Part shown: positions 1-64,000 of the stretch, one piece after another
Position numbering within the stretch: the first letter of the stretch is position 1
Layout: every line of letters starts with the position of its first letter
From: Stappia sp. TSB10P1A
GTDB lineage: Bacteria > Pseudomonadota > Alphaproteobacteria > Rhizobiales > Stappiaceae
NCBI RefSeq assembly: GCF_900185725.1
Contig: NZ_FYAU01000018.1
Location: 124,001-188,000 of the forward strand
DNA length: 64,000 nt
Direction of reading: 5' to 3'
The notes under the pieces: model-generated
The model's database searches: none
Told to the model about the DNA's origin: nothing
The model's input: the letters and a program-made list of their open reading frames with translations, nothing else
Made by a program: the position numbers and the translations under genes

Positions 1-83
1 GCGGCTACGTCGAAATCGCCGCTCTGGATGCGGACGTCCACCGGCGGCGAGGTGTCCTGGTATGACTTCGGCGTGCTGGCCAT
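1..83 (-). CDS. moaE: Molybdopterin synthase catalytic subunit MoaE, N-terminal fragment
   Basis: Only the first 27 codons are present; the gene runs off the left edge. The visible peptide contains VRIQSGDFDV, which resembles the opening strand of alphaproteobacterial MoaE. MoaE is the large subunit of molybdopterin synthase, which moves sulfur from the MoaD thiocarboxylate onto precursor Z during molybdenum cofactor synthesis in the cytoplasm. It follows moaD after 7 bases, so the two are very likely co-transcribed. The call rests mainly on this moaD-moaE order, because the fragment is short. Confidence 0.7.
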   Translation of the reverse strand, partial: MASTPKSYQDTSPPVDVRIQSGDFDVA

Positions 84-90
84 GGCTGCC

Positions 91-342
91 TCAGCCACCG
101 GTCATCGGCGGGAAAAAAGCCGCCTCGCGCACGCCGGCAAGCGGCGCGTCGTGCTCGGCATGCTCCTGGTCAAGGGCGACGCGGATGATCTCCCGCTCGG
201 CAAAGGCGCTGGCATAACCCTCGTCGCGGGAGGCGAGCCAGTCGAGCAGATCGGCGACGGTGGCGATGCCGCCCGGCAGGTCCACGATCTCGGCATCGAG
301 GCCGATGCGCTCGCGGACCCAGGCGAAATAGCGCAGTTGCAT
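91..342 (-). CDS. moaD: Molybdopterin synthase sulfur carrier subunit MoaD
   Basis: An 83-residue protein, the usual size for MoaD, a ubiquitin-fold sulfur carrier. It ends in Thr-Gly-Gly, the C-terminal diglycine that is adenylated and turned into a thiocarboxylate. The N-terminus (MQLRYFAWVRERIG) is typical of rhizobial MoaD. The carrier gives sulfur to the MoaE reaction in molybdenum cofactor synthesis. It sits between pgsA and moaE on the same strand, an order common in Hyphomicrobiales. A molybdenum enzyme, MsrP, is encoded later in this window (30559-31521). Confidence 0.93.
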   Translation of the reverse strand: MQLRYFAWVRERIGLDAEIVDLPGGIATVADLLDWLASRDEGYASAFAEREIIRVALDQEHAEHDAPLAGVREAAFFPPMTGG

Positions 343-373
343 GGTGTGCTCCGTCCTCGCGCCGGCTTGCGGT

Positions 374-946
374 TCAGTCCCGCACCAGATGGCCGATGCC
401 GGCCCGGAAATAGTCGTAGCCCGTATATAGCGTCAGCAGGGCGGCGATCCACAGGGCGATCAGCCCGAGCAACTGGGTGCCGGGAAGCACGGCCTCGCCG
501 GCCGGGCCGGCCAACAGGAAGGCCATGGCGACAAGCTGGACCGTCGTCTTCCACTTGGCGAGCCTGGTCACCGGCACGCTGACCCGCAGTTCCGCCAGAA
601 ATTCGCGCAGGCCCGACACCAGGATCTCCCGGCACAGGATGATCGCGGCAGCGATCATCGACCAGCCGGCGATGTCGCCCCGACCGGCCAGCAGCAGCAG
701 GCACACGGCGACCAGCAGCTTGTCGGCGATGGGGTCGAGCATCTGGCCGAGGCGCGACTGCTGCTGCCAGGCGCGGGCCAGGTAGCCGTCGAAGAAATCC
801 GTGATCGCGGCGACGATGAAGATGCCGAGGGCGATCCAGCGCGGGCCATGGCCGGGAAAATAGAAGCAGATCATGACCGCGGGCACCGCAAGGATGCGGC
901 CGTAGGTCAGGATGTTGGGAAGGCTCCAGACATGGGATTGAGACAT
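374..946 (-). CDS. pgsA: CDP-diacylglycerol--glycerol-3-phosphate 3-phosphatidyltransferase
   Basis: 190 residues. This integral inner-membrane enzyme of the CDP-alcohol phosphotransferase family makes phosphatidylglycerophosphate, the committed step to phosphatidylglycerol and cardiolipin. The family signature D-G-x2-A-R-x8-G-x3-D-x3-D is visible: TDFFDGYLARAW followed by GQMLDPIADK, near residues 48-73. Several hydrophobic segments follow. The N-terminus SLPNILTYGRI is typical of PgsA. In related genomes it usually follows uvrC directly; here tdk, a HlyU-family gene and a GNAT lie between them. Confidence 0.95.
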   Translation of the reverse strand: MSQSHVWSLPNILTYGRILAVPAVMICFYFPGHGPRWIALGIFIVAAITDFFDGYLARAWQQQSRLGQMLDPIADKLLVAVCLLLLAGRGDIAGWSMIAAAIILCREILVSGLREFLAELRVSVPVTRLAKWKTTVQLVAMAFLLAGPAGEAVLPGTQLLGLIALWIAALLTLYTGYDYFRAGIGHLVRD

Positions 947-1153
947 GTCGCTTCAGGGTCTCGCACTGCATGAGTGGCAGGGATTGCTCTGGTCCTTGAA
1001 GCATGCGGACCCCATCGCGTCAATCGGCCCTCGGTGCCGCAGGGCCTTGCAAGCCTCTCACCGGTGCCGTGAAACTGCGTGCGGGCGGTGCTCGCATGGG
1101 TGTGCGGGCGCGGTATATCTGGGTGCGGTCCAGACAGGTGGCGGGGCGTTGGA

Positions 1154-1867
1154 ATGATCGAGCGGCGGAACGAATTCGGGCAGGCGATCGGGCCGGAGGT
1201 TGCGGGCTGGACGGCGCGTCCAAGGCCGCCGCGCGCGGCGATGGGAGGCAGGGCCTGCCGTCTTGAGCCTTTTGAGCCGCGCCATGCGCCCGGTCTTTTT
1301 CAGGCCTATCGGGAGGATCGGGAGGGGCGCAACTGGACCTATCTCGGCTACCGCCCCAGCGAGACCGAGGACGAGTTCCAGCGCTTTGCCGAGGCGACTT
1401 ATTCCGGGGAGGATCCGCTGTTCCATGTGGTGGTGGACGCGGCGACCGGCCGCGAACTGGGGGTCGCCAGCTATCTGCGGATCGACCCGGCCAACGGCGT
1501 CATCGAGGTCGGGCACATCAACTTCTCGCCCTTGATGCAGGGCAGCGTGCAGTCCACCGAGGCGATGTATCTGATGATGCGGCGGGTGTTCGACGAGCTC
1601 GGCTATCGCCGCTACGAGTGGAAATGCGACGCGCTCAACGCGCCGTCGCGGCGCGCCGCCGGGCGTCTCGGCTTTTCGTACGAGGGCACGTTCCGCCAGG
1701 CGATGATCTACAAGGGCCGCAACCGCGACACCGCCTGGTTCTCGATCCTCGACAGCGAATGGCCGCGCCTGCGCGCCGCGTTCGAGGCCTGGCTTTCGCC
1801 GGAGAATTTCGATCTGAACGGCCGCCAGATCCAGCGGCTGGAAGACCTCCGCTCGCAGGGCCGATAG
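1154..1867 (+). CDS. GNAT family N-acetyltransferase (RimJ/RimL type)
   Basis: 237 residues from the ATG at 1154, chosen because a purine-rich stretch (GGCGGGG) precedes it and the family similarity starts soon after. The chain has the RimJ/RimL-like layout: LEPFEPRHAPGLFQAY near the N-terminus, a central strand HVVVDAATGRELGVASYLRI, and the acetyl-CoA region ending in LNAPSRRAAGRLGFSYEG. Related proteins in proteobacteria acetylate amino groups of proteins or small molecules; the substrate here cannot be read from sequence. It is the only plus-strand gene between pgsA and the HlyU-family gene and is convergent with the latter. Confidence 0.85.
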   Translation: MIERRNEFGQAIGPEVAGWTARPRPPRAAMGGRACRLEPFEPRHAPGLFQAYREDREGRNWTYLGYRPSETEDEFQRFAEATYSGEDPLFHVVVDAATGRELGVASYLRIDPANGVIEVGHINFSPLMQGSVQSTEAMYLMMRRVFDELGYRRYEWKCDALNAPSRRAAGRLGFSYEGTFRQAMIYKGRNRDTAWFSILDSEWPRLRAAFEAWLSPENFDLNGRQIQRLEDLRSQGR

Positions 1868-1892
1868 GCGCGGCCGACGGGTCGCGGCGCGT

Positions 1893-2186
1893 TCAGCCGA
1901 ACAGGCGGTCGCCCTGCTCGTCGATGATCTGGCGGGCCTTGCGCGCGGCGAACTCCGCCGCCTGTTCCTCGCTCGGCATCAGATCGGCGCGGATGAAGTC
2001 GTGAGTCTTGGTCTCGCCGTCCTCGAAGGTGCGGCAGATCGAGCCCGCGACCTGCCACTGGCCGTCACGCGCGGTCGGCGCCGGGGTGATGAGGTGGCCC
2101 TTGTATTCCTGCGTCTGGTGGCGCGAGGCCGCCGGGGCCTTGTCGCCACCGCCGAAAAGTCCGCCGAAGAGTTTCCCGAAAACCAT
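1893..2186 (-). CDS. HlyU family protein
   Basis: 97 residues from the ATG at 2186; upstream in-frame codons are considered untranslated because the family usually begins MxFFxKLFGG. The protein opens MVFGKLFGGLFGG, then carries YKGHLITPAPTARDGQWQVAG and IRADLMPSEEQA, the pattern of the HlyU family (Pfam PF10115). In Vibrio, HlyU is a regulator of virulence genes; the role of the short alphaproteobacterial homologues is not established. It is convergent with the preceding GNAT gene and lies downstream of tdk. Confidence 0.8.
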   Translation of the reverse strand: MVFGKLFGGLFGGGDKAPAASRHQTQEYKGHLITPAPTARDGQWQVAGSICRTFEDGETKTHDFIRADLMPSEEQAAEFAARKARQIIDEQGDRLFG

Positions 2187-2246
2187 TGTCCGTCCTTCCC
2201 TCACCGTGCCGCGCATGCGGTGTCATGGCCGTGTTCTGTGCCACCG

Positions 2247-2873
2247 TCAGGCGCCGTCCGCCCCCTCGTTCGTCGCGGCGCCGTGGCCGCCTTCATGCGA
2301 CAGTTGCCGCCGCGACCAGTGCCGCCGGCACAGGGAGACATAGCGGTCCTCGCCGCCGATGACCACCTGCTCGCCCTGTTCGACGATCCGGCCCGAGCCA
2401 TCCAGCCGCGCGACCATGGTGGCCTTGCGGCCGCACCAGCAGATCGTCTTGACCTCGCGCAGGGTGTCGGCCAGCGCCAGCAGGGCGGCGCTGCCGGGGA
2501 ACAGGCGCCCCTGGAAGTCGGTGCGAAGGCCGTAGCACATCACCGGGATGCCCATGTCGTCGGCGACGGAGGCGAGCTGCCACACCTGCGCCTCGGTCAG
2601 GAACTGCGCCTCGTCGACGAAGACGCAGTCGAGCGGCCCCTCGCTGCGGCGGGTGCGGATGTGGGCGGCAAGGTCGGTGGTCGCCTCGAACAGATCCGCC
2701 TCGGCCGCAAGCCCGATGCGCGAGGCGATGCGTCCGCGCCCCGCCCGGTCGTCGAGCGCCGCCGTCAGCAACAGGGCGGCCATGCCGCGTTCGCGATAGT
2801 TGTAGGCCGCCTGCAGCAGGATCGTCGACTTGCCGGCATTCATCGAGGAGTAGCTGAAATAGAGCTTCGCCAT
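2247..2873 (-). CDS. tdk: Thymidine kinase
   Basis: 208 residues. Cytosolic type II thymidine kinase, which phosphorylates thymidine with ATP in the salvage pathway to dTTP. The P-loop appears as MNAGKST near residue 10, the Walker B-like lasso region as VFVDEAQF, and zinc-type cysteines near the C-terminus (CWCGRKA and SLCRRH). The start at 2873 places the conserved MAKLYFSYSSMNAGKS at the N-terminus, as in E. coli Tdk (MAQLYFYYSAMNAGKS). The C-terminal tail after CRRH is low in complexity. Confidence 0.95.
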   Translation of the reverse strand: MAKLYFSYSSMNAGKSTILLQAAYNYRERGMAALLLTAALDDRAGRGRIASRIGLAAEADLFEATTDLAAHIRTRRSEGPLDCVFVDEAQFLTEAQVWQLASVADDMGIPVMCYGLRTDFQGRLFPGSAALLALADTLREVKTICWCGRKATMVARLDGSGRIVEQGEQVVIGGEDRYVSLCRRHWSRRQLSHEGGHGAATNEGADGA

Positions 2874-2994
2874 GGGTCCGAACAAGGCTGGTGGTGACAG
2901 GGAATCGCCCGCTGGGCTTTTCGCATCATGGCGGCTTGCCGCCACCTGCCAGACCGGCAGGAGCGGTTTTGCACAGATTTGGGCGGCGCGGGCG

Positions 2995-5091
2995 CTATTC
3001 GTGGAAGTGGTCGTAGATCGCGCGCGCGACCGATTCCGACACGCCATCCACCGCCATCAGATCGTCGATCCCGGCCTTGGAGACGGCCTTGGCGGTGCCG
3101 AAGTGGCGCAGCAGGGCGCGCTTGCGGGCAGGACCGATGCCGGCGATCTCGTCGAGCGGATTGCGGGTAATGTCCTTCTTGCGCCGCGCCCGGTGCGTGC
3201 CGATGGCGAAGCGATGCGCCTCGTCGCGCAGGCGCTGGACGAAATACAGCACCGGATCGCGCTCCGGCAGCATGAAGGACGGCTTGCCGGGAATAAAGAA
3301 CTTCTCCCGCCCCGCATCCCGGTCCGGCCCCTTGGCGATGCCGACCAGCGGCACGTCCTCGATGCCGAGCGCGCTCAGCGTCTCGCGTGCCGCGTTGAGC
3401 TGGCCCAGGCCGCCGTCGATGAAGACGAGGTCCGGCCAGGCCGGCAGCGCGCTGGTGTCCTCGGAGATCTCGTCGTCCGCCGCCGCCGCCTCGGGAGCGG
3501 GCGTTGCCGCCTTGCGCTCGTCGGCATGCTCCTTGAGCAGCCGCGAGAAGCGCCGCGTCAGCACCTCGCGCATCATGCCGTAGTCGTCGCCCGGAACGAG
3601 ATCCTGCGAGCGGATGTTGAACTTGCGGTACTGGCCCTTGGCGAAGCCCTCGGGGCCGGCGACGATCATGCCGCCGACGGCGTTGGTGCCCATGATGTGG
3701 GAGTTGTCGTAGACCTCGATGCGGCGCGGCGTTGCGGTGAGGCCGAAGGCCTCGCCGACGCCCTTGAGCAGGCGGGCATGGCTGCTGGTCTCGGCCAGCC
3801 GGCGACCAAGCGCCTCGCGGGCGTTCTTCAGCGCGTGCTCGACCAGTTCCCGTTTCTCGCCGCGCTGCGGCACGGCCACCTCGATCTTGTGGCCGGCGCT
3901 TTCCGACAGGGCGGCGGCGAGCAGCGCGCGCTCCTCGATCTCGTGCGACAGCAGCACCAGCCGCGGCACCGGCTTGTCGTCGTAGAACTGGGCGAGGAAG
4001 CTCTCCAGCACCTCGGCAACGCCGAGCGAGCGGTCGGCGCGCGGGAACAGGGCATGGTTGCCCCAATTCTGGCCAGTGCGGAAGAAGAACACCTGAATAC
4101 AGTATTGCCCGCCATCCTCGTGGATGGCGAAGACGTCCGCCTCCTCCACGTTCTGCGGGTTGATACCCTGGTGCGACTGGATGTGCGAGAGGGCGGAAAG
4201 GCGGTCGCGATAGACGGCCGCGCGCTCGAAATCGAGCGTTTCCGCCGCCGCTTCCATCTGCCGGGCGAGATCCTTCTTCACCATCTGGCTGCGGCCGGAC
4301 AGGAAGGACTTCGCTTCCGCGACCAGGCCCGCATAATCCTCCGGCTCGATCTCGCCGGTGCAGGGGCCGGCGCAGCGCTTGATCTGGTAGAGCAGGCAGG
4401 GGCGGCTGCGATTGGCGTAGTAGCTGTCGGAGCAGTTGCGGATCAGGAACGCTTTCTGCAGCGCGTTGATCGTCCGGTTGACCGCGCCGGCCGAGGCGAA
4501 GGGGCCGAAATAGCTGCCCTTGCGGCGGCGGGCGCCGCGATGCTTGACGAGGGCAGGGGCCTCGTGGTCGCCGGTGACGAGGATATAGGGGAAGGACTTG
4601 TCGTCGCGCAGCAGCACGTTGAAGCGTGGCCGCAGGCGCTTGATCAGGTTGGCCTCGAGCAGCAGCGCCTCGGTTTCCGTGCGCGTCGTCACGAATTCCA
4701 TCGAGGCGGTCGCCATGATCATCCGCAGGATGCGGTTGGACTGGCCCTGCAGGCGCGTGTAGCTGGTCACCCGCTTCTTCAGCGAGCGCGCCTTGCCGAC
4801 ATAGAGGACCGTGCCCTCCTCGTCGAGCATCCGGTAGACGCCCGGTCCCAGCGGCAGCCGTCGCACGGCATGCGAGATGACGTCGACGCCGCGCGCCTCG
4901 GGTCCGAGCGGGGAGGGTTCCGCCTCGAACACGGGCAGGGGCGCGCGCCCGCCGGCGGTCGCGCCAGTGTCTTCCCCAGTGCCTTCCCCAGTGCCTTCGC
5001 CCGCGCCGTCACCGTCCTCGGTATCGTCGAGGTCGAACGCCTCTGGCAGGTCGTCGTCCTCGGGCGGGGTGTCGTTCTTGCGTCCGGTCAT
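2995..5091 (-). CDS. uvrC: Excinuclease ABC subunit C
   Basis: 698 residues. UvrC makes both incisions around DNA lesions in nucleotide excision repair after UvrAB loading. A GIY-YIG nuclease domain begins near residue 80 (GPGVYRML, then VLYVGKA). A UVR helical hairpin ([18 protein letters not shown]), an RNase H-like domain with [10 protein letters not shown], and C-terminal helix-hairpin-helix motifs ([29 protein letters not shown]) follow. The first 60 residues are an acidic low-complexity extension containing a 12-base in-frame tandem duplication (about 4964-4999) coding for GEGT-like units. The start codon overlaps the stop of the short-chain dehydrogenase gene (ATGA at 5088-5091), indicating translational coupling. 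Confidence 0.97.
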
Positions 5092-5909
5092 TCCTCCATG
5101 CCTACGACGTCCGGGGTTTCCCAGGCAAGATGTTGACCGCCGTCGAGCGCGATCATCTGGCCGGTGATCGAGGGCGTGTCCCAGAGATAGCGGATCGTTC
5201 GGCCGAACTCGTCGAGGCCGGGGCCGCGTCGCAGCAGCACGGCCTCGGCCTGGCGGGCGAAATCGGACGGTTGCTGGCGGGTGTTGGCGAGCGTCGGGCC
5301 GGGGCCGATGCCGTTGACGCGGATGCGCGGGGCGAGCCCTTGCGCCAGCGTCTGCGTCGCTGTCCACAGCGCCGCCTTGGACAGGGTGTAGGAGAAGAAC
5401 TGCGGCGTCAGCTTCCAGACCCGCTGGTCGATGATGTTGACGACGAGGCCGGTCATGCCGTCCGGCAGGGCGTTGGCCATCTCCTGGGTCAGGAAGATCG
5501 GCGCGCGGGTGTGGATCGCCATGTGCTTTTCATAGCGGTCTATCTCCAGGCCGCCGATCTCGTCCTTCTCGAAAATCGAGGCGCTGTTGACCAGCAGGCG
5601 GACGGGGCCAAGCTGTGCGCGGGCGGCCGCCATGATCCGCTGCGGCGTTTCCGGCCGGGTCAGGTCGCCGGAGACGATGCAGGCGCTGCCGCCGCGTTCG
5701 GCGATGTTCCTCGCCAGCGCTTCTGCCTCCGACAGCGAGCGGTGGGCATGGATCGCCAGGCGGAAGCCGTTGGCCGAAAGGTCCTCGGCGATGGCCCGAC
5801 CGATTCGCAAGGCCGCGCCCGTTACCAGGGCGACGGGCTGCGCGGGATCTGCCGGTGTCTCTGAGGGGGGCGCTGGGGGTGTCTCTGCGGGGCTCTGGGA
5901 GACGGGCAT
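5088..5909 (-). CDS. SDR family oxidoreductase (FolM/pteridine reductase-like)
   Basis: 273 residues. A classical short-chain dehydrogenase: the cofactor motif [12 protein letters not shown] starts near residue 31, [12 protein letters not shown] stands at the NNAG-like position, the catalytic Tyr and Lys fit SYTLSKAAL, and GIGPGPTL follows. The [12 protein letters not shown] form and the modified NSAS are typical of pteridine reductase or dihydromonapterin reductase (FolM) relatives, so a reduced-pterin substrate is plausible but unproven. The N-terminal 28 residues are Pro-rich and probably disordered. It overlaps uvrC by 4 bases; SDR-uvrC pairs are common in Hyphomicrobiales. Confidence 0.88.
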
Positions 5910-5975
5910 GGCGACTCGCTGGATATCGAACGGAACGAACGTCAGCGCAGCTTACGCGATTTCGGCAAGGTCCGA

Positions 5976-6965
5976 TCAGGCGATCTTGCCCGTCTGGAAC
6001 ACGATGAAAATATAGAGGACATAAAGGGCGCTGAGGAGCAGGCCGGCGGGCCAGCGGATCGTGATCCTGAACGCGGCGAAGGCCAGCACGAGAAGGGCGC
6101 AGGCAAACATCACCCACAGGTCGAAGCGCAGCACTTCCTCCGGCACCTGCAGCGGCACGACGATGGAGGTGATGCCGATGATCGCGACCAGATTGAAGAC
6201 GTTCGAGCCGATCACATTGCCGAGCGCCACCGCCGCGTGGCCGCGAATCGCGGCCATCAGCGAGGTCATCAGTTCCGGCAGCGATGTGCCGAGCGCGACG
6301 ACGGTGAGGCCGATCACCGCGTCGGACACGCCCCAGCTCCGGGCCAGCGACGAGGCGCCCTCGATGGTGAAATGGGCGCCGAGCGGCAGGCCGATCAGGC
6401 CGAGAAGGATGAAGAGAACCGCGAGGCCGATATTGTCGGGGACACCTTCCACCTCGTCGAAGGGCAGCTCGCCGTCGGCATCGGCAACCGCTGCGGCGCC
6501 GACATTCTGGGCCCGGTGCTTGCGGGTGGCGCGGACGGACTCCCAGAGGAAAAGAGCCAGCAGCAGCAACAGGATCCCGCCGTCGATCCGCGAGATCGGG
6601 CTGTAGAAGCACATGCCGATGAAGATGGCGCTGACCGCGACCATGAAGACCGAGTTGCGCACCGCGCCATTCTCGTCGCAGGAGGTCGCGGCGAACAGCG
6701 CCGGCAGGCCGAGAACGGCCAGCACATTGGCAACGTTCGAACCGACGACATTGCCGATGGCAATGCCGGACAGACCGTCCAGGGCGGCGCTGAGCGAGAT
6801 GACGAGTTCCGGCGCGCTGGTGCCGAAGGCGACGATGGTCAGTCCGATCACCAGGGTGGGAATGCCCAACCGTTCCGCAACGCTCACCGACCCCCGAACC
6901 AGAACGTCGCCGGCGACGATCAGAACGACGAGACCCCCGACGAGGCTGACATAGTCGATGAGCAT
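5976..6965 (-). CDS. Calcium/sodium antiporter (CaCA family, YrbG-like)
   Basis: 329 residues with about ten membrane spans. The two inverted alpha-repeats of the cation/Ca2+ exchanger family are clear: GLTIVAFGTSAPELV with GNVVGSNVANVLAVLG in the first half, and GLTVVALGTSLPELM with GNVIGSNVFNLVAIIG in the second. The GTS and GSN motifs bind the exchanged ions. A hydrophilic, partly acidic loop (DADGELPFDEVEG) separates the halves. The probable role is Na+-driven export of Ca2+ or a similar cation across the inner membrane. The start at 6965 leaves the first span intact; upstream in-frame sequence is poor in hydrophobic residues. Confidence 0.92.
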   Translation of the reverse strand: MLIDYVSLVGGLVVLIVAGDVLVRGSVSVAERLGIPTLVIGLTIVAFGTSAPELVISLSAALDGLSGIAIGNVVGSNVANVLAVLGLPALFAATSCDENGAVRNSVFMVAVSAIFIGMCFYSPISRIDGGILLLLLALFLWESVRATRKHRAQNVGAAAVADADGELPFDEVEGVPDNIGLAVLFILLGLIGLPLGAHFTIEGASSLARSWGVSDAVIGLTVVALGTSLPELMTSLMAAIRGHAAVALGNVIGSNVFNLVAIIGITSIVVPLQVPEEVLRFDLWVMFACALLVLAFAAFRITIRWPAGLLLSALYVLYIFIVFQTGKIA

Positions 6966-7445
6966 GAAGCTGTGACACCCGGTTGAGAGGTGAACTGACG
7001 TGCGAGCGTGCTTGGTCGGCAGGGCAGTGCGGCGCCTTGCGGAGCCCGGCTCGACTGCCAACCTGCTGCCTGCCTGAAGCCTGCCCTATATATGTATTCG
7101 GCTGCAGATGAAAAGCCCGGCATGCGGGATGCTGCCCTGCGTCCGGGGATAGCCACCCGCCAGCAAACGGTTGCTTCCGGCGGACGTTTCGGGTCTGATA
7201 CGGGGGCACCGCGTGGTCGGGGGAGACCGTCCGTCATGTCCGCTCCCCTGGTGAAATCTATCGATCCCCCAAGGTAACCAATTGGTTACCACGTCGCCAA
7301 AAAATCGACCGCTGCCACGGGATCTCCTCATTTCGTTACGGGCATCGCCACATTTCGCCTCCATAACTTGTTCGTTGGGGGGCCGGACATGTGCTGCGTG
7401 CGCGCCTGCATGTCTGATTGATCAACGCGTAACTGGAGTATTCAC
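6966..7445. other. Divergent intergenic region with operator-like palindrome
   Basis: 480 bases without a convincing gene lie between the antiporter (leftward) and the outer-membrane barrel (rightward), so promoters for both must be here. TATATATG at 7085-7092 could be part of a leftward -10. The stretch from about 7260 contains a perfect palindrome (separate entry), and an ACTGGAG ribosome binding site precedes the barrel gene. Confidence 0.5.
7273..7290. promoter_or_regulatory. Perfect 18-base palindrome, candidate operator
   Basis: GGTAACCAATTGGTTACC is a perfect 18-base inverted repeat with no spacer, 156 bases before the barrel start codon and about 300 bases before the antiporter start. 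The symmetry fits a dimeric repressor such as a TetR or MarR member. No regulator gene adjoins it, so the protein partner is unknown. Which of the two divergent genes it controls cannot be told from sequence. Confidence 0.6.
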
Positions 7446-8117
7446 ATGAAGCGTCTAGCTGCTGCCGGTTTTGCTGCGGCCGCCGCCCTTGCGGCGAGTG
7501 GCCCGGCATTCGCGGCCGACCTTCCGCAGCCCGTTCAGAGCTACACCTATGCGGACCCGGCTCCGGCCGGACGGTTCGATTGGTCGGGGTTCTACTTCGG
7601 TGGGCATCTCGGATGGAACTGGTCCGATTTCCGCACCACCAATGCGGTGACCGGTCGTTTCAACACCCGCGACAACGGTGTGACCGGCGGTGTGCACGCC
7701 GGCTACAACTACATGGTTTCGCCGAACTTCCTGGTCGGTGCCGAAGCCGACTTCAGCCTCAGCGCCATCGACAAGTCGCGCACGGTTGCCGGCGTCAACT
7801 ACAAGACCAGCAGCGACTGGAACAGCACGGTGCGCGCGCGCGCCGGTTGGGCCTTCGACCGCTTCCTGGTCTTCGGTACCGGTGGTCTTGCCATTGCCGA
7901 TGTGGATGTCCGGGCAAACGGCGCCTCCAAGAGCGTGGCGCGTATCGGCTGGACGCTGGGTGCCGGTGTCGAAGGTGCCGTCACCGAGAACATCACGGCG
8001 CGCCTGGAATACCAGTACCAGGACTACGGTACCACGAAGTTCGGGCTCGGCGGCCAGACCTACAGGACCCGTCTGGACAACAATCAGGTCCGGTTCGGCG
8101 TCAGCTACAAGTTCTGA
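7446..8117 (+). CDS. Outer membrane beta-barrel protein (Omp25/31-like)
   Basis: 223 residues. A signal peptide of about 23 residues ends in AFA-AD. The mature chain begins with a short linker, then FDWSGFYFGGHLGWNWSDF, the opening strand of the Omp25/Omp31 porin-like family of Hyphomicrobiales. Alternating hydrophobic strands follow, and the chain ends VRFGVSYKF with the C-terminal Phe that signals insertion by the Bam complex. An eight-stranded barrel is expected. Codon use is strongly biased, suggesting high expression. The ACTGGAG site lies 7-8 bases before the ATG, and a strong terminator follows. Confidence 0.93.
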   Translation: MKRLAAAGFAAAAALAASGPAFAADLPQPVQSYTYADPAPAGRFDWSGFYFGGHLGWNWSDFRTTNAVTGRFNTRDNGVTGGVHAGYNYMVSPNFLVGAEADFSLSAIDKSRTVAGVNYKTSSDWNSTVRARAGWAFDRFLVFGTGGLAIADVDVRANGASKSVARIGWTLGAGVEGAVTENITARLEYQYQDYGTTKFGLGGQTYRTRLDNNQVRFGVSYKF

Positions 8118-8141
8118 GCCGCTTGCGGCACGGACTGCACG

Positions 8142-8175
8142 ACGGGGAGCCACATCGGCTCCCCGTTGTCGTTTC
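8142..8175 (+). terminator. Rho-independent terminator after the barrel gene
   Basis: A 10-bp stem, ACGGGGAGCC paired with GGCTCCCCGT, encloses the loop ACATC and is followed by TGTCGTTTC. It ends the transcript of the outer-membrane protein 24 bases after the stop codon. Confidence 0.85.
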
Positions 8176-8285
8176 TGCAGGATCCCGCGCCGTTTTACAG
8201 TGTTGCGGGCGGGTTGCCTCTCCCCGGCTTGCTTCCTAAGGTCCCGTCGTCACCTCTCCGACTGTTCCCAGCAGACAGGCACCGC

Positions 8286-9104
8286 GTGTCCCCTCCCTCC
8301 GTCAAACCCGCAGGCTTCGCTTTCCTGCCGATGTATGACTGGCCGGAGGTGCGGAGCGAGACCGACCGCTTCTGGTCTCTCCTGCGCGAGGCGCTTCGCG
8401 ATCACGGCCTCGCCGCCCCGGCGCGGCTGGAGCGCGGGCGCGAGCTTCTGCCGGCCTGGCGCGATCCCGCCCTGTTGATCGGCCAGACCTGCGGGCTGCC
8501 GCTGGTGCGCCATCTGGCGGAGGCGGTTTGCGTGCTGGGCTCACCCAACTATGGCCTCGACGCCTGCCCGCCCGGCCACTACCGCTCGGTGGTGGTCGTG
8601 CCGCAGGGCAGCGCGGCGGCAACGCTCGCCGATCTGAAGGGCGCGCGGCTCGCCTACAATCATTCGGGCTCGCAATCGGGAGAGGGCGCGCTGCGCCATC
8701 TTCTGGCGCCGCTTGCCAAGGGGCGGGCGTACTTCTCCGGCGTGATCGAGACCGGCTCCCACCGCGCCGCCCTGCAGGCGGTGGCCGGCGGGCAGGCCGA
8801 CGCCGCCACGCTCGATGCCGTGAGTTTCCGTCTGGCGCAGGCGCATGAGCCGGCGGCGCGCAAGGTGCGGGTGCTGCTGGAGACGCCGCCGACGCCGGGC
8901 CTGCCGCTGATCACGGCACGGGCGAATCACGCGTGGGTTCCGGTCCTGCGGCGGGCGGTGGTCGCGGCGATCGAGGCGGCAACCAGCGATCTGCGCGCAG
9001 CGCTGTCGCTGCGGGGCTTCGTCGCTTTCGATGTCCAGGACTATGCGGTCATCGCCGAGCGCGACCGGCAGGCGGCCGCGCTCGGATATCCCGTATTGGC
9101 GTGA
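8286..9104 (+). CDS. PhnD-like phosphate/phosphite/phosphonate-type substrate-binding protein
   Basis: 272 residues from a GTG at 8286. The start is uncertain: an upstream TTG at 8166 lies in the barrel terminator and is less likely, while starting later at the ATG at 8331 would cut into the conserved FAFLPMYDWPEV. The protein matches the PhnD-like periplasmic binding fold (PF12974): GSPNYGLDACPPGHYRSVVV, LADLKGARLAYN and GGQADAATLDAVSFRLA. No convincing signal peptide is visible and no ABC permease or ATPase gene is nearby, so it may act as a stand-alone soluble or sensor-like protein. It is convergent with the GST gene, with 9 bases between stops. Confidence 0.8.
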   Translation: MSPPSVKPAGFAFLPMYDWPEVRSETDRFWSLLREALRDHGLAAPARLERGRELLPAWRDPALLIGQTCGLPLVRHLAEAVCVLGSPNYGLDACPPGHYRSVVVVPQGSAAATLADLKGARLAYNHSGSQSGEGALRHLLAPLAKGRAYFSGVIETGSHRAALQAVAGGQADAATLDAVSFRLAQAHEPAARKVRVLLETPPTPGLPLITARANHAWVPVLRRAVVAAIEAATSDLRAALSLRGFVAFDVQDYAVIAERDRQAAALGYPVLA

Positions 9105-9113
9105 GGGGAGGCC

Positions 9114-9728
9114 TCACGCGGCGATGCGGGTCTCGGCAAAGGCCGGCACGGCCGCCTCGAAGGCGTCGAGCCAGGCGACCAGCTTCGGGTGATCGGCCCG
9201 CCAGGCGCCGCCGAAGCGCAGGTCGAGATAGCCGAGCGCGCAGGCGACGCCGATCTGACCGACATCGGGCGTGGCACCGGCCGCAAGCGCCGCCGGCGGG
9301 TTCGCCTCAAGAACGGCGAGTGCGCGGGTCACCTTCTCGCCCTGATAGGCGAGCCAGTCGGCATGGCGGCGTTCCTCGGGGCGGAAACGCGCCTCGTAGA
9401 CCTGCAGCAGGGCGGCATCCATCAGCCCGTCGGCAAGAGCTGCAAGACACAGCACGTCGAAGCGGGCCTCGCCGGTCGGGATGATGCGGCCGCCACCGGC
9501 CAGGTGGTCGAGATAGTCCAGGATCACCCGGCTGTCGAACAGCACCTTGCCATCCTCCCGCACCAAGGCGGGGATCTTGCCGAGCGGGTTCTGGCCGCGA
9601 ATCGAATCCTGCGGATCGAGCGTGTCGGTCATCTCGACCGTGATGCGGTCCTTGAGGCCGAGGACGGCGGCCGCGATCTTGACCTTGCGGCCGAAGGGCG
9701 AGGGCGGGGAGGAGCGGAGCACGAGCAC
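9114..9728 (-). CDS. Glutathione S-transferase family protein
   Basis: 204 residues with a GTG start. The N-terminal thioredoxin-like domain contains SPPSPFGRKVKIAA and, after the cis-Pro (GKIPALV), the glutathione-binding LFDSRVILDYLD (Glu/Asp-Ser-x-x-I pattern). The all-helical C-terminal domain includes GQIGVACALGYLDLRF. The overall pattern suggests a YibF/beta-like GST of proteobacteria, which may conjugate glutathione or reduce small molecules; the substrate is unknown. It stands alone and is convergent with the PhnD-like gene. Confidence 0.9.
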   Translation of the reverse strand: MLVLRSSPPSPFGRKVKIAAAVLGLKDRITVEMTDTLDPQDSIRGQNPLGKIPALVREDGKVLFDSRVILDYLDHLAGGGRIIPTGEARFDVLCLAALADGLMDAALLQVYEARFRPEERRHADWLAYQGEKVTRALAVLEANPPAALAAGATPDVGQIGVACALGYLDLRFGGAWRADHPKLVAWLDAFEAAVPAFAETRIAA

Positions 9729-10036
9729 GGGAAACCTCCGGTGTTGCTGTGGCGCGGATCGGATGGTGTGGGACTGAAGCCGCAGGGCGCGCCTTGCGGG
9801 GGACGGGGAAGGAGTGCCAGCTTTTTTCAGGATGGCATCTCTCTGGTTAACGCGGTTTTGCGTTGTTTGTCCACGGCTTGAAAAACAACAAGGGTTTCAG
9901 CACGTTGTTGAGGCGAATTGTCGGGAGCACGGTAAGGTCTCGTTAAAGGGCGGTTTCTAGCGTGGGGATCACCCGGGGATCAAGGGGGGCCGCAAGCGGC
10001 CTCTCCGCCTTCTCCCTCACGCGCAAGGGGCCCGAC
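9729..10036. other. Gene-free stretch
   Basis: About 300 bases hold the GST promoter (leftward) and that of the small gene at 10037. Short inverted words such as AACAACAAG and CTTGTTGTT-like segments appear near 9840-9910. No gene, terminator or repeat family was recognised. Confidence 0.4.
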
Positions 10037-10291
10037 ATGCGGCTGTCGCTTCACTCTCCGCTCGGAGCGTTTTGCAAGGCGCTGTTTCTGTCGGCCGCGG
10101 TCTACGCGGTGTCCGGCCCCTCGCTTGCGCCCTACCGTCCGGACATCCTCGACGTGCCGCTGAGCCGCTATCATCAGGCGGTGAACGAGGTGATCTCGGA
10201 CAAGACGCCGGCCCTGGCGATGGTCGCGGACCCCTTGCGCGCCTCGCCGCAGCAGGTCAGGCAGAAGCTGGACGAGATGCTGCGCCGGTAG
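10037..10291 (+). CDS. Small hypothetical protein with N-terminal membrane segment
   Basis: 84 residues from the ATG at 10037; an earlier in-frame ATG at 9962 gives 109 residues but adds only charged, unstructured sequence. The N-terminus has a hydrophobic stretch (FCKALFLSAAVYAVSG) that could be a signal anchor. The rest (YHQAVNEVISDKTPALAMV and RASPQQVRQKLDEMLRR) looks helical. The family is not recognised. It is convergent with the DUF1176 gene, with about 20 bases between stops. A real gene is likely but not certain. Confidence 0.5.
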   Translation: MRLSLHSPLGAFCKALFLSAAVYAVSGPSLAPYRPDILDVPLSRYHQAVNEVISDKTPALAMVADPLRASPQQVRQKLDEMLRR

Positions 10292-10310
10292 TCCGATTGA
10301 TTGGTCGGCC

Positions 10311-11378
10311 TCAGCGGGGATGATGACGCTGCCAGCGCCCCGGATTTCCAGCGTCGCGGCAGTCTCCGGGTCCCTCGAAACTTTCCAGGCGGAAGGCATG
10401 GTCCTGCCACGACCAGGCGGCGCGATAGCCGCAGGTCCGGTCCGACGGGCCGGCATAGTCGGCCCGCAAGGTTCTCGACACATCGTCGAAGCCGACATTG
10501 GCCAGCAGGTCCGTGCCGATCCAGCCGAAGCGCGGGTCGTGCAGGGCGAAGAACAGGGTTTCGAGGCCGCCGATCTCGCCGGTGTCGCGCAGGTAGAGGC
10601 GATAGGTCACCGTTCGGCCGGACACCGTGCAGGGAAGGGCGTAGAGCACTGCCGTCTGCCCGAGTGCGGCGATGGGGATGTCGACGTCGCGGAAGGCGCT
10701 GCTGTCGGTACTCTCGCAGTCGCTGGTGCGGGCGTGGCGTTCCAGCACCGCATAGGGAATGCCGAGAGCGGCAACCGCTTCGCTGCGCGAGGGAGCGGCG
10801 ACTTCCGCGAGCGCCGGCGCGGCGACCGGCGGCGATGCGGCAAGCTCCGCCTTGCCGGCCAGCGCCTCCAGTCCTGCCGTCAGCCCGTCCAGCGAGAACA
10901 CCGCGTCATGCGCCTCGGCCACCGCGTCGAGATAGGAGATGCGTAGGCGCGTACCCTTGCGCATGGCCGCCAGGAGCTTGCGCCCGGCCGCGCCGTCGGT
11001 GACGAAGAGGCGGCGGACGTCGCCATGCAGCGCGAACTCGCCGGGGCGCAGCACATGCAGCAACTGGCTATCGACCTCCCATTGCATGGCGCGGCCGTCA
11101 TCCGGGCGCGGCCCGCGGGAGGCGAATTCCAGCGCCAGAGCCTGGCCGCTGGCGGCGAGCGCCAGGGTGAAGCGCGGTTCGCCGGTCACCTCCTCGCGGC
11201 CCTCGACGGACAGGCGGCAGGCCTCGCGCGTCGCGCAGTCGAGCCGCCAGTCGCCGAAGGCCTCGGCCAATGCGGCGGCGGGCGGCATCCCGGTGGCTAG
11301 GCCAAGGGCGAGGACGGCCGCGCGCGCGGCCCGGCCTGGGTGAGGGTGGCAACGGTCAGCGAGCGGGGGGAGGGACAT
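10311..11378 (-). CDS. DUF1176 domain-containing secreted protein
   Basis: 355 residues. A signal peptide-like N-terminus (hydrophobic AAVLALGLATGMPPAAALAEA) is followed by FGDWRLDCATREACRLSV, as in DUF1176 proteins of alpha- and gammaproteobacteria, which carry a duplicated envelope domain of unknown function. Cysteines in pairs (DCATREAC, DCESTDS, PCTVSG, TCGYRAA, DCRDAG) suggest disulfides in the periplasm. The first 23 bases overlap the end of the RNase T2 gene, so the two are probably translated from one message. Confidence 0.82.
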   Translation of the reverse strand: MSLPPLADRCHPHPGRAARAAVLALGLATGMPPAAALAEAFGDWRLDCATREACRLSVEGREEVTGEPRFTLALAASGQALALEFASRGPRPDDGRAMQWEVDSQLLHVLRPGEFALHGDVRRLFVTDGAAGRKLLAAMRKGTRLRISYLDAVAEAHDAVFSLDGLTAGLEALAGKAELAASPPVAAPALAEVAAPSRSEAVAALGIPYAVLERHARTSDCESTDSSAFRDVDIPIAALGQTAVLYALPCTVSGRTVTYRLYLRDTGEIGGLETLFFALHDPRFGWIGTDLLANVGFDDVSRTLRADYAGPSDRTCGYRAAWSWQDHAFRLESFEGPGDCRDAGNPGRWQRHHPR

Positions 11379-12057
11379 TGATTTGCCTCTGGGTGCAGCC
11401 GCGCCGGTCGACCCAGCGACAGGAGCGGAACTGGAGATCCCGCGTCAGGCAGACCCGCACCTCGCTCAGCCGCCCTCCTTCGCAGGTGACGGCGATGGCA
11501 TTGTCGCGCAGGCCCGGATTGGCGAGGCGGAAGGCGGTTTCCACCGCATCGGGCGACATCTGCCCGCCGGCCGCCGTGGTGGCGAAGGCGGCGGGGATCT
11601 TCACCCTGGCGAAGGCCCGGCGGGACAGATCGAAATAGGCCTCCGCCTCCAACCCGCTGCAACTGCCGTGCTTGCGCCACTGGTGACGGACCAGCCCCCG
11701 GCTCGGCATGATGTCGAGCATGCGCTCGATGGTCTCGCGCGACAGGTCGCTGCCCTGCGGCAGCCGGCAGAACTCCGGGTAGCCGCGCTCATATTGCGGC
11801 CACAGCCCATGCAGCACGAAGCGGAAGGGCCGCGCCGCCCGGCATTGCATCGGATCGGCGGAGCGACCGGCGCGGGCGCAGTAGGAGGGCGACCAGGACA
11901 GGGCGAGGACATAGTAGTCGAAGCGGCCGGCGTCTCGCGCCTCGACCTGCGCCGCGCCCGTCAGCAGGCAGGCGAGCGCCAGCAGCAGCACCGCGAAAGC
12001 CGTGCCCCGGAGGTGGACACGCACCTGCCGGAGCGGCGCAGGGCCGGGCTGTCGCAT
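11356..12057 (-). CDS. Ribonuclease T2 family protein, secreted
   Basis: 233 residues. A signal peptide covers about residues 17-40 (FAVLLLALACLLTGAAQVEA). Both catalytic signatures of the T2/RNase I family are present: CAS I as FVLHGLWPQ and CAS II as HQWRKHGSCS, each with its catalytic His. Cysteines fit the conserved disulfides. Family members cleave RNA to 2',3'-cyclic phosphates in the periplasm, as E. coli RNase I does, and scavenge nucleotides. It overlaps the downstream DUF1176 gene by 23 bases and follows a secreted hypothetical protein, forming a run of three envelope proteins. Confidence 0.95.
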   Translation of the reverse strand: MRQPGPAPLRQVRVHLRGTAFAVLLLALACLLTGAAQVEARDAGRFDYYVLALSWSPSYCARAGRSADPMQCRAARPFRFVLHGLWPQYERGYPEFCRLPQGSDLSRETIERMLDIMPSRGLVRHQWRKHGSCSGLEAEAYFDLSRRAFARVKIPAAFATTAAGGQMSPDAVETAFRLANPGLRDNAIAVTCEGGRLSEVRVCLTRDLQFRSCRWVDRRGCTQRQINVPPPAR

Positions 12058-12086
12058 CGCGCCTATCCCGCCGTGTCGGGGCCTGC

Positions 12087-12533
12087 TCAGTTGGGACGAA
12101 CCGTCCGGCAGCGGGCGTCATAGACCCGCCAGGGATCGAGACCGGCGACGCAGGCCTGCAGGTTCCACGAGACGCCGACGAAGCCGCTATGCTCCATGAT
12201 CGCGTAGTAGACGCGCCGCTCGTGGCCATCGCTCATCCGCGCCCGGGCCTCGCAATAGCGGCGGGCATAGGGGCTCGGCTGGTTGACCCTGTAGCCGGTC
12301 TCGACGATCCGGTGCATGTCGCGGATCTTGAGGCCGCGGCCATAGTCCGGATCGGCGCGGGCAATGTGGCCCATGACGGCGCCCTGCACCGACATCGCCT
12401 CGCATTCGGGCACGCGCGGGTCGCTGTTCCAGGAAAAGTAAGGCCGCTCGCCGGCGGTTGCCGGCAGGGCCAGCAGGGCGGCCAGCGCGGCGCCAGACAG
12501 GCTGCGCAGAAGCGGGCGGATGATGGCGGTCAT
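12087..12533 (-). CDS. Secreted hypothetical protein
   Basis: 148 residues from the ATG at 12533. A Sec signal peptide is evident (RSLSGAALAALLALPATAGE, about residues 9-28). The mature part contains ECEAMSVQGAVMGHIARADPDYGRGLKI, RYCEARARMSDG, HSGFVGVSWNLQACVAG and a final RCRTVRPN, with four cysteines likely paired in the periplasm. The family is not recognised. It lies 29 bases upstream of the RNase T2 gene on the same strand and may share its transcript. Confidence 0.75.
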   Translation of the reverse strand: MTAIIRPLLRSLSGAALAALLALPATAGERPYFSWNSDPRVPECEAMSVQGAVMGHIARADPDYGRGLKIRDMHRIVETGYRVNQPSPYARRYCEARARMSDGHERRVYYAIMEHSGFVGVSWNLQACVAGLDPWRVYDARCRTVRPN

Positions 12534-12632
12534 GCGGCGGTCTCCTCGGGGCACGTCTGAGCTTGTGGACGATGCGTCAGCGGGCAGCCCCGGTCAAGCG
12601 CCCGTCGCACTCGCGCCCGCCGCCATGTCCGG

Positions 12633-13496
12633 CTATTCGCCGGTCAGGTCGAAGACCTTCCACTCGGCACCGCGCCCCTGTTGCAGGGTTTCGGTCAGCC
12701 AGGGCAGCAGGATTTCCAACTCGCCCTTCAGCACCCATGGCGCGTTGATCATGATCAGCCCGCTGCCGGCCATCGGCTTGTCCGGCGCGGGACGTCCGGC
12801 GAGATGCTCGGCGACCGAGATCCGGGTGATGCCGGAGACCGACATCGCGTCGTAGAAGCGCTTGATCAGCTTGCGGTCCTTGATCGGATACCAGGCCATG
12901 TAGACGCCGGTACCGAAGCGCCGCCAGGCCTTGTAGAGGCCCGAGGCGAGGCGCTCGAACTCGTCAGGCTCCTCGAAGGCGGGATCGACGACGATCAGCC
13001 CGCGCTTCTCCTTCGGCGGCACGAAGCTCTTGATCGCATGCCAGCCGTCGAGCTCGATCACCTTGGTGTGGTGATCGCCGTCGAAGAGCTCGGCAAGCTT
13101 GGCGGCATCGAGCGGATGCAGTTCCGTCGCCGTCAGCCGGTCCTGGTCGCGCATCAGCTTGCGGGCGAGCAGCGGCGAGCCGGGATAGAGCGTCAGCCTG
13201 CCGCTTCCCCCCTCCGTCCAGCCGTTGACCTCACGCACCACATCGAGCCAGGGCGCGAGCAGGTCCGCGACCTTCGGCGGCTGCGGGGTTTCCAGGACCC
13301 GGGCGATGCCCTGTTTCCATTCGCCGGTGCGCTGGGCATCGCCCTTGGTCAGGTCGTAGAGCCCGAGGCCGGCATGGGTGTCGATGACCCGGAACGGTGC
13401 ATCCTTGGTTTTCAGATAGGTGAGGATGCGGGCGAGCGTCGCGTGCTTGAGCACATCGCCGATATTGCCCGCATGGAAGGCGTGCCGATAGTTCAC
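12633..13496 (-). CDS. rlmJ: 23S rRNA (adenine(2030)-N(6))-methyltransferase RlmJ
   Basis: 287 residues with a GTG start overlapping the preceding GNAT gene's stop (GTGA). The N-terminus MNYRHAFHAGNIGDVLKHA is the hallmark of RlmJ, which methylates A2030 of 23S rRNA using S-adenosylmethionine. The cofactor site DTHAGLGLYDL is present. The catalytic motif, usually DPPY or DPPF, reads DPAFE here (VVDPAFEEPDEF), with the second Pro replaced by Ala. The length matches the family. Function is likely retained but the change deserves attention. Confidence 0.93.
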   Translation of the reverse strand: MNYRHAFHAGNIGDVLKHATLARILTYLKTKDAPFRVIDTHAGLGLYDLTKGDAQRTGEWKQGIARVLETPQPPKVADLLAPWLDVVREVNGWTEGGSGRLTLYPGSPLLARKLMRDQDRLTATELHPLDAAKLAELFDGDHHTKVIELDGWHAIKSFVPPKEKRGLIVVDPAFEEPDEFERLASGLYKAWRRFGTGVYMAWYPIKDRKLIKRFYDAMSVSGITRISVAEHLAGRPAPDKPMAGSGLIMINAPWVLKGELEILLPWLTETLQQGRGAEWKVFDLTGE

Positions 13497-14014
13497 GCTG
13501 AAGCTCCTTCCTGTTCCGCGAGCGTCACCGCCCGGGCCAGATAGACGACCGCCTTGTCGCCATGATCACTCGCGCCGATCTCGGCGAAGCCGAGCCGCTG
13601 GTGGAAGCGCAGCGAGCCGGGATTGGCCGGCCGCGTGTTGACCTCGCAGGCGAGCGGCAGTCCGGCCCGCTCGGGATCGGCCGCCAGTCGCTGGAGCAAT
13701 GCGCGATAGAGCCGCTCGCCGGTGCCCGAGCCGCGCGCGGCAGGTGCCAGCGCGATCCGGTCGACATAGGAGAACCGTCCGAGGTTCTGCTTCAGCCAGG
13801 CGAAGTTGCGGCTGTCATAGTCGGCGGTCTCGTCGAGGCAGACCATCAGGCCGACGAGGCCGTCGGGCCCAGTGGCCACCAGTGTGTGGCGGCTCTGTGC
13901 CGCCAGGGCGCGCAACTCGTCCGGGGTCAGGCTGTTGACGGCCGGCAGGCTCGCCTCGTTGGCGGCGAGCGCGGCGTCGGTGTCCGCAGGTGTGAAGGGG
14001 CGAATGTCGATCAT
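13493..14014 (-). CDS. GNAT family N-acetyltransferase
   Basis: 173 residues from the ATG at 14014; the in-frame sequence upstream does not look like protein. It starts IDIRPFTPADTDAALAANE and carries the acetyl-CoA motif as VDRIALAPAARGSGTGERLYRAL (a degenerate Q/RxxGxG/A), with EVNTRPANPGSLRFHQRLGF near the C-terminus. It resembles a family of proteobacterial acetyltransferases of unknown substrate. Its stop overlaps the rlmJ start, so the two genes are translationally coupled. Confidence 0.87.
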   Translation of the reverse strand: MIDIRPFTPADTDAALAANEASLPAVNSLTPDELRALAAQSRHTLVATGPDGLVGLMVCLDETADYDSRNFAWLKQNLGRFSYVDRIALAPAARGSGTGERLYRALLQRLAADPERAGLPLACEVNTRPANPGSLRFHQRLGFAEIGASDHGDKAVVYLARAVTLAEQEGASA

Positions 14015-14160
14015 GTCCGGTCTATGGCTGCTTGCCGCGCGGCTTGCAAGTCTTCCCGTTGCGCGAACCTCGGCCGCGAAGTCGGCCGAAGGCACGGCCG
14101 GTTCCGGTGCCCCTCGGGAGGCAGCCGGCGGAGCGACGAGGCTTCGGGGGCGGGCGAAAC

Positions 14161-14187
14161 GAAAGACGGCGGCCATCGCTGGCCGCC
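14161..14187 (-). terminator. Probable terminator of the cold-shock gene
   Basis: On the minus strand an 8-bp stem GGCGGCCA / TGGCCGCC with a four-base loop is followed by GTCTTTCGTTTC. It lies about 80 bases after the cold-shock stop codon. The T-rich tail is broken, so it may be weak. Confidence 0.5.
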
Positions 14188-14265
14188 GCCATGTCGGTTC
14201 GCAAGGGTGCCGCAGGCCCGAGCGCGCGGCAGTTCCTTGCGAAGGTTGGCACGTCGGAAGGTCGC

Positions 14266-14823
14266 TCAGACCTCCTCGCCGCCGCCTTCCTCGATCTTCA
14301 GTTCGACAGCCTTGGGCCCCTTGCCGTGCCGGTCCGGCTCGGTCTCGAAGGAGACGCGCTGGCCGCTGTCCAGGCTGGTGAGGCCGGAGCGCTCGACCGC
14401 CGAGATGTGCACGAAGACGTCCGCATCGCCATTGTCCGGCATGATGAAGCCGAAGCCCTTGTCGGACTTGAAGAACTTCACGACACCGGTCTGGCGCGGG
14501 CCACGCTCGGCCGGAGGGCCGCGCCGGGGACCGCGATCGCCGCCTTCGCGGGGGCCGCCGAAGCCGCCGCCGCGCGGGCCGCGATCACCGCCGCCGCCAA
14601 ACCGGTCAGCCGGCGCATAAGGCTCTTCCGGCGCAAGGCCCGGCTCCGGGGCAGTCCAACCGGCTTCTCCGAAACTGTCACGCCGTCCGCCGCGTTCGGG
14701 CTTGTTGCGTTTGCCATGGTCGAAACCAGCGTCGAACTCGTCCCCGTCCCCACCATAGTCCTTCGAACCGCCGCGCCGCTTTCCCTGCCGACGATTGTCC
14801 GAACGCCAGTCTTCCATGTTCAC
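14266..14823 (-). CDS. Cold-shock domain protein with long basic/glycine-rich N-terminus
   Basis: 185 residues. The C-terminal cold-shock domain (about residues 112-180) shows RNP1 as KGFGFI and RNP2 as VFVHIS, the single-stranded nucleic acid binding surface. The N-terminal 110 residues are disordered, rich in Gly, Arg and Asp with RG/RGG-like clusters (GDRGPRGGGFGG), which suggests extra RNA binding or condensate-like behaviour. Canonical Csp proteins are only about 70 residues. A long upstream region may hold a structured 5' leader as in other cold-shock genes. Confidence 0.93.
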   Translation of the reverse strand: MNMEDWRSDNRRQGKRRGGSKDYGGDGDEFDAGFDHGKRNKPERGGRRDSFGEAGWTAPEPGLAPEEPYAPADRFGGGGDRGPRGGGFGGPREGGDRGPRRGPPAERGPRQTGVVKFFKSDKGFGFIMPDNGDADVFVHISAVERSGLTSLDSGQRVSFETEPDRHGKGPKAVELKIEEGGGEEV

Positions 14824-15328
14824 ATCACCTTGTAACGGCCTGCCGCAGCAGCAGGCTCGCAGATCACCATCTTCCGGCGCAGGGCTGCCTTCTCAGTCCT
14901 TGCCACGCCAGGGTCCACATGCGGCTGCCCGCCACATCGCCGCGCCCGATTTCCCCAAGGGAAAACCGTCGCGAGCGTGCAGCGTGACCAATTTCGATGA
15001 CTTGTGTCTTGCCGAACTGCCCGAACTTATGCTTTCGGCACCCGCGCACCGCTCCAGCCTTGCCAACCGCGTGAATATCATACGGTCTCAGGCGCCTTTC
15101 GGGCAAGGAAAACCCTTGCAATCCGCGTGTGTGACGGTTTTTTCCGAAGGAGAGAGGCTGCAGCGCGGCATTTGCCCTGCCGGAAATGACAGGACAGGCG
15201 GCGCGGGCCGGGCATTTCCGTCGCCGGCGGTTGCCAGACCGGCAGCCGACGGGTTACCTGAGCGCGTGTCAGCGGCCCCGTCAGGGCGAGTGTGCCGCGC
15301 CAGCGTAACCCCCAACATGGGAGCCGTC
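14824..15328. other. Gene-free stretch between cold-shock and MBL genes
   Basis: About 500 bases divide two divergent genes. Possible open frames here have no protein-like character. The part next to 14824 is expected to be the cold-shock 5' leader. GGGAG at 15318-15322 is the ribosome binding site that fixes the MBL start. Confidence 0.45.
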
Positions 15329-15988
15329 ATGTCGGAACCGCAGGGCCAGGAGCCCCCCATCCAGATCATCGTCATCCCGGTTACGGCCTTCCAGCAGAAC
15401 TGTTCGGTGATCTTCGACCGGGAGACGAAGGCCGGGGCGGTGATCGACCCGGGCGGCGATGTCGAGCGGATCCTCGGGGCGCTGGCCGAGCACGGGGTCA
15501 AGGTGGAGAAGATCGTGCTCACCCACGGCCATATCGACCATGTCGGCGGCGCGGCGGACCTTGCCGAGCGGCTGGCGGTGCCGGTGCTGGGGCCGCACGA
15601 GGCGGACCGGCCGCTGCTGGAGCGGGTCGAGCAGCAGGCGCGCGAGTTCGGCGTCGGCGAGGCCCGCTCGGTCGAGCCGGACACCTTTCTGTCGGAAGGC
15701 GACGACCTGACCATGGCCGGCCGCAGCTTCCAGGTGCTGCATTGTCCGGGCCATGCGCCGGGCCATCTGGTCTATTTCGACCCGGAGCTGCGCTTTGCGA
15801 TTTCCGGCGACGTGCTGTTTGCCGGCTCCGTCGGGCGCACCGACCTGCCGGGCGGCAATCACGAGACGCTGATCGCCTCGATCCGGGACAAGCTGCTGCC
15901 GCTCGGCGACGACGTGACCTTCCTGCCCGGCCACGGTCCGGCGTCGACCATCGGCCACGAGCGGCGCACCAATCCGTATCTGAGGTGA
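15329..15988 (+). CDS. MBL-fold metallo-hydrolase (GloB/YcbL-like)
   Basis: 219 residues from the ATG at 15329; the GGGAG six bases upstream favours it over the ATG at 15317. The metallo-beta-lactamase metal site is complete: THGHIDH, a second His in HCPGHAPGH, the bridging Asp in FAISGDVLF, and PGHGPAS at the end. TAFQQNCSVIFD near the start and GSVGRTDLPGG are typical of the YcbL/glyoxalase II-like subgroup, cytosolic thioester hydrolases that cleave S-lactoylglutathione or related compounds. It is convergent with the DUF1402 gene. Confidence 0.92.
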   Translation: MSEPQGQEPPIQIIVIPVTAFQQNCSVIFDRETKAGAVIDPGGDVERILGALAEHGVKVEKIVLTHGHIDHVGGAADLAERLAVPVLGPHEADRPLLERVEQQAREFGVGEARSVEPDTFLSEGDDLTMAGRSFQVLHCPGHAPGHLVYFDPELRFAISGDVLFAGSVGRTDLPGGNHETLIASIRDKLLPLGDDVTFLPGHGPASTIGHERRTNPYLR

Positions 15989-16018
15989 GGCGGCTCCGCG
16001 CCCGGTGCTCGGCGGCGG

Positions 16019-17029
16019 CTACAGAAGCCTGCGCAGGACCTCGATCCTGTCGTTTACCAGCCAGCCATAGTAGTTCTCGACCGGCCAGGGCTGGGTGCCG
16101 GCGGCGCGCCGGCGCCGGTATTCCGCGGCGCGCGACCAGGGGTCGCCGAGATTGTAGAGCGTCGACGTGATGCCAGGGTTCTTCGAGATGTCGACATTGG
16201 CGACCGACTTGTAGGCGTCGATGGCATCGCGCAGGATCGCCGCCATATAGTGGAGCGAGCGGCCCGGATCCATCGCCGCGCGGTAGATTTCCTGCTCGTC
16301 GCGCGGCGACAGTTTGGCAAGGCCGCTGGTGCTCGCCACCTTGTCGCTCATCATCAGCACGGTCAGCGGCGAGAGCTGCCCGAGCCCGAAGCTCTGGCCG
16401 GCGAAGAGCGGCTGGAAGAACGCCTCGTTGAAGGTCTTGTCCGGATAGCGGATGCCGTCCACGCGGTTGCCGCGGAAGGTGGCGTTCCAGACCCGCTGGT
16501 AGCAGTTCCACAGCGTGTTGGTGTCCCTGCGCCCGGCATTGCAGCGCTCGAACTGCGGCCGTTCGACGAAATCCTGCACATGCTCGCCGCCGAGCGAGAA
16601 TTCCATGCGGATCCCGGCATAGCTGAGCGCCTTGACGTAGTAGGATTGGGCGCTGTCCAGGCTGTCGTAATTATAGGTGTGCTCGCCGACGATGGCGCCG
16701 AGCATGTGCACCGGATCGATGCCGTAGAGATCGGCGACGCGCTTGATGTCGCGGATCAGCCGGGTGTCGCGGCGCAGCACCCCGATGATCCGGTCGAACT
16801 TGGCCTCATAGCCCGATCCGCCGGCGGCGGTGCGCCGGGCGGAGGCGAAGGGGATGCGCGGCTGCGCGGCGGAGCGGTTGCCGGGCGGCACGGTGGTCGC
16901 GGCCTGCGCCTGACCCGTCATCGACGGCAGGCCGCGCGGCCCTTCGGGAGCCGGCACGAAGGCCAGCAGCATGGTGGCGAGCGCCGCGTTGACAGCCGCT
17001 TTCCGGCTTCGGGCAAGAAGTCTGCTCAT
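16019..17029 (-). CDS. DUF1402 family protein, exported
   Basis: 336 residues from the ATG at 17029. A signal peptide-like segment (KAAVNAALATMLLAFVPAPEG) begins near residue 10. The body (DRIIGVLRRDTRLIRDIKRVADLYGIDPVHMLGAIVGEHTYN, split over residues about 90-130, and FGLGQLSPLTVLMMSD) matches DUF1402, found mainly in Hyphomicrobiales. GAIVGEHTYN and GLGQLSP recall lysozyme-like transglycosylase folds (ES...GLxQ), so a peptidoglycan role is a reasonable inference. A gap of 167 bases separates it from the DUF6665 gene. Confidence 0.88.
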   Translation of the reverse strand: MSRLLARSRKAAVNAALATMLLAFVPAPEGPRGLPSMTGQAQAATTVPPGNRSAAQPRIPFASARRTAAGGSGYEAKFDRIIGVLRRDTRLIRDIKRVADLYGIDPVHMLGAIVGEHTYNYDSLDSAQSYYVKALSYAGIRMEFSLGGEHVQDFVERPQFERCNAGRRDTNTLWNCYQRVWNATFRGNRVDGIRYPDKTFNEAFFQPLFAGQSFGLGQLSPLTVLMMSDKVASTSGLAKLSPRDEQEIYRAAMDPGRSLHYMAAILRDAIDAYKSVANVDISKNPGITSTLYNLGDPWSRAAEYRRRRAAGTQPWPVENYYGWLVNDRIEVLRRLL

Positions 17030-17196
17030 GGTCGGCACGGCGGTCCGGCGCTGGGGATTTTGGAAGCCCTGTCCATATACCGGGGGCTTGCTTCGTGGGA
17101 AGGCTTGTCTCGCATTTGTCGTCCGGCCGGAGAGAACATTTCGCAAGGTGTTGCCTTCGTCCCACGAAGGGGTGGCTGTGGAGGGCGGAAACGGGG

Positions 17197-17628
17197 TCAT
17201 GCAGGGTGCGATGTCCGGTCTGGAGCGGCGGGGTCGGGTTCGGCGAGCGGCGGCGGATCGGGCGGATCCATCGCCGTTGCCGCCGGCCCCATCAGCAGGT
17301 GCACAGAGCCGGGCACGCCGAATTCGCGCAAGTACCCCTCGTGGCGATGCAGGCCGCACGTCTCGCGCTGGATCAGCACGTTCCACAGTGCCTCGCCGGC
17401 CTCGGCATGGCGGCGGCGCCAGTGCCGGCGCGCCTCGTCGCGCGTCTCGCGCCCGGCTTCGTGGAACCGGCGGGCGGCGCTCTCCAGCCGCTCCAGCGCG
17501 CTCGCCAGCGCCCGGTTGAGCCGCACCAGCGAGGCGACACGCTCGGCCGCCGCTTCCTCGCGGAAGGGATCCTGGAGCAGGTCGTCCGCGCGGCGCGGCC
17601 GCAGGCTCTGTGGCGGTCGCAGGGTCAT
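17197..17628 (-). CDS. DUF6665-like protein
   Basis: 143 residues. The start at 17628 overlaps the anmK stop (ATGA), so it is coupled to anmK. The core ([20 protein letters not shown], then [16 protein letters not shown] and [16 protein letters not shown]) resembles small Rhizobiales proteins now grouped as DUF6665, a helical protein of unknown function. The C-terminal tail is Pro-rich and disordered. The family assignment is from memory of the pattern and is only moderately sure. Confidence 0.68.
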
Positions 17629-18773
17629 CGGGCACCGGCCTGCAGGTATGCCGGCGCTGCGTGGACGACGCCGCCGCCGAGGGCACGGGCGACGCCGGTG
17701 GTGGTCGGAAAGCTGATCGGCAGGGCCCGCAGGGTGCGGGCGGCGAGTAGGGCGAAGCACTCGGCCTCCACGGCATCGCCGCGCCAGCCGAGATCCTCCG
17801 ACATCAGCACCTCGACACGTGCGCGCTCGGCGATCTCGCGGCGCATGACCGGGTTGTGGCGGCCGCCGCCGCACAGCACCAGCCGCTGCGGGCGCCGCGG
17901 CAGGCGGGCGAGCGCCCTGTCGACCGCGCCGGCGGTGAAGGCGGTCAGCGTCGCCGCCCCGTCCGCGTCCGACAGGCCGTCGGCCATGGCCGAGGTGAAG
18001 TCGTTGCGGTCGAGCGACTTGGGATAGGGGGCGGCGAGATAGGGATGTTCGAACAGGCGGGCGAGCCGCGCCTCGTCGACCCTGCCGGTGGCGGCGATCC
18101 GTCCGTCGCGATCCATGCCGCCGAGGCCCTTGCGGCCGATCCAGTCGTTGAGCGGCGCGTTGGCCGGGCCGGTGTCGAAGGCGTGCGGCACGCCGTCCGC
18201 ATCGACCCAGGTGATGTTGGCGACGCCGCCGAGATTGAGCACCGCGGTCTCGGGGCCGGCATCCGCGCGCTTCAGCAGGGCGGCGTGGTAGATCGCGGCC
18301 AGCGGCGCGCCCTGGCCGCCAGCGGCCATGTCGGCGCTGCGGAAATCGTTGACGACCGTGATGCCGAGCCGGCGGGCCATGTCGGCGCCGTCGCCGAGCT
18401 GGCGGGTGCGGCCCTTGCGGCCCGGCGTCGGCGCGCGGTGCAGCACGGTCTGGCCGTGGAAGCCGATGGCGGCGACCTCCGCCCGCGGCAGGCCGACCTC
18501 ATCGAGAAACCTGGCGACCGCCTCGCTCTGGGCTTCGGTGACACGGGCCTCGGCCTCGGCGAAGATCGCCGGCTCCTCACCGGAAAACCCCCAGTCGGCC
18601 GCCTGTGCCAGGGTCTCGACCAGCAGGGGCCTGAGGCCGTCCGGATAGGGCGCCAGCGTCCAGGGGCCGAATTCGGCGATGCTCTCGCCGTCGCTGCGCA
18701 GCAGCGCCACGTCGATATTGCCGTCCAGCACCGTGCCGGTCATCAGCCCGACGGTCCATTCCTGCCGGATCAT
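17625..18773 (-). CDS. anmK: Anhydro-N-acetylmuramic acid kinase
   Basis: 382 residues, typical for AnmK. The enzyme hydrolyses the 1,6-anhydro ring of anhydro-MurNAc and phosphorylates it with ATP, giving MurNAc-6-phosphate in cell wall recycling. The N-terminal phosphate-binding motif reads [17 protein letters not shown], with [11 protein letters not shown] and GGVANIT (as [11 protein letters not shown]) and [12 protein letters not shown] in the middle, and [14 protein letters not shown] near the C-terminus. All match the hexokinase/actin-like fold. It is coupled to the downstream DUF6665 gene. Confidence 0.96.
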
Positions 18774-18956
18774 CCTGTGGCTCCCGTGGGACAGGGCTGC
18801 GGCGGCCGGTCGGTGGCATTCCGCCGGTCGGATCGTGCCTGTGCCGTCATGTCTGTGGTGGTCCCTGCTCGCCTCGTGACTGTAGCATGAGAATGCGTTT
18901 GCACGGCTGGCCGCGAAGTGACCTGTGTCACGTTCCGGTGAGGGCCGCTACTGCGC

Positions 18957-19916
18957 CTAGTCGCGGCACAGGCGGTAGCGTTCGGCCAGCCGGTCGTTGA
19001 GCGCGGGATCGTCGGGGCGGGCGAGCAGCGCCGCCCAGGTGCCGTCGGCTTGCAGCGCCTCGACAGTGCAGGTGCAGGTGCTGCGGCAGGCGGCTTCCTC
19101 GCCGGTGAGGGTGCAGCTCTGGACGCATTGCTCGACAAAGGTCGCGGCGGCGCGGTCGGGCGTCAGCCCGAGACTGGCCGCGGTCCACACCAGGCCGAAA
19201 AGAATTGGCTGGTGCACGAGGTAAAAGAGCAGCGAGTGGCGGCCGGCAAGCGCGGCGAGACGGGCGGGCGCCCCCCGCGCGGTCCAGTGCGACAGCCGTG
19301 CGAAGACACCGGTGGCAAGTCCCACGCGCGCCGCGACGATGCCCGCGAGGATCGGCGCGATCCACGGCAGCAGCGGTACATAGTCGACCGACAGAGGCGG
19401 GGCGGCGACAAGGCCGCTCCACATCAACCAGGCATCGCCGGGAAAGCTCACGCTGACCAGGTGCGGCAGCGCCAGCGCCGCAAGGGCGAGGCCGGTCACC
19501 AGCCACAGCGGTGCGCGCAGGGCCGGCAGCGCCAGCAGCGATCCGGCGGCGATCGCGTGGAGGATGCCGAAGCGCACATACTGGTCGCCGAGCGCCGCAT
19601 AGGTGGCCAGGCTGATGGCGGCGGCGGCCAGCGCGATCCGCCCCGCCCGCCGCAGGGCATGGCGGGGGCGCAGGCCCTCGCGATAGGCCAGCGCCAGGCC
19701 GACGCCGACCAGGAACAGGAAGCTTGCGGCGATGGCCATGGCGAAGGCCCGCCAGCCGATGGCCGAATCGACCGGCCAGTCGACGACGCCGAACCATTTC
19801 AGGTCCCAGGAGAAGTGATAGACGGCCATCGTCGCGAGCGCGAGCCCGCGCGCCGCGTCTAGGGCGTCGATCCGTCCGGGGGAGCGGCCTGCGGGGGGCG
19901 GGACGATGTCGGTCAC
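18957..19916 (-). CDS. DUF1624 / heparan-alpha-glucosaminide N-acetyltransferase-like membrane protein
   Basis: 319 residues from a GTG at 19916. The N-terminal RIDALDAARGLALATMAVYHFSWD is the signature of the DUF1624/HGSNAT-type acyltransferases, with multiple membrane spans following (AFAMAIAASFLFLVGVGLAL and others). FLVGVGLAL, GILHAIAAGSLL and HSLLFYLVHQPILF are characteristic. A cytoplasmic or periplasmic C-terminal extension rich in cysteine (EQCVQSCTLTGEEAACRSTC) is a common feature of the alphaproteobacterial subgroup. The acceptor is unknown, perhaps an envelope sugar. It lies 37 bases downstream of the EamA transporter. Confidence 0.88.
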   Translation of the reverse strand: MTDIVPPPAGRSPGRIDALDAARGLALATMAVYHFSWDLKWFGVVDWPVDSAIGWRAFAMAIAASFLFLVGVGLALAYREGLRPRHALRRAGRIALAAAAISLATYAALGDQYVRFGILHAIAAGSLLALPALRAPLWLVTGLALAALALPHLVSVSFPGDAWLMWSGLVAAPPLSVDYVPLLPWIAPILAGIVAARVGLATGVFARLSHWTARGAPARLAALAGRHSLLFYLVHQPILFGLVWTAASLGLTPDRAAATFVEQCVQSCTLTGEEAACRSTCTCTVEALQADGTWAALLARPDDPALNDRLAERYRLCRD

Positions 19917-19953
19917 GGCAGTTCGTCTCCTGTGCGACGGTCGGGCCGTTTCC

Positions 19954-20916
19954 TCAGGCGGAGGTCGCCGGCTCCGGTTTGGCGGCAGCGGTCGGCGCGA
20001 GGGCGGGCGCGAGGGTGGGTGCGGCAGGCGCTGCCCGCCGCGGGCGGGCAAGCATCGGCACCAACTGGACGGCGAGGATCGCGGCGAAGATCAGCGCACA
20101 GCCTGCAAGCCCCGTCGGTCCCAGCCGCTCGCCCAGCAGCAGCGCGCCGAACAGGGCGGCGAACAGCGCCTCGGAAGACAGCAGGATCGCGGCATCGGCC
20201 GCCCGTGTCCAGCGCTGGCCGATGGCCTGCAGGGTGAAGGCGAGGCCGCCGGAGACGAGGCCCGTGTAGAGCAGCTCTGGCCAGGCCGCGAGCACGGCCG
20301 CAAGGCTCACCGGCTCCAGCAGCAGGCCGGGGATAATCGCTGCCGTTCCCACCACGGCGAACTGCCAGACCGACAGCAGCACGGGCCGGGCGCAGTGGCG
20401 CACGACGCTGCCGATCAGCCCGACATGCAGGGCGCAGAAGACCGCGCAGATCAGCATCAGCAGATCGCCGGTGGTGAGCGCGGAAAGCGCGCCGCCGCCG
20501 AGCAGGTAGATGCCGGCGAGCGTCACCAGCGAGGCCGGCCAGACAATCGGATGCGGCATTTCGCGGAAGGCTGCCAGCGCCACCAGCGGCGTCAGCACCA
20601 CATAGATGCCGGTGAGAAAGCCGGCATTGGTGACGGTGGTGGTGAGCAGACCCACCTGCTGCAGGGTGATCGCCGCGAAGAACACCAGTCCGAGCCCGGT
20701 GAAGGACGCGGCGCTGCGCAGGTCCAGCGGCCGGTCGCGGCGCAGGCGCGCCTCGGCCAGGGCGAAGGGCAGGACGGCGAGCGCGGCCATCAGGAAGCGG
20801 AGGCCGGTAAAGGTCAGGGGGCCGAGATGCTTCATCGCCGTCGCCTGCGCGACGAAGGCGGAGCCCCAGATCAGGGCGGTCAGAAGCAGGAGGGAATTGG
20901 CAAGGGTGCGGCTCAT
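19954..20916 (-). CDS. DMT superfamily (EamA) transporter
   Basis: 320 residues with ten predicted membrane helices arranged as two EamA repeats. The first opens LLLLTALIWGSAFVAQATAM, the second covers LICAVFCALHVGLIGSVV through ALLLGERLGPTGLAGCALIF, with the typical LLSSEALFAALFGALLLGE segment. Such transporters export amino acids, metabolites or drugs; the substrate is unknown. The C-terminal 30 residues are an Ala/Pro-rich tail. It probably shares a transcript with the DUF1624 gene. Confidence 0.93.
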   Translation of the reverse strand: MSRTLANSLLLLTALIWGSAFVAQATAMKHLGPLTFTGLRFLMAALAVLPFALAEARLRRDRPLDLRSAASFTGLGLVFFAAITLQQVGLLTTTVTNAGFLTGIYVVLTPLVALAAFREMPHPIVWPASLVTLAGIYLLGGGALSALTTGDLLMLICAVFCALHVGLIGSVVRHCARPVLLSVWQFAVVGTAAIIPGLLLEPVSLAAVLAAWPELLYTGLVSGGLAFTLQAIGQRWTRAADAAILLSSEALFAALFGALLLGERLGPTGLAGCALIFAAILAVQLVPMLARPRRAAPAAPTLAPALAPTAAAKPEPATSA

Positions 20917-20974
20917 CAGCTTGCGCTATCGGAAAGCGGAGCCCCCTGCAAGCGGGTTGATCCGACGCGCGAAA

Positions 20975-21133
20975 TCAGCCGTTGGGGAAGGCGTAGCAGA
21001 TGATCAGGGTCAGCAGCAGGGCGGCGCTGGTCACGCGCAGGGCGATGGGCCAGGGGGAGGGCTTGGCGCTCGTCAGCATGTCGGCATAGGCACCGGCTTT
21101 TTCGTCGTTCTGGCTGCGATCCGTGAAGCTCAT
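20975..21133 (-). CDS. Small single-pass membrane protein (52 residues)
   Basis: A 52-codon frame starting at 21133 with GGAG about 8 bases upstream. The protein begins MSFTDRSQNDEKAGAY, a hydrophilic head, and ends with one membrane helix (IALRVTSAALLLTLIICYAF). The layout is that of tail-anchored small membrane proteins, which often serve as accessory subunits. No family is recognised. It is upstream of the EamA transporter on the same strand, 58 bases away. Existence is supported by the ribosome binding site and the sharp charged/hydrophobic pattern. Confidence 0.6.
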   Translation of the reverse strand: MSFTDRSQNDEKAGAYADMLTSAKPSPWPIALRVTSAALLLTLIICYAFPNG

Positions 21134-21263
21134 GCGGTGTCTCCGACCTGTTTTCGCGCCATCGGAGAGTTAACCGTCATGGTTAACAATCTGTAAACCC
21201 CCCGGTGGCGCGGCAGGCACGGATATCCAGAGAAAAGGCTGGCGCCTGTGGAGCGGGTCGACC

Positions 21264-21677
21264 CTAGAGGTCGAGAGCGTCCAACCCCGCCTCCAGGTGA
21301 TCGGCAAGAAGTGGCATTCCGATCAGATACTTGGCGGTTGATCCAAGGGCACGGTCGCGCGCATCCTCGACAGCCTGGTCGAAGTCGTCCGCCTCGTAGT
21401 CGCCGCGGCCGATCCAGACGGTGGCGACGAGTTCGGCGGCCTCATCGACGTTAAGATCTTCGATGAGTTCCCTCAGTTCCTCGGCCGACAGGTCCTCGGT
21501 TTCTTCTTCGGCGAGGCCGTCATGGGCATGGGTGTCCTGCAGGGTGTCGACGTCGAACTCGATCTCCCGGTCGCGGCCGTCGTCATAGCCGCCGTCCAGC
21601 GCCGATGCGGATGCGGCGCGGGCCTTCTGCACCAGCATGCGCATGGTTGCCGGGGAAAGTGTCAGGTTGACCGCCAT
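21264..21677 (-). CDS. DUF3775 domain-containing protein
   Basis: 137 residues from the ATG at 21677, where MAVNLTLSPATMRMLVQKA begins the recognisable sequence. The C-terminal half (LSAEELRELIEDLNVDEAAE, then LVATVWIGRGDYEADDF and STAKYLIGMPLLADHLEAGL) matches DUF3775, a small cytosolic alphaproteobacterial family of unknown function. The middle is very acidic. Length and architecture are normal for the family. Confidence 0.85.
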   Translation of the reverse strand: MAVNLTLSPATMRMLVQKARAASASALDGGYDDGRDREIEFDVDTLQDTHAHDGLAEEETEDLSAEELRELIEDLNVDEAAELVATVWIGRGDYEADDFDQAVEDARDRALGSTAKYLIGMPLLADHLEAGLDALDL

Positions 21678-21954
21678 GGCTCGAACTCCGCTCCCGTCGC
21701 AAGGGGAACCGGACCCCGCCCGCACGGGCCGCGTGCGATGCACACCAGCTCGTGGCCCCGTGGGGCGCCTGTCGGCCTGCCTCCGGAATCCGTCCCTGTC
21801 AGGACCATTGCCGTTCCCCGCCGCCGGATCCTTGATCCATCGCAAGATCCGGGGCGTGGGGGGATACGGCCCGTCCCTGCAAGAGCCTACGCGCTGGCAG
21901 GGCGCTTTGCCAATGGTGGAAAGAACGAGGCCGAAAGGACGGCCGCATGCATGT
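21678..21954. other. Gene-free stretch
   Basis: 277 bases between two leftward genes, presumably carrying the DUF3775 promoter. No repeat module of the kind seen after 36 kb and no terminator hairpin with a T-run was found. Confidence 0.4.
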
Positions 21955-22185
21955 TCAGCGGGAGGGGTCGGCAGGGGCGGCGGCCGAGGCCAGATCCTTG
22001 AGGGCCAGATCCTTGAGGGCCAGATCCTTGAGGGAATGGGTCAGCGGCTCGCCGAACACGGTCAGCGTGCCGGCGAAGAGCAGGCCGATGCCGATGGCCG
22101 CGGCGAGCAGGAGGGCACCATGACCCTCGTCGCGGCGGTTCTGCGCGGGCATGCGGTCGGCAAGGCTGGGCGACGGGCTGCGCAT
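21955..22185 (-). CDS. Small membrane protein with a pentapeptide-repeat tail
   Basis: 76 residues. The ATG at 22185 overlaps the stop of the upstream gene by one base (TGATG), which is strong evidence for a coupled real gene. One membrane helix (GALLLAAAIGIGLLFAGTLTVFG) is followed by a tail in which LKDLA occurs three times, encoded by three identical 15-base units. No family is recognised. The repeated tail looks recent and may vary between strains. Confidence 0.6.
   Translation of the reverse strand: MRSPSPSLADRMPAQNRRDEGHGALLLAAAIGIGLLFAGTLTVFGEPLTHSLKDLALKDLALKDLASAAAPADPSR
21989..22033. repeat. 15-base tandem repeat, three copies
   Basis: GCCAGATCCTTGAGG is repeated three times without a mismatch inside the small gene at 21955-22185. 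Because the unit is 15 bases the frame is kept; each unit codes for one LKDLA on the minus strand. Confidence 0.95.
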
Positions 22186-22451
22186 CAGCGCTCTCCCCGG
22201 GCGTCGGAGCGCAGGCGGCTGCCGCTCGCCAGACCCTGCGACAGGCGCTTGCCCAGCATGGTCACCAGAACGAGCATGCTGCCGAAGGCGAGAAGCAGGA
22301 CACCCATGGTCCAGTCCTCGACGAAGGAACTGCCGGAGGCACGGGCGCTGGAGGCGATCAGCAGGGCGGGGAGGGCGCCGAGCACGGCAACCGCGAGGGC
22401 ATTGAATGTCCTGCCGAAGCGGGAGCGGGATGACCGGGTACTGGAACGCAT
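22185..22451 (-). CDS. Small two-span membrane protein
   Basis: 88 residues; CGGAGATAAG lies just before the ATG at 22451. A basic N-terminus rich in Ser and Arg is followed by two hydrophobic segments (LAVAVLGALPALLIASSA and WTMGVLLLAFGSMLVLVTML) and a basic tail. No family is recognised. It is the first gene of a two-gene unit with the small membrane protein at 21955-22185. Confidence 0.6.
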   Translation of the reverse strand: MRSSTRSSRSRFGRTFNALAVAVLGALPALLIASSARASGSSFVEDWTMGVLLLAFGSMLVLVTMLGKRLSQGLASGSRLRSDARGER

Positions 22452-22706
22452 GACTTATCTCCGACCAAACGGACGTGCCTGATGCTGGCAAGGTGATCGG
22501 CGAGTTGGACTTCCCCAAGCCGCCTTTCAGGCACTTCCGGTGTCATTTCGCGGCAGAACCAAGGCAGGGCCGATCTTCGGGTTCCGGTCAATTTCGAGCT
22601 TCGGCTTTACCGAATCTCAGGAGCTCCCGGTCAGGATGGAAACCAGACAGTTAGAGGTCCTGTGCGCGCCGGCCCCGGCTCGCCCGCAAGCAACCGGAAA
22701 AGCCAA

Positions 22707-23828
22707 ATGGATGCAATGGAGAAGAGCGCCCGCCCGCCTGAGGTTGGAGACCCGGACGGCGAGGCTGTCGTGCGGCCGGTGCCCGGCGCAAGCGGGGCGC
22801 CGGCAATGTCGATCGCTGGCCTGTCGTTCTTCATGGTCGATATCCAGGCCAAGCGGGTCGTCTGGCTGGAGCCGCGCTCGCTCGATTTCGAACACCGCTC
22901 GGGACTGAACGAGGCGTCGCTGTCGACGGCCATGCGCCATATGGCCCAGAACGACCAGAAACAGATCCTCGGGCTGATCCAACAGGCGGTGAAAGGCGGA
23001 TCCGCCGGGCCGATCGAACTCGGCGGCGACGATCTCGGCGCGGGCCTGTCGCTGGTCGCGATGCGCTATCAGGCGGAGGGCGGGCGCACGTTCGTCATCG
23101 CGGTCTCCGGCTCGGAGGTCGAGGACGAGGCCAACGGCACGGCGGTGCGCGGTGTCGCACCACTGATCCGGCATCTGGTGGAGGACAGCGAGAAGTCGGT
23201 GCTCGTCGTCGACAGCTTCGGCTACCTGCGCTACGCCAACGATGCCTTCAACAAGCTGTTCGAGATCCCCGACGCCTCGCTGTGCATCGGTCGCAACATT
23301 GCGCATATCCCCAACCGGGTCGGCAAGACGCTGGCCTCGGTGGTGCTGACGGCGCTGGCGCGGCGCGCGCCGATGGACGGCAGCAAGCGGTTCTTCCTGG
23401 CGAGCGGCGATTCCTTCACGCTGAACTATGACGTGATCCCGTTCCGCGTCTCGGCCGGGCTCGGCGGCATCGTCTTCTCGGCCACCAAGGTCAAGGAGCG
23501 CGGGGTCGACTTCCAGCAGATCTTCAACTGCGTCTATGCGCCGATGCTCGTCGTCGATGTCCGCACCCGGATGCTGGTCTCGGCAAATAACGCGGCGCGC
23601 AAGACCTTTGCCGTGACCGAGCAACTGATGGAATCCGCGCCGATCACCGAGACGATGCTGCATCCCAAGACCTTCGTCACGCTGGTCGATCACGCCCGCA
23701 AGGGCGGCAACACGCCGCTGCAGGCGACCGTGAGCGGCTTCGACGGAGTGACGCGCAGCAAGCGCATGCGCGTGATGCTGATCGAGAGCGGGCCGACGCA
23801 TTACCTGCTGATCGAGACCAAGCACTAG
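22707..23828 (+). CDS. PAS domain-containing protein
   Basis: 373 residues from the ATG at 22707. Two PAS-like regions are visible: SEKSVLVVDSFGYLRYANDA near residue 165, and IFNCVYAPMLVVDVRTRMLV near residue 280, each with the SANNAAR/YANDAFN pattern of the PAS core. An N-terminal region (IAGLSFFMVDIQAKRVVWLE) may be a third, more divergent PAS. No kinase, cyclase or DNA-binding output domain is present, so it would act through protein partners. The gene is monocistronic and precedes aspC. Confidence 0.75.
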   Translation: MDAMEKSARPPEVGDPDGEAVVRPVPGASGAPAMSIAGLSFFMVDIQAKRVVWLEPRSLDFEHRSGLNEASLSTAMRHMAQNDQKQILGLIQQAVKGGSAGPIELGGDDLGAGLSLVAMRYQAEGGRTFVIAVSGSEVEDEANGTAVRGVAPLIRHLVEDSEKSVLVVDSFGYLRYANDAFNKLFEIPDASLCIGRNIAHIPNRVGKTLASVVLTALARRAPMDGSKRFFLASGDSFTLNYDVIPFRVSAGLGGIVFSATKVKERGVDFQQIFNCVYAPMLVVDVRTRMLVSANNAARKTFAVTEQLMESAPITETMLHPKTFVTLVDHARKGGNTPLQATVSGFDGVTRSKRMRVMLIESGPTHYLLIETKH

Positions 23829-23879
23829 CTTACGCCGGGCCGCGTGGCCCGGCTGCGTTCGCAACGGCCGACGGGATAG

Positions 23880-25238
<1,359 letters not shown>

Positions 25239-25263
25239 ACGCCGCGACGGATTGTCCCGCGCC

Positions 25264-25304
25264 CAGCGGCCGGCGGCAGCAATGCCGCCGGCCGCTGCCG
25301 TTTC
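25264..25304 (+). terminator. Terminator after aspC
   Basis: A 13-bp perfect stem, CAGCGGCCGGCGG with CCGCCGGCCGCTG, encloses an 8-base loop and is followed by CCGTTTCC. The T-run is short but the stem is very stable. Confidence 0.75.
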
Positions 25305-25502
25305 CGGGACCCTGGCCTGCCGCAGCTTGCCGCAGTGCGGTACAGGTTTCCCTTGCGTTCACCGCGATTTCGGCGCGACGATGAGCGTCCGCCCGCTGTC
25401 GGCGGGCGGCGGTGCCGGTGCGCGGTGCCGCTAGGTCAGCCGCGCCCGGCTCCTCCTGACAACACGCGGCCCTGCGGGGCCGACGGGAGAAGGAGACGCG
25501 AC

Positions 25503-27572
25503 ATGGGCGCAGACAGGGTGAATGGCGGTGCAGCCGGCGGCAGAGAAACCGGGCCCCGGTGCATCGGGATCTTCGGGCCGTTCGGCAGCGGCAAGACGAC
25601 GTTGCTGGAAGCAGTGCTCGCCCGCACAGGGGCCATAGCCAGGCAGGGATCGGTCGGAGCCGGCAACACGGTCGGGGACGGCGCGCCGGAAGCGCGCGGC
25701 CATGCCATGAGCGTCGAGGTCAACGCCGCCGAGGCGGAGTACCTCGGCGACCGCTTCACCTTTCTCGACTGCCCCGGCGCGATCGATTTTCTCGGCGACA
25801 TGACCGGCGTCCTGCCGGGGATCGACCTTGCGGTCGTCGTGGCGGAGGCCGACGAGAAGAAGGTCGCGGCCTTGCAGGTTATCCTCAAGCATCTGGAGGA
25901 TCGCGGCATTCCGCGCCTGCTCTTCCTCAACAAGATCGACAAGACCGGCTCGCGGCTGCGCGACGTGCTGGCGATGTTGCAGCCGGCCTCGGCCGTTCCC
26001 TTGGTGCTGCGCCAGATCCCGATCTGGAACGAGGGCATCGCCACCGGCTTCATCGATCTGGCGCTCGAGCGCGCCTATGTCTATCGCGAACACGCCGAAA
26101 GCCAGGTCATCGACATTCCCAACGAGGCGATGGCGCGGGAGGTGGAAGCGCGCTTCTCCATGCTGGAGACGCTCGCCGACCATGACGACGTCCTGATGGA
26201 ATCGCTGCTGGAGGACATCGCGCCGGAGCGCGAGCGGATCTTCGCCGACATCAGCACCGAGATGCGGGACGGGCTGATCTGCCCGGTGCTGTTCGGCTCG
26301 GCCGAACATGGCAACGGCGTCGGCCGGCTGCTCAAGACGCTGCGCCACGACGCGCCGGGCGTTGCCGCCACCCGCGCCCGCCTCGGCCTGGAGGAGACCG
26401 ACGGCCCGGTGGTGCAGATCCTCAAAACGGTACACACGCTGCATGCGGGCAAGCTCTCCATCGCCCGGCTGCTGTCGGGCCGGCTCGCCGATGCCGACAC
26501 GCTGACCCGGCCCGACGGCGAGCAGGTGCGCATCTCCGGCTTCTACCGGGTGATGGGCCAGCAGGCGGTCAAGCGTCCACCGGCGGAGGCCGGCGACACG
26601 GTCGGGCTCGGCAAGCTCGACGGCGTCAGGACCGGCGACACGCTGGGGGGAACAGCCCCGGCGCCGCAACTCGCCCCGCTGAGCGTGTCGGCGCCGGTTC
26701 TGGGCCTTGCCATCTCTCCGCGCGAGCGGCGCGACGAGGTCAAGCTGTCGGCGGCGCTCACCAAGCTGTGCGAGGAGGATCCGGCACTCGTCGTTACCCA
26801 GGCGCAGGACACCAGTGAAACCCGTCTCGACGGCCAGGGCGAGATGCATCTGCGGGTGGCGCTGGAGCGGCTGACCGGCAAATACGGGCTGACGGTGGAG
26901 ACGGGGGAGGCGGCGATCCCCTATCGCGAGACGATCCGCGCCGGCGCGTCCGTGCGCGCCCGTCACAAGAAGCAGTCGGGCGGCCACGGCCAGTTCGGCG
27001 ATGTCGCCATCGAGATCCGCCCGCTTGCGCGCGGCGAGGGCTTCGTCTTCACCGATACGATCACCGGCGGCGTGGTCCCCAAGCAGTACATCCCTTCGGT
27101 GCGGGCGGGGGTCGAGGAAGCCTTGAAGACCGGCACGCTCGGTTTTCCGACGGTCGACATCGCCGTGACGCTGACCGACGGCTCCTATCACAGCGTCGAT
27201 TCCTCGGACCAGGCGTTCCGCATGGCGGCGATCCAGGCGATGCGCGAGGGACTGCCGGAGTGCCGGCCGGTGCTGCTGGAGCCGATCCACCAGGTGACCA
27301 TCGCCTGCCCCAGCGAGGCGACGGCGCGGATCAACGCCATCGTCTCGGCGCGGCGCGGCCAGTTGCTCGGCTTCGATGCAAGGCCGGGCTGGAGCGGTTG
27401 GGACGAGGTCCGCGCCCTGATGCCCGAAAGCGAGCTCTCCGGCCTGATCGTCGAGCTGCGCTCGGCGACGGCGGGGGTTGCCACCTATTCGAGCTGCTTC
27501 GACCATCTGGCGGAACTGACCGGCAAGGCCGCCGATCAGGTTCTGGCCCGGCACGGCCGCCAGGCGGCGTGA
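25503..27572 (+). CDS. Elongation factor G-like translational GTPase
   Basis: 689 residues from the ATG at 25503, with GGAGAAGGAGA upstream. Domain order follows EF-G: GTPase domain with P-loop GPFGSGKTT (residues 25-33) and NKID (143-146), then domains II to V, including HKKQSGGHGQFGDV in domain IV. The G3 motif reads DCPGAIDF (89-96) where EF-G has DTPGHVDF, so the catalytic His is replaced by Ala. It therefore belongs to the EF-G-like paralogue group (FusA2 type) and not to the housekeeping factor. GTP hydrolysis may be slow or differently triggered; the role is unknown. Confidence 0.88.
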   Translation: MGADRVNGGAAGGRETGPRCIGIFGPFGSGKTTLLEAVLARTGAIARQGSVGAGNTVGDGAPEARGHAMSVEVNAAEAEYLGDRFTFLDCPGAIDFLGDMTGVLPGIDLAVVVAEADEKKVAALQVILKHLEDRGIPRLLFLNKIDKTGSRLRDVLAMLQPASAVPLVLRQIPIWNEGIATGFIDLALERAYVYREHAESQVIDIPNEAMAREVEARFSMLETLADHDDVLMESLLEDIAPERERIFADISTEMRDGLICPVLFGSAEHGNGVGRLLKTLRHDAPGVAATRARLGLEETDGPVVQILKTVHTLHAGKLSIARLLSGRLADADTLTRPDGEQVRISGFYRVMGQQAVKRPPAEAGDTVGLGKLDGVRTGDTLGGTAPAPQLAPLSVSAPVLGLAISPRERRDEVKLSAALTKLCEEDPALVVTQAQDTSETRLDGQGEMHLRVALERLTGKYGLTVETGEAAIPYRETIRAGASVRARHKKQSGGHGQFGDVAIEIRPLARGEGFVFTDTITGGVVPKQYIPSVRAGVEEALKTGTLGFPTVDIAVTLTDGSYHSVDSSDQAFRMAAIQAMREGLPECRPVLLEPIHQVTIACPSEATARINAIVSARRGQLLGFDARPGWSGWDEVRALMPESELSGLIVELRSATAGVATYSSCFDHLAELTGKAADQVLARHGRQAA

Positions 27573-27673
27573 AGGGGCCGTCCGGGACCGCAGGGGACGG
27601 CGCGGCACCCGCCGCGCCGCGCCCGGCCGCCGCCCGCAGATGCCCGCTTGGCGTTTGCCATTCTCCCTGTGCA

Positions 27674-27725
27674 CCCTAGCTAACCCCCCGGGGGTCATTG
27701 CTAGGGGGCCATTGCTAGGGGAGGA
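27674..27725 (+). promoter_or_regulatory. Leader with two alternative pairing partners next to the ribosome binding site
   Basis: CCCTAGC (27674-27680) can pair with GCTAGGG at 27700-27706 or with an identical copy at 27714-27720. The second copy merges with the Shine-Dalgarno stretch (GGGGAGGA, 27718-27725) of the following gene. An inner CCCCCC/GGGGG pair could strengthen the first fold. The two CATTGCTAGGGG copies form a 14-base direct repeat. A two-state translation switch is possible, inferred only from base pairing. Confidence 0.4.
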
Positions 27726-27729
27726 TTCC

Positions 27730-28866
27730 TTGCGCTCAGCACTCACCGTCCTGGCAGGCAGCGCGGTTCTTGTCGCCGCCTGCGCCAGCGTTTCCGCCCA
27801 ATCGGTGCACACGGCCGGCGATGTCAGCTTCTCCGTGACCCGCATTGTTGCCGGTCTGTCTCACCCCTGGGGGTTCGACTTCCTTCCCGACGGCTCCGTG
27901 CTGGTCAACGAGGTGAGCGGGCGCATGCTGCTCGTCTCGCCCGACGGGGAGAGGCGGGTCGAGGTCGCCGGCGTGCCGCAGGTGCGCGCCTCGGGGCAGG
28001 GCGGGTTGCTCGACCTCGTCGTGGCATCCGATTTCCCCGAGAGCGGCACGGTCTATCTCACCTATTCCGAACCGGGAGAGGGCGGGGCGGGAACGGCCGC
28101 CGCCCGGGCCCGTCTGGTCGTCGAGGGGGAGGCGGCACGGCTGGAAGACGTCACGGTTCTGGCGAGCATGAACCGCAAGACCTCCGGCGGGCGGCATTTC
28201 GGCGCGCGCATCGTGCCGGCGCCCGACGGCACGCTCTTCGTCACCCTCGGCGATCGCGGCGAGGACGAGCGGGCACAGGATCCGCGCGACCATGCCGGCT
28301 CCGTGCTCAGGGTCGCCGCGGACGGATCGATCCCGGCCGACAATCCGTTTGCCGACGGGGCGCAGGCGCTGCCCGAGATCTGGTCCACCGGCCATCGCAA
28401 CATCCAGGGCGCCGCCATCGAGCCCGGCACCGGCGTTCTGTGGACCGTCGAGCATGGCGCGCGCGGCGGCGACGAGATCAACATTCCGCAAGCCGGCAAG
28501 AATTACGGCTGGCCGGTGATTTCCTATGGCCGCCACTATTCCGGCGCGCGGATCGGCGTCGGGACCCATGCGGAGGGCTATGAGCAGCCGGTGCATTATT
28601 GGGACCCGTCGATCGCCCCTTCCGGCATGGCCTTCTACACCGGCGATGCGGTGCCGCAATGGCGCGGCGACCTGTTCGTCGGGGCGCTGAAGGACCAGTT
28701 GATCGCCCGGCTGACGGTCGACAACGGCCAGGTGACCGCGGAGGAACGGCTCATCGTCGGCGCCTATGGCCGCATTCGCACCCTGCGCAACGGCCCGGAC
28801 GGTGCCCTGTGGTTCTCCACCGACGAGGGCGAGGGCGGGGTCTACCGGATTTCCGGCGCGCCCTGA
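27730..28866 (+). CDS. PQQ-dependent sugar dehydrogenase family protein, exported
   Basis: 378 residues from a TTG at 27730, five bases after GGGGAGGA; no better start fits the signal peptide. The N-terminus has a signal sequence with a possible lipobox (VAAC) or an alternative cleavage after SVSA. The beta-propeller shows the glucose/sorbosone dehydrogenase pattern: GLSHPWGFDFLPDGSVLV, SGRMLLVS, LGDRGEDERAQDP, WSTGHRNIQGAAI and EHGARGGDEIN. Family members oxidise sugars in the periplasm with PQQ (aldose sugar dehydrogenase, YliI type). No PQQ synthesis gene is in the window. Confidence 0.9.
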   Translation: MRSALTVLAGSAVLVAACASVSAQSVHTAGDVSFSVTRIVAGLSHPWGFDFLPDGSVLVNEVSGRMLLVSPDGERRVEVAGVPQVRASGQGGLLDLVVASDFPESGTVYLTYSEPGEGGAGTAAARARLVVEGEAARLEDVTVLASMNRKTSGGRHFGARIVPAPDGTLFVTLGDRGEDERAQDPRDHAGSVLRVAADGSIPADNPFADGAQALPEIWSTGHRNIQGAAIEPGTGVLWTVEHGARGGDEINIPQAGKNYGWPVISYGRHYSGARIGVGTHAEGYEQPVHYWDPSIAPSGMAFYTGDAVPQWRGDLFVGALKDQLIARLTVDNGQVTAEERLIVGAYGRIRTLRNGPDGALWFSTDEGEGGVYRISGAP

Positions 28867-29010
28867 TCGACTGCGCAAGACGGGACCGGGCAGCGTCGGC
28901 GGCGCTGCCCGGTGCTGCGGCTTTTGCCGTTTCGCCATTTGCAGCCCTCCGCTTTCGGGCTATTGAGAGGGGCGGCCTTCCCTCCCGCGCCGCACCTGCC
29001 CCCGGACATC

Positions 29011-30396
29011 ATGAATACCGTCCCGCTCATCATCGCCTTTGCGTTCTTCATGGAGATGATGGATTCCACCGTCATCGCCACGTCGCTGCCGGTGATCGCC
29101 GCGGATCTGGGCACCAGCCCGATCGCGCTGAAACTGGCGCTGACCTCCTATCTGGTGGCGCTCGGCATCTTCATCCCGGTCAGCGGCTGGATGGCCGACA
29201 CGTTCGGCGCCAAGCGCGTCTTCCGCTGGGCGATCGTCGTCTTCGTCATCGGTTCGCTCGCCTGCGCCTTCTCCGACTCGCTGCTGACCTTCGTGCTGTC
29301 GCGCTTCCTGCAGGGCATGGGCGGCTCGATGATGGTGCCGGTCGGCCGCCTCATCCTGGTCAGGACCTTCCAGAAGAAGGACCTGCTGCATGCGATGACC
29401 CTGATGACGATCCCCGGGCTGATCGGCCCGATGGCCGGGCCGCCGATCGGCGGGTTTCTCACCACCTATCTGTCCTGGCACTGGATCTTCATCATCAACG
29501 TGCCGATCGGGCTCGCCGGCATCTGGCTCTGCGGGATCTACCTGCCGGAGATCCCGCGGCGCGAGACCTCGCGGCTCGACTGGACCGGCTTCCTGCTGAC
29601 GGGCACGGCGGCGGCCGGCATCGTCTTCGGCCTGTCGGTGATCAGCCTGCCGGCGCTGCCGCCGGCCGTCGGCCTTGTGACCACCGTCGTTGGCCTTGCT
29701 GCCCTTGCCGCCTATCTCGCCCATGCCCGCAGGCGGGACAACCCGATCCTCGATCCCGCGCTGCTGCGCAACCGCGCCTTCGGCCTGACCCTGATCGGCA
29801 CCAACATCTTCCGCATCTCGTCGGGCTCGATGCCCTTCCTGATGCCGCTGATGCTGCAGACGGGCTTTGGCTACAATGCCTTCCAGTCCGGCCTCATCAC
29901 CTTCACCGGGGCCTTTGGCGCCATCTCGATGAAGTTCATCGTCAAGCGGGCGCTCGCCGCGCTCGGCTTCCGCACGGCGATGGTGATCGCCTCGCTCGGC
30001 GGCGCGCTGCTGTCCTTCGCCATGGCCGGCTTCGCGCCGGGAACCCCGGTGTGGATCTTCGTGCTGGTGCTCTATGGCGCCGGCCTGACCCGCTCGTTCC
30101 TGTTCACCGCCTCCAACGGGCTGATGTTCACCAGCGTCGACGACGGCGAGGCGAGCCAGGCGACGGCGCTCAGTTCGGTGTTCCAGCAGGTCTCGCTGGC
30201 GCTGGGCGTGGCGCTGGCCGGCTTCGTGCTGGAGGCGACGGGCTGGGTCACCGGCGATGCGCTCGGCCTCGTCAACTTCCACATCGCCTTCGCGGTGGCG
30301 GGGGCGCTGGCGCTGGTCTCCCTGCCGATCTTCGCCGTTCTGCCGGCGACCGCCGGGCAGGAGGCCTCCGGCCACCGGCTGCGCGAGTTGTCCTGA
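29011..30396 (+). CDS. MFS transporter, DHA2-like drug/multidrug exporter
   Basis: 461 residues from the ATG at 29011; no clear ribosome binding site precedes it. The N-terminus IIAFAFFMEMMDSTVIATSL contains the motif D1-like D-x-T-V-x-x-x-x-L of DHA2 exporters, with GWMADTFGAKRVF (motif A) and PGLIGPMAGPPIGGFL (motif C) following. About 12-14 membrane helices are expected. Export of drugs or toxic compounds by proton antiport is the usual role. It is about 145 bases downstream of the sugar dehydrogenase gene. Confidence 0.92.
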   Translation: MNTVPLIIAFAFFMEMMDSTVIATSLPVIAADLGTSPIALKLALTSYLVALGIFIPVSGWMADTFGAKRVFRWAIVVFVIGSLACAFSDSLLTFVLSRFLQGMGGSMMVPVGRLILVRTFQKKDLLHAMTLMTIPGLIGPMAGPPIGGFLTTYLSWHWIFIINVPIGLAGIWLCGIYLPEIPRRETSRLDWTGFLLTGTAAAGIVFGLSVISLPALPPAVGLVTTVVGLAALAAYLAHARRRDNPILDPALLRNRAFGLTLIGTNIFRISSGSMPFLMPLMLQTGFGYNAFQSGLITFTGAFGAISMKFIVKRALAALGFRTAMVIASLGGALLSFAMAGFAPGTPVWIFVLVLYGAGLTRSFLFTASNGLMFTSVDDGEASQATALSSVFQQVSLALGVALAGFVLEATGWVTGDALGLVNFHIAFAVAGALALVSLPIFAVLPATAGQEASGHRLRELS

Positions 30397-30503
30397 GCGG
30401 CGGCCGGCGGCGCGCTTTCACGCGCCCGGCATTTGGCGTTCAATCGCTGTTGATTTGCCGCGAAGGAGCGCGCGCGCTAGGTCAATTGGAGGCCGGACGG
30501 ACA

Positions 30504-30542
30504 ATACGGGCTGGGCGATACGGGCTGGGCGAAACGGGCTGG
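30504..30542. repeat. 14-base tandem repeat in the msrP leader
   Basis: ATACGGGCTGGGCG occurs twice in tandem, with a third, partial copy (AAACGGGCTGG), ending 16 bases before the msrP start. It lies in the expected 5' untranslated region. Confidence 0.85.
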
Positions 30543-30558
30543 AAGAGGACGGGTCACG

Positions 30559-31521
30559 ATGAACATCATCCGCAGACGGAGCTGGGAGTTGCCCGAGCGC
30601 GAGGCGACGCCGGAGGCCGTGTTTTTCAACCGCCGCGCGGTGCTGGCCGGGCTTGGCATTGCCGGAGCTTCGATGGCCGGGGCGGGCCTGCCGAGGCCGG
30701 CTTTCGCGGAGGAGGACCCCAATGCCGGGCTCTATCCGGCGCCGCGCAACGAGGCCTACACGCTCGACCGCGAGATCACCCCGGAAAAGGTCACCTCGAT
30801 CTATAACAATTTCTACGAGTTCGGCTCGCACAAGCAGATCGCCTCCGCCGCGCAGGCGCTGAAGATCCGCCCCTGGGAGGTGAAGATCGACGGGCTTTGC
30901 GACAATCCGCAGGTGCTGGATTTCGACGAGCTGATGCAGAAGGTCTCGCTGGAGGAGCGGCTCTATCGCTTCCGCTGCGTCGAAGCCTGGGCGATGGCGG
31001 TGCCGTGGGCCGGCTTCCCGCTCGCCGAACTGGTGCGTCTCGCCTCGCCGAAGGCGGAGGCGAAATACCTGCGCATGGAGACCTTCCTCGACCCCGACAC
31101 CGCCGGCGGCCAGCGGGCGTCCTGGTATCCCTGGCCCTATGTGGAGGGGGTGACCCTGGCCGAGGCGACCAACGAGCTCGCCTTCCTGGTCACCGGTGTC
31201 TACGGCAAGCCGCTCGCCAAGCAGTATGGCGCGCCGCTGCGCCTTGCCCTGCCGTGGAAATACGGCTTCAAGTCGATCAAGTCGATCGTCCGCTTCTCCT
31301 TCGTCGAGGAGCGGCCGGTGAGCTTCTGGGAGGAGGTGCAGGCGAGCGAGTACGGCTTCTGGGCCAACGTCAACCCGGAGGTGTCGCATCCGCGCTGGAG
31401 CCAGGCGCGCGAGCAGTTGCTGCCGACCGGCGAGCAGGTGCCGACCCAGCTCTTCAACGGCTATGGCGAGCAGGTCGCCCATCTCTACAAGGATCTGGAG
31501 GGCGAGAAGCTCTACATGTGA
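30559..31521 (+). CDS. msrP: Protein-methionine-sulfoxide reductase catalytic subunit MsrP
   Basis: 320 residues. A twin-arginine signal (FNRRAVLAGLGIAGASMAGAG, split here only in description) exports the folded molybdoenzyme to the periplasm. The molybdenum-binding Cys lies in YRFRCVEAWAMAVPW, and PLRLALPWKYGFKSIKSIV is typical of MsrP/YedY. It reduces methionine sulfoxide in periplasmic proteins with electrons from the membrane haem protein MsrQ. No msrQ gene follows; a terminator and an sRNA candidate come next. Its cofactor needs the moaD/moaE products at the left end. Confidence 0.96.
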   Translation: MNIIRRRSWELPEREATPEAVFFNRRAVLAGLGIAGASMAGAGLPRPAFAEEDPNAGLYPAPRNEAYTLDREITPEKVTSIYNNFYEFGSHKQIASAAQALKIRPWEVKIDGLCDNPQVLDFDELMQKVSLEERLYRFRCVEAWAMAVPWAGFPLAELVRLASPKAEAKYLRMETFLDPDTAGGQRASWYPWPYVEGVTLAEATNELAFLVTGVYGKPLAKQYGAPLRLALPWKYGFKSIKSIVRFSFVEERPVSFWEEVQASEYGFWANVNPEVSHPRWSQAREQLLPTGEQVPTQLFNGYGEQVAHLYKDLEGEKLYM

Positions 31522-31559
31522 GGGGTGCGCTTCCGGCTTCCCCCGCCCCAACGCCCGAG

Positions 31560-31589
31560 AGGCCCGGTGCCCTGCGCCGGGCCTTTTTG
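31560..31589 (+). terminator. Terminator after msrP
   Basis: AGGCCCGG pairs with CCGGGCCT around a 9-base segment, and the stem is followed by TTTTTGC. A classic rho-independent terminator 39 bases after the msrP stop. Confidence 0.9.
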
Positions 31590-31607
31590 CGTGCTGGCCA
31601 TCGGGGC

Positions 31608-31637
31608 AAAAAAAATGCCGGGTCCGAAGACCCGGCA
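31608..31637 (-). terminator. Strong terminator of the small RNA
   Basis: The stem TGCCGGGTC/GACCCGGCA closed by a UUCG tetraloop on the minus strand is followed by eight Ts. No minus-strand protein gene ends here, which is why a non-coding transcript was sought upstream. Confidence 0.93.
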
Positions 31638-31744
31638 GTTATTTGATTTTGCCACATCGTGGCGAAATCACCTTCCAGAGGGGAACAGCTGGTCGCATCA
31701 CACGTCGCTGGGAGGAGGTAGCGACGAAGCAGACCAACAGCCTG
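31608..31744 (-). ncRNA. Candidate anti-Shine-Dalgarno small RNA (cuckoo/alpha-r14-like)
   Basis: On the minus strand this segment folds into consecutive hairpins. GTCGCT/AGCGAC (31704-31709 with 31720-31725) exposes the loop ACCTCCTCCC. Next come CCAG/CTGG with a C-rich loop (31675-31692), a long stem GATTT-GCCAC/GTGGC-AAATC (31645-31669), and a terminator with eight Ts. CCUCCUCCC displayed in a hairpin loop is the hallmark of the cuckoo RNA family of Hyphomicrobiales (including alpha-r14), which can pair with ribosome binding sites of target messages. A promoter-like pair lies just upstream. The 5' end is an estimate. Confidence 0.75.
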
Positions 31745-31749
31745 TTGCT

Positions 31750-31779
31750 TATATGCAGTGCACAACGCGCCTATGCAAG
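31750..31779 (-). promoter_or_regulatory. Possible promoter of the small RNA
   Basis: On the minus strand CTTGCA (31774-31779) and CATATA (31750-31755) are 18 bases apart and would start transcription near 31744. The match to the housekeeping consensus is moderate. Confidence 0.4.
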
Positions 31780-31956
31780 AAGCACGCGTGCAGATCTGCT
31801 ATGCAAATTCGTCATGGCTCAGCCATCTGCCTGCGAAATTCGGAGAAATCGGCGGATTTCCTGCCTGCGCCGGAGGCGTTATGCCCGCCCTCTCGGCACT
31901 GTGCTAGTCTGCCGCAGTGCGACAGGGTCAAATACGGATGAGGCCACGGCTGCCGA

Positions 31957-32001
31957 CTGCCTTTCGGTCAGGCAGCGCCGTGCCTGCATCCCATGCAGGC
32001 A
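31957..32001. repeat. Pair of adjacent hairpins downstream of the LysR gene
   Basis: CTGCCT/AGGCAG (loop of 7) and the perfect 9-bp TGCCTGCAT/ATGCAGGCA (loop CCC) stand 5 bases apart. Neither has a T-run on the minus strand. They may stabilise or help end the LysR message. The two stems share the GCCTG core, as in REP-like elements. Confidence 0.6.
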
Positions 32002-32093
32002 GCAAGGGGCGCGTGATGAGATCCGGCTTGCGATACCGGCGGCGGCGCGCCCGCCTCTCCCCGATGGGCGGCGGGGCTGGCGGCGGGGCGGCC

Positions 32094-32990
32094 TCAATAG
32101 GTCCAGCGCTCGGCCTTGGCCAGCAGGAAGTCGCGGAACACGGCGATGCGCGCGGTGTTCTTCAGCTCGGACGGGTAGACGAAATAGGTGTCGAAGCTCG
32201 GCACTTCCGCCTCGGGCAGAAGCTGCACGAGGCCGGAACTGTCCTCGTTGATATAGTCCGGCAGCATGGCGATGCCGATGCCGCGCTGGACGGCGCGCTT
32301 GATCGCCACCACGTTGTTGACCCGCAGCACGCAGCGGCGGGACTCGCCCGGCGGCAGACCGGCGGTTTCCAGCCAGTTCATGTCGCGCAGATAGGGCGGA
32401 GCGTGCTCGCCGAAGGTGACGATCCGGTGGCCGTCGAGGGCGGCGACGGACTTCGGCGCACCAAAGCGCTGGATGTAGCTCGGCGCCGCATAGACGTGGA
32501 AATGCACGGTGAACAGCTTGCGCTGGATCAGGTCCGGCTGGGTCGGCTGGCGCAGGCGGATCGCCACGTCCGCCTCGCGCATGCCGAGGTCGAGCTCGTC
32601 GTCGTCGAAGATCAGCCTCAGGTCCATCTCCGGATAGAGGTCGATGAACTCGTTGAGCCGCTGAGTCAGCCAGGTCGAGCCGAGACCGACGGTGGTGGTG
32701 ATCCTCAGCGCGCCGCTCGGCTTCTCGCGGCTGTCGGTCAGCCGGGCCTGCGCCGCCTCCAGCTTCATGAACACCTCGCGGGCGGTGCGGTAGAGCACCT
32801 CGCCCTGCTCGGTCAGCAGCAGGCCGCGCGCATGCCGGTGGAACAGCGGCACCTTCAGGTCGTGCTCCAGCGCGCTGACCTGCCGGCTGACCGCCGACTG
32901 GCTCATGTTCAGCATGTCGCCGGCATGTGTGAAGCTGCCGGCCTGCGCCGCCGCGTGGAAAATCCTCAGCTTGTCCCAGTCAAGCGGCAC
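32094..32990 (-). CDS. LysR family transcriptional regulator
   Basis: 298 residues with a GTG start. The N-terminal winged helix-turn-helix reads LRIFHAAAQAGSFTHAGDML, then MSQSAVSRQVSALEHDL. The effector-binding domain follows, beginning SGALRITTTVGLGSTWLTQR. It belongs to the subgroup that lies beside trxB in many Hyphomicrobiales; the ligand is unknown. It is 62 bases downstream of trxB on the same strand, so may be co-transcribed with it. Confidence 0.95.
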   Translation of the reverse strand: MPLDWDKLRIFHAAAQAGSFTHAGDMLNMSQSAVSRQVSALEHDLKVPLFHRHARGLLLTEQGEVLYRTAREVFMKLEAAQARLTDSREKPSGALRITTTVGLGSTWLTQRLNEFIDLYPEMDLRLIFDDDELDLGMREADVAIRLRQPTQPDLIQRKLFTVHFHVYAAPSYIQRFGAPKSVAALDGHRIVTFGEHAPPYLRDMNWLETAGLPPGESRRCVLRVNNVVAIKRAVQRGIGIAMLPDYINEDSSGLVQLLPEAEVPSFDTYFVYPSELKNTARIAVFRDFLLAKAERWTY

Positions 32991-33052
32991 GACACCCTCT
33001 GTCTGTTCTCGTCAGTTCCCGCGATTTCGGCCGAAGCCTCCCGGCAGACAGC

Positions 33053-34018
33053 CTATTCGGCGGCCTGCACTTCCGCAATCTCATGTTCGGCCAGAAACCG
33101 CTCGCATTCGAGCGCGGCCATGCAGCCCATGCCGGCCGCCGTCACCGCCTGGCGGTAGATCTCGTCGGTGACGTCGCCGGCGGCGAACACGCCGGGGATC
33201 GAGGTCGCCGTGCTGTCCGGCGCGGTCCAGATATAGCCCGACGGCTTCATCTTCACCTGGTCCTTGAACAGCTCCGCCGCCGGGGCATGGCCGATGGCGA
33301 CGAAGAAGCCGTCGGCGGGAATGTCGCGGGTCTCGCCCGTGTGGATGTTGCGGATGCGCGCGCCGGTCACCGCCTTCGGCATGCCGCCGCCGAGCACTTC
33401 CTCGACGACGCTGTCCCAGATCACCTCGATCTTGTCGTTGCGGGCCAGCCGCTCCTGCAGGATCCGCTCGGCGCGGAAGGAATCGCGCCGGTGCACCACG
33501 GTCACCTTGGAGGCGAGATTGGCGAGATACAGCGCCTCCTCCACGGCGGTGTTGCCGCCGCCGACCACGACCACCTCCTTGCCGCGATAGAAGAAGCCGT
33601 CGCAGGTGGCGCAGGCCGACACGCCGGCGCCCATGAACTCCTGCTCGGTCGCAATGCCCAGCCACTTGGCCTGCGCGCCGGTGGCGATCACCAGGGCGTC
33701 GCAGGTATAGGTGATGCCGCTGTCGCCGGTCAGGCGGAACGGGCGCACCGAAAGGTCGGCCGACAGAATGGTGTCGTAAACGATTGTCGTGCCGACATTT
33801 TCCGCCTGCTTGCGCATCTCCTCCATCAGCCAGGGACCCTGGATCGGGTCGGCGAAGCCGGGGTAGTTCTCCACCTCGGTGGTGATGGTGAGCTGGCCGC
33901 CCGGCTGGATGCCGGTGATCAGCACCGGCTCCAGCATGGCGCGGGCCGCATAGACGGCGGCGGTGTAGCCGGCCGGACCGGAGCCGATGATCAGGAGTCT
34001 GTGGTGCTGTTCGGCCAT
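33053..34018 (-). CDS. trxB: Thioredoxin-disulfide reductase
   Basis: 321 residues. The FAD site IGSGPAGYTAAVYAARA starts near residue 10, the redox-active CATC is in SACATCDGFFYRG, the NADPH site GGGNTAVEEALYLA follows, and GVFAAGDVTDEIYRQ is the second FAD motif. It reduces thioredoxin with NADPH in the cytoplasm and so supplies ribonucleotide reductase and oxidative-stress repair. Neighbours are a LysR regulator downstream and an ELM1-like gene upstream, all leftward, with a divergent Lrp gene. Confidence 0.97.
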   Translation of the reverse strand: MAEQHHRLLIIGSGPAGYTAAVYAARAMLEPVLITGIQPGGQLTITTEVENYPGFADPIQGPWLMEEMRKQAENVGTTIVYDTILSADLSVRPFRLTGDSGITYTCDALVIATGAQAKWLGIATEQEFMGAGVSACATCDGFFYRGKEVVVVGGGNTAVEEALYLANLASKVTVVHRRDSFRAERILQERLARNDKIEVIWDSVVEEVLGGGMPKAVTGARIRNIHTGETRDIPADGFFVAIGHAPAAELFKDQVKMKPSGYIWTAPDSTATSIPGVFAAGDVTDEIYRQAVTAAGMGCMAALECERFLAEHEIAEVQAAE

Positions 34019-34052
34019 CGCCTCGTCCTTGCCTGTTGTGCCCGGGTGCCTG

Positions 34053-35063
34053 TCAGCCGGACGCGAGAGCGGCGCGATGCACCGCGAATCGCCGTCGGAT
34101 CGCCTCGGCGATCACCGGGGTGGAATCGATCGGCTCACAGGTAGTCACTTTAAGCGGTCCGGGAAAGGGGTGCACGGCGTTCCTTGCCGAAACCGCCCCC
34201 AGAAACGCATCGAATTTGCGGTGTCCCCCGCTCGGATGGAAAACATGTACTGCCCGCCCGCTCGCCAGCGCCTCGCCGACCATGTTGGCGCTGTCCGCCG
34301 TCACCACCACGGCGTCGGCATTGGCGAGATAATCGAGCATCGGGTTGTCTCCGAGCCCGTCCCACATCAGGTGCGGGCCGTTTTGTGCCAGTCCGGCAAG
34401 CGCTTGCGCCAGGGTCGGTGGCGTGCGGCGGGAGGCGGTGATCATCAGCCCGGCGCCGTCGCCTGCGAGCTGTGCCAGCCCGGCGACGAGGCGGGCGATG
34501 TCTTCCTCCGTGAAACGGTGGTTGCGGCTGTCGCCGCCGATCAGCACGGCAACGCGCGGGCGCGGCAGGGCGGCGATCTCAAGCCGAGGCGCGGCGCGTG
34601 CGGCATCAAGCCGCGCCTGCGAGAACCGGTGCGGACCGCTTGCCGTCGCGATCACGTTGTCGCCACGCAAACTGTCGTGCTCGGGCACCCAGATCAGGTC
34701 CGCCGCCTTCGCGCCGGTGCGCGGGTCCTTCAGGAGCACGGTGAAGGTGCGCCCAAAGCTGTCGCGCTTGATGCGGGCAAGATAGGAGACGGCGCGCCGG
34801 CCCGAGGCGATGACGAGATCGGGAAAGGGCGGGGCGATGGGGCTGCCGGGGCGCAAGGGCGCCTCGCGCGGGTCGATCAGGTCGAAGCGCGGCATGATCC
34901 ACGACCAGGGCGCGCGCGGCGCCACCCGGCGGCGCTCGGCCTCGATCCCCAGCGCCTCGGCCACGGCGAGGCACTGGGTCTCGTCGCCGGCCTTGCCGTC
35001 GGTCAGCACCCATGCGGTGGCCGGTTCCTGTGCGGTTCTGCTTTCCGGATATTTCTTCGTCAT
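34053..35063 (-). CDS. Mitochondrial fission ELM1 family protein
   Basis: 336 residues. The sequence TAWVLTDGKAGDETQCLAVA at the N-terminus, PFPDLVIASGRRAVSY, VAVLIGGDSRNHRFTEEDIA and VVTADSANMVGEALASGRAV match the ELM1-like (DUF1022) family, a glycosyltransferase-B-like fold. Plant ELM1 recruits dynamin to mitochondria; the bacterial role is unknown and may involve envelope glycosylation. It lies 34 bases upstream of trxB, same strand, and is divergent from the Lrp gene. Confidence 0.92.
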   Translation of the reverse strand: MTKKYPESRTAQEPATAWVLTDGKAGDETQCLAVAEALGIEAERRRVAPRAPWSWIMPRFDLIDPREAPLRPGSPIAPPFPDLVIASGRRAVSYLARIKRDSFGRTFTVLLKDPRTGAKAADLIWVPEHDSLRGDNVIATASGPHRFSQARLDAARAAPRLEIAALPRPRVAVLIGGDSRNHRFTEEDIARLVAGLAQLAGDGAGLMITASRRTPPTLAQALAGLAQNGPHLMWDGLGDNPMLDYLANADAVVVTADSANMVGEALASGRAVHVFHPSGGHRKFDAFLGAVSARNAVHPFPGPLKVTTCEPIDSTPVIAEAIRRRFAVHRAALASG

Positions 35064-35286
35064 GACCTGTGTTGATATAGTATTGCAGATTTCGGCAAAG
35101 AATCATAAGTGCCCGGATGACCAGGAGGCGCGATCTGTCGGCCCCGATATGCGTCGCGCGACGCGCCCCTTGCCCGTCCGGCCGGCCCTCCCGCCTGCCG
35201 GCGGCGGGGTGGCGGCTTGCGCGGTCGCCGCACTCGGCGAAGGGGCGACGACATGTCTGTGCCAGCGATTTGTGAAGGAGACCAGC

Positions 35287-35757
35287 GTGAAAATTCGCCT
35301 CGACGCGATTGATTGGCACATTCTGAAAGAGCTGCAGGCGGATGGCCGCATCACCAATGTGGAGCTGGCGCGGCGCGTCGGCATTTCCGCCCCGCCGTGC
35401 CTGCGCCGCGTGCGGGCGCTGGAACAGGCCGGGCTGATCACCGGCTACCGCACCTTGCTGGACGAGAAGCAGCTCGGCTACGACGTCACCGCCTTCGCCA
35501 TGGTCGGCCTGCATTCGCAGACCGAAAGCGATCTCAACGCCTTCGAGGCGAAGGTCCGGAGCTGGCCCGAGGTGCGCGAAAGCTACATGCTGTCCGGCGA
35601 GGTCGATTTCCTGCTGAAATGCGTGGTGCCGGACCTGCAGGCGTTCCAGAACTTCATCATTCGCGAACTCACCGCCACGCCCAATGTCGACAGCGTCCGC
35701 ACAGCCCTCACCATCCGCCAGACCAAGAACGAACCCGTGGTGCCGGTGAAGGAGTGA
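35287..35757 (+). CDS. Lrp/AsnC family transcriptional regulator
   Basis: 156 residues from a GTG at 35287, preceded by GAAGGAG eight bases upstream. The N-terminal helix-turn-helix (LDAIDWHILKELQADGRI, NVELARRVGISAPPCLRRV) and the C-terminal RAM/AsnC ligand-binding domain (KVRSWPEVRESYMLSGEVDF) are complete. Family members sense amino acids as octamers. The Lrp-trxB-LysR neighbourhood is common in Hyphomicrobiales. The gene is immediately followed by an AT-rich island. Confidence 0.95.
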   Translation: MKIRLDAIDWHILKELQADGRITNVELARRVGISAPPCLRRVRALEQAGLITGYRTLLDEKQLGYDVTAFAMVGLHSQTESDLNAFEAKVRSWPEVRESYMLSGEVDFLLKCVVPDLQAFQNFIIRELTATPNVDSVRTALTIRQTKNEPVVPVKE

Positions 35758-35834
35758 GGCACCTGTTTCTGATTGTGATAGGGTTTTGTCTTACGTTACG
35801 GTAGATTCGTAGTGTTCGAGGCGAAATCATACAT

Positions 35835-36140
35835 ATGCGATGGACCCGAAGAAGGCCTCACCCTCGCCACCTTGCAGGCGGTCGTGTTACACATGTGAAG
35901 GCTTGTTGGATTTTGATCTCGGATTCTTCCGAGCCGAAGAAGAGTAGTTATCGTCACGAATGTCCGGCGTGTGGAGCCTCGATCATTAGTGTCCATATGC
36001 CAAAAGGCGGGTGGGTGCATTTTGAGGGGTCGAAAGATCTTGCGAAGGTCAAGCATCCCTGTCTTCACCAAGGAGAAGGGCTCAGCAAGCGAAGGGACGA
36101 AGATACTCCCGATTTATTTGATGAGGGAGATTTATTATGA
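35835..36140 (+). CDS. Small cysteine-rich (zinc-ribbon-like) protein of an AT-rich island
   Basis: 101 residues from the ATG at 35835; a GTG at 35895 or TTG at 35913 are also possible and would drop a basic, GC-rich head. The recognisable core is HECPACGASIISVHMPKGGW and later VKHPCLHQGEG, so CxxC plus Cys/His residues could hold one zinc ion. The acidic tail ends DTPDLFDEGDLL. Its stop overlaps the start of the KTSC gene (ATGA). Base composition is far below the surroundings, which points to recent acquisition. No family is recognised. Confidence 0.6.
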   Translation: MRWTRRRPHPRHLAGGRVTHVKACWILISDSSEPKKSSYRHECPACGASIISVHMPKGGWVHFEGSKDLAKVKHPCLHQGEGLSKRRDEDTPDLFDEGDLL

Positions 36141-36361
36141 AGAGATATCGTAATTTGAGTGGTGAATCTGGAATTATTTCATATGACTATGCGGATGATC
36201 GTATAATTGTTAAATTTCATGATGGTCATGAGTATATTTATACATATGCTAGCGCTGGGCGCCATCATGTAGAGGCGATGAAGCGTTTGGCAGATCGCGG
36301 AAGTGGACTGAATTCTTATATAAACAAAAATGTTAGAACGAAATACGCGGAGAAAAGATAG
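36137..36361 (+). CDS. KTSC domain-containing protein
   Basis: 74 residues. Nearly the whole protein matches the KTSC domain (named for similarity to the lysyl-tRNA synthetase C-terminus): LSGESGIISYDYADDRIIVK, FHDGHEYIYTYASAG, HHVEAMKRLADRGSGLNSYI and NKNVRTKYAEK. KTSC proteins are small and often found near phage or mobile genes; their function is not established, though nucleic-acid binding has been suggested. Hand count gives 37% GC over 36121-36360. Translation is coupled to the preceding gene by a 4-base overlap. Confidence 0.85.
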   Translation: MKRYRNLSGESGIISYDYADDRIIVKFHDGHEYIYTYASAGRHHVEAMKRLADRGSGLNSYINKNVRTKYAEKR

Positions 36362-36955
36362 CGCCTTCGGGGCAAATGATACGCTGGATTCCGGATCTGG
36401 CCATGCGGCTGCACCGTAGGCCGTCCGGAATGACGGGAGCGTGTGGGCGGCGCGCGTCCCTCTCACGCCTGCCGGGGGTGCCAATGGTTCCCGGCTCGCG
36501 CTTCGCTTGGCCGGGACGACGGCCGAGGGGGAGGCGGGCTCGGCGGCCTCTCGGTGGTCGCTCGGCATCGTTGCTTGGCAGCCTTGTTCGACATCCTTGG
36601 TCGACAGGCGGCGGCCGGCGAGGCGTGAGCGGAGCGGCGGATGGCTGGTGACGCGTAGTCTTGCCACCCTCTCCATCGTCCCCCCGGACGCAGGCGAAGC
36701 CGGAGATCCGGGGTCCATTCGTTCCCAGAGCGGCCGTGATGGCTGCGAGCCTGCCGGCGTGATCCCGCCGCAGCCCTTCAATCGTCGTTCTCACGCTCAG
36801 CCCCCGCGGGCGCCCTCCCGGACGGCGCATCGCGCCGAGCCGGGATCGGAGAGCCGAGGGCGCCGGTGATCGGCCTTGGTAAAAGCGGCAAGCGCCGTGG
36901 CTCGCCGGTTCCGGGTCGCGGCTGCGCCTTGCCCGGAATGACGAAGAGAGAGGGC
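36362..36955. repeat. Intergenic repeat unit A1
   Basis: From about 36465 to 36955 this is the first of three near-identical units of roughly 450-490 bases. Landmarks are the GC-rich start near GGGACGACGGCCGAGGGGGA, TTCAATCGTCGTTCTCACGC at 36778, and an end at GCCCGGAATGACGAAG. Internal inverted words give strong hairpins. No protein-like frame is present; all long frames here are by-products of GC bias. The first 100 bases after 36362 are the junction with the AT-rich island. Confidence 0.85.
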
Positions 36956-37039
36956 GGTGCCAGGGGCGGCGGAAAAGCGGCCGCGAGCCGAAAAAATGGT
37001 TGCCCGCGATGACGTGGGCGACGCGCAGCCTGCCGTCTC

Positions 37040-37525
37040 ACGCCTGCTGAGGTTGCCTCTGGATCCCGGCTCGCGCTTCGCTTGGCCGGGACGACGGCCG
37101 AGGGGGAGGCGGGCTCGGCGGCCTCTCGGGTGGTGGCTCGGCATTGTTGCTCGACATCCTTGCTCGGCAACCTTGTTCGAGAGGGCGTCGGCTGGCGAGG
37201 CGCGAGCGGAGCGGCGGACGCCTGGTGACGCGTGGCCTGACCTCCTCTCCATCGTCCCCCCGGACGCAGGCGCAGCCGGAGATCCGGGGTCCATTCGTTC
37301 CCAGAGCGGCCGTGATGGCTGCGAGGCCGCCGGCGTGATCCCGCCGCAGCCCTTCAATCGTCGTTCTCACGCTCAGCCCCCGCGGGCGTCCTCCCGGACG
37401 GCGCATCGCGCCGAGCCGGGATCGGAGAGCCGAGGGCGTCGGTGGCGGGCTCGGCAGGGCGGCAAGCGCCGTGGCTCGCCGGTTCCGGGTCGCGGCTGCG
37501 CCTTGCCCGGAATGACGAAGGAGGG
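37040..37525. repeat. Intergenic repeat unit A2
   Basis: Second copy of the unit described for 36362-36955, with the landmark TTCAATCGTCGTTCTCACGC at 37353. It differs from the first by scattered substitutions and by a few small insertions in its left third. Confidence 0.88.
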
Positions 37526-38369
37526 GCGGTGCCAGGGGGCGGCGGAAGAAGGGCGGTTCCCGGAGGCGCTGCAAGAAGGGGCGGCAGGACGGGACCGGTG
37601 GCGAGTGCTCTTTCCTCCCACGCCGGCCGGTTGTGTGCCGCCAGACGGCGGGCGACTTTCCGCCTGGCGATGCCGCCCGCCCCGGCGGCGTCCGGACGTC
37701 TGCCGGCGCAGGCGTGACAGCGGCAGGAGGGGGCGACGCCGTCCCGCCTCGTGCCGGCCGCCATCCGGCGGTTATCCCCGGCGGGGGCGCCGGCTCCAGG
37801 CCGCGCTCCGCTTGCCCGAGACGACGACGGGCGGGGGGACAAGGCGGGATGGGCGGAGGCGGCGCGGGCGGGGATAGCGGCAAAACGAGAGTGAGAGGCG
37901 AGTCTCGAGAATTTCGCGAAGCTGTTCGGGTTTTCGGTCTTAGGCATTTGAAATAATTGGCCTAATCGAGCTGCTTTGCGCGCGCAAATTTCGATAAGAA
38001 TTTTGCAAAAATCGTTCTCGAAATCCGCGAAAATTGAGACGGCGGCCCCGAACGGGTCGGACGGCTCGTCCTGTCGGACACCCGGCGCGCCTGCATCGCG
38101 ACCGGTTCCGGGATCGGCCATCGGCCGTGCGGCAAGCCGTCCGCAGGGGCGGGAGCGGGTGGCGAAGGCGCTTCCTGTCTCGGTTCCGGTCGCGCCAGGA
38201 AGGCGGCCGCAAGGGCGCGGGTTCCGGATTTATCCCCCAGGCGCTTTTTGCAAGGGGCCGGCGCCGCGTGACCGAAAGGAGGGGCCGTGCCGGAGGTGGC
38301 GGACGAGAGGCCGAGCACCGGAAGAAGGGCCGCCCGCGATGACGAGCGGGCGCACCTGCCGTCTCACGC
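37526..38369. other. Non-repeated spacer between units A2 and A3
   Basis: About 840 bases. Most is GC-rich without features, but 37895-38040 is clearly richer in A and T (ATTTGAAATAATTGGCCTAA, AATTTCGATAAGAATTTTGC). A minus-strand frame across this part reads in a protein-like way (SIFADFENDFCKILIEICAR) but lacks a sensible start and runs into repeats, so it may be a gene remnant. No function is proposed. Confidence 0.35.
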
Positions 38370-38850
38370 CTGCCGGGGTTGCCAATGGATCCCGGCTCTG
38401 CGCTTCGCTTGGCCGGGACGACGGCCGAGGGGGAGGAGGGCTCGGCGGCCTTTCGGGCGGTGGCTCGGCATCCCTGCTCGGCATCCTTGCTCGACAGGGC
38501 GGCGGCTGGCGAGGCGCGAGCGGAGCGGTGGTTGAGCGAGCGCAAGGCCACGCCTCCCTCTCCGAGGTCACCCCGGACGCAGGCGCAGCCGGAGATCCGG
38601 GGTCCATTCGTTTCCAGAGCGGCTGCGATGGGGTTGCGAGGCCGCCGGCGTGATCCCGCCGCAGCCCTTCAATCGTCGTTCTCACGCTCAGCCCCCGCGG
38701 GCATCCTCCCGGACGGCGCATCGCGCCGAGCCGGGATCGGAGAGCCAAAGGGCGCCGGTGATCGGCCTTGGCAAAAGCCGCAAGCGCCGTGGCTCGCCGG
38801 TCCCGGTTCTGCGCTCCGCTTGACCGGGACGACGAAGAGAGAGGGCGGTG
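38370..38850. repeat. Intergenic repeat unit A3
   Basis: Third copy of the unit described for 36362-36955, with the landmark TTCAATCGTCGTTCTCACGC at 38668. It is more diverged at its left end and passes directly into the minisatellite. Confidence 0.88.
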
Positions 38851-38874
38851 CGCGGAGGAGGCGGACGCTCAGTG

Positions 38875-39344
38875 AGCCAGCCGATGAGCTGATCAGCCAA
38901 TCGGACAAACCACCGAGCCGCCGATCTGAAGAGCAGCCCGGCGGACAACCGGTCATGCGGACGAGCCGCGGATCAGACGAGCCGCGGATCAGACGAACTG
39001 CGGATCAGACGAACTGCGGTCGGCCGATCGGACAAACGGGCGATCAGCCGATCTGGCGGGCAGTCCGGCAGGCAACCGGTCATGCGGACAATCAGGAGAT
39101 CAGGCGGCCAGAAGATCAGACAAACCACCGAACTGCGGATCAGCCGAACTGCCGGTCAGCCAAGCCACCGCTCCGCCGATCGGACAAACCACCGAACCGC
39201 CGATCGGACAGGGAGCCCGACCGGCAACCGGTGATGCGGCCGAGCCGCGGAACAGGCGAGCGCGGGACAGACGCGCGCGGATCAGGCGAACCGCGGATCA
39301 GCCGAGCCGCGGGACAGACGCGCGCGGATCAGTCGAGCCGCGGA
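38875..39344. repeat. Degenerate minisatellite after greA
   Basis: About 470 bases built from variants of a 16-base word; the cleanest run is GAGCCGCGGATCAGAC twice and GAACTGCGGATCAGAC once at 38963-39010. A higher-order repeat is also visible: the phrase CAACCGGTCATGCGGAC recurs at intervals of about 130-150 bases, as does GGACAAACCACCGA. The word GGATCAGCCGA at the right end includes the greA stop codon. The reading frame across the array on the plus strand has no sign of coding. Confidence 0.9.
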
Positions 39345-39818
39345 TCAGCCGAAGGTGACGTTGATGATCTCGTAGGCGCGGGCGCCGCCGGGCGCGGTGA
39401 CCTCGACGCTGTCGCCGACGGCCTTGCCGATCAGCGCGCGGGCGATGGGCGAGGAGATTGAGATGCGGCCGAGCTTCACGTCCGCCTCGACATCGCCGAC
39501 GATCATGTACTTCTTCTCTTCCTCGGTGTCCTCGTCGATGAGGGTGACCGTGGCGCCGAACTTGATCGTGTCGCCGGACAGCTTGGTGACGTCGATCACC
39601 TCGGCGCGGCCGAGCTTGTCCTCAAGCTCGCTGATGCGGCCCTCGTTGAGGCTCTGCTGTTCCTTGGCGGCGTGATACTCGGCGTTCTCCGACAGGTCGC
39701 CATGGGCGCGCGCCTCGGAGATCGCCTGGATGATGCGCGGCCGCTCTTCCGACATCCGCTGCTTCAGCTCCTTCTCGAGCATGGCATAGCCAGCGCTTGT
39801 CATCGGAACCTTTTCCAT
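39345..39818 (-). CDS. greA: Transcription elongation factor GreA
   Basis: 157 residues from the ATG at 39818. GreA enters the secondary channel of RNA polymerase and stimulates cleavage of backtracked RNA. The N-terminal coiled coil contains the two acidic tip residues in [15 protein letters not shown], and the C-terminal domain shows [20 protein letters not shown] and [13 protein letters not shown]. It lies downstream of carB on the same strand, an order common in Hyphomicrobiales. The last codons are the probable seed of the adjoining minisatellite. Confidence 0.96.
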
Positions 39819-39981
39819 AGGTCTTCGACCCTTCTTCTTCGCGCCGCCCACAGACGTCGCGCGTCAAAAAAAATGACGCCCGGCAGGGCTTGGCCCGGCC
39901 GGAACGCTCACAAGACTCAGGTCCGGAGTCACTCGTGCCTGAACTCACTCAGACTCAGAGCCATTCAGACCCGGAGTTATA

Positions 39982-40024
39982 CCCTCGTGATTTCAGGCCC
40001 TCGTGATTTCAGGCCTTCGTGAAG
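39982..40024. repeat. 16-base tandem duplication across the end of carB
   Basis: CCCTCGTGATTTCAGG occurs twice exactly (39982-39997, 39998-40013), with a third diverged copy in the last carB codons. The carB stop codon (TGA on the minus strand) is within the second copy. Confidence 0.9.
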
Positions 40025-43000
40025 TAGGCCTGCAACGGAACCACTTCAAGGTTGCCCGAGGCATAGGCCTCGATCCCCTTTGCGGCCGCGATCGCACCAG
40101 CCAAGGTCGTGTAATACGGCACCTTGTGCAGCAGGGCCGCGCGGCGCAGCGACCTGCTGTCGGAGAGAGCCTGGGCGCCTTCGGTCGTGTTGAAGACGAG
40201 CTGGACTTCCCCGTTCTTGATAGCATCGACGATGTGCGGCCGGCCTTCAAGCACCTTGTTCACCTTGTCGCAGGAAATACCCTGCTTCTCCAGGAAGCTC
40301 TGGGTGCCGTGGGTGGCGATGATGCGGAAGCCGATGCGCGCCAGGCGGCGGATCGGATCGAGCACCCGCTCCTTGTCGGCATCGCGCACCGAGACGAAGA
40401 CGGTGCCGCTGGTCGGCACGCGCGTGCCGGAGCCGAGCTGCGACTTGGCGAAGGCCACCTCGAACGTGCCGTTGAGGCCCATCACCTCGCCGGTGGAGCG
40501 CATCTCCGGGCCAAGCACCGTGTCGACGCCGGGGAAGCGGGCGAAGGGGAACACCGCCTCCTTGACCGCGACATGGTCGAGCGTCTCGCTCTTCAGGCCG
40601 AAGGAGGCGAGCGGCTCGCCGGCCATCACCCGCGCGGCGATCTTGGCGATCGGCACGCCGACGGTCTTGGCGACGAAGGGCACGGTGCGCGAGGCGCGCG
40701 GGTTGACCTCCAGCACGAAGATCTCGCCGTCCTTGATGGCGTATTGGACGTTCATCAGGCCGCCGACGGCCAGCGCCTTCGCCAGCACCTCGGTCTGGCG
40801 GGTGAGCTCGGCCACCATCTCCTCGGAGAGCGAATAGGGCGGCAGCGAGCAGGCGCTGTCGCCCGAGTGAATGCCGGCCTCCTCGATATGCTCCATGATG
40901 CCGCAGACGAAGACGTCCTTGCCGTCGGCGAGCGCGTCAACATCGACCTCGATGGCGCCGTCGAGATAGCGGTCGAACAGCAGCGGGTTCTTGCCGAGCA
41001 CCGTGTTGATCTGGCCGGTCTTGTCGTTCGGATACTTGGCGCGCACGTCGGCCGGCACCAGCTCGGGCAGGGTGCCGAGCAGATAGGCGTTGAGCGCGTC
41101 CTCGTCGCGGATGATCTGCATGGCGCGGCCGCCGAGCACATAGGACGGGCGCACGACCAGCGGCAGGCCGAGCTCGGCGACGATCAGCCGGCTCTGCTCG
41201 ACCGAATAGGCGATGCCGTTCTGCGGCTGCTTCAGGCCCTGGCGGTGCAGCAGCTTCTGGAAGCGGTCGCGGTCCTCGGCAAGGTCGATCATGTCCGGGG
41301 CGGTGCCGAGGATCGGCACGTCGGCCTCGACCAGGGCCTGGGCGAGCTTCAGCGGCGTCTGGCCGCCGAACTGGACGATGACGCCGTGCAGCGTGCCGTT
41401 GGTCTGCTCGGTGCGCAGGATCTCCAGCACGTCCTCGGCGGTCAGCGGCTCGAAATACAGCCGGTCCGAGGTGTCGTAGTCGGTGGAGACGGTCTCCGGG
41501 TTGCAGTTGACCATGATGGTCTCGAAGCCGGCATCCTGCAGCGCGAAGGCGGCATGGCAGCAGCAATAGTCGAACTCGATGCCCTGGCCGATCCGGTTCG
41601 GCCCGCCGCCGAGGATCACCACCTTCTTCCTGTCGCTCGGCCGCGCCTCGTCGGCGAGCTTGCCGGCAAACGGCGTCTCGTAGGTGGAGTACATATAGGC
41701 GGTCGGCGAGGCGAATTCGGCAGCGCAGGTGTCGATGCGCTTGTAGACCGGGTGCACGTCGAGCTTGCCGCGCAGCGCCTTGACGTCGGCCTCGTCGAGA
41801 CCGGCGAGCGAGGCAAGGCGCGCATCGGAAAAGCCCATCGCCTTGAGGCCGCGCATGGCGACCGCAGTGTCCGGCAGGCCGTGGGCGCGCACCTTCTCCT
41901 CGGTGTCGACGATGGCCTTGAGCTGGCGCAGGAACCACGGGTCGATGTGGCAGGAGCGGTAGACCTGGTCGATGTCGGTGCCGAGGCGGAAGGCCTGGGC
42001 GCATTTGAGCAGGCGGTCCGGCGTCGGCGAGGCGAGCGCGGCGCGGATGGCGTTCTTGTCGTCGTTCTGGCCAAGGCCGGGGATCTCGACCTCGTCGAGG
42101 CCGGTGAGGCCGGTCTCCAGGCCCCGCAGCGCCTTCTGCAGGCTCTCGGCGAAGGTCCGGCCGATGGCCATGACCTCGCCGACCGACTTCATGGCGGTGG
42201 TCAGGGTCGGCTCGGCGCCGGGGAACTTCTCGAAGGCGAAGCGCGGGATCTTGGTGACGACATAGTCGATCGACGGCTCGAACGAGGCCGGGGTGGCGCC
42301 GCCGGTGATGTCGTTCTCGAGCTCGTCCAGCGTGTAGCCGATGGCGAGCTTCGCCGCGACCTTGGCGATCGGGAAGCCGGTCGCCTTGGAGGCGAGCGCG
42401 GAGGAGCGCGAGACGCGCGGGTTCATCTCGATGACGATGAGGCGGCCGTTCTGCGGATTGACCGCGAACTGGACGTTGGAGCCGCCGGTCTCGACGCCGA
42501 TCTCGCGCAGCACCGCAAGGCTGGCGTCGCGCATGATCTGGTATTCCTTGTCGGTCAGCGTCAGCGCCGGCGCGACAGTGATGGAATCACCGGTATGCAC
42601 GCCCATCGGGTCGATGTTCTCGATGGAGCAGATGATGATGCAGTTGTCCGCGCGGTCGCGGACCACCTCCATCTCGTATTCCTTCCAGCCGATCACCGAT
42701 TCCTCGACCAGGACCTCGGTGGTCGGCGAGGCGTCGAGGCCGCGCTCGATGATGTCGAGATATTCCTCGCGGTTGTAGGCGATGCCGCCGCCGGTGCCGC
42801 CGAGGGTGAAGGAGGGGCGGATGATCGCCGGCAGGCCGATGTCGTCGAGCGCGTCGAGCGCTTCGCCCAGCGAATGGGCGAGACGCGAGCGCGGCGTCTC
42901 CAGGCCGATCTTCTCCATCGCCAGGCGGAACAGCTCGCGGTCCTCGGCCTTGTCGATGGCCTCGGCGGTGGCGCCGATCATCTCGACGCCGTATTTCTCC

Positions 43001-43323
43001 AGCACGCCCATCTTCTTCAGGGACAGGGCGCAGTTCAGCGCGGTCTGGCCGCCCATCGTCGGCAGCAGCGCGTCCGGGCGCTCCTTCTCGATGATCATGG
43101 CGACGATCTCGGGCGTGATCGGCTCGATATAGGTGGCATCGGCGAGATCCGGATCGGTCATGATCGTCGCCGGATTGGAGTTCACCAGGATGACCCGATA
43201 GCCTTCCTCGCGCAGCGCCTTGCAGGCCTGGGTTCCCGAGTAATCGAACTCGCAGGCCTGGCCGATGATGATCGGCCCGGCGCCGATGATCAGGATCGAG
43301 GAGATGTCTGTGCGTCTGGGCAT
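40009..43323 (-). CDS. carB: Carbamoyl-phosphate synthase large subunit
   Basis: 1104 residues. CarB makes carbamoyl phosphate from ammonia (delivered by CarA), bicarbonate and two ATP, for arginine and pyrimidine synthesis. The two homologous ATP-grasp halves are visible: [20 protein letters not shown] near residue 10 and [20 protein letters not shown] in the second half, with [19 protein letters not shown] and [19 protein letters not shown] at the matching sites. The C-terminal allosteric MGS-like domain ends the chain. carA is 4 kb away on the same strand, with regulators and repeats between. Confidence 0.97.
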
Positions 43324-43404
43324 ACTGGGCTCGCGGCTGGCCTTCGCCGGCTCCCCCGCACGGGCGGGATCCGGTCGCTGGCGACTTGATGGGTGAAATC
43401 TACG

Positions 43405-43418
43405 GCTGAGCGCGCCTT
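43405..43418. promoter_or_regulatory. 14-base word shared with the carA upstream region
   Basis: GCTGAGCGCGCCTT lies 82 bases before the carB start and is found again 37 bases before the carA start (48564-48577). On the minus strand TATAAG directly precedes it, so the word may cover the carB transcription start. Confidence 0.4.
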
Positions 43419-43489
43419 ATAGGCAAAAAGCGCGGGAGGCGAAACCCCATCCGCGCGATGTTTCCAGCTCCTGGCGCGGGGGCGTGCGG

Positions 43490-43834
43490 TCACGCGCCGA
43501 CGGCCGGCTCGGAGGCGGGAGACGCCGCGGCGGACGAGGCGGGCGGAAGGGCGGCGCGAAGGGGGGCGCCGAGCGGCGCCGGAACCGGTGCGAGGCCGTC
43601 GAAATCGGCGATGCCGGCGGAGAGCGCAAAGCAGGCGAGGCGCACCGCCTTGGGGATCTCGACGGGACGGCCGTTGCGGTCGCCCTTCTCGTAATACTGG
43701 ATCATCCGCTTCTTGAGGCCGAGCACCTCGGCGGCGTCCTTCTGCTTCAGCCCGAGCGACTTGCGCCACTTGCGGAACAGTTCGGGCGTCATCGAGGGAG
43801 CGGTCGGGGAGCGATCTTCGCGGGGGGGCGCCAT
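43490..43834 (-). CDS. Helix-turn-helix (XRE-like) transcriptional regulator
   Basis: 114 residues from the ATG at 43834; the ATG at 43792 (MTPELFRKWRKSLGLKQ) is also plausible and would give 100 residues. The helix-turn-helix is KWRKSLGLKQKDAAEVLGLK followed by KRMIQYYEKGDRNGRPVEIP. The C-terminal third is Ala/Pro-rich and disordered. It may bind DNA near the carB/XRE region. A longer frame upstream runs through a 14-base tandem repeat and is unlikely to be translated. Confidence 0.82.
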   Translation of the reverse strand: MAPPREDRSPTAPSMTPELFRKWRKSLGLKQKDAAEVLGLKKRMIQYYEKGDRNGRPVEIPKAVRLACFALSAGIADFDGLAPVPAPLGAPLRAALPPASSAAASPASEPAVGA

Positions 43835-43876
43835 GGGCCGTCTCGTCGGGTTCGCGTTGGTCTTGCGCCGGGTGTT

Positions 43877-43912
43877 GCGTTTCGAGTGTGGCGTTTCGAG
43901 CGTGGCGTTTGC
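43877..43912. repeat. 14-base tandem duplication upstream of the XRE gene
   Basis: GCGTTTCGAG-T/C-GTG is present twice (43877-43890 and 43891-43904), followed by a partial third copy. It lies in the probable promoter or leader of the XRE regulator. Confidence 0.85.
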
Positions 43913-44134
43913 GGTGGAAAACGCCGCGCCTGAAGCGCAACCTTTGCGCCCGACTTGATGTGACGCGGGCGCGCAAAAGTCAAACGGCAATCAGCGCGTT
44001 TACCCTGATCGGGACGCGTCCGACGCGAGCTTCCATAATCGCGATCGTTTCATATACTATCCGCGGCGGTCCGGCCCCCGGATCCTGCCCTACCGGCGCA
44101 GCCTGCCGGTCTCCCTGGACGGATCGTTGCCGAA

Positions 44135-45178
44135 ATGCTGGTGAGATACGATGTGGCCGCCTCGGCGGATACGCTTCTCATTCATTCCCGCGCCCAGATC
44201 GGCCTTGCGGATTACTGCCGGCTGCGCGGCGTTCCCTTCGACGCGGTGCTGCGCGAGAGTGGACTGGACCGGGACCCCGTCAGCGCCTCGCTGGGCGGCT
44301 ATATCAGCCTGCGCGCCCATAACAGCGCGCTGGAGACGGCGAGCCGGCTGGCCGGCGACGATACGTTCGGCCTCGGCTGGACCCGCTCGCTCGGCCCCGG
44401 ACCGGAGGACACGGTGTCGCTGGCGCTGCGCCACGCCCCGGACTTCCGCACGGCGCTGGAGACCAGCGCCCGCTTCACGCGCATCGTCGTCGATGCCGCC
44501 GAGATCCGGGTCGAGTTCGACGGCGAGGAGGCGGAGGTCGCCTTCGGCTTCTCGCCGGAACTGGTGCGCTGCGACCAGTTGCACGACCGGGTGGCCAGCA
44601 AGGTGTTCACCCGGCTGATGCGCATCGGCGGCGGCACGGTGCAGCCGCTGGCGGTGCGCCTTGGGCGCGCGCGCCCGCTCAATGTCGGGCTGCACGACCT
44701 GTTCTACGGGGTGCCGGTGCGCTTCGGCGGGCCGCGCAACAGCCTGCGCTTCCGAATCGCCGGCGGACGCGGGGCCAATCCCTTGCGCGACGACGACCTG
44801 TTCGCCGCCCTGTGCGAATTGAACCGACGCCGGCTCGACGACCGGCGGCGGGCGGAGGACTTCGTGGCGATGGTCAACGATGCCATTGCCGAGCGGATCG
44901 CCGATCCGCTGCTGACGATCGCGGAAGTCGCCCGCGACATGGCGATCAGCGTCAGGGCGCTGCAGCGCCGGCTGGCCGAACGGGACACGAGCTTCCAGGC
45001 CCTGCATGACGGGGTGCGCCGCCGCATGGCCGCCGACTACCTGGCCCAGACCGAGCTGCCGATCTCCGAGATCGCCTTCCGGCTCGGCTTCTCGGCGGTG
45101 GGCAATTTCTCGCGGGCGGCGCGGCGCTGGTTCGGCCGGCCGCCGAGCGAGTGCCGGCGCGGCGCCCTGGTGGGCTGA
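44135..45178 (+). CDS. AraC family transcriptional regulator
   Basis: 347 residues. The C-terminal double helix-turn-helix (DPLLTIAEVARDMAISVRAL, then LPISEIAFRLGFSAVGNFSR and RRWFGRPPSECRRG) is complete. The N-terminal 200 residues resemble the arabinose-binding-like domain of the OruR/ArgR/AraC_binding_2 group (PF12625), including LALRHAPDFRTALETSARFT. Its target and ligand are unknown; it may act on a divergent or distant gene. It stands between the XRE and MerR regulators, upstream of repeats. Confidence 0.93.
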   Translation: MLVRYDVAASADTLLIHSRAQIGLADYCRLRGVPFDAVLRESGLDRDPVSASLGGYISLRAHNSALETASRLAGDDTFGLGWTRSLGPGPEDTVSLALRHAPDFRTALETSARFTRIVVDAAEIRVEFDGEEAEVAFGFSPELVRCDQLHDRVASKVFTRLMRIGGGTVQPLAVRLGRARPLNVGLHDLFYGVPVRFGGPRNSLRFRIAGGRGANPLRDDDLFAALCELNRRRLDDRRRAEDFVAMVNDAIAERIADPLLTIAEVARDMAISVRALQRRLAERDTSFQALHDGVRRRMAADYLAQTELPISEIAFRLGFSAVGNFSRAARRWFGRPPSECRRGALVG

Positions 45179-45279
45179 TCCGGCGGCATCTGCCGTAACG
45201 ACACGGGCCAGGTCTTGGGAGAGGTCGCGGGGGCAGGCAGAACGCCCGCGGTGCGCGGGGCGAACCGCCCGCCGGCTCT

Positions 45280-45560
45280 GTCGTTTCACATATATACTTT
45301 CGTCCTAAAGGATCTCTTCTGGAGAAACGATTTTCCTGAATTTCGGATGCCGGTTTGTTTTCTTATGTCCTTCATTTGTATGACTTTGCATAATACCTGT
45401 TGTTGTAAAGATCAGCCCGATTATTCAGCAGGTATCGGATAGTGATATTACGTTTGTTGCCGTTGTGCCGGAGGGCAGGCTTTCTCGTGACCTCTTCGCC
45501 TGGAACAGGTGCCTGACGTTTTTTTCTCGAAACGAACGTAAGGATAAAAGATTGGCACGT
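45280..45560. other. AT-rich non-coding stretch upstream of the MerR gene
   Basis: Hand count gives 43% GC over 45301-45480, well below the neighbours. It contains no convincing gene on either strand. A long T-run (45521-45527) and GATAAAAG-like words near 45545 might be promoter parts for the MerR gene. It could be a remnant of transferred DNA. Confidence 0.55.
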
Positions 45561-45642
45561 AGGGAGAAGGTCGTGACGGAAAGGTGGTGGCATAGTTTGC
45601 GCCGTTGTGCGCGTTCCGGGCCGCGCCATTCGATCGGGACCT

Positions 45643-46107
45643 ATGGAAAGTGAAATGACGGAACTCTCCAGAACTTCTGCGTTCGGACCGGACCTTGCAG
45701 GTCCGATCCAGATCGACGGCAAGAACGAGGCGCGGCTCTCCATCGCCGAGATGGCCGAAACCTTCGGCGTCACCCTGCGGGCGCTGCGCTTCTACGAGGA
45801 AAAGGCCTTGCTGCGCCCGGAGCGCAAGGGCGCGCGCCGCTTCTACGGCGCCCGCGAGATCGGGCGGATGAAGGTGATCCTGCAGGCCAAGCGGATCGGT
45901 CTGACCCTGGTCGAGATTCGCGAGGTGATCGCGCTTCTGGAAGGCAAGACCGGCCGCATGTCGCAGCTTCGCGCCCTGCGCGAGATGTGCGCGCGCCAGG
46001 AAGAGCTGCTGAACGAGCAACTCGCCCAGATCAGGGATCAGGCGAAGGAGACCACGGATGTCCTCGCCGCGCTCGACGGGCTGATCGAGGCCAATCCGCA
46101 GGCGTGA
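45643..46107 (+). CDS. MerR family transcriptional regulator
   Basis: 154 residues from the ATG at 45643; the ATG at 45655, closer to GGAAAG, is an alternative. The MerR helix-turn-helix is LSIAEMAETFGVTLRALRFY followed by EEKALLRPERKGARRFYG and MKVILQAKRIGLTLVEIREV. A coiled-coil dimer helix follows (RALREMCARQEELLNEQLAQ). There is no C-terminal metal-site cysteine pair, so it probably senses something other than a thiophilic metal. A good terminator ends the gene. Confidence 0.92.
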   Translation: MESEMTELSRTSAFGPDLAGPIQIDGKNEARLSIAEMAETFGVTLRALRFYEEKALLRPERKGARRFYGAREIGRMKVILQAKRIGLTLVEIREVIALLEGKTGRMSQLRALREMCARQEELLNEQLAQIRDQAKETTDVLAALDGLIEANPQA

Positions 46108-46143
46108 CCAAGGGGCCGCGCGCCCTGCGATCGAGACAAGCAG

Positions 46144-46177
46144 CGCCGTCCGGGATGCCGGGCGGCGTTTTTGCTTT
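46144..46177 (+). terminator. Terminator after the MerR gene
   Basis: CGCCGTCCGG pairs with CCGGGCGGCG (one G-U pair) around GATG, followed by TTTTTGCTTTTT. A textbook rho-independent terminator. Confidence 0.92.
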
Positions 46178-46199
46178 TTGGGGGGTGTTGCGGTCCGAC

Positions 46200-47220
46200 G
46201 TCATCCCGGCCGCTCCCCCTGTCCGCGGTCATCACGGGCAAGACGAAGCCGCGACCCGGGAACCATTGGCGCCCTCGGCAGGCGCGAGACGGGAGCGCAT
46301 CGCCACCTCAACGGCTGTCATGCCTGCGAAGGCAGGCATCCAGTATCCGCCGGGGCTGGTGGTGGCGTGAAGCTAGCCGCCTCCGGCGTTCCGGCGGCCG
46401 TCGGTGACCCTGTGGCACCGTCACGGCTCGATCCGCGCGACCTGTGGTTACTGGGTCTTCGGTCTTCGGCTGCGCCGAAACCGGGACGACAGGCTGAGCG
46501 TGGGGTTCGTGCGGGCGCGTCCTCGCCACCGCTCTGGCAGCCAATGGCCCCCGGCTCTGCGCTTGCGCGCGGCCGGGGTGACCTCGGAGGGGGCGCGGGG
46601 TCTTTGCCAGTCTCACCGGCTGTCGTCTCGGCCATGCCTCCCTCTCGGACGTCGTCCCGGACGAGGCCGAAGGCCGAAGATCCGGGATCCATTGGTGCCC
46701 TTGGCAGGCGTGAGGCGGGAGCGCATCGCCACCTCAACGGCTGTCATGCCTGCGAAGGCAGGCATCCAGTATCCGCCGGGGCTGGTGGTGGCGTGAAACT
46801 AGCCGCCTCCGGCGTTCCGGCGGCCGTCGGTGACCCTGTGGCACCGTCACGGCTCGATCCGCGCGACCTGTGGTTACTGGGTCCCGGTCTTCGGCTGCGC
46901 CGAAACCGGGACGACAGGCTGAGCGTGGGGTTCGTGCGGGCGCGTCCTCGCCACCGCTCTGGCAGCCAATGGCCCCCGGCTCTGCGCTTGCGCGCGGCCG
47001 GGGTGACCTCGGAGGGGGCGCCGGGTCTTTGCCAGTCTCACCGGCTGTCGTCTCGGCCATGCCTCCCTCTCGGACGTCGTCCCGGACGAGGCCGAAGGCC
47101 GAAGATCCGGGATCCATTGGTGCCCTCGGCAGGCGTGAGGCGGGAGCGCGTTGCCACCGCCCGGCTGTCATACCTGCGAAGGCAGGTATCCAGTATCCGC
47201 CGGGGTGAGCAGGAGCACGA
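46200..47220. repeat. Tandem intergenic repeat array B (two and a fraction units of about 426 bases)
   Basis: A unit of about 426 bases is present twice in tandem and a third time in part: the phrase ACGGCTGTCA is at 46311 and 46737, and a variant at 47162. Each unit holds the hairpin ATGCCTGC-GAAG-GCAGGCAT, the words ACCGGGACGACAG and CCAATGGCCCCCGG, and the reverse-oriented module GATCCGGGATCCATTGG. The second unit differs from the first by only a few bases, so the duplication looks recent. No coding sign was found. Confidence 0.93.
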
Positions 47221-47240
47221 AGACGTCTCCCCGGAGCAAA

Positions 47241-47270
47241 AGAAAACGCCGCCCGCGGGGGCGGGCGGCG
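47241..47270 (-). terminator. Terminator of carA
   Basis: On the minus strand CGCCGCCCG / CGGGCGGCG around a six-base loop is followed by TTTTCTTTTGC, 45 bases beyond the carA stop. Confidence 0.9.
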
Positions 47271-47315
47271 TGGCGTGCGTTTGATGCAGTCAGATGAGGG
47301 GCCGCGATGCGCCGG

Positions 47316-48527
47316 TCAGGCGGCGGCGTCCTTTTCCGGGATCGCCGGGGTGCCGGCGCGGGCGCGCATCAGGTTGGTGAAGCGGCGGAACAGGTAATGG
47401 CTGTCGCGCGGGCCGGGCGAGGCTTCCGGGTGGTACTGCACCGAGAAGACCGGCCTGTCCTTGAGCCGCAACCCGCAATTGGAGCCGTCGAACAGCGAGA
47501 CATGGGTCTCCTCGACCGCCTCCGGCAGGCTCTTGGCATCGACCGCGAAGCCGTGGTTCATCGAGGTGATCTCGACCTTGCCGGTGGTGCGGTCGAAGAC
47601 CGGATGATTGGCGCCGTGATGGCCCTGATGCATCTTCATGGTGTCGCCGCCAAGGGCGAGCGCCAGCATCTGATGGCCGAGGCAGATGCCGAAGACCGGC
47701 AGGCCGCTCGCGACCAGATCGCGGATCACCGGCACGGCATATTCGCCGGTCGCCGCCGGATCGCCCGGACCGTTGGACAGGAAGATGCCGTCGGGCTTGC
47801 GCGACAGCACATCCTCAGCGCTCGCATCGGCGGGCAGCACCGTCACCTTGCAGCCGGCATCGGTCAGAAGCCGCAGGATGTTGCGCTTGATGCCGTAGTC
47901 GATGGCGACGACGTTGAATTCACCGCCCTCGCGCTTCCCATAGCCCTGGTCCCAGACCCAGGGGGTCTGCGTCCAGCCGTAGCTCTGCGAGGAGGTGACG
48001 TCCTTGGCAAGGTCCATGCCGACGAGACCCGGCCAGTTGCGGGCGGCAAGCTTAAGTGCCTCGATGTCGAACTTGCCGTCCGGATCATGGGCGATCACCG
48101 CATTGGCGGCGCCGGTCTCGCGGATCAGGGCGGTGAGGGCGCGGGTGTCGATGCCCGACAGGCCGATGATGCCGCGCGCCTTCAACCAGGCATCGAAATG
48201 CCGGGAGGCGCGGTAATTGGCCGGCTCGGTGACGTCGGCGCGGACGATCGCCCCGCGCACGCCGGAGGCCGAGGCCATGTTGACGGTCTCGACATCTTCC
48301 TCGTTCGTCCCCACATTTCCGATATGCGGAAAGGTGAAAGTGACGATCTGCCCGGCATAGGAGGGATCGGTGAGGATCTCCTCATAGCCGGTGAGGGCGG
48401 TGTTGAAGCAGACTTCGGCACAGGCCTGGCCGGTGGCGCCGAAGCCCTGGCCCTCGATCACTGTGCCGTCGGCCAGGACGAGAACGGCCGTGGTCGGCGG
48501 CGCGGACCAGACGTCGGCGGTCGTCAT
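47316..48527 (-). CDS. carA: Carbamoyl-phosphate synthase small subunit
   Basis: 403 residues from the ATG at 48527 (an ATG at 48557 adds ten residues and is less typical). CarA is the glutaminase subunit that supplies ammonia to CarB. The N-terminal domain has VCFNTALTGYEEILTDPSYA. The class I amidotransferase domain shows the nucleophile in FGICLGHQMLALALGG and the His-Glu pair in SVQYHPEASPGPRD. GGGAAAG precedes the chosen start. It is divergent from yqeY-dnaG-rpoD. Confidence 0.97.
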   Translation of the reverse strand: MTTADVWSAPPTTAVLVLADGTVIEGQGFGATGQACAEVCFNTALTGYEEILTDPSYAGQIVTFTFPHIGNVGTNEEDVETVNMASASGVRGAIVRADVTEPANYRASRHFDAWLKARGIIGLSGIDTRALTALIRETGAANAVIAHDPDGKFDIEALKLAARNWPGLVGMDLAKDVTSSQSYGWTQTPWVWDQGYGKREGGEFNVVAIDYGIKRNILRLLTDAGCKVTVLPADASAEDVLSRKPDGIFLSNGPGDPAATGEYAVPVIRDLVASGLPVFGICLGHQMLALALGGDTMKMHQGHHGANHPVFDRTTGKVEITSMNHGFAVDAKSLPEAVEETHVSLFDGSNCGLRLKDRPVFSVQYHPEASPGPRDSHYLFRRFTNLMRARAGTPAIPEKDAAA

Positions 48528-48563
48528 ATCTTGCTTTCCCGATCGGTTCGATGACATGATTTC

Positions 48564-48577
48564 GCTGAGCGCGCCTT
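48564..48577. promoter_or_regulatory. 14-base word shared with the carB upstream region
   Basis: GCTGAGCGCGCCTT, identical to 43405-43418. It lies 37 bases upstream of the carA start and may be a shared regulatory site for the two subunits. Confidence 0.4.
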
Positions 48578-48770
48578 GACGGAGCGGGGCTCGGCTGTCA
48601 ACGGTGCGGCTCGCGCGGCACTCTAGGGGAAGCGCGCGTGAGGGTCAACTGACTGACTTTATAAAAATAATCCTTGAAAATCAACGAGATGGACGAGGTG
48701 TCCGGCAGTGGAGCCGAAGCTTTGAGGAAAGTTTCCGCGCTTCCGTCCCGGGCAAGCGACAGGGCAGAGC

Positions 48771-49226
48771 ATGCGTGAGAGGATCGATGCGGCGTTGCAG
48801 GACGCCGTGGAGAACGACGACAAGCGGCGGGCGGCGACGCTGAGGCTGGTGCAGGTGGCGATCCGCGACCGCGATGCCCGCTGCCGCGAGCTCGGTCACG
48901 ACGTCGTGCCGGACACGGAGATCCGCGAGATCCTCAACAAGATGCTGCGCCAGCGCGAGGGTTCGGCCCGCGACTACGAGGAGGCGGGCCAGATCGACCT
49001 TGCCGCCGAGGAGCGCGAGGAGATGGCGATCATCCAGGAATTCCTGCCGCCCCAGTTCGACGAGCGGGCAATGCAGAACGCCTGCGAGGACGTGGTGCGC
49101 GACATCAACGCGCGGGGCCTGCGCGACATGGGCCGCTGCATGAGCGCGCTGAAGGAACGCTATCCGGGGCAGATGGACTTCGTGCGGGCGAGCTGCATGG
49201 TCAAGGATCTGCTGCGCAGCGAATAG
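48771..49226 (+). CDS. yqeY: GatB/YqeY domain-containing protein
   Basis: 151 residues. The sequence AATLRLVQVAIRDRDARCRE, DTEIREILNKMLRQREGSAR and EEMAIIQEFLPPQFDE identifies the YqeY family, which shares a fold with the GatB tail domain of the tRNA-dependent amidotransferase. A role in tRNA binding is suspected but not shown. A conserved place between carA and dnaG in alphaproteobacteria supports the call. Confidence 0.94.
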   Translation: MRERIDAALQDAVENDDKRRAATLRLVQVAIRDRDARCRELGHDVVPDTEIREILNKMLRQREGSARDYEEAGQIDLAAEEREEMAIIQEFLPPQFDERAMQNACEDVVRDINARGLRDMGRCMSALKERYPGQMDFVRASCMVKDLLRSE

Positions 49227-49346
49227 GCGCGCCTCCGCGCCGGTGGAATTTTCCGCCGGTCTGTCCTACCTTGATCCTGAAGGCTGGCGCAGCCGCCCCG
49301 AAAGGGGCCGCGCGCCGGCGATGCCGCTGTCGAAAGCCCGTAGCCC

Positions 49347-51452
49347 ATGCGATTTTCCCCCGGTCTCCTCGACGAGATTCGTGCCCGAGTGCCGTTGTCG
49401 GAGGTGGTGGCGCGGCGGGTGAGCTGGGACCGGCGCAAGTCGCAGCCGGCGCGCGGCGACTTCTGGGCCTGCTGCCCGTTCCACCAGGAAAAGACCCCGA
49501 GCTTCCATGTCGACGACCGGCGCGGCCGCTACAAGTGCTTCGGCTGCGGCGCCTCGGGCGATCATTTCCGCTTCCTGACCGAGACGGAGGGGCTGGCCTT
49601 TCCCGAGGCGGTGGAGCGGCTGGCCGAGCAGGCGGGCGTGGCGCTGCCGGCGCCCGATCCGCAGGCGGCGGCGCGCGCGGCCGAGCGCGCCAGCCTTGCG
49701 GAAATCTGCGAGATGGCGGCGCGCTTCTTCCAGGACGCGCTGGCGATGAGCGGCGGCGAGCAGGCGCGCGATTATGTCGCCCGCCGCCGGCTGCGCCCGG
49801 AGACAGTGCGCGAGTTCCGCATCGGCTTCGCCCCGAACGGGCGCGACGCATTGAAGCGGCATCTGATCGGCAAGGGCGTCGACGAGGCCTCGATGGTGGA
49901 GGCCGGGCTGGTGATCCGCCCGGACGACGGGCGGCCGACCTATGACCGCTTCCGCAACCGGCTGATGATCCCGATCCAGGACGAGCGCGGCCGGGTGATC
50001 GCCTTTGGCGGGCGCACGCTCGACCCGGACGGCCAGCCGAAATATCTCAACTCGCCCGAGACCCCGCTCTTCCACAAGGGCATGATGGTCTTCAACTTCC
50101 ACCGCGCCCGCGAGCCGGCCCACCGCAGCGGCCAGGCGGTGGTGGTGGAAGGCTATATGGACGCCATCGCCATCGCCCAGGCCGGCATGGGCAATGTGGT
50201 CGCCGCGCTCGGCACCGCCTTTACCGAGGAGCAGGTCGGCCGGCTGTGGCGGCTGGCGCCCGAACCGGTGATCTGCTTCGACGGTGATGCGGCCGGCATC
50301 GCCGCCGCGCACCGGGCGGTCGACCGCATCCTGCCGGGGCTGCGCAGCGGCCATTCCTTCAGCTTCGTCTTCCTGCCCGACGGCAAGGATCCGGACGACC
50401 TGATCGCGCAAGGCGGGCTTGCCGCCTTCACCAAGGCGCTGGCGGGCTCGCAGCCGCTGATCGACGTGTTGTGGTCGCGCGAGGTGGACGCGGCGCGCAT
50501 CGACACGCCGGAGCGGCGCGCGGCGCTGGAAAAGAGCCTCGACGACCTGGTGCGCACCATCGCCGACGAGCGGGTGCGGCGCGGCTACCAGCTCGACATC
50601 CGGCTGCGGCTGTCCAACCTGTTCTACCGGCAGGCGCGGGCCGCGCGCGGCCAGAACTTCGGCCAGAACTTCGGCCAGGGCGGGGCGCAGGGCGGCCAGA
50701 ATTTCGGACAGGCTTTCGGACAGGGTGGGGCATTCCAGCAGGTGCCGTCCGGCCAGGCGCGCGGCTCGGATCTGCCGGAAAGCTCGATGTTCGGCCATGA
50801 GCGGATGCTGTGCGGGCTGTGCCTGAAATATCCCGAACTGCTGGAGCGGCATGTGGAGCGGCTGGCGCAGGCGCAGTTCGGCGACATGCTGCATGCGCGC
50901 TTTCGCGACGAATTGTGCCGCATCGCCACCGAGCTGCAGGACGTGCCGGTGAGCGGCTTCTTCGAGACGCTGGACACGCGCTTCTTCCAGATCCTGTCCG
51001 AGGCGCTGGACGGGCCGGAGGAGGCGGGCAGTGGCTCAGGCGGCGGCGCGGGCAGTGGCTCGGGCAGTGGCTCGGGCGGGGGGCGGCGGATGGTCGCCCG
51101 CTTCCACGATCTGTTGCAGCGGCTGCCGATCCTGCGGCACGAGCCGCCGGCGGAGTTCATCGAGGACCTGTTCTGCCACACTCTCGACGTGCTGGAACTG
51201 CGCGCGCTGGAGCAGGATCTCGATGCGGAACTGGCGGCGCTCGGCGACGGGCTCGACGAGGCGGACTGGGAGCGCATCCGCGCCCAGTCGCAGGACCTTG
51301 CCCGCCGGCGCGAGGAATGCGCCCGCATCGAGCAGGAGATTGCCGAACGGGGCAAGGTGTTCCGCTCGGCCCGCCCGGTCGCCGCCACGCCGGCGGGGGC
51401 GGCGGCGCGCGCACGCGCGGCGATAGCGCAAGGGGCGGCCGCCGGCGGCTGA
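49347..51452 (+). CDS. dnaG: DNA primase
   Basis: 701 residues. DnaG makes RNA primers at the replication fork. The N-terminal zinc finger is CCPFH (42-46) with CFGC (64-67); the TOPRIM catalytic motif is EGYMD (268-272), with FDGDAAGIAAA as the second acidic site. The C-terminal helicase-binding region is split by two low-complexity linkers: a Gln/Phe/Gly-rich repeat (GQNFGQNFGQGG and variants, about 434-462) and a Gly/Ser run (about 561-580). Both are absent from E. coli DnaG and are built from short in-frame duplications. Confidence 0.97.
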   Translation: MRFSPGLLDEIRARVPLSEVVARRVSWDRRKSQPARGDFWACCPFHQEKTPSFHVDDRRGRYKCFGCGASGDHFRFLTETEGLAFPEAVERLAEQAGVALPAPDPQAAARAAERASLAEICEMAARFFQDALAMSGGEQARDYVARRRLRPETVREFRIGFAPNGRDALKRHLIGKGVDEASMVEAGLVIRPDDGRPTYDRFRNRLMIPIQDERGRVIAFGGRTLDPDGQPKYLNSPETPLFHKGMMVFNFHRAREPAHRSGQAVVVEGYMDAIAIAQAGMGNVVAALGTAFTEEQVGRLWRLAPEPVICFDGDAAGIAAAHRAVDRILPGLRSGHSFSFVFLPDGKDPDDLIAQGGLAAFTKALAGSQPLIDVLWSREVDAARIDTPERRAALEKSLDDLVRTIADERVRRGYQLDIRLRLSNLFYRQARAARGQNFGQNFGQGGAQGGQNFGQAFGQGGAFQQVPSGQARGSDLPESSMFGHERMLCGLCLKYPELLERHVERLAQAQFGDMLHARFRDELCRIATELQDVPVSGFFETLDTRFFQILSEALDGPEEAGSGSGGGAGSGSGSGSGGGRRMVARFHDLLQRLPILRHEPPAEFIEDLFCHTLDVLELRALEQDLDAELAALGDGLDEADWERIRAQSQDLARRREECARIEQEIAERGKVFRSARPVAATPAGAAARARAAIAQGAAAGG

Positions 51453-52016
51453 TGCGAGCCTGTGGATCGCAGACGCTCTTTGGTTGACGGCCAACGAATC
51501 ACTCTTGCGAATCCGGACCTTTGCGCTACATAAGCACTTCAGGCAGCATCCAGAGCCGCGCCAGGCCAGCCACGCAGACCCGGTCCCAGGACAAGGGGGT
51601 CGCAAGCCGTGACAGGGAGCCGACATGGCGGCATGAAATCATTTTGCCTGCCGAGATCCCGCGTGGAACCGGATGGCCGGAGCGTCAGGCGCTTTTCGGC
51701 CAGGCCGGTGTCTGGTCTTGTCGAACCGGTTTGCAGGGTTAAGTGGCACTTAACGGACAGCGACTAAGACTGGCTTTCTGTCCCCCCCGGCGTGGCGGCG
51801 CGTCGCGGGCAGGGGATCCGCATGGCCGAAAGGCCGTGGCCGGCACGGGATCCGGTATTCCGCCGCGACATGAATGACTCAGCCGGTCCTCCGGCTTTCC
51901 GGGCGCGATAGGCGCGGAAAGCGGAGCCGGGCCCGCAGGGCGGGCACTGAGCGAGACGAACGACAGACCACGAACGACAGCGCCAGGCCGCAGGGCCGGC
52001 GGGGCCGGAGACAGCA
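51453..52016. other. rpoD promoter and leader region
   Basis: 564 bases without a supportable gene. TTGCGA and TACATA near 51514-51541, 16 bases apart, could form a vegetative promoter for rpoD. Purine-rich stretches near 51910-52016 form the long leader. No terminator with a T-run was seen between dnaG and rpoD, so read-through from dnaG is also possible. Confidence 0.4.
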
Positions 52017-54047
<2,031 letters not shown>

Positions 54048-54118
54048 GCGCGCGGCGTTTTCCGGCGCGGAAGGACGACCCTTCGGGGGGTCTGGGGATG
54101 GTTCTGGGGATGGCTTTG

Positions 54119-54152
54119 GGGCCCGGCGGCAACGCCGGGCCCTGTCGTTTGG
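54119..54152 (+). terminator. Probable terminator after rpoD
   Basis: GGGCCCGGCG pairs perfectly with CGCCGGGCCC around GCAA, then TGTCGTTTGG. It is very stable, with a short T-run. Confidence 0.7.
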
Positions 54153-54600
54153 GGCGTCCTCGCTCCCGCTCTGGCGAGCAATCGCCCCCGTTGGGGTGGA
54201 CGGCCCCCATCCGGCTCTCCGGCTTCGCCTGCGGCCGGGGTGACGGCCGAGAGGATGTGTGGTCTCGCCTCCCTCTCGGATGTCGTCCCGGTCGCGCGTG
54301 AGCGCGAACCGGGAACCATTGGCACCCTGAGCGGAGGTTTGTCGCACTCGACCTTTCCCCGCGTCTCCCCGGACGGGCATCGCGAGATCCGGAACCGGCG
54401 AGCCACGGCGGGTGTGGGGACGGCCGGGAGCGCGCCCCATAGGCCCTCGGCTCGCCGCCCGGCTCGGCGCTGCGCGCCGTCCGGGAGGACGCAGGGAGGG
54501 GCGTACCATCGATCACGCTCGCGCGAGAGCGGGGCGGCGCGCGTTTGCCGCCTCCCTTTTTCCCCGAAGCTGGGGTAGGCGTAGCAGCGGGCGGGCGACA
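54153..54600. repeat. Intergenic repeat unit C
   Basis: One unit of the shared intergenic modules: CTGGCGAGCAATCGCCCCCG, then TCGTCCCGGTCGCGCGTGAG with its partner CGCGAACCGGGA (a strong hairpin), and AGCGGAGGTTTGTCGCACT. The same modules recur in array D (57950-59760) in the same order. It ends near 54560. No gene is supported between rpoD and 54714. Confidence 0.85.
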
Positions 54601-54713
54601 CACGCGGCCCGACCCACCAACCGGAGAGACGGGGCCCGACCCTGAGACAGCCGAGCGACACTGAGGAGCCGGGGTTTTTCCCCTCGCCGCCGGGCGAGCG
54701 GGCGGGCGACGCC

Positions 54714-56168
54714 GTGCCCGCGCCGCCCGCCGTGTCCCCTGTTGTGTCTCCTGCCGCGCCCGCCGCTATGCCGGATGTCGCGGCCGAACTCGCCCCCGGC
54801 GAGACCGCGAGGCAACCGGGCGAGGGGCCGGCCGGGCGCGGGCGGATCGGCGCCGGCCTTGCCCTGTCGCTGCTGCTGCACGGGGCGATTGCCGCATGGG
54901 TGTTGCTCGGCCCGGAGGCGGCGCGCGTGCTGCCGCCCGTCACCGACGAGCCGATCGAGGTGGTGCTGGTCGCCCCGCCGCCGCCCGCGCGGGACGAGGA
55001 TCAACCGGCGGAGGAGGAGGGGGCGCAGGCCGAGCCGCCGCCCCCGCCCGCCCCGGAAGAGGAGCCCACAGAGGAGCCGGCTGCCGAGGACGCGGAGCAG
55101 GAGGAGCAACCGGCCGCGGAGACGCCGCCCGAGCCGCAGGAGCCGCCCCTCCCCCAGTCGGAGACGGCCGCGGCGCCGCGCGTGCTCATCCCCGTCACCG
55201 AATTCGCCGAGGAGGACAGCGGCGGCGCTGAGCGGGACGGCGAGATCGCCGCGCGCGAGAGCACCGACCCTCCCAGCGAGCCCACGCCCGACGCAGGCGG
55301 GGAAGCGCAGGCGGACGAGGCGCCCGCCGGGACTGACACTGAGGCTGGCACTGAGACTGGTGAGCAGGCTGGCGAGCAGGCTGGCGAGGGCGCGCCGCAA
55401 GAGGAGGCCGCCGCGCCGGAGATGGAGACGGCCGACGAGACGGTCGACCAGCCGGCTGAGCAGCCGGAGCCGGAGACAGAGACGGAGACAGAGACGGAGG
55501 TGGCGGCGCTGACCGATCCGGGCCGCACCGAGACGGAGACAGCGACGGATGTCGAGGTGCCCGAGACGCTGGCGGCACCAGGTGACGAGATCGGCGACGT
55601 GATCGGCGAGGGCATCGGCCTGCCACGGGCAAAGCCGGAGGAGATCGCCCGCCTTGCCGAGGCGCCCGCCGATCCCCGCGCGCGGGCCGAGGCGGTGGCA
55701 CGGGCCATCGCCGCGACGACGCCGGGCTCCGGCGGGCTGGACTTCGCCCGCCCCGGCAGGGGCGCCGGTGGCGGGCTTTCCGGAGATCTGGCCGGGGATC
55801 TGGCCGGCGGTACGACGGCAACACGCCTGTTCTCGCGCGAGATTTCCGACGATCCGCGCATGCGCACGGCGATGAACGGCATGCCGCACGCGGCCCGTGT
55901 CGACCTGTTGTGCATGACCGAGTTGCGGGCGCAACTGAGGGTCGCGACGCCCCCCTATCATGCCGACCTTCTGCCCTCGTTCCGGCTGGAGAGCGGCACG
56001 GTGCTGGAGCCGCGCCGGGCGGCCTTCCGCGCCGGCGGCCAGTGGTACGACCTTGCCTTCCGCTGCGAATTGAACACGCAGGTGACCCGCGTCGAGCGCT
56101 TCACCTTCCGCGTCGGCGCGCCGGTGCCGCGTTCGGACTGGTCGGCCCGCGGCTTCCCGAGGAATTGA
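54714..56168 (+). CDS. TonB-like protein with C-terminal DUF930 domain
   Basis: 484 residues from a GTG at 54714; an ATG at 54768 is also possible. One membrane helix (about 46-66: GRIGAGLALSLLLHGAIAAW) anchors the protein. A 280-residue low-complexity stretch rich in Pro, Glu and Ala follows (EPPPPPAPEEEP; repeated TETETE and GEQAGEQAGEG). The C-terminal domain (RMRTAMNGMPHAARVDLLCM, LCMTELRAQLRVATPPYHAD, GGQWYDLAFRCELN) is DUF930 of Hyphomicrobiales. The architecture resembles TonB, spanning the periplasm from the inner membrane; the outer partner is unknown. Slippage repeats suggest length variation. Confidence 0.82.
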   Translation: MPAPPAVSPVVSPAAPAAMPDVAAELAPGETARQPGEGPAGRGRIGAGLALSLLLHGAIAAWVLLGPEAARVLPPVTDEPIEVVLVAPPPPARDEDQPAEEEGAQAEPPPPPAPEEEPTEEPAAEDAEQEEQPAAETPPEPQEPPLPQSETAAAPRVLIPVTEFAEEDSGGAERDGEIAARESTDPPSEPTPDAGGEAQADEAPAGTDTEAGTETGEQAGEQAGEGAPQEEAAAPEMETADETVDQPAEQPEPETETETETEVAALTDPGRTETETATDVEVPETLAAPGDEIGDVIGEGIGLPRAKPEEIARLAEAPADPRARAEAVARAIAATTPGSGGLDFARPGRGAGGGLSGDLAGDLAGGTTATRLFSREISDDPRMRTAMNGMPHAARVDLLCMTELRAQLRVATPPYHADLLPSFRLESGTVLEPRRAAFRAGGQWYDLAFRCELNTQVTRVERFTFRVGAPVPRSDWSARGFPRN

Positions 56169-56266
56169 GGCGAGGGCTTGCATCATCGGCGGGCGCGGGA
56201 CAGTCTGGCGGCGGTGCGAATCCCGTGCGGCCGCAACGGAATTCGGGGCGGCTGGGAAAGTGGCGG

Positions 56267-57865
56267 ATGACCAACAAGCTCTATTATGGCGACAATCTCG
56301 GCGTGCTGCGCGACCATGTCGCCGACGAGAGCGTCGATCTTGTCTATCTCGACCCGCCGTTCAACTCCAACGCCACCTACAACGTGCTGTTCAAGGCGCC
56401 GGACGGGGCGCAGAGCCAGTCGCAGATCGAGGCCTTCGACGACACCTGGCAATGGGGCGAGACCGCCGAGGATGCCTATTGGCAGGTGCTGAAAGGGCCG
56501 AACAGCGAGGCGGCGCGCATGCTGGAGGCGATGCGCGGCTTTCTCGGCGAGAACGCCATGATGGCCTATCTCGCGATGATGGCGATCCGCCTCATCGAAC
56601 TGCACCGGGTGCTGAAGCCGACCGGCAGCCTCTATCTGCATTGCGACCCTACAGCCAGCCACTATCTCAAGATCCTGCTGGATGCGATCTTTGGGGCGCG
56701 CCAGTTTGAAAACGAGGTCGTATGGCAGAGAACGAATACGAAAGCTCATGCTTTCACGAGATTTAGTTCCTCGCATGATGTTATTTTTTACTATAGAAAG
56801 AGTGGTGATTTTACTTGGAATCCGCAATATCTACCTCATTCCGATGATTACATTAAATCTCATTATGGAAATATTGAAGAAGAAACTGGAAGAAGATATA
56901 CTCTGGGAGACTGTACAAATCCGAACCCAGATCGGCCAAATTTAACGTACGAGTGGATGGGGGTAACAAAAGTTTGGAGGTGGACGAAAGAAAAAATGCA
57001 GTCAATGCATGATCAGGGTAGGATCATTTATACAAAGTCCGGTGCTCCGAGATACAAACGCTATCTGGACGAGATGAAGGGCACGCCAATCAGCAGTGTC
57101 TGGACCGACATCCCTCCAATCAATTCCCAAGCCCAGGAACGCCTCGGCTATCCGACCCAGAAACCCGTGGCGCTGCTGGAGCGGATCGTTTCCGCCTCGT
57201 CCAATCCGGGCGATGTGGTGCTCGATCCCTTTTGCGGCTGCGGCACCACCGTGCATGCGGCGCAGAAGCTCGGGCGCGCCTGGATCGGCATCGACGTCAC
57301 CCATCTCGCCATCTCGCTGATCGAGCGGCGGCTGCGCGACGCCTTCGGCACGGACGCCCGCTTCACCACCTATGGCGTGCCCAAGGACATCGGCGCGGCG
57401 CGCGATCTCGCCGCCCGCGACAAGCACGAATTCGAGAAATGGGCGATCTCGCTCATCCCCGACGCGCAGCCCTTTCGCGGCGGCAAGAAGGGCGCGGACA
57501 CCGGCATCGACGGCATCGTCTACATGCGCACCGAGAAGAACCGCACCGACAAGGCGATCGTCGAGGTCAAGGGCGGGGGCGTCTCGGTCGACCAGATCCA
57601 CAAGCTCAAGAGCGTCATCGAGCGGGAAAAGGCGCTGGTCGGCCTGTTCGTGACGCTGACCCCGCCGACCAAGCCGATGATCGCCGAGGCCGCCGCCGCC
57701 GGCTTCGCCGACACCGCGTTCGGGCGGGTTCCGCGCCTCCAGATCCTGACCATCGAGGGGATCCTCGAACACCGGGAAGTGCCGCGCCTGCCGGCCGTCG
57801 ACTCGTCCGCCTTCAAGAAGGCGCCCAAGGAGAAGCAGCAGGGACAGACCTCCCTCGACCTGTGA
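56267..57865 (+). CDS. DNA methyltransferase (DPPF type) fused to an Mrr-like nuclease domain, with a transplanted central segment
   Basis: 532 residues from the ATG at 56267, with GGGAAAG upstream. Motif IV is DPPF (29-32) in VDLVYLDPPFN, and the cofactor motif comes late (DPFCGCGTTVHAAQKLGRAW), giving the beta order of amino-methyltransferases; the methylated base is adenine N6 or cytosine N4. The C-terminal part (about 388-505) fits a PD-(D/E)xK Mrr-like domain: ADTGIDGIVYM and AIVEVKGGGVS. Between them, residues about 146-267 are encoded by DNA of 40% GC (hand count over 56701-57060), against 62-73% in sampled flanks, while the frame stays open. This is where a target-recognition domain is expected. 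Confidence 0.9.
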   Translation: MTNKLYYGDNLGVLRDHVADESVDLVYLDPPFNSNATYNVLFKAPDGAQSQSQIEAFDDTWQWGETAEDAYWQVLKGPNSEAARMLEAMRGFLGENAMMAYLAMMAIRLIELHRVLKPTGSLYLHCDPTASHYLKILLDAIFGARQFENEVVWQRTNTKAHAFTRFSSSHDVIFYYRKSGDFTWNPQYLPHSDDYIKSHYGNIEEETGRRYTLGDCTNPNPDRPNLTYEWMGVTKVWRWTKEKMQSMHDQGRIIYTKSGAPRYKRYLDEMKGTPISSVWTDIPPINSQAQERLGYPTQKPVALLERIVSASSNPGDVVLDPFCGCGTTVHAAQKLGRAWIGIDVTHLAISLIERRLRDAFGTDARFTTYGVPKDIGAARDLAARDKHEFEKWAISLIPDAQPFRGGKKGADTGIDGIVYMRTEKNRTDKAIVEVKGGGVSVDQIHKLKSVIEREKALVGLFVTLTPPTKPMIAEAAAAGFADTAFGRVPRLQILTIEGILEHREVPRLPAVDSSAFKKAPKEKQQGQTSLDL

Positions 57866-59760
57866 GGCCGCGCCGCCATGCGTGGGCGTCCTCGCTGTCT
57901 GTCGTGGTGCTGCCGATGTGCTGCCGATGTGCCGTTCCCTTCGCGCCTGCCTCTCCCGGCGTCATTCCGGGCGAGGCCGCAGGCCGAAGACCCGGAACCG
58001 GGGAGGCACGGTGGGTGTGGCGTCGTTCGGGCGCGGGGCCGAGAGGCTCTCGGCTCGCCGGTCCCGGGTCGCGGCTTCGCCTTGCCCGGGATGACGAAAG
58101 GAGAGGGCGGAGCGGGAGGACGCGCAGAAAAGGGGATGCTGCCGGGAGCGGGAAAGGAGGCCCTCGCGCGCGGGAGGACGCAACGCGGGTGCGGAGTGCT
58201 GTTTCGGCCGCTCTGGGAACGAATAGCCCCCGGCGCTCCGGCTTCGCCTGCGGCCGGGGTGACCTCCGAGGGTGGGGCGTGGCCGTGCCTCCCCCACGGA
58301 GGTCATCCCGGTCGCGCGTGAGCGCGAACCGGGAACCAATGGCCCCCTCAGCGGATGTTTGTCGCACTTGATCTCTCCCCGCGTCATTCCGGGCGAGCAT
58401 CGCGAGACCCGGAACCGGGGAGGCACGGTGGGTGCGGCGTCGTTCGGGCGCGCGGCCGAGAGGCTCTCGGCTCGCCGGTCCCGGCTCGGCGCTCGCGCGC
58501 CGTCCGGGAGGACGCGAGGAGGGGGCGGAGCGGGAGGACGCAACGCGGGTGCGGAGTGCTGTTTCGGCCGCTCTGGGAACGAATAGCCCCCGGCGCTCCG
58601 GCTTCGCCTGCGGCCGGGGTGACCTCCGAGGGTGGGGCGTGGCCGTGCCTCCCCCACGGAGGTCATCCCGGTCGCGCGTGAGCGCGAACCGGGAACCAAT
58701 GGCCCCCTCAGCGGATGCTTGTCGCACTTGATCTCTCCCCGCGTCATTCCGGGCGAGCATCGCGAGACCCGGAACCGGGGAGGCACGGTGGGTGTGGCGT
58801 CGTTCGGGAGCGTGGCCGAGAGGCTCTTGGCTCGCCGGTCCCGGGTCGCGGCTTCGCCTTGCCCGGGATGACGAAAGGAGAGGGCGGAGCGGGAGGGCGC
58901 GCAGAAAAGGGGATGCTGCCGGGAGCGGGAAAGGAGGGCCTCGCGCGCGGGAGGACGCAACGCGGGTGCGGAGTGCCGCCTCTGCCGCTCTGGGAACGAA
59001 TAGCCCCCGGCTCTCCGGCTTCGCCTGCGGCCGGGGTGACCTCCGAGGGTGGGGCGTGGCCGTGCCTCCCCCACGGAGGTCATCCCGGTCGCGCGTGAGC
59101 GCGAACCGGGAACCAATGGCCCCCTCAGCGGATGTTTGTCGCACTTGATCTCTCCCCGCGTCATTCCGGGCGAGCATCGCGAGACCCGGAACCGGGGAGG
59201 CACGGTGGGTGTGGCGTCGTTCGGGCGCGGGGCCGAGAGGCTCTTGGCTCGCCGGTCCCGGCTCGGCGCTCGCGCGCCGTCCGGGAGGACGCGAGGAGGG
59301 GGCGGAGCGGGAGGACGCGCAGAAAAGGGGATGCTGCCGGGAGCGGGAAAGGAGGGCCTCGCGCGCGGGAGGACGCAACGCGGGTGCGGAGTGCTGTTTC
59401 GGCCGCTCTGGGAACGAATAGCCCCCGGCTCTCCGGCTTCGCCTGCGGCCGGGGTGACCTCCGAGGGTGGGGCGTGGCCGTGCCTCCCCCACGGAGGTCA
59501 TCCCGGTCGCGCGTGAGCGCGAACCGGGAACCAATGGCCCCCTCAGCGGATGTTTGTCGCACTTGATCTCTCCCCGCGTCATTCCGGGCGAGCATCGCGA
59601 GACCCGGAACCGGGGAGGCAGAAGCGGGTGTGGCGTCCTTCGGGCGCGTGGCCGAGAGGCTCTTGGCTCGCCGGTCCCGGCTCGGCGCTCGCGCGCCGTC
59701 CGGGAGGACGCGAGGAGGGGGCGGAGCGGGAGGACGCCAAGGAGAGAGCCGCGCGCCGTC
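57866..59760. repeat. Tandem intergenic repeat array D (four units plus ends)
   Basis: The start word GCGTCATTCCGGGCGAG recurs at about 57958, 58381, 58741, 59158 and 59576, so units are about 360-423 bases and arranged head to tail. Each contains GAACCGGGGAGGCACGGTGG, GGCTCGCCGGTCCCGG, GGGAACGAATAGCCCCCGG, and the hairpin TCCCGGT-CGCGC-GTGA-GCGCG-AACCGGGA. Units differ by replaced inner segments, as if exchanged between copies. The long open frames here only reflect the repeats. An 11-base tandem duplication (GTGCTGCCGAT) stands at the left end, after the methyltransferase gene. Confidence 0.95.
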
Positions 59761-60107
59761 GCGGGCGCTGCTCACCCCCCTCTGTCGGCTGCGCCGACAT
59801 CTCCCCCTCATCTCTTTCGCGGGGGGGAGAGGGGCGCGCGCGGCTCGGCCCGCGTGTCGTCGCCAGCGCTCTGGCAACCAATAGCCCCCGGATCTCGCGA
59901 TGCTCGTCCGGGGCGACCTCCGAGAGGATGCGAGGTCGGGCGTCATTCTCAGGGGGCGTCCCGGTTATCCCCGTCCTCTCGTCGCACGGGGCTCCCCCTT
60001 TCGTCGTATTCCGGCATAGGCTGGCATCTGCCGCGCCGGGATCTCGTCCGTATCCGGCTCAAAGGGCGGGCGCCCACAATCGGGAGCGCGGCGCGAAGGA
60101 GGGTTGA
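59761..60107. other. End of the repeat array and promoter of the DoxX gene
   Basis: Different repeat words follow (TCGGCTGCGCCGACATCTCC near 59785; CTCTGGCAACCAATAGCCCC at 59869). The second is an inverted relative of sequence at 63755-63825. Promoter and leader of the DoxX gene must lie at the right end; GAAGGAGG precedes its start. No gene is supported. Confidence 0.5.
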
Positions 60108-60497
60108 ATGAATTTCCTCAAGGGCTATTCCGCACCGCTGCTCAGCGTCTTCCGCATCGCGGCGGGCCTGCTGTTCCTGCAGCATGGCACCACCAAATAT
60201 CTCAGCCTGCCGCCGACGCAGATGTCGGGCGCCTCGCCGATGACCATGGGCGGCGCGGCCGGCCTGATCGAGCTGGTGTGCGGCGCGCTGATCGTCCTCG
60301 GCCTGTTCACGCGGCCGGCCGCGTTCCTCGCCTCCGGCACGATGGCGGTCGCCTATTTCCTGGTGCATGCGCCGCAGAACTTCTATCCGATCCTCAACGG
60401 CGGCGAGCTGGCGGCGCTCTACTGCTTCGCCTTCCTGTATCTTTCGGCGGCGGGCCCCGGCCCGATCAGCATCGACCGGATGCGCGGCGCGGCCTGA
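60108..60497 (+). CDS. DoxX family membrane protein
   Basis: 129 residues with four membrane helices. LLSVFRIAAGLLFLQHGTTK, GGAAGLIELVCGALIVLGLF and ILNGGELAALYCFAFLYLSA match the DoxX/YphA family. Members form complexes linked to thiosulfate oxidation or oxidative stress in some bacteria; the role here is unknown. A good ribosome binding site (GAAGGAGG) is 6-7 bases before the ATG. It is convergent with the TetR gene. Confidence 0.92.
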   Translation: MNFLKGYSAPLLSVFRIAAGLLFLQHGTTKYLSLPPTQMSGASPMTMGGAAGLIELVCGALIVLGLFTRPAAFLASGTMAVAYFLVHAPQNFYPILNGGELAALYCFAFLYLSAAGPGPISIDRMRGAA

Positions 60498-60523
60498 GGG
60501 TTTTCGCAGGACCATGATCCTGT

Positions 60524-60557
60524 GGGCGCGGCAGCAGTGCCGCGCCCGTTTGTGTTT
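60524..60557 (+). terminator. Terminator after the DoxX gene
   Basis: GGGCGCGGCA pairs perfectly with TGCCGCGCCC around GCAG and is followed by GTTTGTGTTTC. The same stem may also end the convergent TetR message. Confidence 0.75.
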
Positions 60558-60562
60558 CGGCC

Positions 60563-61189
60563 TCACCGCTCCGGGGCGAGCAAGCCGTCGACAAGCGCCG
60601 CGAAGACGGCGAGGAAGCCGGCCTCATTGGCGCCCGAGGCGATGTCGAGCGCGGCGCGGTCGAAGGCGGCGGAGAGCACGCCCGTCAGCGCATCGAGCGG
60701 CAGGGGGCGCAAGTCGCCTTGCGCGAGGGCCTCCGCCAGCCCCTCGCGCAGGGTGCGGCCAGCATGCAGGGCGTCGAGCCGCATGACCTCACGGGGGCCG
60801 AGCGCCGCCGGCCCGTCGACCAGCAGGATGCGGCAGCGGCCGGGGGCGCGCATCGCCGCAAAGTAAGCCCGCGCGCCGGCAAGCAGCGCCGCGCGCGCGG
60901 ACGGCGCCTCGGACGACCCGTCCTCGATCTCGCGCGCGACGGCCCGGCTTTCCGCCTCGAAGACGGCGGCGAAGAGTGCGGTCTTGTCGGCGAAATGGTG
61001 ATAGAGCGCGCCGCGTGTGACGCCGGCAGCAGTGACGATCTCCGGCGTCGAGGTGTCGGCGAAGCCCTTTTGCGCGAACAGGCGCCGGCCGGCGGCGATC
61101 AGCTCGCCGCGCATTTCGGCGGAGCGCTCGGAATTGCCGCGGCCCTTGCCGCGCCGCCGGTCCGGCTTTTCGGTCATCGTGTCGGTCAT
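60563..61189 (-). CDS. TetR family transcriptional regulator
   Basis: 208 residues. The N-terminal helix-turn-helix is complete: [40 protein letters not shown]. The C-terminal ligand domain shows no recognised ligand signature. The first 20 residues are a basic tail. A 23-base palindrome in the divergent promoter (61203-61225) is very likely its operator, so it should repress itself and the operon of the VOC, NTF2-like and FAD oxidoreductase genes. Confidence 0.95.
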
Positions 61190-61202
61190 GGCTTTGTCCC
61201 TT

Positions 61203-61225
61203 TACATACAGACTGTCTGTATGTA
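61203..61225. promoter_or_regulatory. Palindromic operator of the TetR regulator
   Basis: TACATACAGAC-T-GTCTGTATGTA is a perfect 23-base palindrome with a single central base, 13 bases before the TetR start codon. A second, imperfect version (ATACAGGCTGCATGTAT, 61231-61247) follows at once. Two dimers could bind side by side, which is common for TetR autoregulation. Confidence 0.88.
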
Positions 61226-61352
61226 TATGGATACAGGCTGCATGTATGTGACATGGGGCGGTGCCGGCAGGCAAGGGTTTGCTGCCGGGACCGAACGAGG
61301 GACGAGATGGCCGGGCCGCAGGGGCGGCGGGCGAGAAACGAAAGGACAGGCC

Positions 61353-61784
61353 ATGAAGGTGACGAGCTATTACCCGGTGCTGATGACGGACGAGGTGGAG
61401 GCGACCGCGCGGTTCTACGAGACGCATTTCGGCTTTCGCCGCGCCTTCAGCGCCGACTGGTATGTGCATCTGCAGTCGGAAAGCGATCCGTCGGTGAATC
61501 TTGCCGTGCTCGACGGCAGCCATGAGACGATCCCGGCGGCGGCGCGCGGACAGTCGGCCGCCGGCCTGCTGCTCAATTTCGAGGTGGAGGATGTCGACGC
61601 CGAATATGCGCGGGCGACGGCGGCGGGCCTGCCGATCCTCTTGGACATTCGCGACGAGGAGTTCGGCCAGCGGCATTTCATCACGCGTGATCCCGGCGGC
61701 GTGCTGATCGACGTGATCAAGCCGATCCCGCCGAGCGCGGCGTTCCTGGCGCAATATGCGGAAGGGGCCGTTCCGGGTGCGTGA
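61353..61784 (+). CDS. VOC family (glyoxalase/bleomycin resistance-like) protein
   Basis: 143 residues from the ATG at 61353, with AAAGGACAGG before it. The vicinal oxygen chelate fold has paired beta-alpha-beta repeats: [35 protein letters not shown], and [20 protein letters not shown] with [23 protein letters not shown] members include lyases, dioxygenases and binding proteins for toxic compounds; the activity is unknown. First gene of the operon controlled by the divergent TetR regulator. Confidence 0.92.
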
Positions 61785-61901
61785 GCGCGGGGTGGAGAGT
61801 GTGGACAAGGGGGGCGGGTGCGGCTTGCCAAGGCCGGGACGGGGAGGCCAGAATGCGGGCCGAACACCTGCCTTCTTCTCTCCCGAACATCGGAACCAGA
61901 C

Positions 61902-62312
61902 ATGCCGCATGCTGCGACCCTCAAGCTGCTCCAGGACTATTATGCCGCCTTCAACGCCGGCGACACGGCAGCGATGCTGGAGCTCGTCACCGACGACATC
62001 GCCCATGATGTGAACCAGGGCGAGCGGCGGCAGGGCAAGGCGCTGTTCGCCGCGTTCAACGACCACATGACGCGCTGCTACAAGGAAGAACTGTCGGAGA
62101 TCGTGATCTTCGCCAGCGAGGATGGCCGCCGCGCGGCGGCGGAGTTCATCGTCTCCGGCACCTATCTCGTCACCGACGAGGGCCTGCCGGAGGCTTCCGG
62201 CCAGACCTATCGCCTGCCGGCCGGCACGTTCTTCGACATTCGCGAGGGGCGGATCGCCCGCATCACCACCTATTACAATCTGCAGGAGTGGATCGCCCAG
62301 GTCGGCGCCTGA
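61902..62312 (+). CDS. NTF2-like (SnoaL/ketosteroid isomerase-related) protein
   Basis: 136 residues from the ATG at 61902. LKLLQDYYAAFNAGDTAAML, the strand with DDIAHDVNQGERRQGKALFA and the end FFDIREGRIARITTYYNLQE match the NTF2-like fold of the SnoaL / limonene-epoxide hydrolase / isomerase group. Catalytic acids cannot be assigned with confidence. It lies between the VOC and FAD oxidoreductase genes, 117 and 32 bases away, and presumably acts on the same compound. Confidence 0.9.
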   Translation: MPHAATLKLLQDYYAAFNAGDTAAMLELVTDDIAHDVNQGERRQGKALFAAFNDHMTRCYKEELSEIVIFASEDGRRAAAEFIVSGTYLVTDEGLPEASGQTYRLPAGTFFDIREGRIARITTYYNLQEWIAQVGA

Positions 62313-62344
62313 TCCCCGTTCACGCCGGCAAGGAGGCCGTTGCC

Positions 62345-63442
62345 ATGAAGGTCATCGTCGTCGGCGCCGGCATTGCCGGGCTCTCCACCGCCTGGTCGCT
62401 GATGAAGCGCGGCGTCGAGGTGGTGCTGGTGGAACAGGGGCCGATCCCCAATCCGCTGTCGGCCTCGGGCGACCATCACCGGATCATCCGCCGCGCCTAC
62501 GGGGCGCAGGGCGGCTATCAGCGGCGGATCGACGAGGCCTATGCCGCCTGGGACGAGATGTGGGCCGATCTCGGCGACAAGCATCTGGCCGATACCGGCT
62601 TCCTGCTGGTGTCGCAGACCGGGCGGGACGCGGCCGTCGACTATCGCGACAGCCTCATTGCCGGCGGCTATCCCGTTGAAGACCTGAGCTGCGAGGAGGC
62701 GGTGCGCCGTCACCCGTTCCTCGATCCGGCTGGCGTGCATTCGGCGGCCTTCAGCCCGGAAGGCGGCGTGCTGCTGTGCCGGCATATCGGCCGCGATCTG
62801 CTGGCCTTCCTGCAGGGTGCTGGTGTGACGATCCGCGCGCAGACGCAGGTGGCGGCGGTGGACGCGGCGGCAGGAAAGGTGCGGCTTGCCGACGGCGGGG
62901 AGCTTGCCGGCGATCATGTGGTGGTGACGGCCGGCGCCTGGGTGCTGCAACTGTTCCCGCAGCTTGCCGACCGGCTGACCTCCTATCGCACGGCGGTCGC
63001 CTATCTCGATCCGCCGGCGGATCTGGTCGCCGCCTGGGAGGCCGCGCCGGTGATCCTCGATGTCGGCGGCACGGTCGACGGCTATGTCCTGCCGCCGGTG
63101 CGCGGCACGGGGCTGAAGGTGGGGGCGGGCATTCACAAGGCGCGCGCCGGCGCCGACGAGCGGCGGGTGGCAGAGCCGGGCGAAGGCGAGCGGCTGCGCG
63201 ATCATTTCGCCCCGCCGTTTGCGCGGATCAAAGAGTACCGGGTGAGCGAGGTCGTCACCTGCGCCTACACGTTTACCGCGGACGAGCATTTCCTCGTTGC
63301 CGGGGAAGACCGGCTGACCATCGTCTCGGCCTGCTCGGGCCATGGCTACAAGTTCGGCGCCGCCGTCGGCCGGCGGGTGGCCGAGGGGGTGCTGTCCGGC
63401 GACCGGGCCGGCTTGAGGGAGTGGCTCGAGGCGCGGGACTGA
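62345..63442 (+). CDS. FAD-dependent oxidoreductase (DAO family)
   Basis: 365 residues from the ATG at 62345, preceded by AAGGAGG. The dinucleotide-binding motif VVGAGIAGLSTAWSLMKRG is at the N-terminus, HIGRDLLAFLQGAGVTI and VVVTAGAWVLQLFPQLADRL are DAO-type, and CSGHGYKFGAAVGRRVAEGV near the C-terminus closes the FAD site. Sarcosine oxidase-like or D-amino-acid dehydrogenase-like activity on an amine is likely; the substrate is unknown. Last gene of the TetR-linked operon. Confidence 0.93.
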   Translation: MKVIVVGAGIAGLSTAWSLMKRGVEVVLVEQGPIPNPLSASGDHHRIIRRAYGAQGGYQRRIDEAYAAWDEMWADLGDKHLADTGFLLVSQTGRDAAVDYRDSLIAGGYPVEDLSCEEAVRRHPFLDPAGVHSAAFSPEGGVLLCRHIGRDLLAFLQGAGVTIRAQTQVAAVDAAAGKVRLADGGELAGDHVVVTAGAWVLQLFPQLADRLTSYRTAVAYLDPPADLVAAWEAAPVILDVGGTVDGYVLPPVRGTGLKVGAGIHKARAGADERRVAEPGEGERLRDHFAPPFARIKEYRVSEVVTCAYTFTADEHFLVAGEDRLTIVSACSGHGYKFGAAVGRRVAEGVLSGDRAGLREWLEARD

Positions 63443-63479
63443 GGGGCGTCTCGCCTGCCGCCCCTGGCTGGGCCTCTCC

Positions 63480-63835
63480 TTTCGTCATCCCGCACGCAGC
63501 GTGAGCCAGATGCGGGATCGGAGGGCCGAGGGGCTGGTGGCAGCGCGAGGACGCCCCTTGAGCGCCGTGGCTCTCCGGTCCCGGATCTTCGGCCTTCGGC
63601 CTCGTCCGGGAAGACGAAAGGAGAGGTTGGAGCGCATGAGCTACGCTGCCAACGTCCCGCCTCACGCCCGCCGAGGGTGCCAATGGGTCCCGGGTCGCGC
63701 TGCGCTTGCCCGGGATGACCTCCTGAGAGGGAGGCACGACCCCGCATCCCCTCTGCCGTCACCCCGGACGAGCATCGCGAGATCCGGGGCCTATTGGCTG
63801 CCAGAGCGGTTGCGAAAACAGGTCAGCCCCTCCCG
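63480..63835. repeat. Intergenic repeat unit E
   Basis: Modules of the same family as arrays A-D: ATCCCGCA/TGCGGGAT hairpin near 63490-63515, GGCTCTCCGGTCCCGG, CTTCGGCCTTCGGCCTCG, and at 63755-63825 GGACGAGCATCGCGAGATCC with CCAGAGCGG. The last segment is an inverted relative of 59869-59925. No protein gene is supported. Confidence 0.82.
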
Positions 63836-63846
63836 TCGCGCGCCGC

Positions 63847-63882
63847 AAAAAAGCCGCCGTCCCGGGGGGGGGGGGCGGCGGC
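63847..63882 (-). terminator. Terminator of speE, with a 12-base G-run in the loop
   Basis: On the minus strand GCCGCCG and CGGCGGC form the stem, followed by six Ts. The loop holds a homopolymer: twelve Gs on the plus strand (63864-63875). Confidence 0.88.
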
Positions 63883-63913
63883 CTTGTTGTTTTCGGGCAA
63901 GCAGGCACAGGCG

Positions 63914-64000
63914 TCAGGCGCCGGTCCTGCCTTCCTCGACCGCATCGCGGATGAAGCGCGGCAGCGCGAAGGCGGCTGCATGCACTTCCGGCGTGTAGTA
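63914..64000 (-). CDS. speE: Polyamine aminopropyltransferase (spermidine synthase) SpeE, C-terminal fragment
   Basis: Only the last 28 codons are in the window. The peptide YYTPEVHAAAFALPRFIRDA fits the conserved end of SpeE, which transfers an aminopropyl group from decarboxylated S-adenosylmethionine to putrescine. The stop at 63914 and the terminator just downstream agree with a gene end. Recognition from a short piece, so moderately sure. Confidence 0.75.
   Translation of the reverse strand, partial: YYTPEVHAAAFALPRFIRDAVEEGRTGA

What the first reader, a model, noticed from the sequence alone, without database searches (positions are those of the whole stretch)
56267..57865. Methyltransferase-nuclease fusion with a transplanted low-GC specificity segment
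The frame joins a beta-order DNA methyltransferase (DPPF at residues 29-32, DPFCGCGTT late) to a C-terminal PD-(D/E)xK Mrr-like domain. Between motif IV and the cofactor motif, bases about 56701-57060 have 40% GC by hand count, while sampled 60-base lines on either side have 62% and 73%. The frame stays open through both borders and the segment covers the part where target-recognition domains lie. A recombined specificity module that changes the methylated site is the simplest reading. The tandem repeat array directly downstream could aid recombination.
Basis: partly seen in the sequence, partly recalled or inferred. Interest (0 to 1): 0.8.

Follow-up and report, generated by a model that had tools for sequence, protein, structure and literature searches.

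The report
Target-swapping methyltransferase-nuclease with probable clamp-binding tail
This is a stand-alone bacterial gene, with relatives in many phages, that joins a DNA-marking enzyme to a nuclease-like domain and ends in a probable docking tag for the replication clamp; its target-choosing middle section has been swapped in from elsewhere, so the enzyme can probably change which DNA sites it marks.

Summary
Frame 56267-57865 encodes a beta-class DNA methyltransferase fused to an Mrr/MspJI-like domain; bases 56701-57060 are 40.0% GC, the lowest of 6364 360-bp windows. The transplanted specificity segment is strongly supported: the scaffold-closest homologues (88-89% identical outside the segment) share 22-53% inside it, while more distant scaffolds (51-72%) share 74-81%. 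Swapping is the family's habit: TRD distances do not follow scaffold distances (rho -0.13 to 0.05), and collinear bacterial and phage pairs break within the gene only at the TRD. Low GC alone is weaker evidence: TRD GC3 is lower in 75 of 77 cellular members. The downstream repeats are not needed.

New here: a low-confidence, probably disordered tail carries Q-x-x-L-(x)-[L/F], the beta sliding-clamp-binding consensus, in 59 of 77 cellular members against 1 of 610 neighbouring ORFs and 0 of 23 other methyltransferases. No partner gene recurs in more than 4 of 80 loci. Best reading: a solo, clamp-tethered modification enzyme with its own nuclease domain and an exchangeable TRD. Clamp binding, methylation and cleavage are inferred, not shown.

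The parts
56267..57865 (+). whole gene: beta-class DNA methyltransferase + Mrr/MspJI-like domain + C-terminal tail (532 aa)
56351..56362 (+). catalytic motif IV, DPPF (residues 29-32), invariant in 77 of 77 aligned
56699..57106 (+). swapped target-recognition segment (residues 145-280), low GC
   Evidence: borders are approximate
57224..57247 (+). AdoMet motif I, DPFCGCGT (residues 320-327)
57380..57796 (+). Mrr/MspJI-like PD-(D/E)xK domain (residues 372-510)
57497..57571 (+). putative active site D411, D415, E433-x-K435; D411, D415 and K435 invariant in 77 of 77 cellular and 80 of 80 viral members; residue 433 is E here, S or Q in most relatives
57803..57862 (+). C-terminal tail (residues 513-532), low model confidence, probably disordered
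   Evidence: pLDDT under 50 at 513-517 and 524-532; block means 50-59
57845..57862 (+). putative beta-clamp-binding hexapeptide QTSLDL (residues 527-532)
56173..59961 (.). stretch absent from the same-genus genome G005, where the flanks are joined by 36 bp (gene plus repeats; may be more than one event)
   Evidence: locus L132

Best explanation
A solo, horizontally acquired enzyme built as fixed scaffold plus exchangeable cassette. The methyltransferase domain marks a short site chosen by the TRD between motif IV and motif I. Recombination in the conserved coding sequence on either side replaces that TRD and so changes the site in one step (replacement shown by comparison; change of site inferred). 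The C-terminal Mrr/MspJI-like domain is a nuclease that uses the same TRD, or needs no sequence of its own, because TRDs change while it stays nearly constant (inferred). The flexible tail ends in a beta-clamp-binding peptide that holds the enzyme on newly replicated DNA, so nascent strands are marked at once, before the attached nuclease or another restriction enzyme can act on them (inferred from the motif and from precedents). In phages the same enzyme would mark phage DNA as it is copied, if that replication uses the host clamp (inferred).
For: TRD exchange: segment identities, nucleotide profile; TRD against every other segment rho -0.13 to 0.05 versus 0.34-0.57 among the rest (2926 pairs); of the 45 closest scaffold pairs listed, 43 have TRDs 53% identical or less. 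Of 9 close pairs compared at DNA level, 8 break inside the gene at the TRD (L034/L035, same TRD type, does not); two of them, L089/L101 and L045/L098, are collinear beyond the gene at about 83-95%. Of 5 Likavirus pairs, 4 break at the TRD, e.g. Yasdnil/Ejemplo, 96-97% on both sides with TRD 40%. TRD types scattered on the scaffold tree (8 commonest: 32 changes, shuffled mean 34.4, as low in 28 of 200; one type, T13, is mildly clustered, 16 of 500). Composition: scaffold GC3 follows flanking GC (rho 0.85), TRD GC3 hardly (0.33), 75 loci. Clamp peptide: Q..L.?[LF] in the last 12 residues of 59 of 77 cellular and 38 of 80 viral members; loose form 73 of 77 and 57 of 80; neighbouring ORFs 1 of 610 and 4 of 400 (strict), 9 of 610 and 14 of 400 (loose); 0 of 23 other methyltransferases. 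Solo: no ORF cluster shared by more than 4 of 80 loci; the window's neighbours are DUF930, DoxX and TetR genes. Nuclease domain: Mrr_cat in 60 of 60 scanned, fold, D411/D415/K435 in 157 of 157. Horizontal: 0 of 13 other same-genus genomes has a full-length homologue; empty site.
Against: No binding, methylation or cleavage was measured. Residue 433 of the ExK motif is S in 66 of 77 cellular and 46 of 80 viral members and Q in 34 viral, and 58 of 60 domains also match Pfam's 'inactive restriction endonuclease' NA-iREase1, so the nuclease may be weak or dead in many relatives. In 23 of 80 viral members even the loose motif is missing from the last 12 residues. The motif patterns were written after seeing the family's ends, and the comparison ORFs are mechanical, not verified genes. 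A motif check on this genome's own two Y-family polymerases and part of a DnaE found no comparable peptide, so there is no in-genome positive control. One plasmid relative (L122) has a separate Mrr-type nuclease gene about 220 bp upstream, so not every member is without a neighbour nuclease.
Confidence: 0.6

Rival explanations
1. Clamp-tethered modification enzyme only: the Mrr-like domain is a degenerate nuclease kept for DNA binding, and the protein is an orphan, anti-restriction or epigenetic methyltransferase with exchangeable TRD.
For: S instead of E or Q at position 433 in 112 of 157 members; match to NA-iREase1 in 58 of 60 and, in phage Hippo, a better one (56.7 bits) than to Mrr_cat (31.2); phage members have no annotated nuclease partner next to them and are annotated as methyltransferases.
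Against: D411, D415 and K435 invariant in 157 of 157, hard to explain for a dead site; the window's clade and three other branches carry the canonical E (4 changes on the tree); 34 of 80 viral members carry the Mrr-type Q.
Confidence: 0.3
2. Ordinary single-chain restriction-modification enzyme with TRD swapping; the C-terminal peptide is unrelated to the clamp (dimerisation tail or degradation signal).
For: Methyltransferase and nuclease-like domain in one chain, no recurrent partner gene; hydrophobic C-termini could be protease signals (recalled); no positive control in the same genome.
Against: The nearly invariant Q with L three residues on is the clamp consensus, and QxxL[L/F/I] and QxxLx[L/F] alternate at one place, as pentamer and hexamer clamp motifs do (recalled; QLxLF consensus in PMC4549789, passages). 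Members with extra residues after the motif keep it (L060 QLPLD and L081 QLTLA; L121 QASLSLD and L004 QLELTF), unlike a terminal degron.
Confidence: 0.15
3. The GC dip is a compositional constraint of TRD sequence, not a sign of import.
For: GC3 lower in the TRD in 75 of 77 cellular, 63 of 80 viral and 4 of 6 Streptomyces phage members.
Against: In the six Streptomyces phage members total GC of the TRD differs by at most 0.03 from the rest; the identity profiles show replacement whatever the GC.
Confidence: 0.05

Closest known systems
Type III Mod subunits (EcoP15I Mod; H. pylori mod TRD exchange, PMC3983042, passages read)
   Same: beta-class order with the TRD between motif IV and motif I; Foldseek's first hit is EcoP15I (4zcf); TRDs move between genes by recombination at sequences for conserved methyltransferase motifs and across species
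   Different: no recurrent Res helicase gene nearby; carries its own Mrr/MspJI-like domain and a clamp-type tail
Type IIC / IIG single-chain restriction-modification enzymes (PMC12707154, passages read)
   Same: methyltransferase and nuclease-like domain in one polypeptide; the TRD would serve both
   Different: here beta-class methyltransferase first and nuclease-like domain C-terminal; archetypal IIG enzymes have an N-terminal nuclease and a gamma-class methyltransferase (recalled)
MspJI/Mrr family modification-dependent nucleases (PMC12707154, passages read)
   Same: fold of the C-terminal domain (AspBHI Z 10.3, rmsd 3.1, 118 aligned; MspJI Z 9.5, rmsd 3.8, 124 aligned), D...xK site
   Different: fused to a methyltransferase instead of an SRA or winged-helix reader; E at 433 in the window, S or Q in most relatives, where the review gives PD-QxK for MspJI and Mrr
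NucS/EndoMS (PMC9690074, passages read)
   Same: PD-(D/E)xK-type nuclease (EndoMS Z 8.4, rmsd 3.2, 98 aligned) with a beta-clamp-binding motif
   Different: mismatch-specific endonuclease without a methyltransferase
DNMT1-PCNA (PMC9690074, passages read) and the plasmid methyltransferases M.EcoGIX and M.BceJIII (PMC7736820, passages read)
   Same: methyltransferase coupled to the replication machinery
   Different: DNMT1 is eukaryotic and methylates cytosine; M.EcoGIX and M.BceJIII associate with Pol I, the sliding clamp being only suggested there as a possible intermediary

Membership tests
beta-class N6-adenine/N4-cytosine DNA methyltransferase | motif IV before TRD before motif I; N6_N4_Mtase profile | tested here: met
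beta-class N6-adenine/N4-cytosine DNA methyltransferase | fold | tested here: met
   CcrM Z 25.5 (rmsd 3.4, 224 aligned), M.BceJIV 25.2 (2.9, 243), M.RsrI 25.1 (2.8, 250); tied
beta-class N6-adenine/N4-cytosine DNA methyltransferase | methylates a specific site | not testable with these tools
   no methylome data
Mrr/MspJI PD-(D/E)xK nuclease | profile and fold | tested here: met
   Foldseek alone was weak (best E 1.3e-3, MspJI) and a sequence profile found no solved relative
Mrr/MspJI PD-(D/E)xK nuclease | D...(E/Q)xK catalytic residues | tested here: met
   window D415, E433, K435 (met for this protein); in the family 433 is S in 112 of 157, Q in 34, E in 11
Mrr/MspJI PD-(D/E)xK nuclease | cuts DNA | not testable with these tools
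   -
Type III restriction-modification | Res helicase-nuclease partner gene | tested here: not met
   no recurrent neighbour in 80 loci (largest cluster 4 loci, mechanical ORFs); the window's neighbours carry DUF930, DoxX, TetR, SnoaL_2 and DAO domains
Type IIC/IIG single-chain restriction-modification | modification and nuclease-like domains in one polypeptide | tested here: met
   activity of the nuclease part not tested
Type IIG archetype | N-terminal nuclease domain, gamma-class methyltransferase (recalled) | tested here: not met
   nuclease-like domain C-terminal, beta order
beta-clamp-binding proteins | conserved QL(S/D)LF / Q-x-x-L-(x)-[L/F]-like peptide in a flexible tail | tested here: met
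beta-clamp-binding proteins | binds DnaN | not testable with these tools
   single-chain structure prediction only

The most novel reading that the evidence does not exclude
A family shared by bacteria and phages of self-contained restriction-modification enzymes that ride the replication clamp: methyltransferase, nuclease and hot-swappable TRD in one chain, with clamp tethering solving the hazard that freshly replicated sites, above all sites marked on one strand only, are briefly unprotected. It would be a prokaryotic counterpart of DNMT1-PCNA with a nuclease attached.
Probability: 0.4. Interest if true: 0.82.

Novelty: new variant of a known kind. Interest (0 to 1): 0.6.

Why it matters
TRD exchange is known for Type I and Type III systems, but here near-identical scaffolds in bacteria and in phages carry different TRDs at the same place, a natural experiment in reprogramming DNA methylation. 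If the tail binds the sliding clamp, this gives a direct test of how a modification enzyme keeps up with replication and protects the daughter duplex, and of how phages mark their DNA as it is made.

Tried and rejected
Rejected: a need for the downstream repeats in the swap. The unit is a dispersed genomic repeat, its array as delimited by TRF starts about 305 bp after the stop codon, and swaps occur in other genomes and in phages (repeats near those genes were not looked for). Rejected: an operon partner; one exception is plasmid locus L122, with an Mrr_cat gene upstream. Rejected: reading the GC dip by itself as proof of import (family-wide).

Inconclusive: a clamp-type peptide in the genome's own two Y-family polymerases and part of a DnaE (the DnaE frame was cut by the stretch held). 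Sequence profile of the C-terminal domain against PDB chains: nothing credible. Foldseek alone was weak for that domain (best E 1.3e-3, MspJI), so the fold claim rests on the second look plus Pfam. Rfam at gathering threshold: no hit in the window. TRD-only searches found relatives at 65% identity or less, so no recent donor was identified. Of 7 same-genus loci compared for an empty site, L132 shows a clean join and L137 both flanks with about 650 bp between them; the other 5 did not show the downstream flank in the expected place.

Rows dropped: L038, L043, L047 and L092 held stops in my extraction and were left out of the 77-row alignment (L043's stops lie at and beyond its natural end); they are counted (81 rows = 80 loci + window). 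The structure alignments A1 and A2 used 57 and 60 of the 77 usable sequences. Only the best 80 of 374 cellular and the best 80 of 349 viral candidates were held, so both sets lean towards near relatives. In one search, 23 of the 29 loci scanned gave a methyltransferase ORF; they are probably mostly CcrM-like, which was not checked. For viral members locus GC included the gene itself, which raises those correlations; for cellular members it did not.

Literature: nine searches of the held open-access library. Searches returned nothing; in the other lists, capped and judged mostly by title and start of abstract, I saw no description of a bacterial methyltransferase with a clamp-binding motif or of this fusion. 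Passages were read of PMC12707154, PMC7736820, PMC4549789, PMC9690074, PMC13201069, PMC12704722 and PMC3983042; no paper was read whole.

Full report
What is there. The frame 56267-57865 encodes 532 residues. Motif IV DPPF (29-32) precedes motif I DPFCGCGT (320-327), the beta-class order; Pfam gives N6_N4_Mtase at 23-351 and Mrr_cat at 385-477, both above their cut-offs. The GC dip is real: 40.0% in 56701-57060 against 62.0% and 66.6% in the rest of the gene, the lowest of 6364 360-bp windows in the 64 kb; the best-fitting segment is 56705-57038.

Structure. An AlphaFold2 model from 57 sequences has mean pLDDT 85. Its methyltransferase part matches CcrM (Z 25.5), M.BceJIV (25.2) and M.RsrI (25.1), all tied; Foldseek's first hit is the Type III enzyme EcoP15I. 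The C-terminal domain folded alone (mean pLDDT 88) matches AspBHI (Z 10.3, rmsd 3.1, 118 aligned), AF1548 (10.2), MspJI (9.5) and EndoMS (8.4) on the second look; Foldseek alone was weak (best E 1.3e-3, MspJI). The last residues have low confidence (under 50 at 513-517 and 524-532; block means 50-59), as a disordered tail would.

The family. One scan of genome contigs gave 374 relatives, of which the best 80 were kept, full-length or nearly so and mostly alphaproteobacterial by record title. Among 61 genomes (the window's and 60 relatives) only the window's and one order-level genome (44% identity) have a full-length match; none of the 13 other same-genus genomes does. In one of these, G005, the flanks of the window's insertion are joined by 36 bp where the window has 3.8 kb; a second locus, L137, shows both flanks with about 650 bp between them, too short for the gene; the other 5 of 7 loci were not informative. 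Relatives covering at least 80% of the protein also lie in 28 phage records (Streptomyces likaviruses, Mycobacterium phages, a Marinitoga phage) and 8 plasmid records, and 349 viral contig candidates were found, of which the best 80 were kept. No neighbouring ORF cluster is shared by more than 4 of 80 loci; the window's neighbours carry DUF930, DoxX, TetR, SnoaL_2 and DAO domains. So the gene appears to work alone, with one exception seen: plasmid locus L122 has a separate Mrr_cat gene upstream.

The specificity segment is exchanged. In an alignment of 77 proteins the window's scaffold is nearest to L033, L036, L039 and L042, but its residues 145-280 are only 0.28-0.53 identical to theirs; they are 0.81, 0.77 and 0.74 identical to L034, L035 and L060, whose Mrr parts are only 0.58, 0.60 and 0.38. 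Nucleotide identity drops at both borders in step. Across 2926 pairs TRD distance is uncorrelated with every other segment (-0.13 to 0.05), while the other segments correlate with each other at 0.34-0.57; of the 45 closest scaffold pairs listed, 43 have TRDs 53% identical or less. Nine close pairs were compared at DNA level: eight break inside the gene at the TRD, and L034/L035, which share a TRD type, do not. L089/L101 have scaffolds 99% and TRDs 25% identical and are collinear at 91-95% DNA over about 13 kb, with the TRD gap and one short gap beyond the gene; L045/L098 repeat this at about 83-90%; in the other pairs the match hardly leaves the gene or the neighbourhood is rearranged. Of five Streptomyces phage pairs, four break at the TRD, as in Yasdnil and Ejemplo, 96-97% identical on both sides of a TRD that is 40% identical; Hippo and SarahRose align throughout, with TRDs 57% identical. 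On a quick scaffold tree the eight commonest TRD types need 32 changes against a shuffled mean of 34.4, as low in 28 of 200 shuffles; one type (T13) is mildly clustered. Among the 80 viral members the TRD is likewise uncorrelated with the rest (-0.11 to 0.01).

What the low GC means. In cellular genomes the scaffold's third-position GC follows the surrounding DNA (rho 0.85) and the TRD's hardly does (0.33; 75 loci); it is lower in 75 of 77. In viral contigs both follow the locus (0.80 and 0.77, the locus here including the gene), with the TRD lower in 63 of 80. In six Streptomyces phage members total GC differs by at most 0.03, GC3 being lower in 4 of 6. Import from a less GC-rich pool, perhaps mobile elements, fits this, but no recent donor was found. 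The dip alone is not proof; the identity profiles are.

The tail. Most cellular homologues end in Q-x-x-L-[L/F/I] or Q-x-x-L-x-[L/F/I] (66 of 81 exactly at the end, 75 of 81 in a looser form, against 0 and 2 of 521 neighbouring ORFs); the window ends QTSLDL. In the 77-row alignment Q527 is kept in 75 and L530 in 72, while the linker just before varies. Strict motif in the last 12 residues: 59 of 77 cellular and 38 of 80 viral members, against 1 of 610 and 4 of 400 neighbouring ORFs; loose motif 73 of 77 and 57 of 80, against 9 of 610 and 14 of 400. None of 23 other methyltransferases from related genomes has it. Several members with longer tails keep it internally. The patterns were written after seeing the family, but the consensus is independent: bacterial clamp binders carry QL(S/D)LF, with more variability possible (PMC9690074, passages), and the same pattern, conserved Gln plus hydrophobic residues at positions 4 and 5 in a variable context, was used to predict and then show clamp binding of an alphaproteobacterial transposase (PMC4549789, passages). 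A check on this genome's own polymerases gave no positive control. Binding itself was not tested.

The nuclease domain. D411, D415 and K435 are invariant in 157 of 157 members; residue 433 is E in the window and 10 other cellular members, S in 112 and Q in 34. On the tree this residue needs 4 changes (direction not known). The window therefore has a canonical D...ExK site, many viral members the Mrr-like QxK, and the S forms may be weaker or inactive; 58 of 60 domains also match a Pfam family called inactive. Because TRDs are replaced while this domain stays nearly constant, its action must go through the same TRD or need no sequence of its own (inference).

Mechanism. The best-supported account is a solo methyltransferase with exchangeable TRD that is held on newly replicated DNA by the clamp and carries a nuclease domain. 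Shown by comparison: architecture, TRD exchange, motif conservation, mostly solo context, horizontal arrival. Inferred: clamp binding, changed methylation site, cleavage. Nearest precedents are TRD movement in Type III mod genes (PMC3983042, passages), replication-associated plasmid methyltransferases that pair with Pol I (PMC7736820, passages) and NucS, a clamp-bound nuclease (PMC9690074, passages). The searches listed under Tried and rejected showed no description of this combination, but the library holds open-access papers only and most hits were judged by title.

Verdict. A new variant of a known kind, well supported as a TRD-swapping fusion family; the clamp link is the more surprising part and is easy to test.

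Noticed in passing
window 58170-59737 and 46256-47205: Tandem arrays of 360-425 bp repeats; a 35-bp stretch of the first array occurs at 12 sites in the genome with up to 3 mismatches, 4 of them in this array.
   Followed up: partly
window 35881-36450: The only other place in the window below 45% GC in 360-bp steps, with a 74-aa ORF at 36137-36361 that looks KTSC-like from memory; Pfam gave no match at 0.001.
   Followed up: partly
L125 4079-5657: In the Sinorhizobium fredii GR64 plasmid the family member is annotated as two ORFs, split near the start of the TRD.
   Followed up: no
L122 2816-5740: In a Cellulosimicrobium plasmid a separate Mrr_cat nuclease gene lies about 220 bp upstream of the family member.
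   Followed up: partly
L052, L061/L104, L077/L093/L106 and the window clade: The residue before x-K in the nuclease motif switches between S and E in 4 changes on the scaffold tree; viral members use S or Q.
   Followed up: partly
L052 and L103: One metagenome bin (YF1.bin4) holds two family members with different TRD types.
   Followed up: no
window 38960-39353: Cluster of short, degenerate 16-47 bp tandem repeats.
   Followed up: no
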